DNA from: Saturnia japonica
Lineage: Eukaryota; Arthropoda; Insecta; Lepidoptera; Saturniidae
Length of the DNA stretch: 64,000 nt
Direction of reading: 5' to 3'
Assembly: GCA_033032175.1 (NCBI GenBank)
Contig: CM065316.1
Span: 8,898,115-8,962,114, forward strand
Within the stretch, counting starts at the first letter, position 1; each line of letters begins with the position of its first letter. Of this stretch, positions 1-64,000 are shown piece by piece. The notes beneath the pieces were generated by a model, which saw only the letters and a list, made by a program, of their open reading frames with translations, was not told the origin of the DNA and searched no databases. The translations under genes were made by a program, and so were the position numbers.

Positions 1-1485
1 TATCTACTTTTGAATGGTTACACCTTAGATAAAAGGATAGTACCCCTTGTATTTATTTATTTTTCCTGTTAAATATCTGCAATCAGTTTAATTATTAGCA
101 GATATATTGATGGTGAATATGTTTTTGTGGGTGAATCCTCCACTGAGTTGCTCCCCCTTCAGGTCTAACTGACCAAGGACTTCACTCAATTTAGTGTAAA
201 ATCAATTTTTAAAATTTATTTTATATTTAGTGTATCCATCAAAATACTTCCAAAAAAGTGTATGGTGTTAGCAATATTAGCAGAACAACATAATATAAAA
301 CAATAAATTTTGAAAAATTTCTTGAATATATGTCGGTTTGCTATTTTGTTAACTCTGCTGCGATACTATACAAACAGGTCAGTCTATGTAGGTGTTTATG
401 TTTGGTTTCAGGGGTTTGTGTTTTGTGTCAGTAGTGTCAAAGAAGGCTCAATTTTAGAATCGCTACTGTCACATTCAGAGTCAAAAATTTTTTACAGTTT
501 GATCACTAGCTATGATGTTTTATAAATATACACAATATTCTGTCCCTAAAAGCAATTTCAACATGGTACAATTTTTTTTATCTGCATATTGAAACAAAAG
601 AGAAAAGAAATCAAAGCATAAGGTCGAAACTCAATTGTCGAAAGAGAACTGAAGGTAATTGCCCACCATTCACAAATGCATGTAAAGAGAGTACTTTAGT
701 ACTGTATCTACTTATAAAATATCATTGATATTTAAGCAAAATATAAAATTTCATACTGCAGAAATAAATAATTTCAGAAATTAAAAATGTAAAAACACAT
801 TTTTTGTAAATCTGACATTACAAGTGTCACTTCTAAGTAGTCATCATAAAGGTGACTTTTGAAAGATTTACTTAAAATAGACAAAGATTTTTGGAGATCA
901 TAAATTTCTTTCTATACCTATATTATTTTGTTAGTTTTTATTTATTTATGTTACAAACTTTACAGCACAATGTAAAAATGGTTAAATAATTAGAATATAA
1001 TTGTAATAAAATAATGCCTAATGATAATGATACTAAGGGTGTATTTAAAAAGAAAAAAAGAGGTTTAAGTTTAATTTAAAATTTAAGTATGTATATGTTT
1101 TATTATTTAACATGTGAGTATGTGTGATTATTATATGAGTGTTTTAGATTTCCAGTATTATTCCTGTACTAACCTCGTACCTTGTTGTTTACATCAAATA
1201 CGAAATACTTATTTTAACATTTTGTGCTGGTTTTTGTTTTGAGTGATATATTTTCAATTTTCCGTTAGGGTGTTAACATTAGTTAGGTTATGTTTGAACT
1301 GTAATCATGATGATCAACCAGAAGCAAATAATTATTACATAGACAAAACCTCAAAATAAAAATAAAATATATTTCTCAAAAACAATTTGTTTTCGCACTT
1401 ATTCCTATAAAGGGGGATTACTTCTAAAATCTTTCAAAACATCAAATTCAGCGGGAGCGATTCTAAAGTCCAACTTCAAAGGGTT
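1..1485. other. AT-rich non-coding DNA downstream of the ISCA2-like exon
   Basis: No convincing gene is visible. The only open frame of note (310-525) starts at TTG and has AT-driven composition. The remaining ISCA2 exons would be expected to lie leftwards on the minus strand, but the conserved C-terminal Gly-Cys-Ser-Cys-Gly motif of that family was not found here, so they probably lie beyond the left edge or were lost. Confidence 0.5.
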
Positions 1486-1513
1486 TTACCACAAGAATTT
1501 CAGGGCAACATAC

Positions 1514-1770
1514 CTGTCATCATTTTCCAATTTGTTGTCCAAGTTAAATTTATACTGAAATCCGGAGCATCCACCACTCTCTACGCTTATTCTGAGAAAA
1601 GCCTTATTGTCTTCGCATAATTGTTTTAATTTCTGTACACATTCATCACTGATTTTTATGCCTTCTGTTGACGGCAACGTTTGAACCGTTTGAGTATAAT
1701 TTATTTTCAACATTCTAATTGATTGACAACATCTTTTATAACCCAACATGTACTTACTCCAATGAAACAT
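1514..1770 (-). CDS. ISCA2-like mitochondrial iron-sulfur cluster assembly protein, first coding exon (partial)
   Basis: A-type iron-sulfur carriers such as ISCA2 help assemble 4Fe-4S clusters in the mitochondrion. The translation has a short basic N-terminus with several Lys/Arg and few acids, as expected of a mitochondrial targeting peptide. It then runs through GIKISDECVQKL and FLRISVESGGCSGFQYKFNL, the family core with the first conserved cysteine in GGCSGFQY. The frame after LENDDR meets a donor (GTATGT on the minus strand, complement at 1508-1513), so the exon ends at 1514. The open frame runs on to 1486 but that tail is intronic. The start could be the ATG at 1770 or the in-frame ATG eight codons later (MLGYKR). 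The C-terminal half with the Cys-Ser-Cys motif was not found, so the gene is partial here. I infer a real host gene from the undamaged frame and the well-placed donor; a dead duplicate cannot be excluded. Confidence 0.72.
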
Positions 1771-2193
1771 TTTGTATTTTTTGAAATGAAATACTCATTA
1801 TTACATTACAATAATACATTTACATTTATTACAATGCACATTACTCTACTCATACTGACTCTACTCTATGCATTGCACCATAGAATTGCACGATTTGTCG
1901 CAGCTGATTTTTGGCGGGGGGGGGCAATGATAATATTATAATTTTTAACAGAGATTTTTAACCCCCGAACCCCGTGAAAGAGCGTGAACGCGACTGTGGA
2001 TGAATAACCGCTTTTTCTATGAAAAACGAACGAACTGCTACTCTATTTAGCAACAACATGTTTTAAAACGAACGAGACCGTTTTTGATAGTACAGATCTA
2101 TTATAATTTTTAGGACTAATTGAATGAACAGTAAACCGTTACAAGAACTACTTTAAATTTGAAGTAACGAATAAGCTACAATTAATCTTATTT

Positions 2194-3340
2194 ATGAAGA
2201 TATACAATACAAATTTGGTTGTAAAAGAAAAACAAAAAGAAGGAAAGAATAAAAACTGGTTTTTGGTTAAACGTCAAGTGCTCCTCAAACATAGCAAAGC
2301 ATCTGTTAAAAGACTTTCGACAACGCGCTGGAGTGCTCATTATGGTGCAGTAAAAGTATTGACTGAAAATTTTGATGGGATAATATCTGCAATTGAGGAA
2401 CTATGTGACCAAGACGTAAATTTAGTAACTAGAGGTGCTGCACAAAATCTTATGCCTGCTGTGTGCAATTTCTCATTTCTTTGTTTTCTTTTCTTTTGGA
2501 ATGATGTGCTAAGGGATGTGAACAATGCTCAGATTGCATTACAAAGTAAAGGTTTATGTGTTGATGAAATAATCATAAAACTAGAAGCACTTCGTCTATT
2601 CATTGGAGAGAAACGGTTGCATCTAGCAGAAGAGGCAATATATTTTGCTGTACAAAAATCGGAAAAATACAACATTTCGATGGAACGACGAATTCGTCGC
2701 AAGAAAAGAAAGACCGGTGAGTTAGCATCGTCCACCGATGCTGGACTTACACTTAGAGCGGAACTTCAAAAGGACATGTTAGAATGTCTTGACAGATTCA
2801 ATATTGAACTCGAAACAAGAGTAAAGTCCATTAAAGACGTAGCTTCATTGTTTGAGGTTGTGCAGTCAAAGACCTTACTTTCGGCAAACACTGAACAGTT
2901 AAAATTTGTTATATCAAAATTTACTAACCTTTACGATGAAGTATCAGTAACAGAACTCCTTTTAGAAATACCAAGATTGAGAAGACATTTAAAAGCGGCT
3001 AATATTACTGTCTCTAATTGGGTGACACTGGACTTTTTGAAATTTATTGTGGAATGGGATTTTACAGAATCTCTTCCGAATCTAACAACGGTCGCACTAA
3101 AGTTATTTATAACAATATGTGCATCAGTTGCTTCATGTGAGAGAAGTTTCAGCAAATTAAAATTAATTAAAAATTAACTTGCGGTCTACAATGACTGAAA
3201 CCAGATTAAACAATCTTGGTATTTTAACGATAGAACATGAAGCAACACAAAATATAAATTTTGAAGACGTGATTTCGGAGTTCGCTAGTGTCAAAGCTAG
3301 TCTGAATAAAGTAGGAAGACAAGTTAATTTATTGATTTAA
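2194..3340 (+). pseudogene. Decayed hAT-superfamily transposase (ZMYM1-like), C-terminal part
   Basis: hAT transposases cut and paste DNA in the nucleus, and their C-terminus holds the dimerisation domain. The frame 2194-3177 encodes STTRWSAHYGAVK near the start and FITICASVASCERSFSKLKL near the end, the signature of the hAT dimerisation region as seen in ZMYM1-like proteins. After a stop at 3175-3177 the homology continues in another frame from LRSTMTETRLNNLGILTIEH to a stop at 3338-3340. One extra base in the Lys/Asn-rich run near 3172 therefore explains the break. The N-terminal zinc finger and the first catalytic region are absent, and no terminal inverted repeats were recognised around it. 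It is a truncated, frameshifted remnant. Confidence 0.8.
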
Positions 3341-6000
3341 CTGTTTAGCTACAAAAACTTAGATAGGTACCTAGTGATTTAATTTATTTTCATTTCGTTC
3401 GTAACTGTATAGTTGGTGGAGGTATTTATGTAAACAATCACAGTAGCTGAAGAAAAACAGCTTGTTACAAAAATCCCTAGATGTAAAACAGGTGACCCCG
3501 ACCAAGTCACTGGTTTCGTTACGTTTCTTGAAAATGACGTAACGACCCACGTCTAATGAGTACCAATCATTTATGTACTCATTTGCAGTGTGACCACATT
3601 TTAATTCGTCAATCTACTTCGGAAACTTTCAAAATCTACCAAAAACTACCAGAGCCCCGAAGTTTCAAACAGAGGTTTCAAATTTATAGGCCAATTATTT
3701 ATACCTTTTATCCAATTATTTATGCCAACGGAGATTAGGAAAAAATTTCTTCGATAACAAATGAATAACTTCTTGAAAAATGGTGATAAAACTTTTAAAA
3801 ACCCCCGCTGCCAGTGTTGCCAAGTTAGCCATTTTGTGGCTATATCTGACAACATTTAAGATTTATTTATCCAAAAACATCTAATATTAATGGCTAAATA
3901 TTTTAGCCACACATTTAGCAACTCTTGTAAAATACACAATATTTTATAATTCCATATCATAGCACTTGTTTTCACATATCTACAATGCCAACGGAGAAGC
4001 AGTATTTCATTAAGTACCTCTGGAACCTCTATCCTTCTCTCTCAAATGCTGAGGGGGAAGATTATTAAAATTTAGCATCCTGAGAGTGGTAAAGAAAAAG
4101 TAGGTTTAGAAATAAGATGAGCTCACATACTCATAATTGTTTACTAAGAAAAAGGGATTATTCAAAAACTGCTTTCCTTGTTTCTAAAAAAACAGGAACA
4201 GCAACGTTCTATGAATGTTATGTTGAATCAACGTATAATCAATAAATAAAACGTTTTTATGTTATGAACTTGTGTTTGTTTTCAAGCCAAATTTTTGGCT
4301 ACTTTTAGCCACTTTTTAGGGTACGAATTTTTTTACATTCTGGCAATTTCTTCAAAGTGGTTGGCCACTTCTTGTTCCCTTGTCTTGGAAACACTGTGCT
4401 CTGACCCTAAGCTCACTGGCTCCATAGAGACTGGCTCAGTGGCTCACTTTCGTGTAGGAAGTATGTTTCGCTTGCGCTCAACACACAATTACGCAACATG
4501 ATGCGGCAAAACCATATAAATAAAATGACTCATGCAATAACACGCATAATTCCATTTAAACAAGCGAGAAATAAATATACTTTTTAATTTCGATAATACT
4601 TAATTATATTCTACGGTCAAATCGCTTTGACCTAGAGTTACCCCAAGCACCAACAGTCTTGGAGTTAGTGTTAGGTACATTTAATTACGTTCTGTTTTTT
4701 ATGTCTAGCTGATCGCCATTATTTAAACAAATAATATCGTGTTTTTATTCATTTTGCTATTTTTAATAAACGTAAACACTCGTGTAGCATAGACATCCTT
4801 TATCCCTTTAAATGTTTACATACAATACGATGGTTGAGAAAAAAATGAGTAACACAGGTATAATTGCGAATATTTGTAATATTACTGTTTAGTTTCATTA
4901 GGCTTTCGCAATAATTGAGTAGAGGCTTATTTAGATCAGTATCCATTCATTGGAAGAGTATAACTAAAACTGGTCGTATAGAACAAGGAGACTCCTAAAT
5001 CTGTAACTATCCGTAATTTTGTACATAAGTAAATAATCACCTAGTTTAATTTCATGTGGCATATTATTGCTTTATTTTACGTGTTTTTTACATGTTCATG
5101 CGAGCAACTGACGCATAACGTCAGGTTTAGGAGACTATTATCTCCAGCTCACAATAATGTCAACTATTTATTAATTGAAAAAATTGTGTGTACTTATGTA
5201 TGCACGTAAGAATTTGTTGGCATAACAAAACAAAAATAACTTCAAAAATTAAAATAATAAAAGTTTACGATAATTAATTTACATTATTATCATTGCTTGC
5301 TAACTTCATAATGTCGCACTTTGACAAGATGCTCGCGCAGCTTAGAAAGAAATATAACTTCAAAAAGTTTCATTGGACTTACTATTTTTTTTACAATTTC
5401 TGCCAGCTCACAGACTCGATCCGACTACTACTACTTTAACACACTTAAAAATATCTTAGCTTCAACAATACTACACTGGTGACACTAGACTGGTGATCGG
5501 TTTACTGATTAGTTTTATGAAATCAACTACTAGACTGACAGCTTACTTACTATGACTTAATCTTTTTCAACACTAACTCCAGGGCTATAAAGTGTGCAAA
5601 CGATACAGAATGAGTTAGCGCGGGGAAATAACAGCATCGGAATTCGAGCTGAGGTATCATCGGCCCTTAATGCGATATACAATTCACTAAAACCCTTTGA
5701 TGTGCCGAAAAAACCGCCACCCGAGATAAACTTAATGTCTAACGTCACGAAGAGTGCCACATATCAATTATTGCGTTAAAGTGTTGGCCACATATGCTTA
5801 ATATCTCAATTATCGCGTTAATTAATGAGTTATGGCACATATATAACAGAAGCTTTAAAATAAGGAATAATGTAATGCATTATTCCTACGCAATGTATAA
5901 AAAAACTATTAAAGGCACTATTTATTATTCTACTGTCGGTTATCCTTTTATTATTGCAATAATACAAATTTATAAAATAATAATGTAAAAATATAGCAGT
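3341..6000. other. AT-rich intergenic DNA with no recognised gene
   Basis: Mostly low-complexity AT-rich sequence. The only stretch that reads like protein is 5594-5779 (+), about 61 residues starting at a GTG and including LARGNNSIGIRAEVSSALNAIY and a KKPPPEINLMSN segment. It lies some 250 bases upstream of an RT pseudogene and could be part of the same dead retroelement or chance. I see no splice sites, promoter or poly(A) signal that would support a host gene. Confidence 0.4.
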
Positions 6001-6019
6001 AACAACAGTCGGCTCTAAT

Positions 6020-6970
6020 TACCTAATACCAGAGCTAATACAAAAGAATAATAAGGCAGCTGGGATCGTGGGTATTCCTGGTGAACTGCTCAAGTACGGA
6101 GGCGAAGAACTACACATTTCGATATGGAAACTTTTTGCCAGATGTGGCGTGACGAATGAGTGCCATCCGAGTTTAATATATCCCGAATATGTGCTTTGTA
6201 CAAAAACAAGGATGACAGATCTGATTGTAATTGCTATCGTGGTGTGTCGCTTCTTTCTGTTCCCGGAAAAATCTTTGCTAGGGTACTTCTCAATTGTCTT
6301 ATTAGGGTATCGGAGAATTTTTTGCCAGAAACATAATTTGGTTTTCGCCTTGGGAGAGGAACATCTGAAGCTATCTTCTGCAATTGTCAGCTTCAAGAAA
6401 AAAGCGGTGAATAATGTCAACTAATGTAAAGCAGGGTTAGTAGTCTTGCGCCGACTCTATTCGCTCTATATTTCGCAGTTGTCGTCAAGACTACGTTGCA
6501 GATGAAACCAGAAGGCATAGCAATACGCTTCCGTTTTGATGGAGGGATGTTAAATTTGGATAGACTGAAAGCACGAAACAAAGTCTCATGTGATAAAGTA
6601 ACGGAAATTATGTAAGCAGACGACTTGTGTTTTCTGGCGGATTGTCCATCTTCTTTACAAAGGATGATATCTAGTCTCGACGAGTCATGTAAAAAATTCG
6701 GCCTCAAAATCAGCATAGGCAAAACTGAAGTAATGGCTGTAGGTTCGCACAATGTGCCTCTACAAACATGTATTGGTCAGCACGCCTTAAAGCAGGTTTA
6801 AAATTTAGGTACTTGGGAAGCGCTATTACATCTAAGTGCGAACTTGATGCTGAAATTAATGCCAGAATCGGTGCAGCTTCTACTTGTTTTGGTTAGCTAA
6901 GTTCAAACGTTTTTCGCTCCCATGACCTCAAATTAGCGACCAAAGGCTCTGTTTTCCATCAAAAACATAA
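6020..6970 (+). pseudogene. Non-LTR retrotransposon reverse transcriptase remnant
   Basis: Reverse transcriptases of this type copy the element's RNA at a nicked target site. Pieces of the RT domain appear in order but in shifting frames: NNKAAGIVGIPGELLKYGGEEL (palm start) at about 6045, then a frameshifted FCQKHNLVFALG block near 6330. SLAPTLFALYFAVVVKT follows near 6440. The catalytic motif near 6615 reads stop-ADD instead of an aromatic or small residue before ADD, and is followed by LCFLADCPSSLQRMISSLD and [20 protein letters not shown]-terminal stretch ([10 protein letters not shown], then [30 protein letters not shown]) runs to about 6960. Several stops and frameshifts make it dead. 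The similarity is to lepidopteran RTE/Jockey-like polyproteins; the exact clade was not determined. Confidence 0.82.
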
Positions 6971-7084
6971 CTGTGAAATGAGAGCCAAGTTATTATTGAA
7001 TAAGATATTGTTGACTTCAATGACCAAAGGAGTGAGATCTAAATGGGTGCCAAGTTCAATGGTCAGTCTTGAAATTTATTTATA

Positions 7085-7640
7085 ACAATATCAAATATTT
7101 TATAACAACTTAAAAAATCATTTCTACCAGCCTCGGTTGTTTAACAGCAAGCTTTTCCATGGTTTGCAATTGTTAACAATACAGATCTGCCGTTATCGTC
7201 TGGCTAGATCTTAGGAAGCTGTAGTGTATGACACCAGCATTGCACCACCAAACACTCACCAGTACCTTTTCTGAGTCAACTTTCGCTTGGGACAGTATTT
7301 CCGATTGTCGTAAAGAATACATTTTTCGTCACGTAACAATACGATTCCAAATTCCCTCATTATTGTGACGGTTGAGTAATGGAACGCAGCACTCAATGCG
7401 TGTTTGTTGGTGTGATTCAGTCAATTCATGCGGTACCAATTTCTCGACCTTTTTCAGTTTTATTATTTGTTTCACGAGAATTAAAATTGTTTTATCACTC
7501 ATACCGAAGCCTGCCGCTAACTCTGACGTGGTTTGCGATGGATCCGCTTCCTCGATCACCTTTAATTCTTCAATATCATACATCATTAAGCCTTCGAGCT
7601 GTTTCTGCAGCGCTGATGCCACTTAATCCATGCTACAATG
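7085..7640 (-). pseudogene. Mariner transposase fragment (N-terminal to middle part)
   Basis: On the minus strand the frame 7622-7329 encodes SQTTSELAAGFGMSDKTILI (helix-turn-helix region), VEKLVPHELTESHQQTRIECC (the linker typical of mariner transposases) and LLNRHNNEGIWNRIVT. Downstream in broken frames come LYDNRKYCPKRKLTQKRYW and, near 7130, KLAVKQPRLV. The acidic TCDEKW catalytic block should sit near 7325 but is damaged. The copy stops at about the KLAVKQPR segment and has no recognised terminal repeats. It is a close relative of the fragment at 39.8-40.4 kb. Confidence 0.8.
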
Positions 7641-7767
7641 AAGTGATTCTGAATCCGATTTTGGTAAGAACGTGTATGATAAACGAAATCGTTCGTCGTA
7701 CTGGTTGGTTGGACAAAGGAGGCAGCCAAAGTTTACTGCAGAGGTGTGTCTAAAATGTCAAATTAGG

Positions 7768-7880
7768 ATGAACGGGCTCGCTGTCAAACAATCGAGACTT
7801 GTGAATTGTTGTAGTCCATTGTTACTCTACAACTCGACTCACCAGCCCTTGTTCCAACCCAGTGAACACGTTACCTTACC
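7768..7880 (+). pseudogene. Mariner transposase C-terminal fragment, opposite orientation
   Basis: The plus strand encodes GLAVKQSRLVNCCSPLLLYN followed by STHQPLFQPSEHV. This matches the segment of mariner transposases that normally follows KLAVKQ and precedes the HDNARPH catalytic block; the aspartate-containing motif is degraded. It lies about 130 bases from the N-terminal piece of a similar transposase on the other strand, giving a head-to-head arrangement that a single intact element cannot have. Confidence 0.65.
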
Positions 7881-7889
7881 TTACCATCA

Positions 7890-10290
7890 CACACAAGATA
7901 TACGATCACAGCGTTTTGATATAAACATGACATAAAACTGATATGATTAGTAATGTTTAAGTTATGTCATACTCTGTGATTTTTAATGTAGCTCATACTG
8001 ATATAAAAATGATTTTTATGTGATGTAATGGCATTATTTTATATCTTCCGTTCATCTGATGTAATATGAATACTATATTGTTGCATAATATGAGAGTTCG
8101 AATTTTTCTGTACAACTGACACAAGGATAAAATCCTACAATCACTTAACTGATAAGTCACATTTTTATGTGGAGTAGATATAGTAATAAAATCAAAATTT
8201 TATATAATTGTCTGCCTTGTCTGTCTGTTTTGTCTGATATAACAGTGAATCTTATCGTTACATAACTAGTTTTTTACCTACGGTTGATATATCAATAAAG
8301 TCAATATTTTTATGTTGCTTTTTTATATTGATATAAGATGGCACTGCCACAATTTTGTTCTAGTTATCGTTTTGTTTTATACATTGAAAATAAGGGTTTG
8401 TTTTTATGATCCAATTATTTGCTTCTTTATGTAACACGGGTAACACTAACACATCAATTCGTTCAACTGCCGAAGTACCTCTAATGTTGAGTCATTTTCA
8501 TATGCAAGTGCGAATCATGTTCATAGTTAGGTACTTCAGCAGTAACTTGAAAATTTAGTCAATATAACATAACACAGCATCACACCTGTATTCCTCGAAG
8601 GGTTAGGCAGAGGCGTACTAATGTACACCCACAGTTCGCCGAGTTAGTGATAATAATATTCACGTTATCGACCCTTTACCGCAATTTTTATCAAAATGAT
8701 GTCAGGGTTTTAATTTCCCACATCATGAATATATTAAACGGATGTGAAAAATACATAAAAATAGCGAAATATTATGTCATTTCAATCTTATTGCTGAGTA
8801 ATTTTTGTGACATAACGCGTGATATTGCTCGGTGTCATTCAGATATCACATTGACAATAAAAAGAGACAGATACATAAATACATAAGATTTAACGTGGGA
8901 GAAAATGAGATAGGAAAGTTTTTGAAAATGGTAAAATGGTACAAAAGAGGTTTGTTGCCACGCAATAATTCACCAAAAAGGCACGAAACAAAAACTTTTT
9001 AGACAACACTTATGACATTCTGTTACTGATTGATATTATGTTACGTTACCATGGATATTTCAAATGTGCATTAATTGAAAATGATATTGTGAATAATTAT
9101 TGTGAGTACTTGTCTGTAAATTTTCATAAACCTTAAATTAGTGCGTCTTTGATCATTTTATGAATTTAAAAAAAAAACATAGACGTGAAGGTTTCACTTC
9201 CACCACTTGTGAATTGCACAATTTTTTTTTTATAGTAGCTCGGTAAATTGGCGGTACTATCCCTGATGGTAAGCACAGTATAATCCTAACACAACGGTGA
9301 CCAACGAGACATCTTAATCAATCGATAGTCACCGCTGTCATGCCGGCCTGCAATGACTTAACTGGATATGCACAGGCTGACCCCGAAACGTAGCACACAA
9401 AAGCGAGTCACTATGACGGACTTTTCACCATATAAATGGGACACGGTGTACTGTACAGTCCTACCACCCTGCTATCGCCATTTCCTCGTTCATTACTCAG
9501 CAGGGTGCACCACCTAGGGTTGTTACCTTTTTTGTAAAAAACATAGTATATTTAAAAAAAAAACACAAAAATATAGTACTTTTAGAAATTAAAAAAAAAT
9601 ATAGTACATACCTATTTATTTTTAATCCTTAAAAATTAGTAACTGCCGATAAAAGGAGTAAATTTTTTTCAGGTTTCATGTATGCGAATTTCTTTATTCC
9701 ACTATAATTTTTAAATGCCTGAATACATTTGGATATTTAGGGTGTCGTTAGAATTCCTACATCATCCCGAGTGACATTGACTTTTTGAAAAATTCAATAT
9801 GATGGTAGTATGGATCCAATTTTTTTTTCCATTTTTGTTGATTTATTACAAAATGGTAATCAAATTGAAAGGCTTTATGAGCACATTCCAAAAATATATA
9901 ATTTATAATAAAATGCCAAAACGAACTAAAAAGTATATACAAGTTGCATTATTTAACGGTTTAAACAAAGGGAAAGATCACATGTTTCATCAAACACCTG
10001 TTGTTTGCTTTGTTGTTGTGCAAATTTTTGATATTAATAATGTTTAATTTATAATCATTCATTCATTCATTATTTTCATGTTTAAATTCAGAAATGGGTA
10101 TTGCTTAAGTTGGGTTAAAATCAAACAATTTATTTGAAAGTTTTAAGCTTTTACTAATACCGTGATCTATGATTACTTTGTTACAATTTACAATGCGAGT
10201 AACGCGTTATAGACAGTTGGTACTGTAGGCGAGCATGAGCGCAGAGCTGTATGGATTTGAATTCCTAAAAAATCGATTATTTTTGAAAGT
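7890..10290. other. AT-rich intergenic DNA with a SINE fragment and an unassigned GC-richer patch
   Basis: No gene recognised. A SINE piece lies at 8575-8650. The patch at 9225-9530 is richer in GC than its surroundings, starts next to a T-run and ends near GCAGGGTGCACCACCTAGG; it looks like a dispersed repeat but I cannot name it. Short poly(A/T) runs and AT-biased open frames fill the rest. Confidence 0.4.
8575..8650 (-). repeat. tRNA-derived lepidopteran SINE, 3'-end fragment
   Basis: Contains GTATTCCTCGAAGGGTTAGG, then CAGAGGCGTACTAATGTACACC and ACAGTTCGCCGAG, the same core as the copies at 30.02, 46.08 and 46.57 kb. Only the 3' part of the unit is present; the tRNA-like head is missing. 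Confidence 0.7.
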
Positions 10291-10291
10291 A

Positions 10292-11549
10292 TTAGGTCGG
10301 GGAAAAAGTGTTTCGCTTAACGTAGGTATAAACTTGTTATAAAATATTATTTGGCTGTACTATTTGTATCTGGCTGGTTTGGTAACATTAAAAAGGTTAA
10401 ATTTAAAATAAAAATGAAAAAGTTGTTTCGTACTATTTTTCATTTGTTTTTCTTTCTGTAAAAATGAGTAAATCTAATGAAGAAATCCGATAAATTTAAA
10501 AATATTATTACAAAAAAGGCAAAAATGAAACCCAAGCCGCGGAAAAACATTTGTGATGTTTATGGACCTAAAGCAGTGTCAGTAAGAGAGTAGCCCAAAG
10601 TTGGTTCAAACGTTTTCAGTCCGGAAATTTTGATGTTAAAGATGCACCTCGCTCTGGTCGCCCTGTTATGAATAAAATGGACGCCATTTTTGAAAAAGTG
10701 GAGCAAGAGCGGCATACCAGTAGTTACGATGTAGCTGAAGAACTGGAAATTGACGACAAAACAGTTTTAACCTATTTGAAGAAAGCTGGCTATACCAAAA
10801 AGCTCGATATTTGGGTGCCACACGAGCTCACTGATCCGTGTACTCATTTGCGATTCATTATTGAGACGTAATGAAACCGAGCCGTTTTTGAAGAGATTGA
10901 TAACTGGCGATGAAAAGTGGATCACGTACGACAAGAACATGTGAAAAAGGTACCGTGGTCTAAGGTCGGCCAGGCTTCACAGACTGTGGCTAAACATGGG
11001 CTAACTCGAAATAAGGTGATGCTGTGTGTATGGTGGGACTGGAAGGGCATTGTTCATTATGAGCTTTTACCGCTCAACAAACCCATTGATTCGAATCTCT
11101 ACTACCAACAACTGATGAGATTAAAAAAATCAGTTGAGAAAAAGCGGCCGGAAGTGATCAACAGGAAGGGCGTGGTCTTTCAACATGATAACGCTATACC
11201 ACACACATATTCAGCCACTCAGCAAAAATAAAGAGAGTTTGACTGGTAGGTGTTAGTGCATCCACCATATAGCCCTGACCTTGCACCTTCAGATTTTCAC
11301 CTGTTTCGGTCTCTCCAGAACTCTTTAGGTTCTGTAAGGTTAACATCAAGAGAGGACTGCCAAAACTATTTGTCGCGTTTTATTTTTGATCAGAAGTCTC
11401 AAAGTTTCTACAGTAATGAGATCTCTATCTACAAAATGGCAGAAAGCCATCGAACAAAACGACACATATATAATGTAAATAAACTTAAAAAAAAAAAAAT
11501 GTCTTGAGTTTTCATATAAAAATACGAAGAAACTTTTTCCCCGACCTAT
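10292..11549 (+). mobile_element. Mariner transposon, complete ends, inactive
   Basis: A 1258 bp element bounded by inverted repeats sharing TAGGTCGGGGAAAAAGT, flanked on both sides by a TA dinucleotide (10290-10291 and 11550-11551), the mariner target duplication. The outermost bases differ slightly between the two ends. Full-length mariners are about 1.3 kb, so little is deleted. Confidence 0.9.
10464..11505 (+). pseudogene. Mariner transposase, broken by stops and frameshifts
   Basis: Mariner transposases are DDD enzymes that cut at their inverted repeats. The copy starts MSKSNEEIR and is then interrupted by stops. It resumes with VAQSWFKRFQSGNFDVKDAP and EKVEQERHTSSYDVAEELEI (helix-turn-helix), then IWVPHELT. 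The three catalytic aspartates are still readable: in TGDEKWITYDKN near 10908, in VVFQHDNAIPH near 11184, and in SPDLAPSDFHLF near 11285 (last D of the D34D pair). A stop follows the Q-rich segment near 11229, another follows the LRFIIET block, and the N-terminus has at least two stops and one frameshift. It is a dead copy inside otherwise preserved transposon ends. Confidence 0.88.
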
Positions 11550-11899
11550 TAATAAATCAATTAAAAATTATCGATTATTGTTTTAAGAATAATTGATTTT
11601 TTAATAGATTTTTGTCTTATTTTCTTGAGAAATTGAATTAAACAACTGTTATATCCACAATCATAACTTTCTTATTCAAATAATCAACTTAAACGTTTCA
11701 GTATAGAGACATAAGTAATTATTGTTCGTAACGGAGAATGCCCATTCTTGTACCAAAATAAGTTGTATTAATAAGGTTGAATAAAAAAAATACTGTTTTT
11801 TTTTTCATATTACTTTACGACCTTATGTCCTCGGAATTTGGTTTTCTAAGAAGGAATATTCTTTCAACTTTAAAAGTATTATCTATACTGTTTATATGT

Positions 11900-12527
11900 A
11901 TATACTAATATAACAAAGTGGAAGAGTTTTTGTGTTTGTTTGTTTGTTTAAACTCGCTAATCTCTGGAACAACCAGTCGGATCCGAAAAATTATTTTTGT
12001 ATACGATAGCTTGATTTACGATATCTATCTAGCATCAAAGTACATATCCTAGCTAACCTTTAATATTGATTTTTGTTAAGCAAGTCGGAACACGAAGCTC
12101 TCCCGAACTACTTTATCCGCATGCACTGCGATAATTTTTAGTGGTACATAAATACAATGTTGTATAAAAATATTGATATACCATATCTTCGTATATCTAA
12201 AAAATTGTCCGCGATATCATATTACATTATATTATATCACATTAAGCTATTTTATGATAAATAATTAAAAAGTGATTTATGATCATAATCTTAGACATAG
12301 CATATTAATCCTTACGAACAAAAGTTACGTCATCATAAAGACAATTTTATGAAGTTAAATTTTGCTCTTTAAAGCATGTTATTTGGACACATATTTTAGG
12401 AGATAATGAAAAATTAAAATAATTTGTACTTGTGGGAAGAACAATTATGATAGGCTACACGGGAGCGTTGGCGTTGCGGTGTTTGTCGTATAAAATTGAC
12501 ACGGATGAAACCGTGGGGCACAGCTAG
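11900..12527 (+). mobile_element. Helitron-like non-autonomous element
   Basis: Begins at TATACTAATATAACAAAGTGG, continues with a TGTTTGTTTGTTTG run and CGCTAATCTCTGGAACAACC, and ends CCGTGGGGCACAGCTAG before a T. The CTAG end followed by T fits the CTRR-T rule of Helitrons. The same end pair recurs many times in the window. No coding capacity. Assignment to Helitrons rests on the ends; a RepeatMasker run would settle the family. Confidence 0.6.
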
Positions 12528-12727
12528 TTATTATTATACACTGCGTAAATAGTTCCAAAGGCGTAGTACGTGTATTACATTCCTTTTGAACATAAAAATA
12601 CAATATTACATTAAAAAGCAACTCATTATTTAATTATAAATAACGATTAATTGTATGGGTGATATTTATGGGCGATTGGAGTTTTTGGTGGGATCTTGAA
12701 TTGACATGTTGTGGTTTTTATTTTGAA

Positions 12728-13236
12728 CTAGCTGACCCGCACAACTTCCTCTGCATCACATAAGAGAGAGAGAGAGAGAGAGAGTGGTTCGTAAGCACCT
12801 CTAGTACAATTCTAAAAAGCTGAATCTTTCCTTAGTTTGCTGCGGAGTTATTTTAAAACTGTGATATCTCTTACGGTATTTATTGATATCAATTGATGTC
12901 AAGGACAATTTTGTTCAAAATTGAATACTTATGATTAATATTGTATTTATTTCAATAAGGCTCAATACCATGTTTATAGAAACACCTTCGCAAATAAGAC
13001 ATTATTATATAATTCATTATTTTAGAATAAAAGCAAAAAAGAAATCCCCGTTTTTGCAACATTTGTCATTGATGCTCCGCTCTTATTGGTCGTAGCGTGA
13101 TGTTACATAGCCTATAGCCTTCTTCGATTAATGGGCTATCCAACAAAAAAATTTTTTTCCATTCGAACCAGTAGTTCCTGAGATTAGCGCGTTCAATCAA
13201 ACAAAGAAACTCTTCATCTTTAGAATATTAGTATAA
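12728..13236 (-). mobile_element. Helitron-like non-autonomous element (family with (GA)n near the CTAG end)
   Basis: Minus-strand copy: its CTAG end lies at 12728-12731, next to GCTGACCCGCACAACTTCC and a (GA)n tract (about 12763-12784). The other end lies at TATTAGTATA near 13236. Between them is TGCTCCGCTCTTATTGGTCG, also found in the copy at 52.7-53.6 kb, which shows the two are the same family. Confidence 0.65.
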
Positions 13237-13239
13237 ATT

Positions 13240-14555
13240 CATTGACTTAGGATTTACACCCTATATCATGAATATTGGTAGCGTTTTGTGTTATGTAGCT
13301 TGGTTGTTGTGCATAAGTGAAATGTATTGTAAATATAAACTGGAAGCATACATTTTGAAGTGCCACAAAAGTTCTAACAAAGAAACCGCCATCTTGTTGG
13401 GATACTGAATTCATTGTAAGACAGATTATTCTGATTTATCTATTATTATTCATTTATTTCTATTCTATCTTCTCTTCACTTGATAATAACCGTAATGGTT
13501 TTCAATAAAGAGGACTAATTGGCAAGCTAGTAAGAAGAAGGGTGATTGAATACCTACTGTCCCAAAAAAAAAATGTTAGATACATGAACAAAAAATCGAC
13601 AGTGAAAAAAAAATAGATTTTAGATAATCGTTCTTTTTTAATGAAAAAATTATTTAAAAACATCATTTTTTTTCACTTCCCTACAGAGCGGGCGCGGCGC
13701 GGGCATAGTAGACGGGTAGGTATCTATCTGCACCTTAGAATAAATAATTTTGTGTAAATAAATGAAAAATATCAAATCGATTCTAATACAATTAACAAAA
13801 GCTGAATAGCACCATCTGTTGTTTTAGTAAGATCCAACAACATTAAATTTCAAAATTTAATAAAACACCACCAGATACATACTATTTTATTACTTATATT
13901 ATGTTAATTACTTTAATCAATAGGGTTCATTTTAATTATTTAGGTATTTATTTCTTTGGTTACCACGAATATGTACATATTTACTCTTAGCACGTGGATT
14001 TTGTTTTGATGTGTTTTTAGTAACTACAAATATTTCGATGTATACTATACTCACAATACTACAACAACTATGTACTACTTACATGCTACAAGATAAATCC
14101 TCACTATTACTATTAAAACCTTATGACTTTTTTGTCTCTGGATAAGACTATATTTCTGGTAATCTTTTTACTTTGCAACACAAAAACTGTTGTCTTGTGT
14201 TAGAAAGAGATAGAGCTGGTCAGTAATGAAAGAGAAACATTGTTTGTAGGGAAAGCTGGCCAGCGAACCTTCACATCCAACATTGAGCACACTGAAGTAT
14301 ATAGGCTGCACTTGGAATATTTTGTTATTTTATTGTTCTGTTTATTTCGATTATTACAAACTTGATTTTTAAAACAATGTAATAACAAAGAGTAGTAAAA
14401 TGAACTTCGTTTCAATGGTTTCAGTTTAAAGTATTTTCTCTAAAATTTGTCGTTACTAGTAAATCAAAATGTTTTAGTCACTTAGACAAAATGTATTAAA
14501 TTGTAGTAGGTATTTTATTATAATCTTTGCGTTAATTATGGTAGATTTTTGCCTC
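13240..14555. other. Upstream region of spen, no gene recognised
   Basis: AT-rich DNA with a short GC-rich GCGGGCGCGGCGCGGGC run near 13690. The minus frame 14415-14200 has no recognisable homology. This stretch should include the spen promoter near its right end, but I cannot identify a TATA box or a definite start site. Confidence 0.4.
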
Positions 14556-14908
14556 TTACACTAGGTACCCTACTCCACTTTGCGCGGCAGCGGTCAGAAG
14601 GCGGAGCTTATCGGCAAACTCGCGTCGAAGCTGACTTCACTGTCAATTCGAGAGCTGCGGCGAGTACGGTCGCGTCTGTTACGTGGTGTGTTTATAGTGA
14701 AGTGGATTTTGTGATGAGATTTTCGAACGTTGTGAAGTGAATTAGTGTTGTTCTAAAAGAGCAGGTGTAATCAGTGTTTTAAAACAATGTATAAAGCAAA
14801 CCTAGTGTGATTTATAAAAATGTGTGGAGCACAAATGTGCGCAAAATTGATTTTTGCCACGTAGTGACGCGAACGGGTAATGATTCCTAATGTGGAGCGT
14901 GAAGCAAG
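14556..14908 (+). promoter_or_regulatory. spen: Probable 5' untranslated leader of spen
   Basis: GC content rises sharply at about 14575 (TTTGCGCGGCAGCGGTCAGAAG) and a leader-like stretch rich in GTGAAGTG/AGTGTT follows, as in many insect 5' leaders. Several ATGs precede the proposed start (for example near 14713, 14787 and 14819) and open only short frames, so the leader would contain upstream ORFs. The exact transcription start is not determined; a TCAGA initiator-like motif lies near 14594. Confidence 0.5.
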
Positions 14909-14991
14909 ATGGTTAGAGAGACTCGGCATCTGTGGGTTGGAAATTTACCCGATAACATTCGTGAAGACCGAATAAGAGAGCATTTTAAACG
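14909..14991 (+). CDS. spen: spen (split ends) exon 1: start codon and first half of RRM1
   Basis: Split ends proteins (SHARP/MINT in mammals) are very large nuclear RNA-binding corepressors with N-terminal RRMs and a C-terminal SPOC domain; they act in Notch, EGFR and Wnt signalling. This exon encodes residues 1-27 and two bases of codon 28: MVRETRHLWVGNLPDNIRED then RIREHFKR. LWVGNL at residues 8-13 is the RNP2 motif of the first RRM. I recognise the segment as near-identical to the start of known insect spen. The exon ends in phase 2 at a donor (CG|GTAATT). The ATG sits in an acceptable context (AAGATGG) and is the first ATG opening this frame. The reading frame rejoins exactly at 48320. 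The rest of the protein, including RRM2, RRM3 and SPOC, is outside the window. Confidence 0.88.
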
Positions 14992-15256
14992 GTAATTTTT
15001 TATGTTTATCTGTTGTTTAACATATCTATTATTTCTAGGAAGTGAGACATGACATTTATTTAATCTTGTTTGAATAAATGTACCTATTCATATTTAGATT
15101 TTTTTAATCTGGTCCAGATTTAAGAAAAAATGAATCCGTGATGACACCATTGTTTCTATGCTCTACATAACGGCGTACGCATATTCATCCTCCAACTCAA
15201 TTGCTACCACAGATGTCTTTAAATATTACAAAAATATATGTTTTATATACATAATT

Positions 15257-15258
<2 letters not shown>

Positions 15259-15322
<64 letters not shown>
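15259..15322. repeat. (TA)n microsatellite
   Basis: An uninterrupted TA run of about 60 bases inside spen intron 1. It generates the spurious Tyr-Ile repeat protein on the plus strand. Confidence 0.97.
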
Positions 15323-15324
<2 letters not shown>

Positions 15325-16080
15325 GCTTTATTATAATAAATCGAGAAACGAGGCCGTCCACTGCACTTTAAAATTTAAAAACTTTTAATTTTGTTTATGT
15401 TGGTTTATATACGATTAAAATATAACAAGGATATGGGACACGTTGTTGAGGACATTAGATTTTTTCTATTTTCATTAAATTGTACAGACTGCAGTGAGCA
15501 CAGCGAGTCGTAAACTACTGGTAGCTACATAACTATCCATATTGACACACGCATGCAATTGAATACACAGATTAATTGTTGGTCGTAGCTCGCGCTACAA
15601 CTTGATGCCGTTGGTCGTACTATAACAAATCGTCTATAAAATGACTCCGAAATCGGCGTACTCGAGCCAGTGTCATTCCGATAACACTGTCACGTTCAGT
15701 GTTGCAAACCCCGAAATTTATTTGATCGTAGAATTCATCAAAAAGTACGACAGATTTTTCGCAATCATGTTGTAATATATATTTAAAATACGGTACAATT
15801 ACCTTGCTTTTTGAATAAAATTTTAGGACATAAAACCATATTAGTGAATATTTCTAAATTACATAAACGTACATGTAGATAGCTATAACATTAACATGAC
15901 ATAAACATCGAAATTGTTTTGTAAGCATGAAAGGTTAGTTTAAGAAAGGAAATATTTGTGGCATAGTCAAAAATAAAATATTCAGATCATTTTTTAAGAA
16001 ATAAAGATTACCCGCCACGGAATGTCAGGCAGATGTGAAACATCTAAGTGAATATTTTAAAAAAAGAAGAAAAAATTCAA
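15322..16080. other. Intron 1 DNA without a recognised gene
   Basis: AT-rich with a slightly GC-richer patch at 15480-15720 (CTGCAGTGAGCACAGCGAG, GGTCGTAGCTCGCGCTAC). No coding frame, SINE or transposon end was identified. Confidence 0.4.
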
Positions 16081-16257
16081 CGGGTGACCCGAAATACAAT
16101 AAACCATAAGAAAGTTACTGTGAAGATGTTTATTTTATTACTATGTGTATGGGTCGTGACCCCTACAACTCCACTTGGTTGCTGGGATTATACATCAGGT
16201 GATCCCAAAACACGATAAACCAAAAGAAAGCCACTGTGAAGATGTTTATTTTATTAC
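16081..16257. repeat. Diverged tandem duplication, period about 115 bp
   Basis: CGGGTGACCC followed by AATAAACCATAAGAAAG and GTGAAGATGTTTATTTTATTAC at 16081-16140 recurs at 16196-16256 as CAGGTGATCCC, GATAAACCAAAAGAAAG and the same last block. A Helitron-like end abuts the second copy at 16261. Confidence 0.75.
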
Positions 16258-16260
16258 CTA

Positions 16261-16705
16261 CTAGCTATGCCCACGGCTTCGCTCACGTGGACTACAGAAT
16301 ACCCGCGCGAATTTTGCACCTCCGCTCCCAGCTATTTTATAGACAAAAATGCTTATTCTGAGTGTTCCTTAGAAGTTAGAGGTATACTCTCGCGGACTTT
16401 TTTATAAGTATTTTTAATGACTACAATTATTTATTACATTAATTTGCTATATCTCTTATAGTTTACTCAGCGTTATCCATTTAAGCGCCAGAATTGATTC
16501 ACCATGACCAGATTTTCTTTTATTTGTACAGAACCCTAGTTCTTTTTCGAACATAAAGTTAGCCTAAGTTACTCCATATAAAATCAGCTATCTACCAGTG
16601 AAAGTCCCGTCAAAATCGGTCCAACCGTTTCGGAGATTACCCGGAACAAACAGACATACAGACAAAAATTTGAAAAATGGGTATTTTGTTATAGGTATCG
16701 TATAT
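16261..16705 (-). mobile_element. Helitron-like non-autonomous element, second family
   Basis: Minus-oriented copy: CTAGCTATGCCCACGGCTTC at its left edge, then GTGGACTACAGAAT, GTGAAAGTCCCGTCAAAATC and CGTTTCGGAGATTACCC near the other end. Homologous copies lie at 25.9-26.4, 31.23-31.67 and 61.03-61.46 kb. Confidence 0.65.
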
Positions 16706-16920
16706 ACTTACTTTCATATGAATTTTGTAAAAAGCTGTTATTAGGACATTAAAAACAGACACTTCAATTTTATTAATTGTATATCTATACATCTGTCTGT
16801 GTATGATGGTCGCGATCCCTACCAGCCGCTTTTAATCTGTCCATGTTTTACCATAAAACATTGAAATGATTCAGTCTGGCCATTAAAAAGAACGAACTTG
16901 GCTTCACACCTGGGTGTCCC

Positions 16921-16993
16921 CAACGTTGGGGTCAAAGCGTCGCCACGCCAACAACCGCCAACGTTGGGACCAAAGCGTCGACACACCAACAAC
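16921..16993. repeat. Short tandem duplication, period 38 bp
   Basis: CAACGTTGGGGTCAAAGCGT at 16921 and CAACGTTGGGACCAAAGCGT at 16959, each followed by CG(C/A)CAC(G/A)CCAACAAC. Two copies, a few substitutions. Confidence 0.85.
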
Positions 16994-17033
16994 TGGTCTG
17001 TCGATAATCGAAAACAATCGATATATCAACACA

Positions 17034-17110
17034 CTAGCTGTGCCCCACGGTTTAACCCGTGTTAATTTTATACGACAAACATCGCAATTTTTTATACTTT
17101 GTGTAAAACT
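17034..17110 (-). mobile_element. Truncated Helitron-like 3' end
   Basis: CTAGCTGTGCCCCACGGTTT followed by TTAATTTTATACGACAAACA is the reverse complement of the terminus of the copy ending at 12527. Only the last 70-80 bases are recognisable. Confidence 0.6.
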
Positions 17111-18900
17111 ATCGAAATTTTTATGAGGAGGAAGGAGGATTATATTGATGAAAGAATTTTTAAAATGGTCCAGTATTTAGTTTTTCAAAATGGCAGCACT
17201 GCAGAACTAGTCAAATAAGAAACTATGTACAAACTAGGTCAATTAAACAGTTTACCTAATTTAAAATCGATCTACACATATTGAATTCGTTCGCGTAATA
17301 TCTCCCAAGTTGATAATGCTTTATTGGGGGAATGCCCGACAGAGTTATATTGACATGTTTTTAGTGTTGTCAAAAGAATAAAACAAAAATGTCGTAGCGT
17401 AGAGAAAATAGTAAATAATATTTACAAAAATGATTTTTACATTTACTAGAAATATAAACGATATTAAAATTTGCAAGATTTTTGAACTAAAAAATATTAA
17501 ATGGCGACATTCAGTGTTACCGCATTTTACTAACAAGTTTCCCAATGGCTAAGATTTTATTATTATGTCACTAATTGTAATAATATTTTTAACGATTATG
17601 TTTTAAGCAACTACTGAACAAAAGGACAATATTTCAAATCTAAAGGAGGATCTGTTTAAATCAATTCGTACCTTTGTAATATCGATTAAATTAACCAAAA
17701 CTATTATTTATGTGTATTAATATAAATATTAATATTAATGATATGTATGTCTGACAATGTGTATCTCAGGAACTATGTACTGAACCGATTTTGATGAAAC
17801 TTTTTCGGTCGATTAGATATTATCACCACCAATCTACTACACATCATAACACAGAATATATTGAAACAAATTCCATTCGTTTAATATTCGTCATGTAAGT
17901 ATTTTTAAGCTACATTCCTAACATTTATTTGATCATTGGTTTGTGTATAAAACATTTTTCCTGTTAACATGGTAAAGTTAAGAAGTCCGCAACACTATTT
18001 TGTTCAGGCACACTAAGCATCATTTTAATAGTCACACTACCCACAATAACTTTTACGAATTTTATTATACACTAAATTTGAAACCAAAATAGTTAAAAAA
18101 ATATTAATTTACTACGTACTACATGAAACGTTTGAACAATCAGTTCCATTCCAGTTTGGTTTCTGAAAATTTTTTCACACGATGTAAACAACACTAATGT
18201 TAAGTATTTTTGTTAAGTAAGTGAAAGTCCGCTATACCATATACCTATCTCTTGTAAGCCATAATAAGATATTTTGTGACAAATATTTGTTGAAAATTAA
18301 AAAGTGATTTATGGGCACTATTTTTAGGCATGACATAATCTTTACGAACAAAAATTACTTTATCATAAACATAATTTGAAGAAGTTCCACTTTGCCCTTT
18401 AAAGCATATTATAACGTTGGTACAGCATTTCTATTTAGGAAAGGAAAAAAGGAAGATAAAGTAGTACTTGAAACAGATAGACAGTTGATGTACACACTCA
18501 GACCGAAATAATAATATAATACACGCGCTGCGCGTAGTACAAACCGGTGAAGCCGAGTAAAGATATAAATATGCGTAGCTGTATAAGTTTGTGATTGTGT
18601 GCGTAGTGTTATCTGTGTGCGCAGTGTTATCAGAATAAGTAAAATCCCGACAAAACATATCGTTCCCACCGAATATTATTGTAATCTAAATTTTACAGAC
18701 GAGCCAAAAAACTGTTTTTAGGTAAGATTATTCTAACAACCAATCAATGCAGGAGAACCGTTTTTGTACCAAACGAAATATATATTTTACCATTTGTTCT
18801 GTATAAATGAAATAAAATAGTTTATTACCAGAGTAGAGTTAACGATGAAAATGTCACTGCTACCTTGATGGAGCTCGAATATTGGTCCGATGATCGAAGC
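17111..18900. other. Intron 1 DNA with Helitron-like fragments, no gene
   Basis: A fragment at 18290-18412 (TAAAAAGTGATTTATGGGCA, then TTACGAACAAAAATTACTTT) matches the interior of the 11.9-12.5 kb copy. GTGTGCGTAGTGTTATCT repeats once in tandem near 18600. The sequence GAACTATGTACTGAACCGAT near 17770 resembles the conserved head of other repeats. No coding gene is supported. Confidence 0.45.
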
Positions 18901-18904
18901 GAGA

Positions 18905-19150
18905 ATGTCTTGTCTCTTTTTTCTGAGTGTCTATACTGTTAGCCTGAGGGGTCCTAAAAACTAGAGCCGCTGTTGGCTTTTACAGCTTCTCCGGGGATTG
19001 GGGGCGAGTGCTTAAGACACTCGGCCGCAAAAGCTTGGGCAACATGCGCGCAAGGATACCAAAGTGGCCGGACCTCGGCTTGAACTTTTGCCTCGATTGC
19101 AATGAAGTCGCGATCTAACGAATTCTCTATCCGTAGAAATTCGAGCTAAA
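18905..19150 (-). repeat. Unnamed dispersed repeat A
   Basis: Carries ACTGTTAGCCTGAGGGGTCC, GGCTTTTACAGCTTCTCCGG, AAAGTGGCCGGACCTCGGCT and GTCGCGATCTAACGAATTC. The same ordered blocks occur at 20.12-20.48 kb (same strand), 50.69-51.09 kb (opposite strand, ending in an A-run) and, as a short piece, at 53.15-53.22 kb. The A-run suggests a retroposon. Confidence 0.7.
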
Positions 19151-19169
19151 CTAACACATCATAATATAT

Positions 19170-19996
19170 TTCGGAGCAGGTACGCTGTATGGTCTCAACC
19201 CGCAGACCATTCTCGAAGATGCATCTCAAACGTGTACAAAGTTGTTTTGGATTCTTGGAAGATGAGAGTTAAAAAATGCCTCGAGTCTCGTAAAGGTTTC
19301 ACGAACATTCAAGTCTTTCTCGAAGATGTTTGTCAAGTTTTAGTTGTATCGTAGAGTTTTCTCGAAGATGTTTTGCAAACGAAGATTTCTCAAGTCTTAA
19401 GACGTTGTCTCGTACAGTTTTCTCGATTTTACAAAAGCGGTTCCGCCAGTCTACACGCACAAAACACCAGCTACTCCACATCACTCACATTATCATGCGA
19501 AGTACCAAATAATTTTAGTATCCACCAAACTGAGCGTCACTCGAACGAATACGCTAATAAATTATTAGTACGGTTTCAATAATCGCACCGTAATAGCAAT
19601 TACAGTCCACTCAAGATTATATTTTAATACGAGGTTACACAATTTGTAACACCGGTAGTTACACTGGTAGTTGCATAAACTAATCGCGGCAAAATATACA
19701 GTACAAGTACTCTCATCAAATTTTGTCAATATGATATCGAGACGTGTAGTCAGCTATAACATCGACCAACACTTCATTGATAATAACAGTCTTACTCGGA
19801 CTATTCGAAGAGTTCGTCGCCCATCTCGCACTCAGATAGTTTATTGCAATTTGCTTACATTACAAAAAACAGCTCTGTAACAAAAATAAATCTACACAAT
19901 AAAAGCGTTCACTCAATCAGTTTACGCTATGTTCGTGCATCAGATTTAAAATTACGCTACCACTTCTGAGTCGGAGCAGGTACGCTGTATGGGCGT
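19170..19996. repeat. Segment bounded by a direct repeat, with a degenerate internal repeat
   Basis: CGGAGCAGGTACGCTGTATG occurs at about 19172 and again at about 19975. Inside, TTCTCGAAGATG recurs at about 19212, 19318 and 19361, giving a loose internal repeat unit. No protein is recognised. Confidence 0.6.
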
Positions 19997-20119
19997 ATTT
20001 AGATACAGCCTTTTAAGCGCGATCTTTTGTACTAGGGCGGCGGATGAACCAGGGCGGCACGTCGACTAGGGCCTCACGTCAACTGGGGCGGCCCTCGAAC
20101 CATCACGGCAGTATTTTTT

Positions 20120-20480
20120 TTTTCCAGATATGACTACACTGTTAGCCTTGGGGCCCTGAAACCGCTGTGGCTTTTACAGCTTCACCGAACTTGGGGGAGA
20201 GCGCAGAAGGCACTCAACTGCGAAAGTTGTTTGGACGACTCGCACGAGGGTGCCAAAGTGGCCGGACCTCGGCTCGGGCGGTCGTCGCGTATGCAAATAG
20301 GTCGCGATCTAACTGAATCCCTACTCCTACGATTCGAGCTAACTAATATATACTCATAGACATGTTCCCTTCCTCTTGGGAGGAAGGAAGAACCCCATGT
20401 GTATGTGTATTTAGTGATTTCAAAGTATTTGTACACTAACTAGCGCAAAAAAAGAAAAAAGGTCCCTTACAAACCCATGT
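20120..20480 (-). repeat. Unnamed dispersed repeat A, second copy
   Basis: Contains ACACTGTTAGCCTTGGGGCC, GGCTTTTACAGCTTCACCGA, AAAGTGGCCGGACCTCGGCT, GGTCGCGATCTAACTGAATC and a CTCTTGGGAGGAAGGAAG block that corresponds to CTTCCTACCAGGAGGCAG in the 50.7 kb copy. It begins after a T-run at about 20115, the complement of the A-tail. Confidence 0.7.
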
Positions 20481-20549
20481 ACCTGTGTGGTGTGCACGTG
20501 TGTAGTATGTTCATACGTGTGTAATGTTGTATGTGGGTAGCTAAGTGTT

Positions 20550-21250
20550 GCACGTATAGTGTCACTTATATCGCACGGGCGGTTGCCTGTCCCAAGGGCT
20601 TCACGCCAAGGAAACGGACCTAGGCTTGGGTTACCGCTGGAGAGGGTGTGGTCGTGGGGGGTGTGCAGGAGCGAATTTGATCGCCCGTCCTCTGCGCAGA
20701 GAACGGTGGTTACGCGGACGTGGGCGCTGACACGCTCTGTTTAGACAGACGGATGAATAATACATATTTTCTTTTTCGACGCGATCGTCCGGGGCGGTGA
20801 CAATGTTACGCGGCCGGCGTTTATGTCGGGGGGCAGTGGGATCCGCGACATATGTAGCAGCTGCTTTAATCAACGGATTCGCGTGATTCGACGCGGTATC
20901 GAAATACGAACGAAAGATGTCTGGCGTAGGCATGAATCGAAGGAAGGAAGTTCAGTGTCACATGTATCGCGCCAGCGCTGCAGCGGCTGCAATGACTCAA
21001 GGGCTCCACACAGAGGGAACAGACCTAGGCTTGAGATGCCGCAAGAAATGGAAGACGTGATGGATGTCTTCTGTCGCAGTTGTCGATCGTATTTATATAG
21101 ACTAGCGGAATGCCTGCACCTTCGCACGCGTTTGCTACGCAGGAAATATTTTTATCCAGTAATTTTATTTTTACTAGTATTGTTGACAATTCATATAGCC
21201 ATAGTTGAGAAATTACATATGCTTTCCGTATACAAAATCGGTTGAGAACT
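20550..21250. repeat. GC-rich unassigned DNA with an internal diverged repeat
   Basis: Two blocks, CAAGGGCTTCACGCC...GGACCTAGGCTTGGGTT (from about 20590) and CAAGGGCTCCACACA...AGACCTAGGCTTGAGAT (from about 20999), are clearly related. Open frames here (20823-21245 + and 20933-20631 -) reflect GC content; I recognise no domain in them. Confidence 0.45.
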
Positions 21251-21770
21251 ATTTTTTTACTATTCCTGAGTGTATTTATTCACGATTTAATAGAATCTCA
21301 ATTATGGATTGACGTATACTTCCCGTCTATTATATTAATTTGATAAGAATTGGTGAAAATTTAATTTATTTTCATTGTTTTTTCTTTAATATTTCTAATA
21401 GTAGTATTGACAATGGTTATTGACCATCAATTAATTATTATTCCTATAAAATATAATGTAATTATTTATAATTTCTGTGTACAAAATTTCGTTAAAATTT
21501 AATCTAAAATTATTAAAAATATAATGGAAATGATTTTATTTTACGATTTCTAAAAGTATTATTGTAAGTTGTTATAACCTATTTATTGGCCAATTACATT
21601 AGCTTGCCTTGTACAAATGTTCGTAGCAATCGGTCAAGCCATTTTTAAGTTAAATCCGGGCATACGAACAGACAGGCAAAATTTTTTTAAGGCATATTTG
21701 TGATCAGTATCGTTCATATAGTATGCATATCGGGAAATTTTTGAAAAATATTAAATATACAGACGGAACT
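21100..21770 (-). repeat. Helitron-like or other dispersed repeat, third family
   Basis: CTTCGCACGCGTTTGCTACG, GACAATTCATATAGCC and CATTTTTAAGTTAAATCCGG resemble the sequence at 41.09-41.30 kb (CCTCACGCGTTTATTATGC, GAAAATTCATATAGCC, AGTGAAATCTGGACATAC). The family is unnamed here. Confidence 0.5.
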
Positions 21771-22213
21771 ACAGATTTACTAATATAGATAATATTTTTG
21801 TTCGTTAAAGAAGTTACATGTTTGTCACACGCACTGAGGTACCAGTGGCATTTTTTATTATATTATTAACAATGAATAATTATTTATCTTATATTTTCCA
21901 TGTATTTTGAAATAAACCAATAATTGAAAATTTCACTGTGTAAAGAAGAGCACCAGGACAATTATATATATAAAAATTAATTGAAAGATTTTTTCCTTAA
22001 TATAAAAAAAAAGTATAAAGAAAAAAATTAAAACAAATATTATTTTACGTCACTTATCCGTTACTCTTACAAAAAAAATATGGTTGAATAATATTTAGTA
22101 GAAAAGTTGGTAAAAAACTAAAAGTGTACACACGTTTTTTAAATTATGTCGTAAATAATACGATTAAAAAGTTGAAATTTCCAAAAAAAAATCTATAATA
22201 TTTTACAAGTAGA

Positions 22214-23780
22214 CTAGCTGATGCGCACAACTTCGTCTAAATAAAGAGCAAAGAGCGAGAGAGAGAAAGGGTTATAGAGAGCGGGTCGCAGGCACTGTAT
22301 TATAGGTTCCACCCGCCTCCCACATTAATCTGCATAATAAAAAATTGTGCTCGCGGTACTTGATCATTATTTTGCTGCCGAGTTATTTTAAAACTGATAT
22401 CTCCTAAGATATTCATTGAAATCAATTACTGTGTAGCGTTCGCACCGAACCGAAATAGCGGTGGTTTTCAGCTACTCTGGGTAATTTTCATAATTCCGAT
22501 ACGATCAAAAACGATGTTAAAAAAATCGGTTGTCTGTAAAGTCGGTTTATTGATGATAGTTGAACGTGACAACGTCATAAGAAAATACTGATGGAATGGT
22601 ATCATTTTTCAAAAGAAAATTTTAATTTTATTTGTTTGATAGATATTTTGTATAGATATAGAGAAGGAGGTAAATGGAAATGACAATTGAATTGATCAAG
22701 TTACATTTATTTGTACGCATAAATACAAATAGTTCTGTTAACTTATTGTTATAGTTTTGTCAATTATAGCATAACCTACAATCGCTGCACTAGCGGACCG
22801 ATGCTATTTATTTTAATGATGAAAGCACGAATATTCGACAATACGTCACTGAACATATATTTAATATCGAAAGAATCATTACCTTTATCGCCGCAATTAT
22901 CGTTGCTATAAACAAATTGACACCACATTCACTTTTCACTGCACCTTCATACTTGACGAAAACATCTAAATGTATTATTGTATAGGAGCTGTCCACGGGG
23001 ACGCATCGCTTACTCAAGTAGGAGAGAGACAGATGTCGAACGCGGAGGCTGATTGTGCCTCTTTGTCGCTCGTTCCGCGCTCTCGCTTGCACTTCAAGCC
23101 TTAAATGGAACGCCTCAGAGTGAGGTAACGCCGCATGAGTCATGTTTTTTCGTGCGTGCAGCCGGTTCCATCGAATTAAAGACGTTGTCACGTCAAAATT
23201 CGATAGAGTTGAAACAAATACAATGCACTCACGTACCTTGGAGTGCTCCAACACTTGCGATGATCCACCGACACGATTCAGGTTACCACCAAACGATTTA
23301 GAATATGATATTTTGCAAAGCGATATTGCGTAGCTCGCGATATTAGCTCCAATATCCGATGAGTACATAATGCATGACAGCTGTCAGTTGCATTTTGCCA
23401 GTCCTATCGAGTATGGAAAAAGATATGTGATTATGAAACATATTGTAAAGGGCAACTTTGTTCAAAATTAAATACTTGTGATGAATAACGTATTTATTTC
23501 GATAAGGATTAATACCATGTATATAAAAACACCTTCGCAAATAATTCATTATTTTAGAACAAATTTTATTAACTATAAAAAAGGTTATATTGAGTAAACC
23601 CTAAAACATAGCCATAAGCTGCTGCAGACTTTTTTTTAGAACTTTTTAAGAGAAACAATTTCTTCACTCACGATTGTTGTGTAACTTTAACTAACCATTC
23701 ACGCAGTACGCACAGTGGAAGCTCTCAAAAGGAATAAATTTCCCCCGGATTTGCAACATTTTTCATTATTGCGAATGAAT
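22214..23780 (-). mobile_element. Helitron-like element split by a 1 kb insertion
   Basis: The left part (22214-22427) starts CTAGCTGATGCGCACAACTT and matches the 52.7 kb copy up to TATTCATTGAAATCAATT. The match resumes at about 23444 with TGTAAAGGGCAACTTTGTTC and continues to about 23780 (GCAACATTTTTCATTATTGC). The intervening 22428-23443 is foreign. Confidence 0.65.
22428..23443. mobile_element. Unclassified ~1.0 kb insertion in a Helitron-like element
   Basis: Its edges are inferred by comparison with the 52.7 kb copy. It has no obvious terminal inverted repeats or poly(A) tail. It contains a 186-codon minus-strand open frame (23368-22808) with no domain that I recognise, and a GC-richer core with GCTCGTTCCGCGCTCTCGC. 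It could be a non-autonomous transposon or captured genomic DNA. Confidence 0.45.
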
Positions 23781-25880
23781 AAGCGGCAATTGCTCTGAGT
23801 TCACTCTCGGCTTGATACCGGCGCGGCGCGGCGCGGCGGCGCGGTGTGAGCGTGAAGAAGAACTTTTATCCTTTTTTGACAACAGAGTTTTCGTCTTACG
23901 CTGTGATTTCCTATCCCTTTTTTCAAATTGCTTTTAGTGAGAGTATAACGCGTCTATTTATAAAATGTAATTGGAAAAAATATATTTTTCAATTACAAAT
24001 CGATTAGACCATATAGATTTAAAAAAAATCGTTTGGTGCAGATTTTACTAGCTTATCCGGTTATTATATATAACTCTTTAGGCGATGAATAAAAAAAGCT
24101 GGATTTTATATTTGAAGAGTAGATAGGTGTGGTTCACGTGTGCATAGGTCAAATCTATAAACTTTTTAATTAACTTTACGAAAATTTTAAGGAACGACTT
24201 TAAGTTTAGTTTGAATACGAATTTCCGCCTGCTTCCTTTGTGATAATTTTTTTGTTCAGTTTTTTTGAAATAAGTTCTTAGTTGTTATACATTGTTGGAG
24301 AGCTAAGAAAACGGTTATGTTTTTAAAATAATCAGTAAGCCAAGTTTTTTAACGGTTTTTTTAAAGGTATTTTGGTGGAAATAATCTAAAAAATCTAAAA
24401 AAAATATCGTTTTTCGTCTCGCATTTTTAAATATGGACCGATAATTGTTGTTTAAATATTGATAATTAACCACTGTTTAATCGTTTTTATAAATCAAAAG
24501 AAAAAATAGATTTAAATTGATATTGAGTGTTATATTGTAAGTATAAAATCATTATTAAGGGGCCGTTCAAGTATTACGTAACGCAATTTGGGGAGGGGGG
24601 TCTTGTAACACGTTACTATGCGTTACAAGGTTGGGAGGGGGTTCGAACAACGCGTTACGTAATATTGTCTTTTTTAAATATAAATAAAAAACTAGGCAAT
24701 TAGAATTTTCGAAGATCGCAACCATTATCTTTATGTTTTGCGGGGAATCTCTCGATTGTATTGTACGACCTTTTCATTTTGTTCTCCCAAGTTGGTAACC
24801 CTTTGCGTTTATTTTACGGGGAATCTCTTGACTGTATTGCTGTAGCCAGTATTCTTAAACTGAGTTTATAATGTAATGCCCTCAAAACGGAGATTTGCAT
24901 CATCAGCTATTCTTGGTCTATAAAAGCTCTCATGCTAACTTGCTGACTTGGATGTTACGTAACGTTAAAGGAGGGGGAAGGGGGGGGGATGTAATGAAAA
25001 ATTTGCTGAAGTTTCATAACTGAAATTCTAGTAAAGTCAACCTTGCACTTAATAACTGTAATCTTAGTTTTATTTATTTAATGATGACATCTCACCGCGT
25101 ATTTGCGGCACTTTTTTAATTTTTTTTAAATAGTTATTTATGATACTAGTCGGTGAGATGGTTTTTACAAACGAGTAGACATATTCTCGGGAGCTTACCA
25201 TAATCACGAGTTTGTAAAAGCCAATATCCGCACCCATGTCATGCAACTTTTGTCAACATATTTGCAAGAATAAAATACTTACATTTTCCACGCTTGAACT
25301 CATGTAATTATTTTCTACAGTCGGAAAGTCACAACAATCTTTGCTATTTCTAAGGAAATGGACCGCATTTGCAGATAGCGGCACGTGCGCGTGGAGAAAA
25401 TTTGAACTACATCTTTTGTCTCATTTTCTCTTTTATATTAAAGTGAGACAATGTATTGATCAAAGTGCTCCCAAGGAGGTTCGATCACGCAACTTATTTA
25501 TTCTCGTAATGTGAAACAACTCCATGGTGGAGTTCTTTTATATTTTTTATGGAAAATTTAAAGAAAAACCGTAAAGAATACGCACGGCGCTATTTAACAG
25601 AGCATGCGGTAATACAGGTACTTATGTAAGAGTACCTTTTTTACCGCACGCTCCCTTGAGTCGCGAGTAGTTTTTAACTTTCGATCAATGTATGCAAGCT
25701 TCGTAAATTAATTTTTTGAGCAAATTTGTTGAAAAATATATTACTTTTAAAGGTGTAATCTATACCTATAAATTAATAAAATTGATGAGTCTATTTGTAA
25801 TATCTAAAATACCAGTTTTTTTTACTTAATGTTGAAAGTTTATTACCTTACATAATTATAACAAAAAAAGTAAAAACAAT
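23781..25880. other. Intron 1 DNA, no gene; a MITE-like repeat and a hairpin
   Basis: A simple GGCGCGGCGCGGCGCGGCGG run lies near 23822. At 24555-24670, GGGGCCGTTCAAGTATTACG with TTACGTAA palindromes and G-runs resembles a widespread insect MITE-type repeat; a related ATGTTACGTAACGTTAAAGG occurs near 24953. A stem-loop lies at 25600-25653. No coding gene is seen. Confidence 0.45.
25600..25653. repeat. Nested inverted repeat (hairpin)
   Basis: GAGCATGCGGTAA pairs with TTACCGCACGCTC (one mismatch), and inside it GGTACT pairs with AGTACC, leaving a short loop. A 54-base near-palindrome. Confidence 0.8.
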
Positions 25881-25889
25881 TTTTAAATT

Positions 25890-26406
25890 TTTTATTGTCT
25901 GTTTGTTCCGACTAATCTCCAAAACGGTAGATCAGATTTTAACGGGTCTTTCACTGGCAGAATTGAAGTATTTGTTTGTAATGAAAAAATAACAGCTTGT
26001 TACTAAATTCATATGAAGGTTTATGGTACATATAGCAAAAAAAAATTAGAAATTTTTTGTCTGTCTTTTTAGCTGTTCGTTCTGGCTAATCTCCGAAACG
26101 GTTCGACCTATTATGACGGACGGGACTTTCACTGGCCGATTGCTGATGCTTTAAGGAATATCTTATTTTAGAAAAATAATTGTGGTTCCGCGCAAATAAA
26201 ATAAACGAATACGAAATAAGTAGCGGGAGAATCAATTCGGGCGCTTAAATAGCTTACACTGAGTAAATTAAATTATAAGAGATACATATATGTAATTAAT
26301 ATACTATATAATTGTAGATCTAAAAAAAACCTACAATAAACTCAATGAGATAATATCGATCGATGGCATTTTTTGGTCTACACGAGCGTAGCCGCGGGCA
26401 CAGCTA
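25890..26406 (+). mobile_element. Helitron-like element, second family
   Basis: CTGGCTAATCTCCGAAACGG, GGGACTTTCACTGGCCGATT, GGTCTACACGAGCGTAGC and the end GCGGGCACAGCTAC. A partial copy of the same head (TCCGACTAATCTCCAAAACG) sits just upstream at about 25905, so two heads are in tandem. Confidence 0.6.
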
Positions 26407-28000
26407 CTAATATAAATATTAATTTCACGAGAATGAGTTTCAACATATAGTGTTTAAAACAATTTTCCAAAAGTTGCCTACTCCCGGTTGTATGATTAAT
26501 TTTATGATTATGAGAACTCATATATCATGTAAATAAATTATTTACCGCCTTGTTTGTTATTTACTTAAATATTTGCTGAATGTCTTAACATTATGATGTA
26601 ACGTGAAAGTTGCTACCACCTACTTTTTGATGTCTATACGGGCGAGAGCCAGGGGCACCACCCTACTTGGTAAGGCTACTACTATACACTCACGCCCCTC
26701 TGCTTTATCGACCTGCGCAAGCAAGTTGTGTCGTGATCGTGGCGGGCTATAAGTCCTACTTACTGAATTTAACCCCTATTTTCTTACTACCATTTATAGT
26801 TTCAATTATATTTCTCTTTTCGTTTGTTTTTTTTACAATGTAAAAAAATTAAAAAAGCAATCCAGGGTAGACAACTTCTGAATTGTTGTTTTAAACCCTA
26901 CATGTTGAAAATAATTACACGGGTATAATATTTATTCAATGATACACATTTATTATGTACAATTTTTTTTATTAAAATAAAATAATATGTCACAAGAACG
27001 TGGCATTATTTTCATGTGATGGCAAATGACGTCATCATTCAATAAATAAAATTAAGGACGTTTTCTCAAAAAGTGTCAATTTTCACTGTTTTTCAATCTC
27101 TATTTCCAACGTATTCCGATACAACGATACTGAATAACAACTCGATTACACGATTTGCATTGCGCATTTGACACCAAGATACCTCTTTGCACGAACAATT
27201 AAACGGCAATGCATGATAGTTGAATCATGAATATCGTTTTATTACTCATGGTGCAGCACTATAGGGACATAACTAAAAACTGAAGAGGTATTTTTTATTA
27301 TTTATGCTTAAAATACACTGGTGGCTTAACAAAGGGCTAAACATAGAAAGTAACTATAAATAAGGAAATAGAGTATTGAAATACTTTTTTTGTATTCTCC
27401 ATACAATTTGAAAAATAAAAAAAATATATTATTATTTTACTCACGTAAGTAGTCAAAAACAGCTGTTGTTGACCTCGAAGGTTCGGGTTGATGGTGTTCT
27501 TCAGGGGACTCTGGAATTAAACTTTGTCAAGTTGTGTAATTTAAAAGTATTTAATAATTTCTACTACTACTACTAAGTACGTTAGTTTAAAAGTATCTAG
27601 AAAAAGTGGCTAAGTTATTTAGCTCTCTTAGTCTTAAAATGTGGCCAGATCTAGCTAAAAAGATTCATAAATCTATTAACCAAAAGAGCAGCTACAATAA
27701 GCAGTTTTGTAACGGAAAATTCCGTTTGTCAATATTTTTGAGAAGTTTTTAGCTAGAAACCATTTATCATATCTTGTTATTTGTTTTCTACACTATCCAT
27801 TTGCTTTGATAAGCTGTGAAACGTAAGAAGTCTTTATCATTATTCTATTCTTTATTAGCGCCAATATACTTATCTCCAATATCATGATCATCTCGCAAAT
27901 GGCGTATTAAATTTTCTGTACAGCAACTAAGCACGGAATCGCTCTGTATGGATCGTTTAAGATCTTCAGAACGCGCAAACCGTTTAAAAGGAATCTGTCT
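26407..28000. other. Intron 1 DNA without a recognised gene
   Basis: A GC-richer patch at 26635-26760 (GAGCCAGGGGCACCACCCTA, CTTTATCGACCTGCGCAAGC) is unassigned. The rest is AT-rich. No splice-flanked coding exon is seen. Confidence 0.4.
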
Positions 28001-28004
28001 AGAG

Positions 28005-29460
28005 ATAGAAACATGTCTATCTATTTCGAAAAGTTAAACAGATTATCCTCAGTTTTAAACCTTCTTCTTGGGTTATATATGTTAAAAATGGGAACCCTAT
28101 GTGCGACACCAAAACAACTGCCGAATGATGAAAAGAATACTGCACTGAGCTATACCAAGACCCAACATGGACTAAAGTATAGGACCTGGTTGCGCTAATT
28201 GAAAAAGAACCTGATATACGAAAATCCGAGGTTGATGATTCGGCCCGGAAACAGAAAAGAATAAAGCATAAGACCCGGGTCGTATAATAGCGGAAGCTTT
28301 GAAGGCTTTTGGTGATTTAGGTCTAAAAACATTGCATAACATCTCCAAAGTGGTGTGTACGTTATGCCAATGGCCTTTGGACTGGAAACATTCATCCATA
28401 CTTCTCTTACATAAGAATGGATCGGTAATTTTTTTTAACAACTACCGAACTATAGGTAACCCTCATTTCACGCATCAGCCAAAGCCCTACTGTATATAAT
28501 CAATAATAATTGTTTCATATCCTTCTTAAGCTCTGAAATTCCATAACAACAGACAGGCTTTGTCAAAAGACAATACAATTTTTAACAAAAAAGAAAACCA
28601 ACTTCAATAATTTTGAAGTTGAAGGTACAATGCCAAAGAAGCTAAAATGGAAAATAAGAAATGCTACGAGTTTCGTATCCTTGTGGTGAGGTGCTTTATG
28701 GATTGCCAAAAGACCTTTGACTGCATGCAGTGGCAATGTTTGCGGAATGTTCTCAATGAATTTGGAGTGCCGGCTTATATTGTGCTTAATTTTTGACATT
28801 TGTATGTATATGGGTTCGGCTCTGTATCACACGGCTTGGAAATATAAACACCCAACCGTTTTCATTTCCAGAAGGGTGTAGACAGTGACGTGTTAAATCC
28901 CCCATCCTATTTAAGATTTTCGGAAAATAAAAAATATGAAAACCCCTTGAAGGATGGGATGTTGTCATAAAGGTAGGAAGGAGGACGACACCATCTTACG
29001 CCCTCGATAGAACAACGTTTGGAATAATATTTGGAAACGTCAAGCCAGGAAGTGGGCCTCGTTGTCTATAAGAGTAGGTAGGTAGGTAGTAGGATCCGTG
29101 ATCCCAATAAAGGAAACTGTGAGCCTAAAATACGAAGCTGTATTGAAATGGCCAAGACAGTAATAACGCATCTGGAAAAGATTTGAAGGGACTGTAACAT
29201 CTCAGGAAGCCCAGAATCCACCTGCTTAACACTGGTATTCTCCATATTCCAGATAAGCGCAGAATCGACGCTTTTGAGAAGTGGTGTTGGTGTCGAAGGC
29301 TTTCACAGATACATATCTATTTTAGAATAAATGCTACTGGAGACAATACCCAGATTGTCAACCATTTGAGCAGCCCTAATATTGTGGGATTTTTCACCAT
29401 ATTGCAAGAGGAAGTTTCGACAACCTGGAAAAGCAGCTGTTGAAAGAAAAATTGGAGAAA
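28005..29460 (+). pseudogene. Non-LTR retrotransposon polyprotein remnant
   Basis: Fragments of a reverse transcriptase and its C-terminus read in order through many frameshifts. First comes a PLDWKHSSILLLHKNGSVIFFNNYRTI block near 28370 (normally WK..-I.PI.KKG....NYR.I). Next is CFMDCQKTFDCMQWQCLRNV near 28690 (family: D..KAFD.V.W) and FHFQKGVDSDVLNPP near 28860 (KGVRQG.VLSP in intact relatives). KRRIDAFEKWCWCRRLSQ near 29255 (family: R.DAFEMWCWRRML) closes the series. The YADD-type catalytic core is not readable. It is an old, dead copy. Confidence 0.75.
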
Positions 29461-29468
29461 AAGTATTT

Positions 29469-29536
29469 TATCGGAATCAGCACTAAATTTTGATCAAAAA
29501 AACGAGTGATTCTGCCGACTTGACCATTCTAGCTTT
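29469..29536 (+). repeat. Repeat shared in inverse orientation with 36710-36775
   Basis: AGCACTAAATTTTGATCAAA, CGAGTGATTCTGCCGAC and CTAGCTTTACAGACG are the reverse complement of a stretch at 36710-36775 with few differences. The family is unnamed here. Confidence 0.75.
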
Positions 29537-29929
29537 ACAGACGTTGGGACCTCTCTGTTGCACGTATTCACTCGCAGCAATATTTCGCTTTTAAGAACTT
29601 GACAACTAGAATTGAGGATTGATTTTTCGCAGACAACCCTATACCACCGTGTTCGTAATGAAATAATCTTTATTTTAACTTAACTTTAGTTCTTTAACCA
29701 GACCATTGCAAGTTACTAGTATCGATTTATCTGTTTATGCCTGCCTACCCAAGATTGTGACGGGAAAAAATAGTCAACCTAACGTTTTCATTTTCTATTG
29801 GCTTCATAATTTCTATTGGTATGGAATTTGTCTCAATATAAAATACTTTTCATCCATTAATCAGCTCGGTTAAGGTCGTTCTATATTGGGATCATATACT
29901 ATTTCTTGGTGTTTGAAATCACCAATACC

Positions 29930-30022
29930 TCGTGGGCTGGCGTGATGATTAAGCCCTTGCCTTCCCTTGGGAAGAGGCATTTCCCCAGCAGTGGGACACA
30001 AACAGGCTGGTATTATTAAACA
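29930..30022 (+). mobile_element. Non-LTR retrotransposon 3' end
   Basis: AAGCCCTTGCCTTCCCTTGG, GAAGAGGCATTTCCCCAGCA and GTGGGACACAAACAGGCTGG followed by TATTATTA. This 'cccagcagtgggac...aggctg' ending is a familiar 3' terminus of lepidopteran LINE-type elements. No coding part is attached. Confidence 0.65.
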
Positions 30023-30200
30023 TACCATCACGTCTGTATCCCCGATTGGTTAGGCAGACGTGTACTAATGTACACCCACAGTTCGCCGTGTATGTTTTTT
30101 TTGACCCTATGTAATAGGGGCGAGCCTATTACCATTAATCGGGCAAAAAGCCAAACTCATAGCTGCTACTGAGAATTTCATAGACGTTACATAAAGTTGT
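30023..30200 (-). repeat. tRNA-derived lepidopteran SINE
   Basis: Reads on the minus strand. The plus strand shows ATCACGTCTGTATCCCCGAT, TGTACTAATGTACACCCACA, a T-run and CCTATTACCATTAATCGGGC, colinear with the copies at 46.08 and 46.57 kb. The tRNA-like head is missing. Confidence 0.75.
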
Positions 30201-30289
30201 TTGCATGCATCTTCCATTGAAAGAAAAAAGATCTTCCGGCGGTTTACGGTCAACATTACCAAACTTATCGTTAACTATACATCAATACC

Positions 30290-31215
30290 ATAATATAATA
30301 AAGCGAAAAAGTTTTTTTGTTTGTTTGTTAAACACGCTAATCTTTTTAACTACCAGTCGGATTCGAAAATATATTTTTTTATATGATAGACAGACTCACG
30401 AGGAATAGTATAATAGGCTACAATTCCAGCTAGCCTAAAATATTGATTTTTGTCACGTAAGTCGGAAGTCGAAGCACTCGCAAACTGCTTTATCCGCGTA
30501 CGCTGGCTTAATGGTTAATGATAGGTTAAATGTTCAATGGTTCAATGTTCTACAATAATATTGGTTATTATTAAATCTAAAAAAAAGTCAGCGATAGGTG
30601 ACAGGCCTCGGGGCGCAGTGGTAGTAAACGCTACTATTGAGCCGAGAGGTCGCGGATTCGATCCCCGCCCATGACTGACTTTGTGTGATGAGCATAAATA
30701 TCAGATGTGTGTGTCTGGGTGTTAAATATCTATATATGTTTGTATATAAGCTGTTTAGTTACTATATTACAAGCTTTGCTTAATTTAGAATTAAGTGGCC
30801 GTGTGTGAAATGGAGTAAAAAAAAAATCTATCTCTTATAAATTAGCCACAATAAGGTATTTGCCAATTTTTTTTGTTAAAAATTAATTAATTTATGAGCA
30901 TTATTTTTAAGCATGGCATATTAATCCTTACGAACAAAAGTTACTTCATCATAAAGACAGTTTAATGAAGATAAACTTTGTCTTTTACAGCATGTTGTTT
31001 GGACGCAAAGTTTGAGAGATAATGCTAAATTTAAATGATTCAATACTGGACTCGGGTCTATGTCTATAGTAGTGGTGGCTCGATCGACTCGTGCGATGGC
31101 GCGATGTGACCATCTGGCCGTCCGATAAAAATATTGTCTATACTGAAGTATTATAAATCATCAATCAGTGATTTCTTCTAAATTATATGTGGTTGAAACC
31201 GCGGGGCACAGCTAG
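30290..31215 (+). mobile_element. Helitron-like element with a SINE inserted in it
   Basis: Same family as 11.9-12.5 kb: TTTGTTTGTTTGTTAAACAC, CTAACTACCAGTCGGATT-type head, CCTTACGAACAAAAGTTACT interior, and the end GCGGGGCACAGCTAG (CTAG 31212-31215) followed by T. A tRNA-derived SINE interrupts it at about 30600-30826. Confidence 0.65.
30600..30826 (+). repeat. tRNA-derived SINE with pol III promoter boxes
   Basis: The head GGCGCAGTGGTAGTAAACGC resembles box A and GGTCGCGGATTCGATCCCCG resembles box B of a tRNA-type internal promoter, spaced as in a tRNA gene. A non-tRNA body follows, with GTGTGTGTCTGGGTG, and ends in a run of ten A's at about 30818. Such SINEs are transcribed by RNA polymerase III and mobilised by LINE enzymes. 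This is not a functional tRNA gene: the cloverleaf has no convincing acceptor stem. Confidence 0.8.
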
Positions 31216-31229
31216 TGAAAGTATATACG

Positions 31230-31667
31230 ACACCAATAACAAAAACTCCTTTTGTTTGTCTGTCTGTTTGTTCCGGGTAATCTCCGAAACGGTTGGACCT
31301 ATTTTTACGGGACTTTCACTAGTACAAAGCCGATATTATAAGGAGTAACTAAGGCTACTTTTATTTTAGAAAAAGAATCAGGATTCCGCGTAAATAAAAA
31401 AAAAAACTGGTCTTGGTGAATAAATTCGGGCTCTTGAATGGCTTACGCTGAGTAAACCATTAGATATATAGCAAATTAATGTACACATAAATATAGACAT
31501 TAAAAAGACCTACAAAAAAGTCAGCGAGAGTATATGCCCATCTTTTAAGGAACACCTACAATAACTAATGTCTTTAAAATAGCCGAGAGCGGGGGAGCAA
31601 GATTCACGCGTGTGTCCTATCGATGGGATTCTTTAGTCCACGTCAGCGACGCCACGGGCACAGCTAG
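31230..31667 (+). mobile_element. Helitron-like element, second family
   Basis: GGGTAATCTCCGAAACGGTT, GGGACTTTCACTAGTACAAA, GGCTTACGCTGAGTAAACC and the end CGCCACGGGCACAGCTAG (CTAG 31664-31667). It follows the previous Helitron-like copy almost head to tail. Confidence 0.65.
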
Positions 31668-31671
31668 TAGT

Positions 31672-31990
31672 ATAAAATAAAGTCGCTACTCGTTAACTGT
31701 CCCTATGTACGCTTAGATCTATTAAGCTACGCAACAGATTTTAATGCGGTTTTTTAAACATTTAAATATTTTTTACGAAAGGATTATGTATACAATACAC
31801 TCTAATTGAGTTTTTGTATAGTCGAGAAAATTCAATTATTTGTAATCAAGCCGTCAGAAAATGATTTTCGGGCGCTTACAAGGCTTACATTGGCTAAACT
31901 ATATGAGATACGTCACAATAATTTTCTAAAGAATTGTAGTTCTTCAAAAAGCCTCGAGAAAAGTCCGCGATGAGATATATTTATTTCCTA
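31672..31990 (+). repeat. Dispersed repeat, start shared with 45.85 kb
   Basis: TATAAAATAAAGTCGCT then TGTCCCTATGTACGCTTAGA and AACAGATTTTAATGCGGTTT match 45853-46030 (TATAAAATAAAGTCGCTTCC, TACACTTAGATCTTT, AACGGTTTTTAATGCAGTTT). Probably another Helitron-like family. Confidence 0.6.
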
Positions 31991-34725
31991 AGTTTCACTC
32001 ACAGTAAATATTGACATGCACTGAAAGCAAAGCCTTTTGCGACTTTCTATTTTAATTTCTTTTTCTGTTATCAAGTTTATTTTAGGATAAAAGACTGGTA
32101 CTGATTAGATAAACAAGAAAGCTTCCAAAGGAAATATACCTGTTTCTGAAAAAAAGTGAGGAGGATTCGGTAGCATTTTTGTTAATGTTATAGATACTAA
32201 TGAATATTAACAAATTTATACCTCAAATACAGGCTCGACTCCCTAGTTTAAAATATCAGGGCTTATTGGGCACGGAATAAAGCAACTTTCCTGAAATTTT
32301 GAAACAAATCGAAGTTCGAAAAAAAAGTTCTAGCTATTTAAAAACAGCGATTTATTTAAATTTGATTGGATTTAAATAGCTATAACTTCACAAAATCGGA
32401 GCAATTAAGCAAAATCTGGGTAGATTCCATTAAAATATACATCGACAAAAGATATTAGCTGCTGGTCGACTCTCAACTTAAAATTCGGTACATATAAATA
32501 GTATTTTATAAATAGGTAAAATTTAACGAAAACAGTTCTTTAGTTGAAAGCTATTTAGCTAGGCCCGATATAAGTTTAGACCTAATATATTTTTTTTTCC
32601 ATAAAAGTACAAGTCTTACTGAGAAAAAATGCCGCTGGGCAGGAAGGAGTCTTTATGTTATATAGAAGCTGAGATACAAATATTTGAAAATTAGTGAAAT
32701 ATCTAATATTTTTAAATTAAAAAATTCTCTAGCGGCCGGATTTGCACATATCGGGCTCAAATTTTCATGATCGTCGTCTTTTTAGGTGTACTTTCGAGGA
32801 AAAAATCAGCATCAAAATCGCCGACCCTAGTGCGCACACTTTCGTTGAGAATGAATGGATCCGCCTATTTAAATAAACTATATTATAGAATTTAACGTAG
32901 GTTTAATTAACTGAATGTGTTAAATCACAATTATAAAGAAATAATATTAATATTAAACAAAGCAGTAACGATTTATTTGTTCAACACTGAGTCGAACTTC
33001 GCTAAAGTAATTCAGAAAGTAGATGGTGGCGTCATTAAGCTGGTATCTCTGTTCCCCTCCCTCACTCAGACCCTATCACTCTGTTGCCGCGGCAAGAGCG
33101 CCGCTATACCCCTTGTTCCGCGCCTCACCACACTCTTCCCCTCTGTCGGCTATTCAATACTGCCTCAAACAAGTAGTTTGTCGAGTCGAGTTTCACGCGG
33201 AAACTGGGTACGGCGAGCGCCGCCGCGCCGCCATGTTACAAGAATATAAAACTGGCAACGTCGCACCAGACATCGACCGATTTTAATAGCTTTCTTGTGG
33301 TGTTGATTATTTCTTGCACTTTTACAAACAATATAATCATACCTACCTACCTACATAAAAAAATTACATACTGTATATTAAACTAAGTTACCCAGTGTCA
33401 TAATTTTATAACGTAATATTCATTTTCTTACGCAATGTTATACTTGTGTATTATGTTAATTTATGTTCATTGATTGCTATATGGACTTTTTTAAGTAAAC
33501 ATAATTAATTTGAATATATTTTTTGTATTTAGAAAGTTCACTCACATTAGATTTTTGTTTTCATGATATAGAACTGCGACAAACACAAATTGTGATTTCT
33601 AATCTTATTCAAGTAAACAGTATATTATATACGGTTGTATTATGGATTAAGGTAATCGTATGTACGAATTACGTATTTCGAATAAAAAACTACTTATGGC
33701 AATAATATTACAGTTTTAAATAAATATAAAATAAACATAAAGCTGTTAATGTTAGAGCTTTGAACCTCTGCATGCATAGCAGCATAGCCCAACTTGTTTT
33801 TGGAATTTGTGTACACAGTTAATAATTGTAATTTTGAGACACCATTGGTAGGAAGGAAAACATGGTGAGGAATCCTGGGCACTTAAAATGTTTCTGTAGT
33901 ACCACACCATTTAGTGGAAATGTACAGAACTATAAGATATCTCGGTGTTTGAAATCGCCAAAGGTATATCGTGAACTAGTGTGTTCATAATACCTCAATG
34001 TACTCATAGTATACGGTATTCTTATAGGTTGGTAACTTACAATATTATATGTTTCATAATCTACCAATAATAAAACACTTGAAATAATAAAAATAGCGGT
34101 GTCGTTAATCTCCTTGATACGTATTCATAAATCGTTTACATAGTAGTGTATTTTAGTTCGGCGTGGTATAGATAAATAGAGTGAGAGGCGAACGAGTAAC
34201 AGAACGGCAACATCGCATTGTTTGACGTTGCTGGCAGAGCAACTGCGCATTTTTTACTGTAGTTTCTCTCGCTCACTCTGGCATTATATTGTCGTACCTA
34301 CTCTATTGCTCGTCCGGTTAGCGTTGTCTCCAGGTAGGTACGCGTTCGCCAACGGGTTTTACCAAGGCGTTGGCCAAAAAACAATGAAAATGTTTTTATA
34401 CCTTGACGTTGCATATTCTTTATTTTTTACGTATTAGGTATTTGATGGGTGTGCGCACTTCCTAAACAATAGCAGCTGTGGTAATTTATTTATTCAGCAT
34501 ATTCGATTAGTATTTAAAAGACTTACCTATACCTATATATATCCCTAGAATATTTCTATTGATTCAATGAAATACCTATATTTGAACCTAACTTTCGTTA
34601 ATAAATTGTTTTCTAAGACGCACCAATGATCCCCAAAGGACATACGACATTAATTTGTCTAATATTATTAGTTATCATACATGTAATATAAAATTATTTT
34701 TACATTAATTAGTATGTCTGAGATA
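31991..34725. other. Intron 1 DNA without a recognised gene
   Basis: 32160-32880 is an unassigned block with TAGCTATTTAAA and TTTAAATAGCTA facing each other near 32333-32385. At 33010-33260 a GC-rich patch (CTCTGTTGCCGCGGCAAGAG, GGCGAGCGCCGCCGCGCCGC) has overlapping open frames but no recognised domain. 34140-34390 is also GC-richer and unassigned. A direct test for expression would be needed to call any of these an exon. Confidence 0.4.
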
Positions 34726-36013
34726 CAATCAGTCAAAAAAGTATAGGGAATGGATGATATTTTTATGGTTCCAAATTCTTTCTTTTTTTTTTGTTGTTCG
34801 ATGGGCACAACGGTTTTTCATTTAGGCGCGGAGTTTGAGTTACATCTGTCATTACTATTAAATACAGTGCTGTTTTCAGTTAGATCATATCTAGTGTGTA
34901 TTGCGCATTTGATAATGGACAAAAACATCGAACAAAGAGTGTCTTAATTTTTGCATCGTCAATGGAATTTCGTGTTCGGAGACACTGAAAATGTTACAGA
35001 AGGCTTACGGTGAATCGACTTTATAAAAACACGTGCTTATAGTGGTACAAAGCCTTTAAAAGCGGTCGAGATATGCTGGAAGATTTGCTTCGCCCTGGAA
35101 GGTTATCAAACGTCTTCAGCTGAAGTTAACTTCGCAAAAAAGAAGGAAATAGTGACTGAGAATCCTCATTCAAGTTTAAGAGAGATGCCGCTGAACTTTC
35201 TGTGTCCTTCGAGTCAATCCGTATCATTTTAAATAATTACTTGGGTATGAAACATGTTGCTGCTCGGCTAGTCCCAAAAGACCTGAATTTTCTCCAATCG
35301 CATAAGAGTCGCTAAGGACATGCTAGAACGAGTCAATTCCGACTCAACATTCATGAAACGCCTTGTTACTGGTGACGAGAGGTGGGTTTACGAGTTTGAC
35401 ATGCAAACTAGTCAACAAGCTTCGGACTGGCGCCTAAACTATATCGAAATCGAAAAATTCACGCCAAATTCGATCAAAAGTCAAAGTCATGTTGACTGTT
35501 TTCTTTGACTACCGCGGTGTTGTGCACTCGGAATTATTACCGGAAGGTCAAACGATAAATAAAGTATATTATTTGAGCGTTATGCGGCGTTTAAGAGAGC
35601 AAATTTGACGAAAACGGACAGATTTGTGGAAAGAAGATTCTTGGATTTGCACAACGATAATGCGCCTTCGCACAAGGCCATCACTGAATGATTTTTTTAC
35701 CAAAAAAACTCAACAAATACCATCCAGCAACCATATTCACCAGATATGGCTGCAGACTTCTTTTTTTTCTAAACTAAAATTATCACTTCGTGGCACCCCT
35801 TTTCATTCAGTAAAAGACATAAAGGAGAATTTCCGACGAGACCTAAACTCAATTGCGGAAAAAGCGTTAAAAAATGCTTTGATGATTGTGTTATACGTTG
35901 GCGTAAATGTATCGTTACTGAAGGAGCATACTTTGAAGGCGATAAAATAAATTTGGGAAAATAACTAATATTTTGTGAATTATTGATCTTTTCCCGGTAC
36001 TTTTTTGACAGAG
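34726..36013 (+). mobile_element. Mariner-type transposon with TA target duplication, inactive
   Basis: Ends share GTCAAAAAAGTA in inverted orientation and are flanked by TA at 34724-34725 and 36014-36015. The 1288 bp length is that of a full mariner. Confidence 0.82.
34917..35950 (+). pseudogene. Mariner transposase, heavily mutated
   Basis: Begins MDKNIEQRVS and a stop, and continues in mixed frames. FMKRLVTGDERWVYEFDMQT (first catalytic D) reads from about 35350, then a LHNDNAPSHKAIT block near 35648 (second D) and QPYSPDMAADFFFFLNYHF near 35735 (third D). It has many stops and at least three frameshifts. DNAPSHKA and SPDMA(A)DFF are the usual mariner catalytic surroundings, although the residue before the third aspartate is Ala instead of the common Cys/Pro/Ser. 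Confidence 0.8.
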
Positions 36014-36015
36014 TA

Positions 36016-39000
36016 GTTATATTCATATATAGATCGAGGAAAATTTGGATTTGTTGTTGGCTTCCTTAACTTCCTCAGTCGAGCCGAGGTATACTATTTC
36101 CATTTCTTTATTTTCTCGATGACAGCTCCTGTGAAAACTTGAACGAGCGTCTTTTTTATATTATGTATGCATTATTTTATGAAAATATGACGTTTACACA
36201 CGTACAAGGTTATACCAGAGTCGGAGAAACTGATAGGGATGGAGCTATATCGATAAACGTAACACGATAACAGATCGATATTTTTTTACAAAATTTAAGA
36301 AACTAAACTACTGCCGGATACTTTTGTATAAATTTATTAACTAATATTATATTTCATTACAAGATGTTACACGTATTATGTTACACGATTGATAATGCCA
36401 ACTTCTTCAAAATTCTCGAAGCTGTTGTAAAATAAGTAGGTATAAATAGGTACTCGACAATGAAACGAAATAATTATAACGACAGGTAATCTTTATTTAT
36501 TTATTTTAATCAAAATCTGTTTGTTCAATATATAATAAATATATACGATCGATATCATTACTTATTTGGTCCCACAACACTACAACTATCAAATTAGAAC
36601 TGTCATCGAGAAAATAAAGTAATGGAAATATGTAGTATAGTTATGTTATAACAGTGGGCACTAACTATCCTCACATGTTTGGGGTAGTTATATTTCACAA
36701 TATTCGGTCACGTCTGTAAAGCTAGAAAGGTCAAATCGGCAGAATCACTCGGTTTTTGATCAAAATTTAGTGCTCATTTAGTGCTAATTTAGTACTGAAA
36801 ACAGATATTTGGTGCTTTGATAGGTGGATCTAAAATGAGAACACTGCTAACTTTTAATTAAGCTAGCAGTGTACCGTTCGTGACCGCGTTATGATACAGT
36901 AGTAGCGGAATTCGCATGAGCTAATAATTTAGTGCTCTATTAGTGCAGCCATTGTAGCAGAGGATTTTTGATAAATATGCCTATGAATCCTGCTGCATGC
37001 CGTGGCATCTCACCGCGCTATTAAACTTTGGAATCTGTACCATGTTACCATAAGTTACGTACGAATTCACGCCGGAAAATTTAAATTACTTTATCCTGCC
37101 GTCCTTCGGTGTGCGCTGGCCATTACAGTTCCTTTATTCAATATGAGGTACGGAACCCTAAAAATGATTTAAGATTTAAAGATTTATGTACTATAAAAAT
37201 ACTAATAATAAAACGTAAAAATGTGAGTTCACGAAAGGAATTATTATCTGCTAAATAAATAAAAACCTTGTATCTCTTTTAATTCAAAATAATAAAGAAT
37301 GACCAGATCTAGGAACTTTCATAAAAAATCAAATAGCTATGAAGACAACGAAATTAGTTTGTAGATATATGAATAACACAGAAAATCGTCAATTATAATC
37401 AAAATTTTTCATGGTAGTTCGTCAAGTAATCAAAGTTTTATAATTATAAAATTATTATTATCATTATTCCTTTGATGAGACTTGATTTATAAAGATATGC
37501 ATTTAATCTTTTTTTATTTTTATCAATTGGCTTTTTAAGTTTAACGTATTTTTCGGTTTATGCATACGGTCGGGTCGATCCAAGTGTTATAAACTACTTC
37601 ACAATTATTATCTATACATGTACACTCCACACATAAATACATACACATACCAATAATATAGTATTCTATGTCGACTATAGCACAGTTTATACTACTTAAC
37701 ACCCTTTTCGATGGAGAGAGTTTATCGCACGTTACGAGGCGAAAAATCGTACGCTATTAACGCAAGCAATAATCGCCATAAGATTATCGTATTTCTCGTC
37801 TACGATAATTTCATACCAGATGCGGGTGTAACTTTATCGCCTACTACACTGTTTACACGGCGTAATATTTCTGAAGAAGATTCTAGCTTACGAGTTCTCG
37901 ATTTTATAAACACGATCTCGTACGTAATTTTTTTTAATTCATAGGACTATCATACGAATCGGGTTGAATGCAAGATTTGCCTTTCGAGTTTAGTGATTAC
38001 TACGGTATTTATTGTTCTCAAAATGACACAAAAAAATATTCAAATTTTGAACTGCTGATAATATTAAGTTCTTTAAACTGTATACAAGTTAGGAGTGTTG
38101 TGGAATAATAAGAAAGAGAATTTAAAATGAGTAAAAGATACAGAGTATTAGATGCTCCAAGTGTTTCTTCTCGCTATTCATTTTTAAAGCCATCTTTTCC
38201 GTGTTTATTTTATTAATTGTTATCTTAGAAGAGCAGAAATAATTAAAATATCTTCGCGCACTGCACTCATGGTACAAAATCTCGAAATATTAATTAAAAC
38301 TTGCCAAGTTAGAAATCCCTTATCAAAGAAAGTAACAAATTGCTTTGTAAATGATTTGAAGAACGAACATTTCTACAGTTATAATCAAAATAACAGCTAC
38401 GGAACTTGGCACCCATCAGATCTCACCTATTATCGGTGATAACGACTACCCCGAACGTGGTATCTACCGAACTTGACCCCTTTTCACATTTATGTTTTTG
38501 TTGGGATATCATAACTTTTTGAAAAGCTGCACAACATAATCTATTGGTAAGCGGATGGTGATGCTGTTGTTGTATTTGATGATAAATGTGGATATAAATT
38601 AGCACAACCCATTTTTTGGTGAGAAAAAATGTAAACACCGTTAATTAGTATTATTCGTTTGAAATTGTAGTTTTTAAGTTTTTTGATTTTTTCTTTTGGG
38701 TCCTGTGTATTGTATGCTTAATGATCTACCTTCATTCCAAATTTTAAGTTTATGAGTCATCCAGAAATGATCTTGGTTTTATATGAGTGAATGAAAAAAT
38801 GCTGCTTTTCAGAACCTAATAACTCTAGAACCACAGATTTGAGAAAAAGGCAGATGGAACCTTCAGAACTACAAATTCGGGACGTGTATTTAACCGTGTG
38901 TCCTTCGCAACTAGATAACAACACGCGCAAAAATGTGAATAATGTAGCCAGGATGTTAAAATAAGTTTTACAGTTTTTTACCACTCCAGCAGTGAAGTAG

Positions 39001-39760
39001 TTAATCCATATTCAGTCATCAAAAAACTGATTTTGTACTTGAAATGATGGATCTCCCAATCACCATTAGATAGATACCTTTTTTAACTATACTTATTTTT
39101 GCTTTCTTGATTATTTTATTATTTCTGAATACTTCTTGGTTCTCTTTAAGTTTTGGTTTTAAGTTACCAAATAGTTCATTATTGTAAGATTTTGACATTA
39201 TTGCCTGTGCTCTTTTAATTTAGATTTTTGACTGGGACACTAAATTGTCCAGGGTTCTCTATAATTTTTACTATGGAATCATGACGATCTCTTTCAGTGT
39301 TTATAGATCGGTGTCAACCAAACAATTTTACTTATTTTTACGTAACGATATTAACCTACTTTTCATTCCTAAGTTGTAAATAAAATAACGCTACATACGG
39401 TTATTTTACTATAATTTCCAGGAAAATAATTCATTGTAACCTAGCAACATTGTTGTAGTTTTGTACTTAATAACAAATAACACGGAAAATAACATCAAAG
39501 TAAGGTATATGCTTTGTTACCTATGAAACGATCTTCCCTCTTCCTTTTTTGTGTGTTCGGAAAAACTTTTGCTGTATAATTCTAACAAGACAGCATATTA
39601 AAAAAAAAAAAAATTAGGTCCTTACATATGAAATTGGTATTTTGTTGAACTGGCCACTTTGATCTCAAATATCTAGCGTTCTGTTTGGAATTCCAAATTC
39701 TTTGTTTCAAATTTATGCTTGTGTTTCGAATTGAGTGATTCATTTGTTTTCGAACCATTT
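36016..39760. other. Intron 1 DNA without a recognised gene
   Basis: The repeat at 36710-36775 is the inverse of 29469-29536. The block 38780-38930 (TTTGAGAAAAAGGCAGATGG) has an inverse partner near 45205-45235. An open frame at 37711-37944 (+) has no recognised homology. Otherwise AT-rich. Confidence 0.4.
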
Positions 39761-39764
39761 CAAA

Positions 39765-40440
39765 ATGCAAAAGCTCGAAAAATGGCTAGGTACCGCATAA
39801 ATTGACTGAAGCACACCAACAAACAGGCATTGAATAACGAGGAAATTTTGAATCGTATTGTCACTTGTGAAGAAAAATGGTTTCTTTACGACAGTCAGAA
39901 ATGCTCATCACAGTAGTTGAACCTAGGAGAACCGACTAAATCATGTCCCAAGCCAAAGTTGACTCAGAAAAAGGTATTGGTGAGTGTTTGGTGGGCCAGT
40001 CCTGGTGTCATACACCACAGCTTCCTAAAATCTGGCCAGACGATAACGGCAGATCTGTATTGTCAACAATTAATTGTAAACCATGAGGTAAAAGCTAGCC
40101 GTTAAACAAACGAGACTGGTCAATCTCTCTAGCCCACTGCTGCTTACCATACTTCACGACAGACGGTCGCTAAATTAGAGAAACTGCGGTTGGAATGTTT
40201 CCGACACCTACCATACTCCCTAGACCTTGCTCCAACAGATTATCACTTTTTTCGGAATTTGGACAATTTCTTGCCAGTGTAAAAATTAAAATTCCGATGA
40301 GGCTGTTCAAACCGCCTTTAAAGGTTTTATTGATTCTCGCTTCCACAATATTTCAGCAATGGAATCAATGAACTACCTATAAAATTGCGAAAGTATAATG
40401 CGAATATAAGGTTTTACAATATAATTTAGTGTTTGGTAGA
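39765..40440 (+). pseudogene. Mariner transposase fragment
   Basis: Same lineage as 7.1-7.9 kb. Reads, in broken frames, NNEEILNRIVTCEEKWFLYD (acidic catalytic block, with Glu where Asp is usual), LTQKKVLVSVWWASPGVIHH, SGQTITADLYCQQL, then AYHTSRQTVAKLEKLRLECF and HLPYSLDLAPTDYHFFRNLD, where the second aspartate block is lost (HDNARPH has become YHTSRQT). It has stops and frameshifts. The N-terminal DNA-binding part is missing and no terminal repeats were identified. Confidence 0.82.
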
Positions 40441-42004
40441 AGTATTACAGTTATCGTTACCTGTGCAGTGCCTTGTTGTAACTCATCCATAAAGACAGTC
40501 TACAAATATCCATTTCACATGTAAGGCCGATTAAAATGTTTTGCTCACAAACTAAATTGTTTTAGAAAGTTTATAAAAGTTCTATACATAAATAAATTGA
40601 GAAAATATCGTATTTAGTCACACTAATTCTCCGAAAATATACGAATTCAAAATAATGTGTTATCAAATACGTGAATATCTGCGAATTTTAATCTAAAAAT
40701 CAAAGAGATTGACATATGTCGATAACAGTCTATCGAAAGGAGTTTGTGCTTATTCCTACAAAATAGTTTTTAATCTTTGTCATTTCTTAGATTTCCTGAA
40801 AATATTGGACTATTATAATATATTTATTAATTATTATATACGATATGTATTATCAATTATTATATGTTTATTGATATACCCATATTACGTTTCACTCGTA
40901 CGTATCTATGAGAAAAAAACATTCTTATTCAAAATGCTTGCTGCAAATCTTTAAATATTTTTTATAATTATATATATTGAAATATAGTCATGGAAAATGG
41001 GTAATAGTTTTAACTTTTTTTTACAAACGTGTCTTACATTATTGCATACTTTCATCCAAATGGGAATCGCTCAAAAGCATAGATTTTGTTAATACTAGTA
41101 ATACCCGCAGCTCCTCACGCGTTTATTATGCAATAATTTCTTCATATCTTGATTATTATTTTTACTCATATTTCATGATTTCTGAAAGTATTATTGAAAA
41201 TTCATATAGCCTATCAATTAACTAATGACATAAGCTTCCCGAGCACAAAATTGTATAAGTATCTTTCAAGCCGTTTTGAGTGAAATCTGGACATACAGTC
41301 ACGTTATTTTTTTTTACGATTTTTACGAATTCGTTTTTTTCTGGGTGACGTGAGTATCTTTTTTTATATAGGACATCTATCGAGAAATTTGGAAAAAAAA
41401 TGTATGTACAGTATATATTTATAATAATAAAATAAAAGTATATTTATAATGTAGTTACATGAAATATGAATACTAGGAAATACACCAAATTAACTAATAA
41501 CTTACTAACTAGCTATAAATTAACTAATAATTACCTACTTTAAGATTTAATTAATGTTATGAAAGTACTATAGGTGCTAACAAGAGTTTTGAATTATTTT
41601 TTTTATATTAAAATTTTATCCTTGAACAATTTTTCAGACAGTTTTTCGAAATCTGTAGTTCTATTTGTGCATGTAACTTTTTTTCAAATACTCTGATAGT
41701 CATCCTATATAAAGTATACTGATTACGAACATATCCTTAAAAATGCATGCCCCGCCCCATCTATCCGTGTTTGTGTATGTCCAGATTTAACTCGAATATG
41801 GTTTGGGCGATTGTTATAAAATTTTGCACACGGGAAATTTGTCATTCCTCAATTAATAGGATACAATAATTTTAACAATACTAATGGAAATTAAAAAAAA
41901 TATCCCGATTTTGATGAAATTCTGTACGCGGGTAGTATAAGTCAATCCATAAATAATGGTCCGTGAGAATTGTTAATAATACTTTTATTAAGCTTAGAAA
42001 TATA
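40441..42004. other. Intron 1 DNA with third-family repeat pieces
   Basis: 41090-41430 (+) and 41725-41960 (opposite sense: TATGTCCAGATTTAACTCG) carry sequence of the same type as 21.1-21.8 kb. The plus frame 40709-40954 is rich in Ile and Tyr because the DNA is AT-rich; I do not support it as a gene. Confidence 0.45.
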
Positions 42005-42249
42005 TACAGTGGTGGTCATATAATTAGAAACACTTCTTATGAATAAAGAAAGTATAACTTCAACGTAGAAATGTTCGTAAAAAATATACACATTAAATAA
42101 TTAATAATCATGCAATAATACAGCCACTCAAATAAAAAATTCATAAAATATAAAAAATATCTTACTTGTAATTACAAAATGAGTCTTACACATGTAAGAG
42201 TTTATTTTCTGTTACTTGCCACTTGGACGCCTAATTAGAAATGTTGGCG

Positions 42250-43150
42250 ACAGAACAGTTGTTTTTCGTGTCTTAGGTTAGGGTATTATGTGTTATTATT
42301 ATATTTACGTGTTATATACTATGTGTTACGATAAAATAGATTAATATTGACAATATTATAGAAAAATGTAAGCGAATACGCTACATTACAAGTTGCATGT
42401 TATATGTTAAGATGTATATAAACGATTATGTATTGTGTGTCACATATGTGAAAATATAACTAATATAGAATAGATTAACATATAGAGTAAGCCAATAGAG
42501 TAAGTATATCGAATGTTATAGAGATTTTACGAGCAGAAAATAGTGATGTCGCCCGTAAATTACATTGTTTTTGGCTTATGTACGGAATGTATACGTGAAG
42601 TATATTATAAGTGAATATGTAATGGATAGGTAATTCAAAGAGGAACATTTTGATATACGACATGTGTACATACGATATATAATGAGAGAAATATAAAGAG
42701 TTTAACAGGGCAACCAAAGCGAAAAGTAAAGTTAAAACACGAAATAAACACGGAATAAAACGGGGCTCTCTTTACGGTTTTACGGTTATTCCTCGAACCA
42801 CTTAAGCTCGAAGAAGAGCCGTATTGGGCACGGTGCAATTCAACGAGTCTACAAGTACAAGCAACGAGTAACTACAAGAAGAAAGCTTTGGTCGTCCTGC
42901 GAACAATCAACAACAAGATATCAACTTTCATTGAAGACCCGGCACCTCAAGCGGTCGTACATTATTGCACCCCCCGGTCCCCCTCACCACTAACATCACG
43001 CCGCCCACTGGCATCCGTACGGTGTCTACGAGACGGGCATCCGGCGCAACAAAACGCCCGTCCAAACCGGGGGAAACGTCCCCCCCCCCCCCTCACGCAG
43101 AGGGGAAGTGACGCGTACCCAACAAGAAACATTTTAAAAAAGCATCCATA
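42250..43150. mobile_element. Unclassified insertion inside the Tc1-like element (possibly LTR-derived)
   Basis: AT-rich left part, then AATAAACACGGAATAAAACG, GCTCGAAGAAGAGCCGTATT and a GC-rich end with long C-runs (near 43080). Two closely spaced poly(A)-type signals followed by a leader-like stretch resemble the R-U5 part of an LTR, so a solo LTR or partial LTR element is possible. I could not find matching target duplications, and the exact edges are uncertain. No protein is recognised. Confidence 0.45.
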
Positions 43151-43344
43151 GCTCGTTCTTTTTTTGAAATTGGAAAATAACATTTCTTTCTTGACTTTTT
43201 CTATTATTTTGGTGGCAATTCAAAATTTAATCTGAATTTTATTTTGTTCAAAATAGGCAAAACTAAAAGTTGTGACGCTTCAACTAGGCAAATAATTTTT
43301 AATTTACATATAGATTAAAAGTTGGCGTACAGAACAATAGCTGA

Positions 43345-44285
43345 GCATTGAAATTGTTCTGTTAGGAAAGTTTTTAATGCAATTGATCATTATAAAACAC
43401 ACGGAACTGTTGAAAATGTTCTTGGAAAGGCTCGGCCAAGAAAAACCTCTTCCAGAGAAGATACGCTAATCGTTCGTGTTGCTAAAAAAGACCCAAGTAA
43501 AGGCTCTAACCAGATAAAAAATGAAGTTTTTTAGCCTGATTACCCGAGAGACATCTCATCAAGACTGATAGGCCGAAGATTAGCGGAAGCTAAATTGTTT
43601 GGAAGAATCTCTCGAAAGGTACCGTTTCTTACCAAGCAACACCGAGAGAAGCGATTATTATTCCCTAAAAAATATGTTAATTGGACGGTACGAGAATGGA
43701 AAAAAGTGTTATTTTCAGATGAAACAAAAATAAATATGGTAAATTCCGATGGAAAGCGCTATGTTAGACGTCCTGTAAACAATGCTTTTAATTATAAATA
43801 CACAAGGAGTACCTATAGTCAAACACGGTTGCGGTAAAATTAAAGTTTGGGGGTGTTTTTCCGGATGTGGAGTTGGACCCGATCGGAAGGTTGAAGGTAC
43901 AATGGATCAATGGCAATACAAATATATCTTAGAGCACACAATGATTCCCTACTCGGACAATCATTTGCCTGTAACCTGGATCATTCAGCATGACAATGAC
44001 CCTAAACAAACGGCCAATAGCGTCAAATGTTTCCTTAGCGAATATCGTATATCCGTTTTAGACTGGCCAGTAAATAGTCCGGATTTAAACCTGATAGAAA
44101 ATCTCGGGTATATTGTTAAAAAGAAAGTCTCAAACAAACGTAACACCAGTCAAAACGAACTATTTATAGCATTTGTTGAAGCATGGAATTCAGTCCCCTT
44201 AGAAAAATGTATGAAATTGATTGAATCAATGCCACGTCGTTGCAGTGCTGTTATTGAAAATAAGGGATACACCATTAAATATTAA
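43345..44285 (+). pseudogene. Tc1-like DDE transposase, frameshifted
   Basis: Tc1 transposases cut at their inverted repeats using a DDE triad. The C-terminal three quarters are well preserved: SRLIGRRLAEAKLFGRISRK, REKRLLFPKKYVNWT, EWKKVLFSDETKINM (first D), then after a frameshift at about 43800 IVKHGCGKIKVWGCFS, WIIQHDNDPKQTANSV (second D) and DWPVNSPDLNLIENLGYIVK (E of the D34E pair), ending at the stop at 44283-44285. The N-terminal helix-turn-helix region before 43540 has a stop (VF-stop-PDYPRDI) and damaged frames. All three catalytic residues survive, so this copy died fairly recently. Confidence 0.88.
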
Positions 44286-44629
44286 TTAAAACTATTGGTA
44301 GGCTGTGGATAGTAGCTATTCCGTAAATAACAATACTAATTACTGATACTTAAAAAAATATTGTTTTTTATACTCTTTGTTGTTGTTTCTAATTAGTTAA
44401 CCATTATTGCTCATATCTTAAAACTGATTTATATGTTTGTCCGTAATGTAATATTGAAACTGAACTTGTGTAATGGGATTTATATTGTTTTTCTAATAAA
44501 TGATAAATCGTTGAACATATTGTTGTCCTATTTATTGTTTAATTTCAAAATAAAAACGATTGCGGTAAAGTATCTTACATAATGTCAAGGACCGTTGGTA
44601 ATGTTTCTAATTATATGACCACCACTGTA

Positions 44630-44907
44630 TCTAATTATTTCTCAACTGTTCTGATAAAATTATGTAAATAGGAAGTTATAAGTCATTGTATAATTGACAA
44701 GCTTTAAGATTGGTTGATAACACGTCTAGAAGGCGTAAAAAACTTGTATTCATTGAAAACTGATTTTCATGAATTTTTTTAGTAAGGAAGTATTTCATTA
44801 CACTAATATGATGAGCTTATGAACGTCAATAATACGAGTAAAATACAATTATGGGATGAAACTTATTATTGCTTGATGAACGCGTGCGGAACCACGGGGC
44901 ACCGCTA
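44630..44907 (+). mobile_element. Helitron-like 3' part
   Basis: Ends ACGCGTGCGGAACCACGGGG then CACCGCTAG (CTAG 44904-44907) and T. The upstream extent is uncertain because the Tc1-like element adjoins it. Confidence 0.5.
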
Positions 44908-46070
44908 GTATTATATAAATATGTAGTATTATAAAAATTACTTATTTGTTGAACTAGGCGACATGAATACACCGACATGTGTATCGATATCGATATTAAA
45001 CACTATTACACGTAAACTAATCTATTTTGTTTTTGGGCTCGCCCAAATCTACTTATTGCCGATCTTATATTATACCACATCTATGCTAATTTCATATGCA
45101 AGGACCTATTATTAAAACAAATGGGGTGCTGACATTGCATGACGTATCCTTTTAACATTGACAGAATTGAATACTATTATGAGATATTTTCGTGTTCTGA
45201 CAGGCTCCATCTGCCTTTTTCTCAAATCTATGTCAAGAATTATAATAGCTTTATTCGTAAAAGTTGGGATTCTAGGTGTTTAAGGGAGGTTTATTAAACA
45301 TAACATTTCAAGTATGTAGGTCGAATAGTTTTTATTTTATGAAGTTTTCAAAAGTATCTCATAAAGGTTTGTGTATACTAAACACTGTACGGTGTGTCCC
45401 ATTCGGAACTTGGCGGACACACTGCCGTTTGTTTAGATATCAAAATTTGAATTAAACAGAAACTAACATAAAGTTCTAAATTAATTAATTTATCTGTATA
45501 TTTTTGATACTACTTTAAATGGAAAATACATTAAATTGTTAGTTGACTCCGTATACTTGAAGCTATCGAAACAATTTGCGGCATTTGTGGTTCGCTAACA
45601 TTGTAATAATTGTTATAATATTATGAAACGGCATATATAAGAAAAAGCTTTATATTAAACTAGTAACGACGGTACAATACACAATAACTAATATTATTTA
45701 ATAATTCAGGTAAAGTCTTACCAACATTTTGATTATTTCGGCCTGGACGTGTGCGACGCAAGGATTGGTCAATTGTGAAATTTATTTAATAAGGAAGCGC
45801 CTTCAGCACGCTTATTATACTTAACCCATTTTTACAATCTATTCTATACATAGTATAAAATAAAGTCGCTTCCCGCTGTCTGTCCCCTATCTACACTTAG
45901 ATCTTTTACTCTAAGCAACGGTTTTTAATGCAGTTTTCACTAACATATAGATATTTTTTTAACGGAATTTTTATAATATACAATAAATTTCAATTAATTT
46001 TTTGTATAGTAAGTTTAGTGGTCGTAAGCGCGAATGCTATGATCGAGGTCCTGATCCAGATCGAGCGAAG
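44908..46070. other. Intron 1 DNA without a recognised gene
   Basis: Contains the inverse partner of the 38.8 kb repeat near 45205-45235, and the 45853-46030 copy of the repeat that also starts at 31672. No coding exon seen. Confidence 0.4.
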
Positions 46071-46074
46071 TGTA

Positions 46075-46262
46075 ATTGGGTTTTTCTATGAAATTCTCAG
46101 TAACAGTTCATAGTTTGGCTTTGAGCCTGATTAATGGCAATAAGCTCACCCTCTATTATTACATAATACCAAAAAAATACACGGCAAATTGTGCCTGTAC
46201 AATAGTACACCTCTGCCTAACCCTTCGGGGATACAGGCATGGTGGTATGTAAGTTTAGGAGA
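46075..46262 (+). repeat. tRNA-derived lepidopteran SINE
   Basis: Plus-oriented copy: GGGTTTTTCTATGAAATTCT, TTAATGGCAATAAGCTCACC, ACAATAGTACACCTCTGCC and CCTTCGGGGATACAGGCATG followed by GTATGTAAG. The tRNA-like head is degenerate (box B-like sequence at about 46045). Confidence 0.8.
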
Positions 46263-46565
46263 AAATTCAGTTATTTGTAATTCGCGATTGCATGTTTTTT
46301 TCCTGAGGTTGACTCACAGTAACCATTTTTATCTTCAACATAATAATTTAAAATATTACGTTATTTGCGAAGCTATTTTCTCCAATTCAGTATTAATCTT
46401 TATCCAGATAAGTTCGTTAGTTAACTTGTACTTTTAATGTAGATTTCCATTTAAATGAATACCGTAGAAAGATATCACGAATTCAAAATTATTTGCGACC
46501 GAAGAAATCCTACCTAAAAAAATCTACGATAAACTGCGCGACGTGAGCTAAGCGCTCTATTCGCA

Positions 46566-46795
46566 ACTATAAAGTTACATAACATACTATCACGCCTGTA
46601 ACCCCGAAGTGATAGGCACAGGTGTACACCCACAGTTCGCCGGGTATGTTTTAGGTCACATGTAATAGCCTATTGTCATTAACGGGCACAAAGTCAATCT
46701 CCAAGCTGTTCCTGAAAATTTCATAGAAAAACCCAATAGCACTTTGCTCAACCTGAGAATCGAACAGTCGCGTTTAAGATCACTAGGCTAATGAG
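46566..46795 (-). repeat. tRNA-derived lepidopteran SINE, near full length
   Basis: Minus-oriented. Read on the minus strand it begins AACTGTCTCATTAGCCTAGT (box A) with GTTCGATTCTCAGG (box B), then the body GGGTTTTTCTATGAAATTTT and the 3' core TACACCTGTGCCTATCACTT. The best preserved head of this family in the window. Confidence 0.82.
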
Positions 46796-46799
46796 ACAG

Positions 46800-48319
46800 T
46801 TATGAACTGTCAACATTAAAGCGATAAACTCTAAATCAGGTTTTTTTTTCAATATAAAATATACCACTTTGTAAATTGTACCCGTGCGAAGCTGGGGTGG
46901 GTCGCTAGTTAACTCTAAACCCAATACAGATATGCGAATATATTAGAGGCGCCCACTATATTGACAAAAACAAAATCACAAATGTAATAAAACTGGCTCT
47001 GGCGATTATTTCGTTGTTTTAGTACTTACTACATATAAATTACAACATATCAATCATCTGTTTAGTTTTGTCAGAAATAATTTATTCGTTATAAATATAC
47101 AACAAATAACTTAAACCTGTTCTCTGATGCGAAGCGAGTCTGCGCAGATGTGTTGCGAACTGTGTCTGTCCATTGAAGCCGAGTGAGAAGAGAGTGGCGC
47201 ACAGTGGTTCAGGATTCGCAAGATAGGGACTTTGCATTGGAAGTCGAAATTTCAGTCTAATTTTTGTTTTAAAGAATGATCGATCATAATTCAAATCATT
47301 TTTATTCATCGATAAATTTCGATATAAAGCCAAAATAGTATTGAAGAAAAAATAATTAAATTTCTTTTTCCATGGAAAAATTCAAATGTATTTAAATTAC
47401 AATGTGTATTTTTCGAAAAGTTATCAGTTGAGCAGCTTCTAGTGTCATTTTGTTGTAGATAAACATTTTCTGAATATCAAATAATAACAAACATGTCCGC
47501 CGTCGTTCGAGTTCTTTAGTTGCAAAGTGGCTAAAATTTCCTAGGTGTATTTGAGAAAAAGAAAGTTTTACTTTTTTACCAGTCGGGCAATGTGCACTTT
47601 TTATGTTTTCTGTCAAAACGGTTTCAATTGAGAAGTCTCAAGATGTATAATGTATAGTATATATTAGCATAAAAGAAGATATTTTGAATCCTAAATCCAA
47701 ATACACATGTCCAATCATTTGCTGCTGCAACCTAGCGCATTTTTTTAGGTGTTCGCAGTAGCCTAGTCTCCAACAGCAAGTATTCGTAGATTAACTGAAA
47801 GTTGCTAAAGTATAACATGATTTCATATTACGGAAATAATTTTTTTTACTTAATATTGTAATTAGGAATTTGTATTTTAATAAAAATTGTTATGTTCAAG
47901 ATTAAGTAATCAAATTAATAAAAATCGGGTAGAAATTCCTTTTATTTTTCAAATCTAGAACTACTGTCCGTCTACGTGCTTGTTGTACGGACTCCGATTC
48001 TCCGCTCCGCATATAAAATGTATGAAATTTGAATAAACCTTGCAAACCTATGTCCACTGATGCGGAGTTGAGATTTTTTTCGACAGCTTTTCAGCCTCGC
48101 TCTACTTCCTTGGTCCGCAACAGTGGATTGGTAGCCTTAATGTACTTGATTTTGATGTTGTGTTGCATTAATTTTAGCTTAATATAATATCTTATTTTTT
48201 GCTTATGCATGCTCTCTGTCGAACCTAGAGTATTTGTTTTCAGAAACATGTGTCCAATGTGAACATACACTTTTTGCCACTCATCTTTGGTAGGTAAATC
48301 ATGTTATTTTTATTTTCAG
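46800..48319. other. 3' end of intron 1, no gene
   Basis: A truncated Helitron-like end (GGTGGGTCGCTAG) lies at 46899-46911. The remainder up to the exon 2 acceptor is AT-rich with no recognised exon; the pyrimidine-rich acceptor TTATTTTTATTTTCAG ends at 48319. Confidence 0.45.
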
Positions 48320-48634
48320 CTATGGCCGAGTCCAGAATGTCAAATTGTTGGGTCGAACAGAAAATGCCACAGTTGGCGTGGGTAGCATCGGAAATAGTGG
48401 CATTTGCGCCACTGTTGCATTCATGGATATTAAGTCTGCATCAAAGGCTCTTAATGTGGAGCACTTGCTGGACGAACGTACGCTTACCACCGAGTATTAT
48501 GAGCCAGCTGCAATACCATCGGCGGCGGGGGCACCCTCGGCCGGCTCCTCACCTGCCGGCTCCGGTTACTCGGGCTCTTCGTCCTCCGTGAATTCAACTC
48601 CTGCTCCTGCTTCTGTATCGCGATACCATATGAC
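48320..48634 (+). CDS. spen: spen exon 2: second half of RRM1 and Ser/Ala/Pro linker
   Basis: Completes codon 28 and encodes residues 29-132 of split ends. YGRVQNVKLLGRTENATVGV continues RRM1 from the end of exon 1. ICATVAFMDIKSASKALNVE (residues 56-75) holds the RNP1 region, and DERTLTTEYYEPAAIP is strongly characteristic of spen. A low-complexity linker of Ser, Ala, Gly and Pro follows (residues 95-126), ending SRYHMT at a donor (AC|GTGAGT), again in phase 2. The loop between the two RRM halves (GRTENATVGVGSIGNSG) is variable between insects. The frame is undamaged and the splice sites are canonical. Later exons are beyond 64000 or too diverged to see. Confidence 0.9.
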
Positions 48635-48659
48635 GTGAGTATTTATGTTGCTTAAAATT

Positions 48660-50689
48660 ATATTATCTCATTATAATTAAATTGTTCATACTCGATGGAT
48701 TGTTTTTATTGCTTTGCAAATCAATTGTATTATTTAACAATTAAGAATATATTTTTTATTCCCTTTAATATCATTTTTAATTAAAAAAATTTTTTTTTGT
48801 CGAATATGAATAAATTTGATCTCATAGCTTATCAAAACTACTACTAGATTGATGTTATCTATCATAGACTACATATTCGTACGTCTATTTGATAGTCTGT
48901 TTCTATACTTCACATAAACGACTAATCTACTACAATATGCATAATGACTACAAGCAAATTGTTGGGTTGTATGTATGTACAAGTATTTCTATTTTTAGTC
49001 TCGGTGTTGTTACTAAATGCTGGTTCATGTAATACTAAACGACAATGCTAGCGAAACTGCTTGATATATGTGGTATTAAAAACAATTAAAATGCATGTAT
49101 GTTTATTCACGCATGAGTTTCGGTGCCGCCGCCGCCATACCAGTTAGTTCTCCATGAAGTTTGTTCACGGATTGCAGTGATCAACTTGGATTGCAGTGTA
49201 TGGATATAAATCACGGGAAAAGTGATACAGTGAAGTGAAAAAATGTGACAGTGTTAATTTTAGTTTTGGAGTGCAGTGAACACGGCTGTTCTTTTAAAAT
49301 TTTGAGAGCGAATCTTCAACGATACTTAATGTGATAGTAGTGGCTGGCGGCGGCTCCATGTGTTTTACTTGCACCTTGTTAATAACGGCGTGGTCTGTTC
49401 ATAATATTGTTGTTTTTCGAAATTATATGTGACGTAGCTCCCTAGCATTAATCTATATTGCATATTTATTATTATTTGTATTTTCACAATGTTTCATCAT
49501 TTTCGACGACGAATATTCATTGTGTTGTTTTAAATGTACCTCTACTAGTAAAGTGAATTATATCGTTAAGTATCGTAGGCTCATTGTATTGCTAATTTTT
49601 AATTACAATTATACTTTGAGTTCTACACAACAATAAGTCTTGTCTGTGTTATTGAAACAAAGACGATTAGTTACATAACATTTCAACTTCATAGTGATGC
49701 AACAATGTTGATAAGTTCAGAACTGTTCTTCATCTTTTAAAATTAATAAACTGATATCTTACAAATATTACTAAGATAATATACGAGTTATATATACATA
49801 TAGGGGTGAATAATAGGTATGGTATTTAGATTTTTGGTGTCCCCAAAAAGATAGTAATCTATTTAATCTAGTATTCACTATTTTACTAGATTACATAATT
49901 TTTGTTCTTGTAATGATAAGAGCCCGAAAATATTTCTTTTTTGAGTGTTATATACTCCAGGGGAAAATATGTTGTCAGGGGAGTGACATTATTGACATAT
50001 AGTGATAAATTAAGACCGGGAATTATCAGGCCTGACATTGGCAAAATTGCCTACATAAACAGAAAGCCAAAATGAAATAAACAAAGTATCAGGTCATTAA
50101 CTATTAACTAAATTGACGACAATATTGAGTGATGTGGAGCAGAACCAAGAAACTTGTCAATTACTTTCATACACGAGCAACTTAGTTGAAGAACTATTTA
50201 TTGTATTGCTACGGACGACGTTTTTGTTGCAGCGGCGGTTTGTACAGCATTTATTATCAAGAGTCAAAACAAAAAAAGTAGACATCTTTGGATGCGAACG
50301 TTTTTAGTAAGACGGAAACCAATCTTGATTGTTTTGTAAATTACATGATACTTTATTTAGAAACTTTACTTGAATATGTCGAAATGAATTTGAATTACTT
50401 TTGAATAAAATTGGTCGCGCAAGCGAGACGTAGTTAAACCGCAGAATAAATAAGTGCAAGCGAATTTTCATACCCGGTGGATATTCGGCAATTCGTATCG
50501 GCGAAAGGCAATATGGAATATGTGAAGCAATTAGAACCAATATTGCCAAAATAAATGGCGCATTTTATTGAAATTAATGCAGATTGCTCCATACATGTTA
50601 CAGATTAATTGCCTTTAGGAAAGGTAACTTCGCTCGCGCGATACAAGTGATAATACACTTGCAATCACTAGCTACCCACAGACGTCACT
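48660..50689. other. Intron 2 DNA, includes a possible alternative first exon
   Basis: Mostly AT-rich and unassigned. The only stretch with leader-like character is 49120-49400 (see the separate entry). Confidence 0.4.
49120..49400 (+). promoter_or_regulatory. Possible alternative promoter / untranslated first exon
   Basis: A local GC rise (GTGCCGCCGCCGCCATACCA), then CAGTTAGTTCTCC, and a run of GATTGCAGTG, AGTGATACAGTGAAGTG and GAGTGCAGTG, resembling the spen leader at 14.7 kb in style. No clear donor follows, so this is only a candidate for a downstream transcription start of spen lacking RRM1. Confidence 0.3.
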
Positions 50690-51095
50690 ATTGCACTGCA
50701 CCCCACACTCATTGTTACCACACAGAGGTACATAGGTTCTGTAAGGGACCTTTATTTTTTTTTGGTTTAGACAAAAATTGACACGTCACTAAATACCTAC
50801 CACATAAACACATATTCCTTGCTTCCTACCAGGAGGCAGAAACATGTATACATGTATATGTGAGTATAGATCGAATTTCTACGGATAGGGAATTAGCCAG
50901 TTCGCGACTCAATTGAAACTACGGTACCAGCCCAAACCGAGGTTCGCTCACTTTGGCATCCTGGAGCATGTTGACAAGCTTTGGCGGCTGAGTGCCTTAA
51001 GCGCTCGCCCCCAAACTACGGTGAAGCTGTAAAAGCCGTCTGAGGCTCCAGGGCCCTTATGGATAACAGTATAGTCAGTTCTAAAAAAAAAAAGT
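50690..51095 (+). repeat. Unnamed dispersed repeat A, plus copy with A-run
   Basis: Shows CTGTAAGGGACCTTTATT, CTTCCTACCAGGAGGCAG, CAAACCGAGGTTCGCTCACT, CTTTGGCATCCTGGAGC, GGTGAAGCTGTAAAAGCCG and GATAACAGTATAGTCAGTTC, then about 11 A's. The ordered blocks are the complement of those at 18.9 and 20.1 kb. The A-run gives the orientation and suggests retroposition. Confidence 0.72.
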
Positions 51096-51265
51096 TAAAA
51101 AAGCAATACAAACATAAGTAAATAATAAATATAGGACAAATAAATAATACACATAATAACGTTTTTTAAATACTTTTTATTGACTAGAATACAGTTAGTC
51201 TTTATTAATTTCTGTTTGTTTTTAATAAGTTTATTCTGTAGTTTTATTATCTGTCTGATCGCCTT

Positions 51266-51559
51266 TTAGCACAACCAGAGCGTATTGTTTAGGGGAGGTG
51301 GGACTTGGTTTTCATTATCAGCTATGGTACCGAATAATTTGTAGTAGATTGTTGCTTCAAGAGATCTTTGTTTTTTATTTTTTTGTCTATATTTTTTAAG
51401 TCCTTTCTTGCCTTTTGCTTCTGCTAGTATTTTTGCTTTTCTTTCTTTTTTGATTCAGTATTTTAACCGGCACTTTTTTATTTCTTTGGTAGCGTATCTT
51501 TTCAGCTTGACGGTTTTATTCAAGTATTTCTTACAATGTTTGCTTTTTCCATTCGCCAT
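51266..51559 (-). pseudogene. Small Lys/Arg-rich protein ORF with one in-frame TGA
   Basis: Read from the ATG at 51559, the minus strand encodes MANGKSKHCKKYLNKTVKLK then RYATKEIKKCRLKY, an in-frame TGA (51457-51455), and in the same frame IKKERKAKILAEAKGKKGLK, KYRQKNKKQRSLEATIYYKL and a C-terminus ending NNTLWLC before TAA. That makes 97 codons with one stop after residue 34. It is strikingly basic in its N-terminal two thirds and less so at the C-terminus. I do not recognise the family; it could be a small nucleic-acid-binding protein of a transposon or a host retrocopy. A single C-to-T change (CGA to TGA) would explain the stop. The lack of introns and the position inside spen intron 2 favour an inserted sequence. 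Confidence 0.4.
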
Positions 51560-51599
51560 GATACTGCAATATAATCAATAGAAGCGAGTAAACTAACAA

Positions 51600-52715
51600 C
51601 TACACTGCGTTTTGTATTCCCCCTAAGTAAATTGTCAATCATTAATAGTAGGCATGTATTCTTATATAGATTGCAACGTCACAAAAAAGTTAATTTTCAG
51701 AGAGTTGGTCTTTTGATATATCTTTTTTCATTAAGATTAGGTATAGAGATACACTAGGTCTGGCACCTGGAAACGGTTGCGTTTACTTGTGCGCATCACC
51801 TCTCTACAGGTGAAAATTGCGGTTTTTAAATAATTTTAAGAAAAAAAACCATTTTATCATTTTTATGTCCTTTTTAGCACTCTAAATAAATGTACAATTG
51901 CTAGACACTTTTGCCGTTGCTAACACTGCGCTAGATGCAAGTGAAGCAATAAATTTTTTTTTTTTTAAACCATTTTAGTAGAGCTAAAATTTTTATATGA
52001 TATAGTTCTGTAATCGAACAATGGAATATTCGTTTGCCAGAAATTAATCCGGTTGTTTAACAAGGGCCATACCGATTTAAGTCTCTGAAAATATAGGTGA
52101 ATTTAGAAACTGTCACAACTGCTATATTTCTTTTGCGATTTCTTTACATTACACATTTTGTTGTAATGCTTACTTAAAATATCCACCCTCGTTATTCCCA
52201 GAAGCTTGTGGTTGGAATATGAACAATAATCAATATGATTTTAGTTGGTTCCTCGGAGATCATTTACCAACATTATTTGCTGATAGTTCAAGGTAGGGCT
52301 TTTTTAAAATATATTTTAGGATATATTTTAATATGTTATTTTTACATGTTTAAATAAGAAAGAATATCTATTCTATCTACATTTTTATGATACATTTAGT
52401 TAAGTAATGTTTTGCGCAATTAAGATTTTTATTAAATTACACTAAATAGACATAGGTGCTATTCACGGAACATAACGGTTTATAAAAATAAAATTATTAA
52501 ATAAACTTAGATTTTCGTAATGGATTGCAAAACTGAACATTTTTGTATGCCTTTGTCTTTTAGATAATATCGGTATGATTGGTAAACTGTGATATCGGTT
52601 AACATTTTAAATGATTTTAGTTGGGTATTATCAAAGCTTATACGGCTTTAATACCGTAGGGAAAGATTGAAGTGAGGTGAGATTTTTATTTGGTTGCTGT
52701 TTTTTATACATAATA
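51600..52715. other. Intron 2 DNA, one weak exon candidate
   Basis: At 52220-52291 (+) an ATG opens MNNNQYDFSWFLGDHLPTLF ADSS-Arg before a GTAGGG donor, preceded by a leader-like stretch. It could be a short first coding exon of an unrecognised gene or chance. Nothing else here resembles a gene. Confidence 0.3.
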
Positions 52716-52718
52716 TTA

Positions 52719-52747
52719 GCTGACTCACGTAACTTCATCTGCGTCAC

Positions 52748-52783
<36 letters not shown>

Positions 52784-53575
52784 TGTAGGCATCTATAATA
52801 CAATTCTAAAGGAGCTGAAACTCTCTTTGTTTTATCTACGAACCACTTGAGCATCATTCGCCATACCCGCCCCACATGGCAGCCCGTCTCTCAGATCATT
52901 CCCCTTAATAAAAATGCGCGCGGTACTTGACCAATATTTTGCTGCCGAGTTATTTTGAAACTGTGCTATCTCCTAAGATATTCATTGAAATCACTTGATG
53001 TAAAGGGCAATTTTGTTCAAAATTCAATACTTGTGATGAATAACGTATTTATTTTGATAAGGTTTAAAATACCATGTTTATAAAAAACACCTTCACAAAT
53101 AATGCATTACCTATTTTAGAACAAATTTTATTACCATAAAAAAAATCTAGTTCGGTGAAGCTGTAAAAGCCGCAGAGACTTCAGGGCATCCTAAGGCTAA
53201 CAGTATAGTCAGTTCTAAAATAAATACCATAAAAAAATGTTATACTGAGACAATCTTAAAAGATTGACATATGCTATCGCGGACTTTTTTTTATATATTT
53301 TTAAGAGATATAGTTCCGTTACACATGATTGTTGCGTAACTTAAACCATTTACGCAGCGCACGCAATGGAAGCTCAAAAGGAGTATATTTTCCCTGTTTT
53401 TGCAACATTTTTCATTGATGCTCCGCTCCTATTGGTCGTAGCGTGATGTTTAGCGTATAGCCTTTTTTAATAAATGGGCTATCCAACACTGAAATAATTT
53501 TTCCATTCGAGTTCCTGAGATTAGCGCGATTAACAAAACAAACAAACAAACTCTTCAGGTTTATAATATTAGTAT
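52719..53575 (-). mobile_element. Helitron-like non-autonomous element
   Basis: Begins AGCTGACTCACGTAACTTC with a long (GA)n tract (about 52752-52778) and ends at TTTATAATATTAGTATA. It contains TTCATTGAAATCACTTGATG (the empty site for the insertion in the 22.2 kb copy) and CATTGATGCTCCGCTCCTAT. A short piece of repeat A (53150-53215) lies inside it, so it too was invaded. Confidence 0.65.
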
Positions 53576-53850
53576 ACATACCACATGGACCAAGTCTCTT
53601 GCACACATCGTAGTTAATTATTTATCCGAAATTTCTTTGCTACTGCCGTGTTAATTAATTAGTGTGCAAATTTATACTACTGACAGATTGTTATATTATT
53701 AACAGAAGAAAACAGTCGCTCGAGGTTCACCGTTGGCAATGCTATGTGAAATAATTTTTCCATTCGAACCAATAGTTCCTGAGATTAGCGCGTTCAACAA
53801 AACAAATAAACAAACTCTTCAGGTTTATAATATTAGTATAGATACCACAT

Positions 53851-55001
53851 ATTATAAACATATTTGTATTATACAGAAGACTGAGGAGTATAATCTGCCT
53901 TTATGCTTAGCGTTCGTGGACTACGAAAAAGCCTTTGATTCGGTCGAAACCTGGGCAGTGTTGCAGTCTCTCCAGCGGTGCCGTATTGACTATCGATATA
54001 TCGAAGTATTGAAGTGCTTGTACAACAACGCCACCATGTCGGTCCGAGTACAGGAGCAGTGCACGAAAGCAATTCCTTTGAGAAGAGGTGTTAGACAGGG
54101 AGACCTAATATCTCCGAAACTGTTTACCGCCGCTCTAGAGGACGCCTTCAAGCTCCTGGAATGGCAAGGACTCGGCATCAATGTCAATGGCGAGTACATC
54201 ACTCACCTTCGATTTGCTGACGACATCGTGGTCATGGCAGAATCGCTGGAAGATCTTGGCACAATGCTCGATGGCCTCGACAAAGTTTCTCAACAGGTGG
54301 GCCTTAAAATGAACATGGACAAGACGAAAATCATGTCGAATGTCCATGTGGTGCCCACCCCAGTATCAGTTGGGAACTCTTGTCTAGAAGTTGTTGAAGA
54401 ATATGTCTACCTGGGACAAACAGTCCAGTTAGGTAGGTCCAACTTTGAAAAAGAGGTCAGTCGACGAATCCAACTCGGCTGGGCAGCGTTTGGGAAACTG
54501 CGCGACGTATTCTCGTCCAAAATACCTCAGTGCCTCAAGACGAAAGTCTTTGACCAGTGTGTGTTGCCAGTGATGACATACGGCACAGAGACGTGGTCGC
54601 TCACTGTGGGCCTCATAAGAAAGCTCAAGGTCGCTCAGCGAGCTATGGAGAGGGCTATGATTGGTGTTTCTCTACGAGATCGAATCAGAAATGAGGAGAT
54701 CCGTCGACAAACTAAGGTCACCGACATAGCCAAAAGGATTAGCAAGTTGAAGTGGCAGTGGGCGGGGCATATAGTTCGGAGAACTGACGGCAGTTGGGGC
54801 AGAAGGGTTCTCGAGTGGAGACCACGCACCGGAAAGCGCAGCGTAGGACGGCCCCCCACTAGATGGAAAGACGACATAATAAAGGTCGCTGGGAGCCGTT
54901 GGGTGCAGGCCGCACAAGATCGGTCGCTCTGGAGATCTATGGGGGAGGCCTATGTTCAGCAGTGGACGTCCTGCGGCTGAAATGATGATGATGATGATGA
55001 T
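53851..55001 (+). mobile_element. 5'-truncated RTE-type retrotransposon copy
   Basis: Flanked by a direct repeat GATACCACAT at 53841-53850 and 55002-55011; uninterrupted array units have this sequence once. The copy ends in (ATG)n (54982-55001), the usual RTE tail. Its GC content is clearly higher than that of the surrounding DNA. The 5' end is truncated within the RT domain, as expected for incomplete target-primed reverse transcription. Confidence 0.9.
53868..54980 (+). CDS. RTE-type reverse transcriptase, C-terminal part, open frame
   Basis: Non-LTR reverse transcriptase that copies element RNA into the target. The frame is open from inside the flanking repeat (53733) to the stop at 54978-54980, but the element-encoded part starts only after the target duplication, around QKTEEYNLPLCLAFVDYEKA. 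Visible motifs are LAFVDYEKAFDSV (finger/palm), IPLRRGVRQGDLISPKLF, the catalytic YITHLRFADDIVVMAES, GLKMNMDKTKIM and EEYVYLGQTV. The C-terminal region follows with QCVLPVMTYGTETWSL, KVAQRAMERAMIGVSLRDR, KWQWAGHIVRR and GRPPTRWKDD. The FADD aspartates are intact and there is no stop or frameshift, so it is a young insertion. It lacks the endonuclease and the first RT blocks and cannot move by itself. Confidence 0.9.
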   Translation: MIQKTEEYNLPLCLAFVDYEKAFDSVETWAVLQSLQRCRIDYRYIEVLKCLYNNATMSVRVQEQCTKAIPLRRGVRQGDLISPKLFTAALEDAFKLLEWQGLGINVNGEYITHLRFADDIVVMAESLEDLGTMLDGLDKVSQQVGLKMNMDKTKIMSNVHVVPTPVSVGNSCLEVVEEYVYLGQTVQLGRSNFEKEVSRRIQLGWAAFGKLRDVFSSKIPQCLKTKVFDQCVLPVMTYGTETWSLTVGLIRKLKVAQRAMERAMIGVSLRDRIRNEEIRRQTKVTDIAKRISKLKWQWAGHIVRRTDGSWGRRVLEWRPRTGKRSVGRPPTRWKDDIIKVAGSRWVQAAQDRSLWRSMGEAYVQQWTSCG

Positions 55002-55354
55002 GATACCACATGGATCAAGTCGCTTGCACACATCGTAATTAATTTATACAAAATTTCTTTGCTACTGCCGTGTTAATTAATTAGTGTGCAAATTTATTCT
55101 ACTGACAGATTGTTATATTATTGACTGAAGAAAACAGTCGCTCAAGGTTCACCGTTGCCAATGCATGTAAAATAATTTTTCCATTCGAACCAGTAGTTCC
55201 TGAGATTAGCGCGTTCAACAAAACAAATAAACAAACTCTTCAGGTTTATAATATTAGTATAGATACCACATGGACCAAGTCTCTTGTACACATCGTAGTT
55301 AATTTATCCGAAATTTCTTTGCTACTGCCGTGATAATTAATTCTGTGGTCATAG

Positions 55355-55589
55355 ATCAGACAATGATAAGTACATTTTTGCTCAGTATGACTTATTAATA
55401 TAGGTATAATCGCCAAAAAATGCTCTTTCATTTGGTCATGTCAGGATAACTACATGCAAAATATTATTACTGTTGTATTGAATACTAATCAGATTATGAT
55501 AACTTTTATATTTCAACTTTTGTTTTGGTCATATTGCGTTAAGTGATTTTATTTAGATCTGACCGATTTTATTGATCAGAATATGACAA
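55355..55589 (+). promoter_or_regulatory. Subterminal repeats near the left end of the 5.35 kb transposon
   Basis: The motif ATCAGANNATGAYAA occurs at 55355-55369 (within the TIR), 55488-55502 and 55575-55589, and in inverse form in the right TIR at 60666-60680 (with GTC instead of ATC). Such repeats are typical binding sites for a cognate transposase. Confidence 0.6.
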
Positions 55590-57505
55590 AAGCTCACTTA
55601 TGATCAAAAATTACTCGGTTAGCGGGAAACATGTCATAACGTGTCGTGTCATTATTGTTTCACATACTGCACATTTCGTAGTTCATTGTTAGTTTTCGTT
55701 ATTTCGCCGGTAAAGGAACATTAATATAGGTTATAATTACTGTTTAAATGATGAGTGCTCGTTGTAAGCTGTTGGAGTTAGCTATGAGGCAAGAAGATTC
55801 AGAGGTATGTTTATCATTATTTTTATTGTTATTTTATTCAAAGCGCGTCAAAGTGTTCATTGCGAGAGTACGAGTAAGTATGAGTTTTAGTGAGCAATAT
55901 TGTAATAATTTATATGAGTGCTTGTGCCTAGTATATTTTATATTAAACGAACTCTGAACAAAACATAATGACCGTTAACTTACGTAGGTAATCATTCATA
56001 AGATAAAATACTGGCACCTAGGTCTAACGTTGTTTTTTTTTTTCATTTTAGGATTTAGCTGTGAAACAATGTATGAGAGAACGTACTCCATTAGCTCAGA
56101 AGGATATCTTGCAATCTCTGACAAGCCCGTCAGGTTATCTAGTAGCTCAGCAAAATATTTTGCAATCTCTGCCCGACCCGTCAGGTAATCGAGCTTATAG
56201 TTCTGATGACGATGTGCAGGATTGTAATTGGTTCCCTGCTGGTATACACGTTGAACACGTGTCATCATCGTCATTTAGTAAGACATCTACCCCTAAAAGT
56301 ATTGGAAGCATTGCTGTCCCAACATTGGTTTCTCAAATACAGGATGACGTTAGAAGAAAAAGGAAGCGTTGTGTCGGTATGATACAAAGAAAACTCCGTA
56401 AAGAAAGAACAGAAAAAATTACAAAGTGGGAAGAATACATAAATCAAGCTAGGAAAAAAATATTGGGTAAATCTGTAGGTGTACTAAAAGAATGCAGATT
56501 AAAATGTAAAACTAAATTTACGAATGCACAATTACAAAGAGTTTTTGCGGATTATCGCGCTATGGAAATTAGGGATATGCAACGTTTACATTTGAGTAAC
56601 AATATACTATTAACACCGCCAATTAGAGTTAAACAGGTTGAATACAAAAATAAAAGAGAAGTTTCTGTAGAATACTTTATTGAAAATGAAGGTAATTTTG
56701 TAAAAGTTTGTCAAAACTGTTTTCTTAACGTGTATGGTGAGAATCGTGGTTTTGTGAATGGCATAATAATTGACAAGAAGAAAAAGTCAGCTACAGGTAT
56801 CATTGGACGGGATGAAAGAGGCAGACATGAACCAAAAATTAAACATTCAAATGAAGCAATTGATTATGTGCGTAATCATATTTATAATTTCCCTGCATAT
56901 GAAAGCCACTATTCAAGACGACACACTATGAAAAGATACCTAGAGACTGGGTTGAATTTACAAAAAATGTATAACTTATACCTAGACTAACATACCATCG
57001 ACAACATAACTACAAAAATAGTCAGCCTTTCTACATATAGTAATATTTTTAAGACATTCAATTTAAAATTTAAAAAGCCACAACGATACTTGCCATATTT
57101 ATGATACATTTGTAGCAAAAATAAAAATTACAATAAATGACACTGAGAAAACGAGACTACATGACGAACATGTCTCCTCTCATCAGGATAAAGCAAATTT
57201 CCATTACGAATGTAAATCTTTCGATAAACCACGTGCCAAGTCATCAGGAAATACTATCGTTGTCGCTGTGTGTGATTTACAGCAGTGTCTCGCTACACCA
57301 TACTTAAATAATAGTGTAGCATTTTACAAAAGGAAGCTATGGACTTTTAATTTCACAGTCAGAAATTGTAACACTGGGAAAACTACTTGTTTCATGTGGC
57401 ATGAAGCTATCGCGCAACGTGGTGCTGACGAAATAGCACATTGCCTAAAAATGTTCATAATGAGCTTGCCCGAAGAAACAGAACACGTTATTATTTATTC
57501 AGATA

Positions 57506-58808
57506 CAAGGTGTCCAGAAAGGGTATCGGGTATTTGTAAGTTCAATGAAACAAAAATTATTTGTATGCAATAAAAAAGTTTATTGTTTATTATTAGCATA
57601 TGAATTGGAGAATTATTTGGAAAAGATGATGTTATCCAAATGATGACCGTTACGTTGCTGGCACTCTTCTAAACGGAAACGAAGATTGGCGATAACACGT
57701 TGACACATAGCTATCGATATTGCTGCCATTTCTGACCTGATGTTTTGCTTTAACTGGGTTAGATTCGTCGGATTGTTTTGATAAACCTTACTTTTAAGGT
57801 ATCCCCATGCAAAATAGTCAAGCGGGCTAAGGTCGGGGCTTCTGGGAGGCCAGTTAAAGTTACCCCTTCGCGAAATGACTTTATTAGGGAATAATTCGTT
57901 AACAACTTCCATTGAGTCATTTGAGGTATGGCAAGTGGCCCCATCTTGCTGGAACCACGTTCTTGAGTTGAAACCTGCAAACTCCTGCAACTCTGGGACC
58001 AAAAAATTTCGCAACATATCGCAATAACGGTCACTATTCACATGAATTGCTCGGCCTCGTTGATCTTCATGAAAATAAGGACCAGTTATGCCTTTAGCAG
58101 ACATAGCGGCCCAAACAACGACCTTTGGGCTATGCAGGGGTCGTTCATGCTTTCGTCTCGGATTCTCCACTGCCCAGTACCGACAATTCTGCTTATTAAC
58201 ATGACCATTCAGGTGAAAATTTGCTTCGTCACTAAACAGTATGTTGTTAAAGTTGTTAAATCGCTGCAGCATTTCGTTCGCAAAATTCAGTCGATTAGCA
58301 TAGTCCGTATCCTTCAATTCTTGAACCAATTGAATTTTATAGGCTTTTAGATGTAAGTCTTTCTTTAAAATCGAATGTAAAGACGATTTTTTGATGTTCA
58401 ACGCTTATCTTCGCTTTCGGATGGATAAAGACGGATTTTGACGAACCGACGCCTCAACTTCTTCAATTGTTTCTTCATCGCGAACTGAACGAGGACGACC
58501 AGAGTTTTGAATTTTAACTGTCGCACCTGTATTCTCGAACATCCTGATCCATTTCCTAATGCTATCGTCACTTGGCGCGTGGCGTGTACGATATTCCACA
58601 CGATAGAGACGTTGAGCAGTCACTATTGAATCACCATTACGATAATACGCTCGTACGCAAAATGCGCGATGCGTCCCCGAGTACTGTTCCATCGTGACTA
58701 AAACTCCACAAAATGGCGGACGCCACGGACCCCTGCCCGCACCCTTTAGACGTCCCGTTTCGAATATGGCGCGAAAACAAATACCCGATACCCTTTCTGG
58801 ACACCTTG
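57506..58808 (-). mobile_element. DD41D (Visitor-type) mariner element with perfect 31 bp TIRs
   Basis: Starts CAAGGTGTCCAGAAAGGGTA and its right end is the exact inverted copy for 31 bases (57506-57536 and 58778-58808). TA flanks both sides (57504-57505, 58809-58810). Removing the element and one TA joins the host frame as SDT-CPGQ, which confirms the boundaries. Confidence 0.95.
57613..58692 (-). pseudogene. DD41D mariner transposase with a single nonsense codon
   Basis: Tc1/mariner-superfamily transposase reading from the ATG at 58692 (MEQYSGTHRAFCVRAYYRNG) to the stop at 57615-57613. The N-terminus has a helix-turn-helix with DDSIRKWIRMFENTG and GRPRSVRDEETIEEVEASVR. One TAA (58407-58405), after LSIRKRR, interrupts the frame, which goes straight on as ALNIKKSSLHSILKKDLHLK, so only one codon is broken. 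Catalytic aspartates lie in NNILFSDEANFHLNGH, RTWFQQDGATCHTS and SPDLSPLDYFAWGY. Exactly 41 residues separate the last two, the hallmark of the DD41D group. The C-terminus FRLEECQQRNGHHLDNIIF is complete. Total length is 359 codons including the stop. Perfect TIRs and a single nonsense change mark a recent insertion. Confidence 0.92.
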
Positions 58809-59594
58809 TACATGTCCCGGGCAAACCCGCAACAACACATTACCTGTTGTATAAACTACTACTTCTCAGAAAGTTGGTTCAAGACTATAGATCATAAATT
58901 TCTAGTTCCTGGTCACACACATTTAGAGTGTGATGCTGACCATGCCTCAATCGGGCGAGCCAAGAAGAAATATAATGGAAGAATTTCAATTCCAAATAAC
59001 TGGTACATGCTTGTATGAATGGTCAGCAGTAAGTTAACTGTGATATAATTGTCACAAGACGACATTTTTGCATTTTCGAGCATTCTAAATCAGTCGCTTA
59101 TAAAGAATACCAAGGATTCTATAACGAACCTTTTCTGTGGCGTAATATATTATGGATACGCGTCGAGAAAGAACATCCTTGTTTATTTTCTTTTAAGTAT
59201 TCACTGCGAGTGGAAGACGAGTTTAAAATATGTGACATGAAGAGGAAAGCCAGAGTCAGTCGAAATAATCAGCCAATAATGGATGTTTGTAAGGTTTACA
59301 ATCAGCCATTATTAATAAGTAAAGAAACACATAAGGATATTTTATCTTTATTACAGTACATTGATCCAGTGTACCATGATTTCTATAAGAATTTTAATAA
59401 AGTCTGACAACGACGTAGTAGACACATCACATATTAGTTATTATAATTCTGATTCTGAATAGAAATTATTCTATTATTAAATCTATTATCTTATTTTTTT
59501 AATGCTGCTTCGAGCGCAATGTTTTATGCCAAATATTCTGCATTGTCATTTTAAATTTAAATAAAGTATTTTTCTCATATTTGTCTTTCATTTA

Positions 59595-60409
59595 GGGAGG
59601 CTTGCACCAAATGACTTCAAACTCGATTTAGTGAAATTAAAACTCAACTTAGGCTTAAATCTAGTTAACGTCTTGCACGACGTCAGTTTGACGTTAATCT
59701 CGATTTTAGAAGCTGTCAAAATGAAACCGACAATTTCGACGATTTAACTTACTAATTCTTGATTTAACTGTAAGTGTTTCACATTTTTGTAAGGAATTTT
59801 TTTGTGCTATGGAAATATTTTCGAGCCCAGTAGATGTTATTACATCCGACGAAGATTCCCTTTCAGATGACGATGAAGTGATTTTTCAATTTTTGAATAC
59901 TTACACCTTATTTCTATAGAAAAGTCAATGAACGTAGCGGCTTGTTTAATAGTTTAAGGGATGATGAATTTATAACGAGATTTCGCTTGAGTAAACAAAG
60001 TGTAATGCTGCTTTTAAGTCAAATAATTACATATTTATTAATAATTAATAATAACAGGTAATAAAAGAACCGTATATTGTTTTTGTGAAGCACAAAATAT
60101 GTACGACCGAAGATACTGACAAGTGACAATATCTTCCGTTTACTTTGCCTGTCAAATTCAAAAGTGACATTCAAAACGTTTCTTTTCACGACGCTCAGTA
60201 AATGTTTTCTTAATTAATAATTTTTTGTGGAAAACGAACCGTAATTACGCGTTAATTGTATTATCTATGGCTTAAACTCGGATTAGTTAAATCGAGTTAG
60301 AGAACCGATAATGCAAGACAAACTTATGCAGATTTAAGTTAAATTGAGTTTAAGGAAGAATCGAGAAATAATAAAATCTAGTTTTAGAAGCTTTTGGTGC
60401 AAGCCGCCC
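59595..60409 (+). mobile_element. PIF/Harbinger deletion derivative with TTA target duplication
   Basis: Ends GGGAGGCTTGCACCAAA and the inverse of GGGCGGCTTGCACCAAA, flanked by TTA (59592-59594 and 60410-60412), the usual Harbinger target. Within it, the frame from 59809 reads MEIFSSPVDVITSDEDSLSD and, after frameshifts, ERSGLFNSLRDDEFITRFRL, as at the N-terminus of Harbinger transposases. The catalytic part is deleted. It lies inside the 3' flank of the DUF7869-like transposon. Confidence 0.85.
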
Positions 60410-61027
60410 TTAAGATCATAACACGATAACTACCTACTTCTTTTGATCACAGTGTAACAAGTGCAACCATTCTTTAAAAAAGAAAACAGTACGTGAATAC
60501 TACGCATTCCACAATGAACTTTAAGTATTTTTACAAATTAGTAACACATTTCCTTAATAAAAAAATATTTTTTTTCTTCATATATCGAGTGTTTCATATT
60601 TTAATAATGCCTTCAAGATTTCTTAATAAATTAATGGCTTGTCCTGTAAAGTAATGAAATTGCATTTATCATATTCTGACCTATGGGCACAGAATTAATG
60701 TGCAAAATTTATTCTACTGACAGATTGTTATATTATTGAAAGAAAACAGTAGAGGTGTTATATTAGGCTGATATTTTGGTATTACTAATATTAGTTAACT
60801 CGTATTAGGTTCCCGTACCTATTATTTGGTATTAGTCACCGATTCAATATTCGCTACCTACTTGAATCTAATACTGATATTAAGCAAATCTATTCTCAGT
60901 ATTTTCTATACTTATAGAATGTGTGTATGAAATAAAAGATTGTTGTGAATATTTATTGTTATTATCCGTATGCTTATTATATAACATAAATGAAAAAGTG
61001 GTTAAATTTTCTTTCGTATTAATAAAT

Positions 61028-61460
61028 TAGCTGTGCCCGCGGCTTCGTTCACGTGGACTACAGAATGCCCACGCGAATCTTGCTCCCCCGCTCCCGGCTA
61101 TTTTAAAGACAATAATGCTTATTGTGGGTATTCCTTAGAAGATAGACGTACACTCTCCCTGACTTTTTGTAGGTATTTTTAATGTCTACAATTATTTAGT
61201 ACGATAATTTGCTGTATCTCTGTAGTTTACTCAGCGTAAGCCATTTTAAGCGCCCAAATTGATTCGCCATGACCAGTTGTTTTTTTATTAATGCGGAACC
61301 CTAATTCTTTTTCTAAAATAAAGGTAGCCTAAGTTACTTCCTATAAAATCAGCTATCTACCAGTGAAAGTCCTGTCGAAATCGGTCCAACCGTTTCGGAG
61401 ATTACCCAGGACAAACACAGACAAAAATTTAAAAAATGGGTTTTTATTATAGGTATCGTA
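61028..61460 (-). mobile_element. Helitron-like element, second family, inside the hAT element
   Basis: TAGCTGTGCCCGCGGCTTCG, GTGGACTACAGAATGCCCAC, CCAGTGAAAGTCCTGTCG and CGTTTCGGAGATTACCC. Colinear with the 16.26 kb copy over its full length. Confidence 0.7.
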
Positions 61461-61715
61461 TAAAAGTTCATATGCATTTAGTAAAAAAAAGAAACTGTTA
61501 TTTTGACATTACTAACAGACACTTAAATTCTATTAATTATAGATTACGGACTGTCGTTAACGTCAAAATCTTTGTTATATTAAAATATATTATGTTGAAA
61601 AATATCACTATGTCATTTACTACAATTATAGATTTTTATATATGCCCATTAAAAACGTCAATCGATTGATTTTTTAGTTGATTCTAAACATAAAATAATA
61701 AATATTTACATTTCA

Positions 61716-62024
61716 AATTCTCCAAAATATATAGATACGATAACATGTATGCAATCGCTGCTAGTTACAAGGAACTGAAGAAATCGCTAATATAATACGA
61801 AATACCAATAGATACCTAATACAAAAATTACAAACTAAACTATTAATACAACTAATATCCGTATTAGCTAATTCTCCAAAATATATAGATACGATAACAT
61901 GTATGCAATCGCTGCTAGTTACAAGGAACTGAAGAAATCGCTAATATAATACGAAATACCAATAGATACCTAATACAAAAATTACAAACTAAACTATTAA
62001 TACAACTAATATCCGTATTAGCTA
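61716..62024. repeat. Two adjacent copies of a 154 bp unit, apparently identical
   Basis: AATTCTCCAAAATATATAGA starts at 61716 and again at 61870, and the two units read the same to ATATCCGTATTAGCT. A diverged partial third unit follows at about 62070-62150 (AATACGAAATACCAATAGAT). Confidence 0.9.
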
Positions 62025-62563
62025 ATACACTCATATTCGTTAAAAACGGTGCCTAACATAGTGATTCCATAATACGAAATACCAATAGATTCCTAATACA
62101 AATATTACAAACTAATCTGTGAACCTAACTAATATTCGTATTAGCTAATACGCTGATATTCGTTAAAAACGTTGACTAATATAGTGATTCTGTTCTAATT
62201 GCTTGCTTACTGTGTTACCAACGCTGCAGTTTTCATACCAAGCCCGACGTGTATAATGATTTCTTTATTATACATACCTAGCTAGCTGCGCATACGATAA
62301 GCCTGCAGCCAGCGGTCGTTTCTATACCAAGTTTCAAATCATGTAGTTATCTCGCTTACTCGCAAGATGCGCCCTCCTATAACGGACAAAGAGAGAGGTA
62401 CTTGCGGTGCTCGCCGCGCGGATCATGAATCGCGTGCCTATTAATAGACTAATATTTGGTAACCTATTATTCTGTATTTGTGGATCATAATATATTAGTC
62501 CGTGGTGCGTATTATAATCCCTGTAACTAATACGAATATATTAGTTACACCTCTAGAAAACAG

Positions 62564-64000
62564 TCGCTCAAGGTTCACTGTTGGCAATGCTATGTTTAAA
62601 ATGCGAGTCATTTTCTCAAAAATTTGCATAGCAGGGGAACACTGGTCAGATGAATCATAGTTTCAGAACTCTTCATGTGTACTTTCAGTGAAGGGCAATA
62701 ATATCATGCTTCTTCACTTTTGGTCCAATTTGGTAGTAATGTTTTCTTAGCATAGTCCAAAAAAGTATTTAATTAAATCATAATGACAAATTACATGACA
62801 ATTTTTAACAAAATGAAAACTTAAATGATTTTGAAGAGCTTTCTGGCGTATTTTCGAAGTTGAAGGTCCGAAATAGAACGGACCACCTTTGAGGTAGGTA
62901 CCCTCTATCCAACAAAAAAAGAATCATCCAAATGGATTAATAAACAAAGAAGTTATGGCTGAACATCCAGCAACCAAAACGAGTAGAAAATAATGAGGGC
63001 GCTAGAGTTGTTTATTGTCATTTATATGGTATTCTAATAAACTGAAAATAAAACGGTTTTGATATTTACTAATTTTTAATTTATATATTTAATGCTTATT
63101 ATATATGTATTTCACAGTTGATGTTTTCTTAACGTATAAGTCGTTAAAAAGTGTAGGAGTTTATTCACAAAATATGTGCATGTCTATGGCAGAAAATATT
63201 AGAAATAATGTTTTCGCAACAGCTACTTTTTGTATTATTGGCAAACAATGTGCACAATAAAATACAATATCTTTATATGTCGGGATATGATCAATACGTC
63301 TTAAATTTATAAAAATATTTGAATCATATTCTGCCATTTGTGGCGTGCAAATAATTAAACAATTAAATACAAATTAATAAATACATCGCATTACAAAAAA
63401 TTATGCATAATATAGTTAATACCTATAAAAATAATAAAATGTCCGAACTAGTTATTCTATGATGCTAAAGTCTGCATATTATCGATAAACTTAAGCAAAC
63501 TGTCAATAGGACAAAATACTCATTTATGACATGACAATAACAATACCAACCACAAGCCAGATGAAGGCGTACGTTAGTTTTTTATACCATTTTCACAAAA
63601 ATATGGTTGTTAAAACTTGCAATATTTCCTTACTGTCACCTCGGCCATGGGAAGAAGAAAAAGACAACGCCATCTATGTTTTTTAATAAGAATCATAAAC
63701 CTTGTGCCGCATGTGGTGGCGCTAGTGATCGTGAAAGAAAATATAATAAAATAATACATGTTCGCGAGCTACTTGCTGTACTCCGGGGGAAAAAAAAACT
63801 TTAAGTTTCATCTATATTACTCATGAGGCTTATTATTGCATCTCAAGTACAAATAAGTGATTGTATTCTGTGGAACTTTTAAAAACAAAAGTTGGTTACG
63901 ACATCATAAAAAGGATCAAAGCGACGTAGACCAAAGGCCGAGGTAAGTTTTATACCGAACCTTTCACTATCCGATTCTCCCAATTGCAAGTTTCCAGGGT
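62564..64000. other. Intron 2 DNA at the right edge, no recognised gene
   Basis: After the end of the array unit (GGCAATGCTATGT near 62592), the sequence is AT-rich. The plus frame 63607-63804 contains NHKPCAACGGASDRERKYNK but no family is recognised and its start is not an ATG in good context. I see no splice-flanked spen exon. Confidence 0.4.

Follow-up and report, generated by a model that had tools for sequence, protein, structure and literature searches.

The window, by which we mean the whole stretch of 64,000 nucleotides that was analysed, contains a 5,350-bp element with terminal inverted repeats (TIRs) and a 4-bp target site duplication (TSD), within which the pieces of one DUF7869 gene are found together with two nested transposons. 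The annotated features are as follows.

53636..53700, forward strand: empty target site in a neighbouring tandem unit, from alignment to the joined flanks
55058..55130, forward strand: another such site, in the adjacent unit, from alignment to the joined flanks
55339..55342, no strand: left target site duplication AATT, from the flank/empty-site comparison and the TSD table
55343..60692, forward strand: the whole element, very probably a DUF7869 transposon (window family, 'W'), 5,350 bp, delimited by its TIRs, the 4-bp TSD, the empty sites and five copies of 255-256 bp with both ends
55343..55378, forward strand: left TIR, starting CTGTGGTCATAGATCAG, kept in three long copies (the window copy included) and five short copies
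55748..55804, forward strand: probable exon 1 of the DUF7869 gene, 19 codons, recognised by eye with putative splice sites
55805..56051, forward strand: probable intron, GT...AG, proposed from the letters
56052..56990, forward strand: N-terminal half of DUF7869, a 312-aa frame ending in a stop, from the open reading frame (ORF) list; aligns with DUF7869 proteins
57067..57503, forward strand: part of the putative catalytic core with the first Asp (CDLQQ) and the second (YSD), broken by the mariner-like insertion, from the ORF list and alignment
57506..58808, reverse strand: nested mariner-like transposon; its 34-nt arms pair perfectly, TA borders it on each side (57504-57505 and 58809-58810), and it has Pfam matches
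58811..59018, forward strand: putative catalytic core continued, with the third Asp (HLECDADH), from PF25273 (E=0.0047) and alignment
59033..59407, forward strand: C-terminal part of DUF7869 in another frame, from the ORF list and alignment
59595..60409, no strand: nested Harbinger-like element, from a TIR pair, with TTA flanks at 59592-59594 and 60410-60412
60657..60692, forward strand: right TIR, from the inverted-repeat pair and the TSD table
60693..60696, no strand: right target site duplication AATT, from the flank/empty-site comparison and the TSD table

The ends of the element lie in two inverted arms (55336-55378 and 60657-60699) of 43 nt each that are 81% complementary, in agreement with the imperfect inverted ends proposed when the sequence alone was read. 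Counted by hand, about seven of the 43 bases in an arm are target DNA, which leaves about 28 of 36 TIR bases matching. The sequence-only reading had also claimed an identical short target sequence on both flanks and empty target sites in neighbouring tandem units; both were found, the former as AATT and the latter at 53636 and 55058. Its TIR-bounded element stands, but the limits it gave (55341..60694, with a flanking TTAA) are corrected here to 55343-60692 with AATT. The window flanks, joined through one AATT, align with each of the two empty units, and the junction itself is ungapped; the gaps in the alignment (three bases on the left, in the unit at 53636 only, and one base and three bases on the right) come no closer than several bases to it. 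If the duplication is read as TTAA, a count by hand shows the joined site falling 4 bp short of the empty ones. The target duplication is therefore AATT, since the flanks joined in this way restore the length of the empty site whereas the TTAA reading does not. A 425-aa open frame at 53703-54980, beside the repeat units that hold the empty sites, resembles by eye the reverse transcriptase of a non-LTR retrotransposon.

The claim of a single spliced gene between the ends holds in that one DUF7869 gene belongs to the element, with a plausible small first exon; it overlooked the two nested transposons. A comparable short N-terminal stretch precedes the homologous long frame in a related protein (P0001). 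The mariner-like insert matches the DUF4817 helix-turn-helix domain above the Pfam cut-off (E=3.1e-17) and DDE_3 just below it (E=1.2e-05), and its own frame is split into two parts on the minus strand (58405-58839 and 57613-58404). The element at 59595..60409 is presumably of the Harbinger type, judging by its TSD and the type of its TIRs; a short frame within it (59725-59919) gave no Pfam match. The window copy is inactive, because the DUF7869 frame is damaged by a stop (56988-56990), by frame changes and by the mariner-like insertion. A glutamate that follows the third Asp in insect relatives is replaced by glycine in the window copy (58811..59018). The assignment to DUF7869 is weak on the window's own Pfam match, which was obtained for one of the four gene pieces (PF25273, E=0.0047, 17 bits against a cut-off of 26), and becomes firm through the relatives.

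These relatives were searched for in the 580-Mb Saturnia japonica assembly, which consists of 402 contigs. The N-terminal DUF7869 piece of the window gave 78 matches, the window included, and the PF25273 profile at least 101. Five further DUF7869 families in the same genome (A, B, C, D and F) end in TIRs, so that such ends regularly flank the DUF7869 genes examined and are not unique to the window; the PF25273 match list, a minority of whose places was examined, supplied families B, C, D and F. PF25273 exceeds the Pfam cut-off in families A, B, D and F. Family A contains nine copies with a mutual identity of 97.7-99.5% where aligned (two of them align over part of the stretch only) and an identity of 31% to the N-terminal piece of the window; the element is about 4.0 kb long with open frames of up to 830 aa. 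One family A frame (L031 3946-6438) is 98% identical over the searched region to a protein of Pieris macdunnoughi and 75% identical to one of Bombyx mori, which would suggest horizontal transfer of family A if the window species is no close relative of Pieris.

Copies of the window family were counted from a search with the left-end DNA, so that the count covers copies that carry this end. Ten matches were obtained. The window accounts for one of them, other long copies for two and short copies for five; the last two are partial and fall at a single further place. The five short copies (L064-L068) are miniatures of 255-256 bp that keep both ends and are 93-96% identical to the left 186 bp. In one of the other long copies, which perhaps represents two, the presumed ends lie 16 kb apart and show different 4-mers (ATAT and ATTT); the other shows the left end only within the stretches fetched. 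The TTCTGTG-type ends expected by the sequence-only reading do not form a general rule, as termini beginning CTGT... occur in the window family and family A, and those of families B, C, D and F differ.

Target duplications were tabulated for 23 copies, six from the window family (the window and the five short copies, with the two other long copies left out), nine from A, three from B, one from C and two each from D and F. Both ends are kept in 22 of the 23, the exception being a family A copy (L035/L036) that lost its left end, and 21 of these 22 carry an exact 4-bp duplication. The remaining two-ended copy (L039/L040) has a left end that seems one base short. The exact duplications are ATAT (seven), AATT (five), ATTT (five), AAAT (two), CATT and AGAT (one each), and 19 of the 21 fit AWWT, with the exception of CATT and AGAT. 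Because the sites are AT-rich, pairing left and right flanks across different copies provides a fair control, and such pairs match in 86 of 462 cases. Regular duplications beside DUF7869 genes were thus confirmed, but not in the proposed form of TTAA or 7 bp: none of the 21 is TTAA, and a 7-bp duplication was rejected, with 0 of 22 extending to 5 bp. Since the duplications were taken into account in placing the boundaries, most plainly for families C and D, the value of 21 of 22 slightly overstates their independence; in families A, B and F and in the short copies one boundary is common to several copies. For the single copy of family C two registers fit (ATAT and TCGA), of which ATAT was chosen as agreeing with the rest, and a second family C locus (L077) gave no such pair of ends and duplication in the same scan. 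The right ends of family D were found only beyond the aligned block.

Scanning the genomes of bacteria and archaea yielded 11 bacterial loci that encode DUF7869 relatives, and PF25273 was matched in the four bacterial proteins scanned with E values of 1.1e-17 to 4.2e-25. Eight of the loci were covered by a TIR scan (L088, L093 and L097 lie outside it), and in six of the eight the DUF7869 frame is surrounded by TIRs (L087, L089, L092, L094, L095 and L096); those of Desulfocicer vacuolatum have about 40 perfect bases. The two misses are L090, where no convincing TIR was found and the frame starts at the edge of a short contig, and L091, whose inverted contig ends are possibly an effect of assembly. 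An exact 4-bp duplication occurs in two of the six two-ended loci (AATT and AAAT). At the other four, A...T 4-mers are seen by eye on both sides which are unequal, possibly through recombination or as assembly chimeras. PF25273 was found at one place in each of three whole bacterial genomes, and a pattern search together with tblastn revealed no relative in viral contigs. The bacterial genes lying between long TIRs, two of which (L087 and L096) were scanned with NCBIfam and gave no useful match, possibly represent an unnamed insertion-sequence family.

AlphaFold models of two distant families contain an RNase H core, as had been expected of the protein, and in fold comparisons the solved structures closest to this core are retroviral integrases, followed by mariner-type transposases (Mos1 and Metnase). 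An RNase H core with three acidic residues, a general feature of DDE/D transposases, is therefore present at the level of prediction. A search of the family profile against the chains of solved structures gave no transposase or integrase match at E 1; two chains with E 0.043, both of them receptor constructs, were put down to chance. The motifs CDLQQ, YSDT and HLECDADH, singled out in the sequence-only reading, align with three aspartates that are invariant in the 17 proteins aligned, seven of them bacterial. With these seven included, D240, D302, E345, D379 and D421 (numbering of the family A core) are the acidic residues that stay invariant. A D-D-E arrangement with the glutamate of 'HSxIER' as the third residue was first considered, this position (E428, seven residues after the third Asp) being invariant without the bacterial proteins. 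Since all seven of them have Lys or Arg there, D421 is preferred, and the alignment points to a D-D-D triad of D302, D379 and D421. The catalytic role of D421 is suggested by its invariance and position rather than by a residue-level superposition on integrase active sites.

In all likelihood, then, 55343-60692 represents, in an inactive copy, an autonomous transposon of the cut-and-paste type whose only own gene, DUF7869 (PF25273), encodes the transposase, as originally proposed. The direct support consists of the ends, the 4-bp duplications, the predicted fold, the invariant residues and several near-identical copies. From the ends, TSDs, fold and residues it is very probable that elements of this type, in insects and in some bacteria, are mobilised by DUF7869. 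The protein would bind the TIRs, and its RNase H-like domain, with the three aspartates (D302, D379 and D421) and metal ions, would release the element. Joining would then take place at two phosphodiester bonds with a 4-bp stagger at AWWT-like sites, and repair of the gaps would leave the 4-bp duplication. Miniature copies that consist of ends only would be moved in trans, and the process would be of the cut-and-paste rather than the copy-and-paste type.

Among the known transposon kinds the closest likeness is to Sola, for which the excerpted text of PMC10741241 describes DDD transposases, 4-bp TSDs, very variable termini and members in bacteria and metazoans. Sola2-type elements of slime moulds are described in the excerpts of PMC3627910 as having TIRs of 12-21 bp and 4-bp TSDs that are rich in AT and written AWWT (also ATAT, AAAT and ATTT), and the length of these TSDs is stated there to agree with the Sola2 family. 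The DUF7869 elements share with these excerpted descriptions the AT-rich 4-bp TSDs (19 of 21 AWWT) and the TIRs of Sola2 (PMC3627910), the three invariant aspartates, of presumed catalytic role, corresponding to the DDD transposase of Sola, and, for the superfamily as a whole, bacterial members, with 11 bacterial loci found here (PMC10741241). The slime-mould elements carry Fanzor1 according to the same excerpts of PMC3627910, and no second long frame was noticed in the DUF7869 elements; this does not amount to a demonstrated difference. We consider it probable that the DUF7869 element is a Sola element of the group Sola2, because every Sola feature tested agrees; the comparison is one of described features and not of transposase sequence. 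A stand-in search for slime-mould proteins returned only insects among the named-organism matches listed (the best 120 of 292).

The proposal in the sequence-only reading of a new superfamily was accordingly not upheld. On such a reading the DUF7869 elements would constitute a DDD superfamily of their own, apart from Sola1, Sola2 and Sola3, that extends from bacteria (sulfate-reducing and others) to insects and keeps the AWWT 4-bp target rule over that distance. This is rather unlikely, as the 4-bp AWWT TSDs, the D-D-D triad, the TIRs and the joint presence in bacteria and metazoa all agree with Sola and Sola2 as far as the excerpts of PMC10741241 and PMC3627910 describe them. It draws some support from the literature searched, in which no paper mentioning DUF7869 or PF25273 was found, and from an NCBIfam scan of four proteins (L087 and L096 among them) that gave nothing near the cut-off, with Sola compared by description only. 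If it were true, the bacterial members would be the unnamed insertion-sequence family.

We find it very doubtful that DUF7869 is a passenger in elements whose ends are recognised and moved by another transposase. Fanzor1-type passengers are known in Sola2-type and other elements (excerpts of PMC3627910), and the existence of a DUF7869 protein with a Tudor domain (P0074) indicates that the family can join other things. No other long frame was found, however, either in the family A locus (frames of at least 150 aa) or among the longest frames (at least 220 aa) of the B, C, D and F loci. The ends vary among families and the gene stays, and the protein itself has the predicted RNase H fold and the invariant acidic triad.

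Several other transposon groups match in part. Retroviral integrases, Ginger and IS3-IS481 share the closest solved fold of the putative catalytic core and a staggered joining at 4 to 6 bp (excerpts of PMC10045372), but they are of the DDE type as opposed to DDD, and no rve match was obtained in five frames at E 0.1. Tc1/mariner elements, to which Mos1 and Metnase in the second group of fold matches belong, share the RNase H fold but produce TA duplications (excerpts of PMC10741241) as opposed to 4 bp; DDE_3 was not matched in the DUF7869 frames by Pfam. A TTAA-specific element of the piggyBac or Kolobok type is extremely improbable, even though the duplication is also 4 bp long and TTAA adjoins both window ends. 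These groups are specific for TTAA (excerpts of PMC9587614), whereas the duplications here are AWWT-like with none of 21 being TTAA across six families, AATT restores the empty-site length and TTAA, by hand, does not, and no piggyBac Pfam match was found at E 0.1. Finally, the idea that the inverted repeat arose by chance and encloses the remains of a host gene would fit the imperfect window TIRs but can practically be dismissed: the window ends are more than chance, since they recur at other places in the genome, the left one in two long copies and both in five short ones.

The assignment has consequences for a large family, as the three protein searches returned 83, 179 and 292 proteins over the threshold. 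Some of these proteins show DUF7869 joined to, or named as, a Tudor domain, a reverse transcriptase or an 'ankyrin repeat domain-containing protein 12-like' (P0074, P0121 and P0169), representing either gene-model artefacts or domestication. PF25273, a family of 'unknown function', would gain a function along several independent lines, namely the ends, the TSDs, the miniature copies, the predicted fold and the bacterial comparison. The recently multiplied copies with defined ends provide material for activity tests, and the bacterial relatives that bear TIRs offer a way of tracing the group's origin. A DDD transposase assignment would explain many uncharacterised insect proteins, and would warn against counting DUF7869 proteins as host genes.
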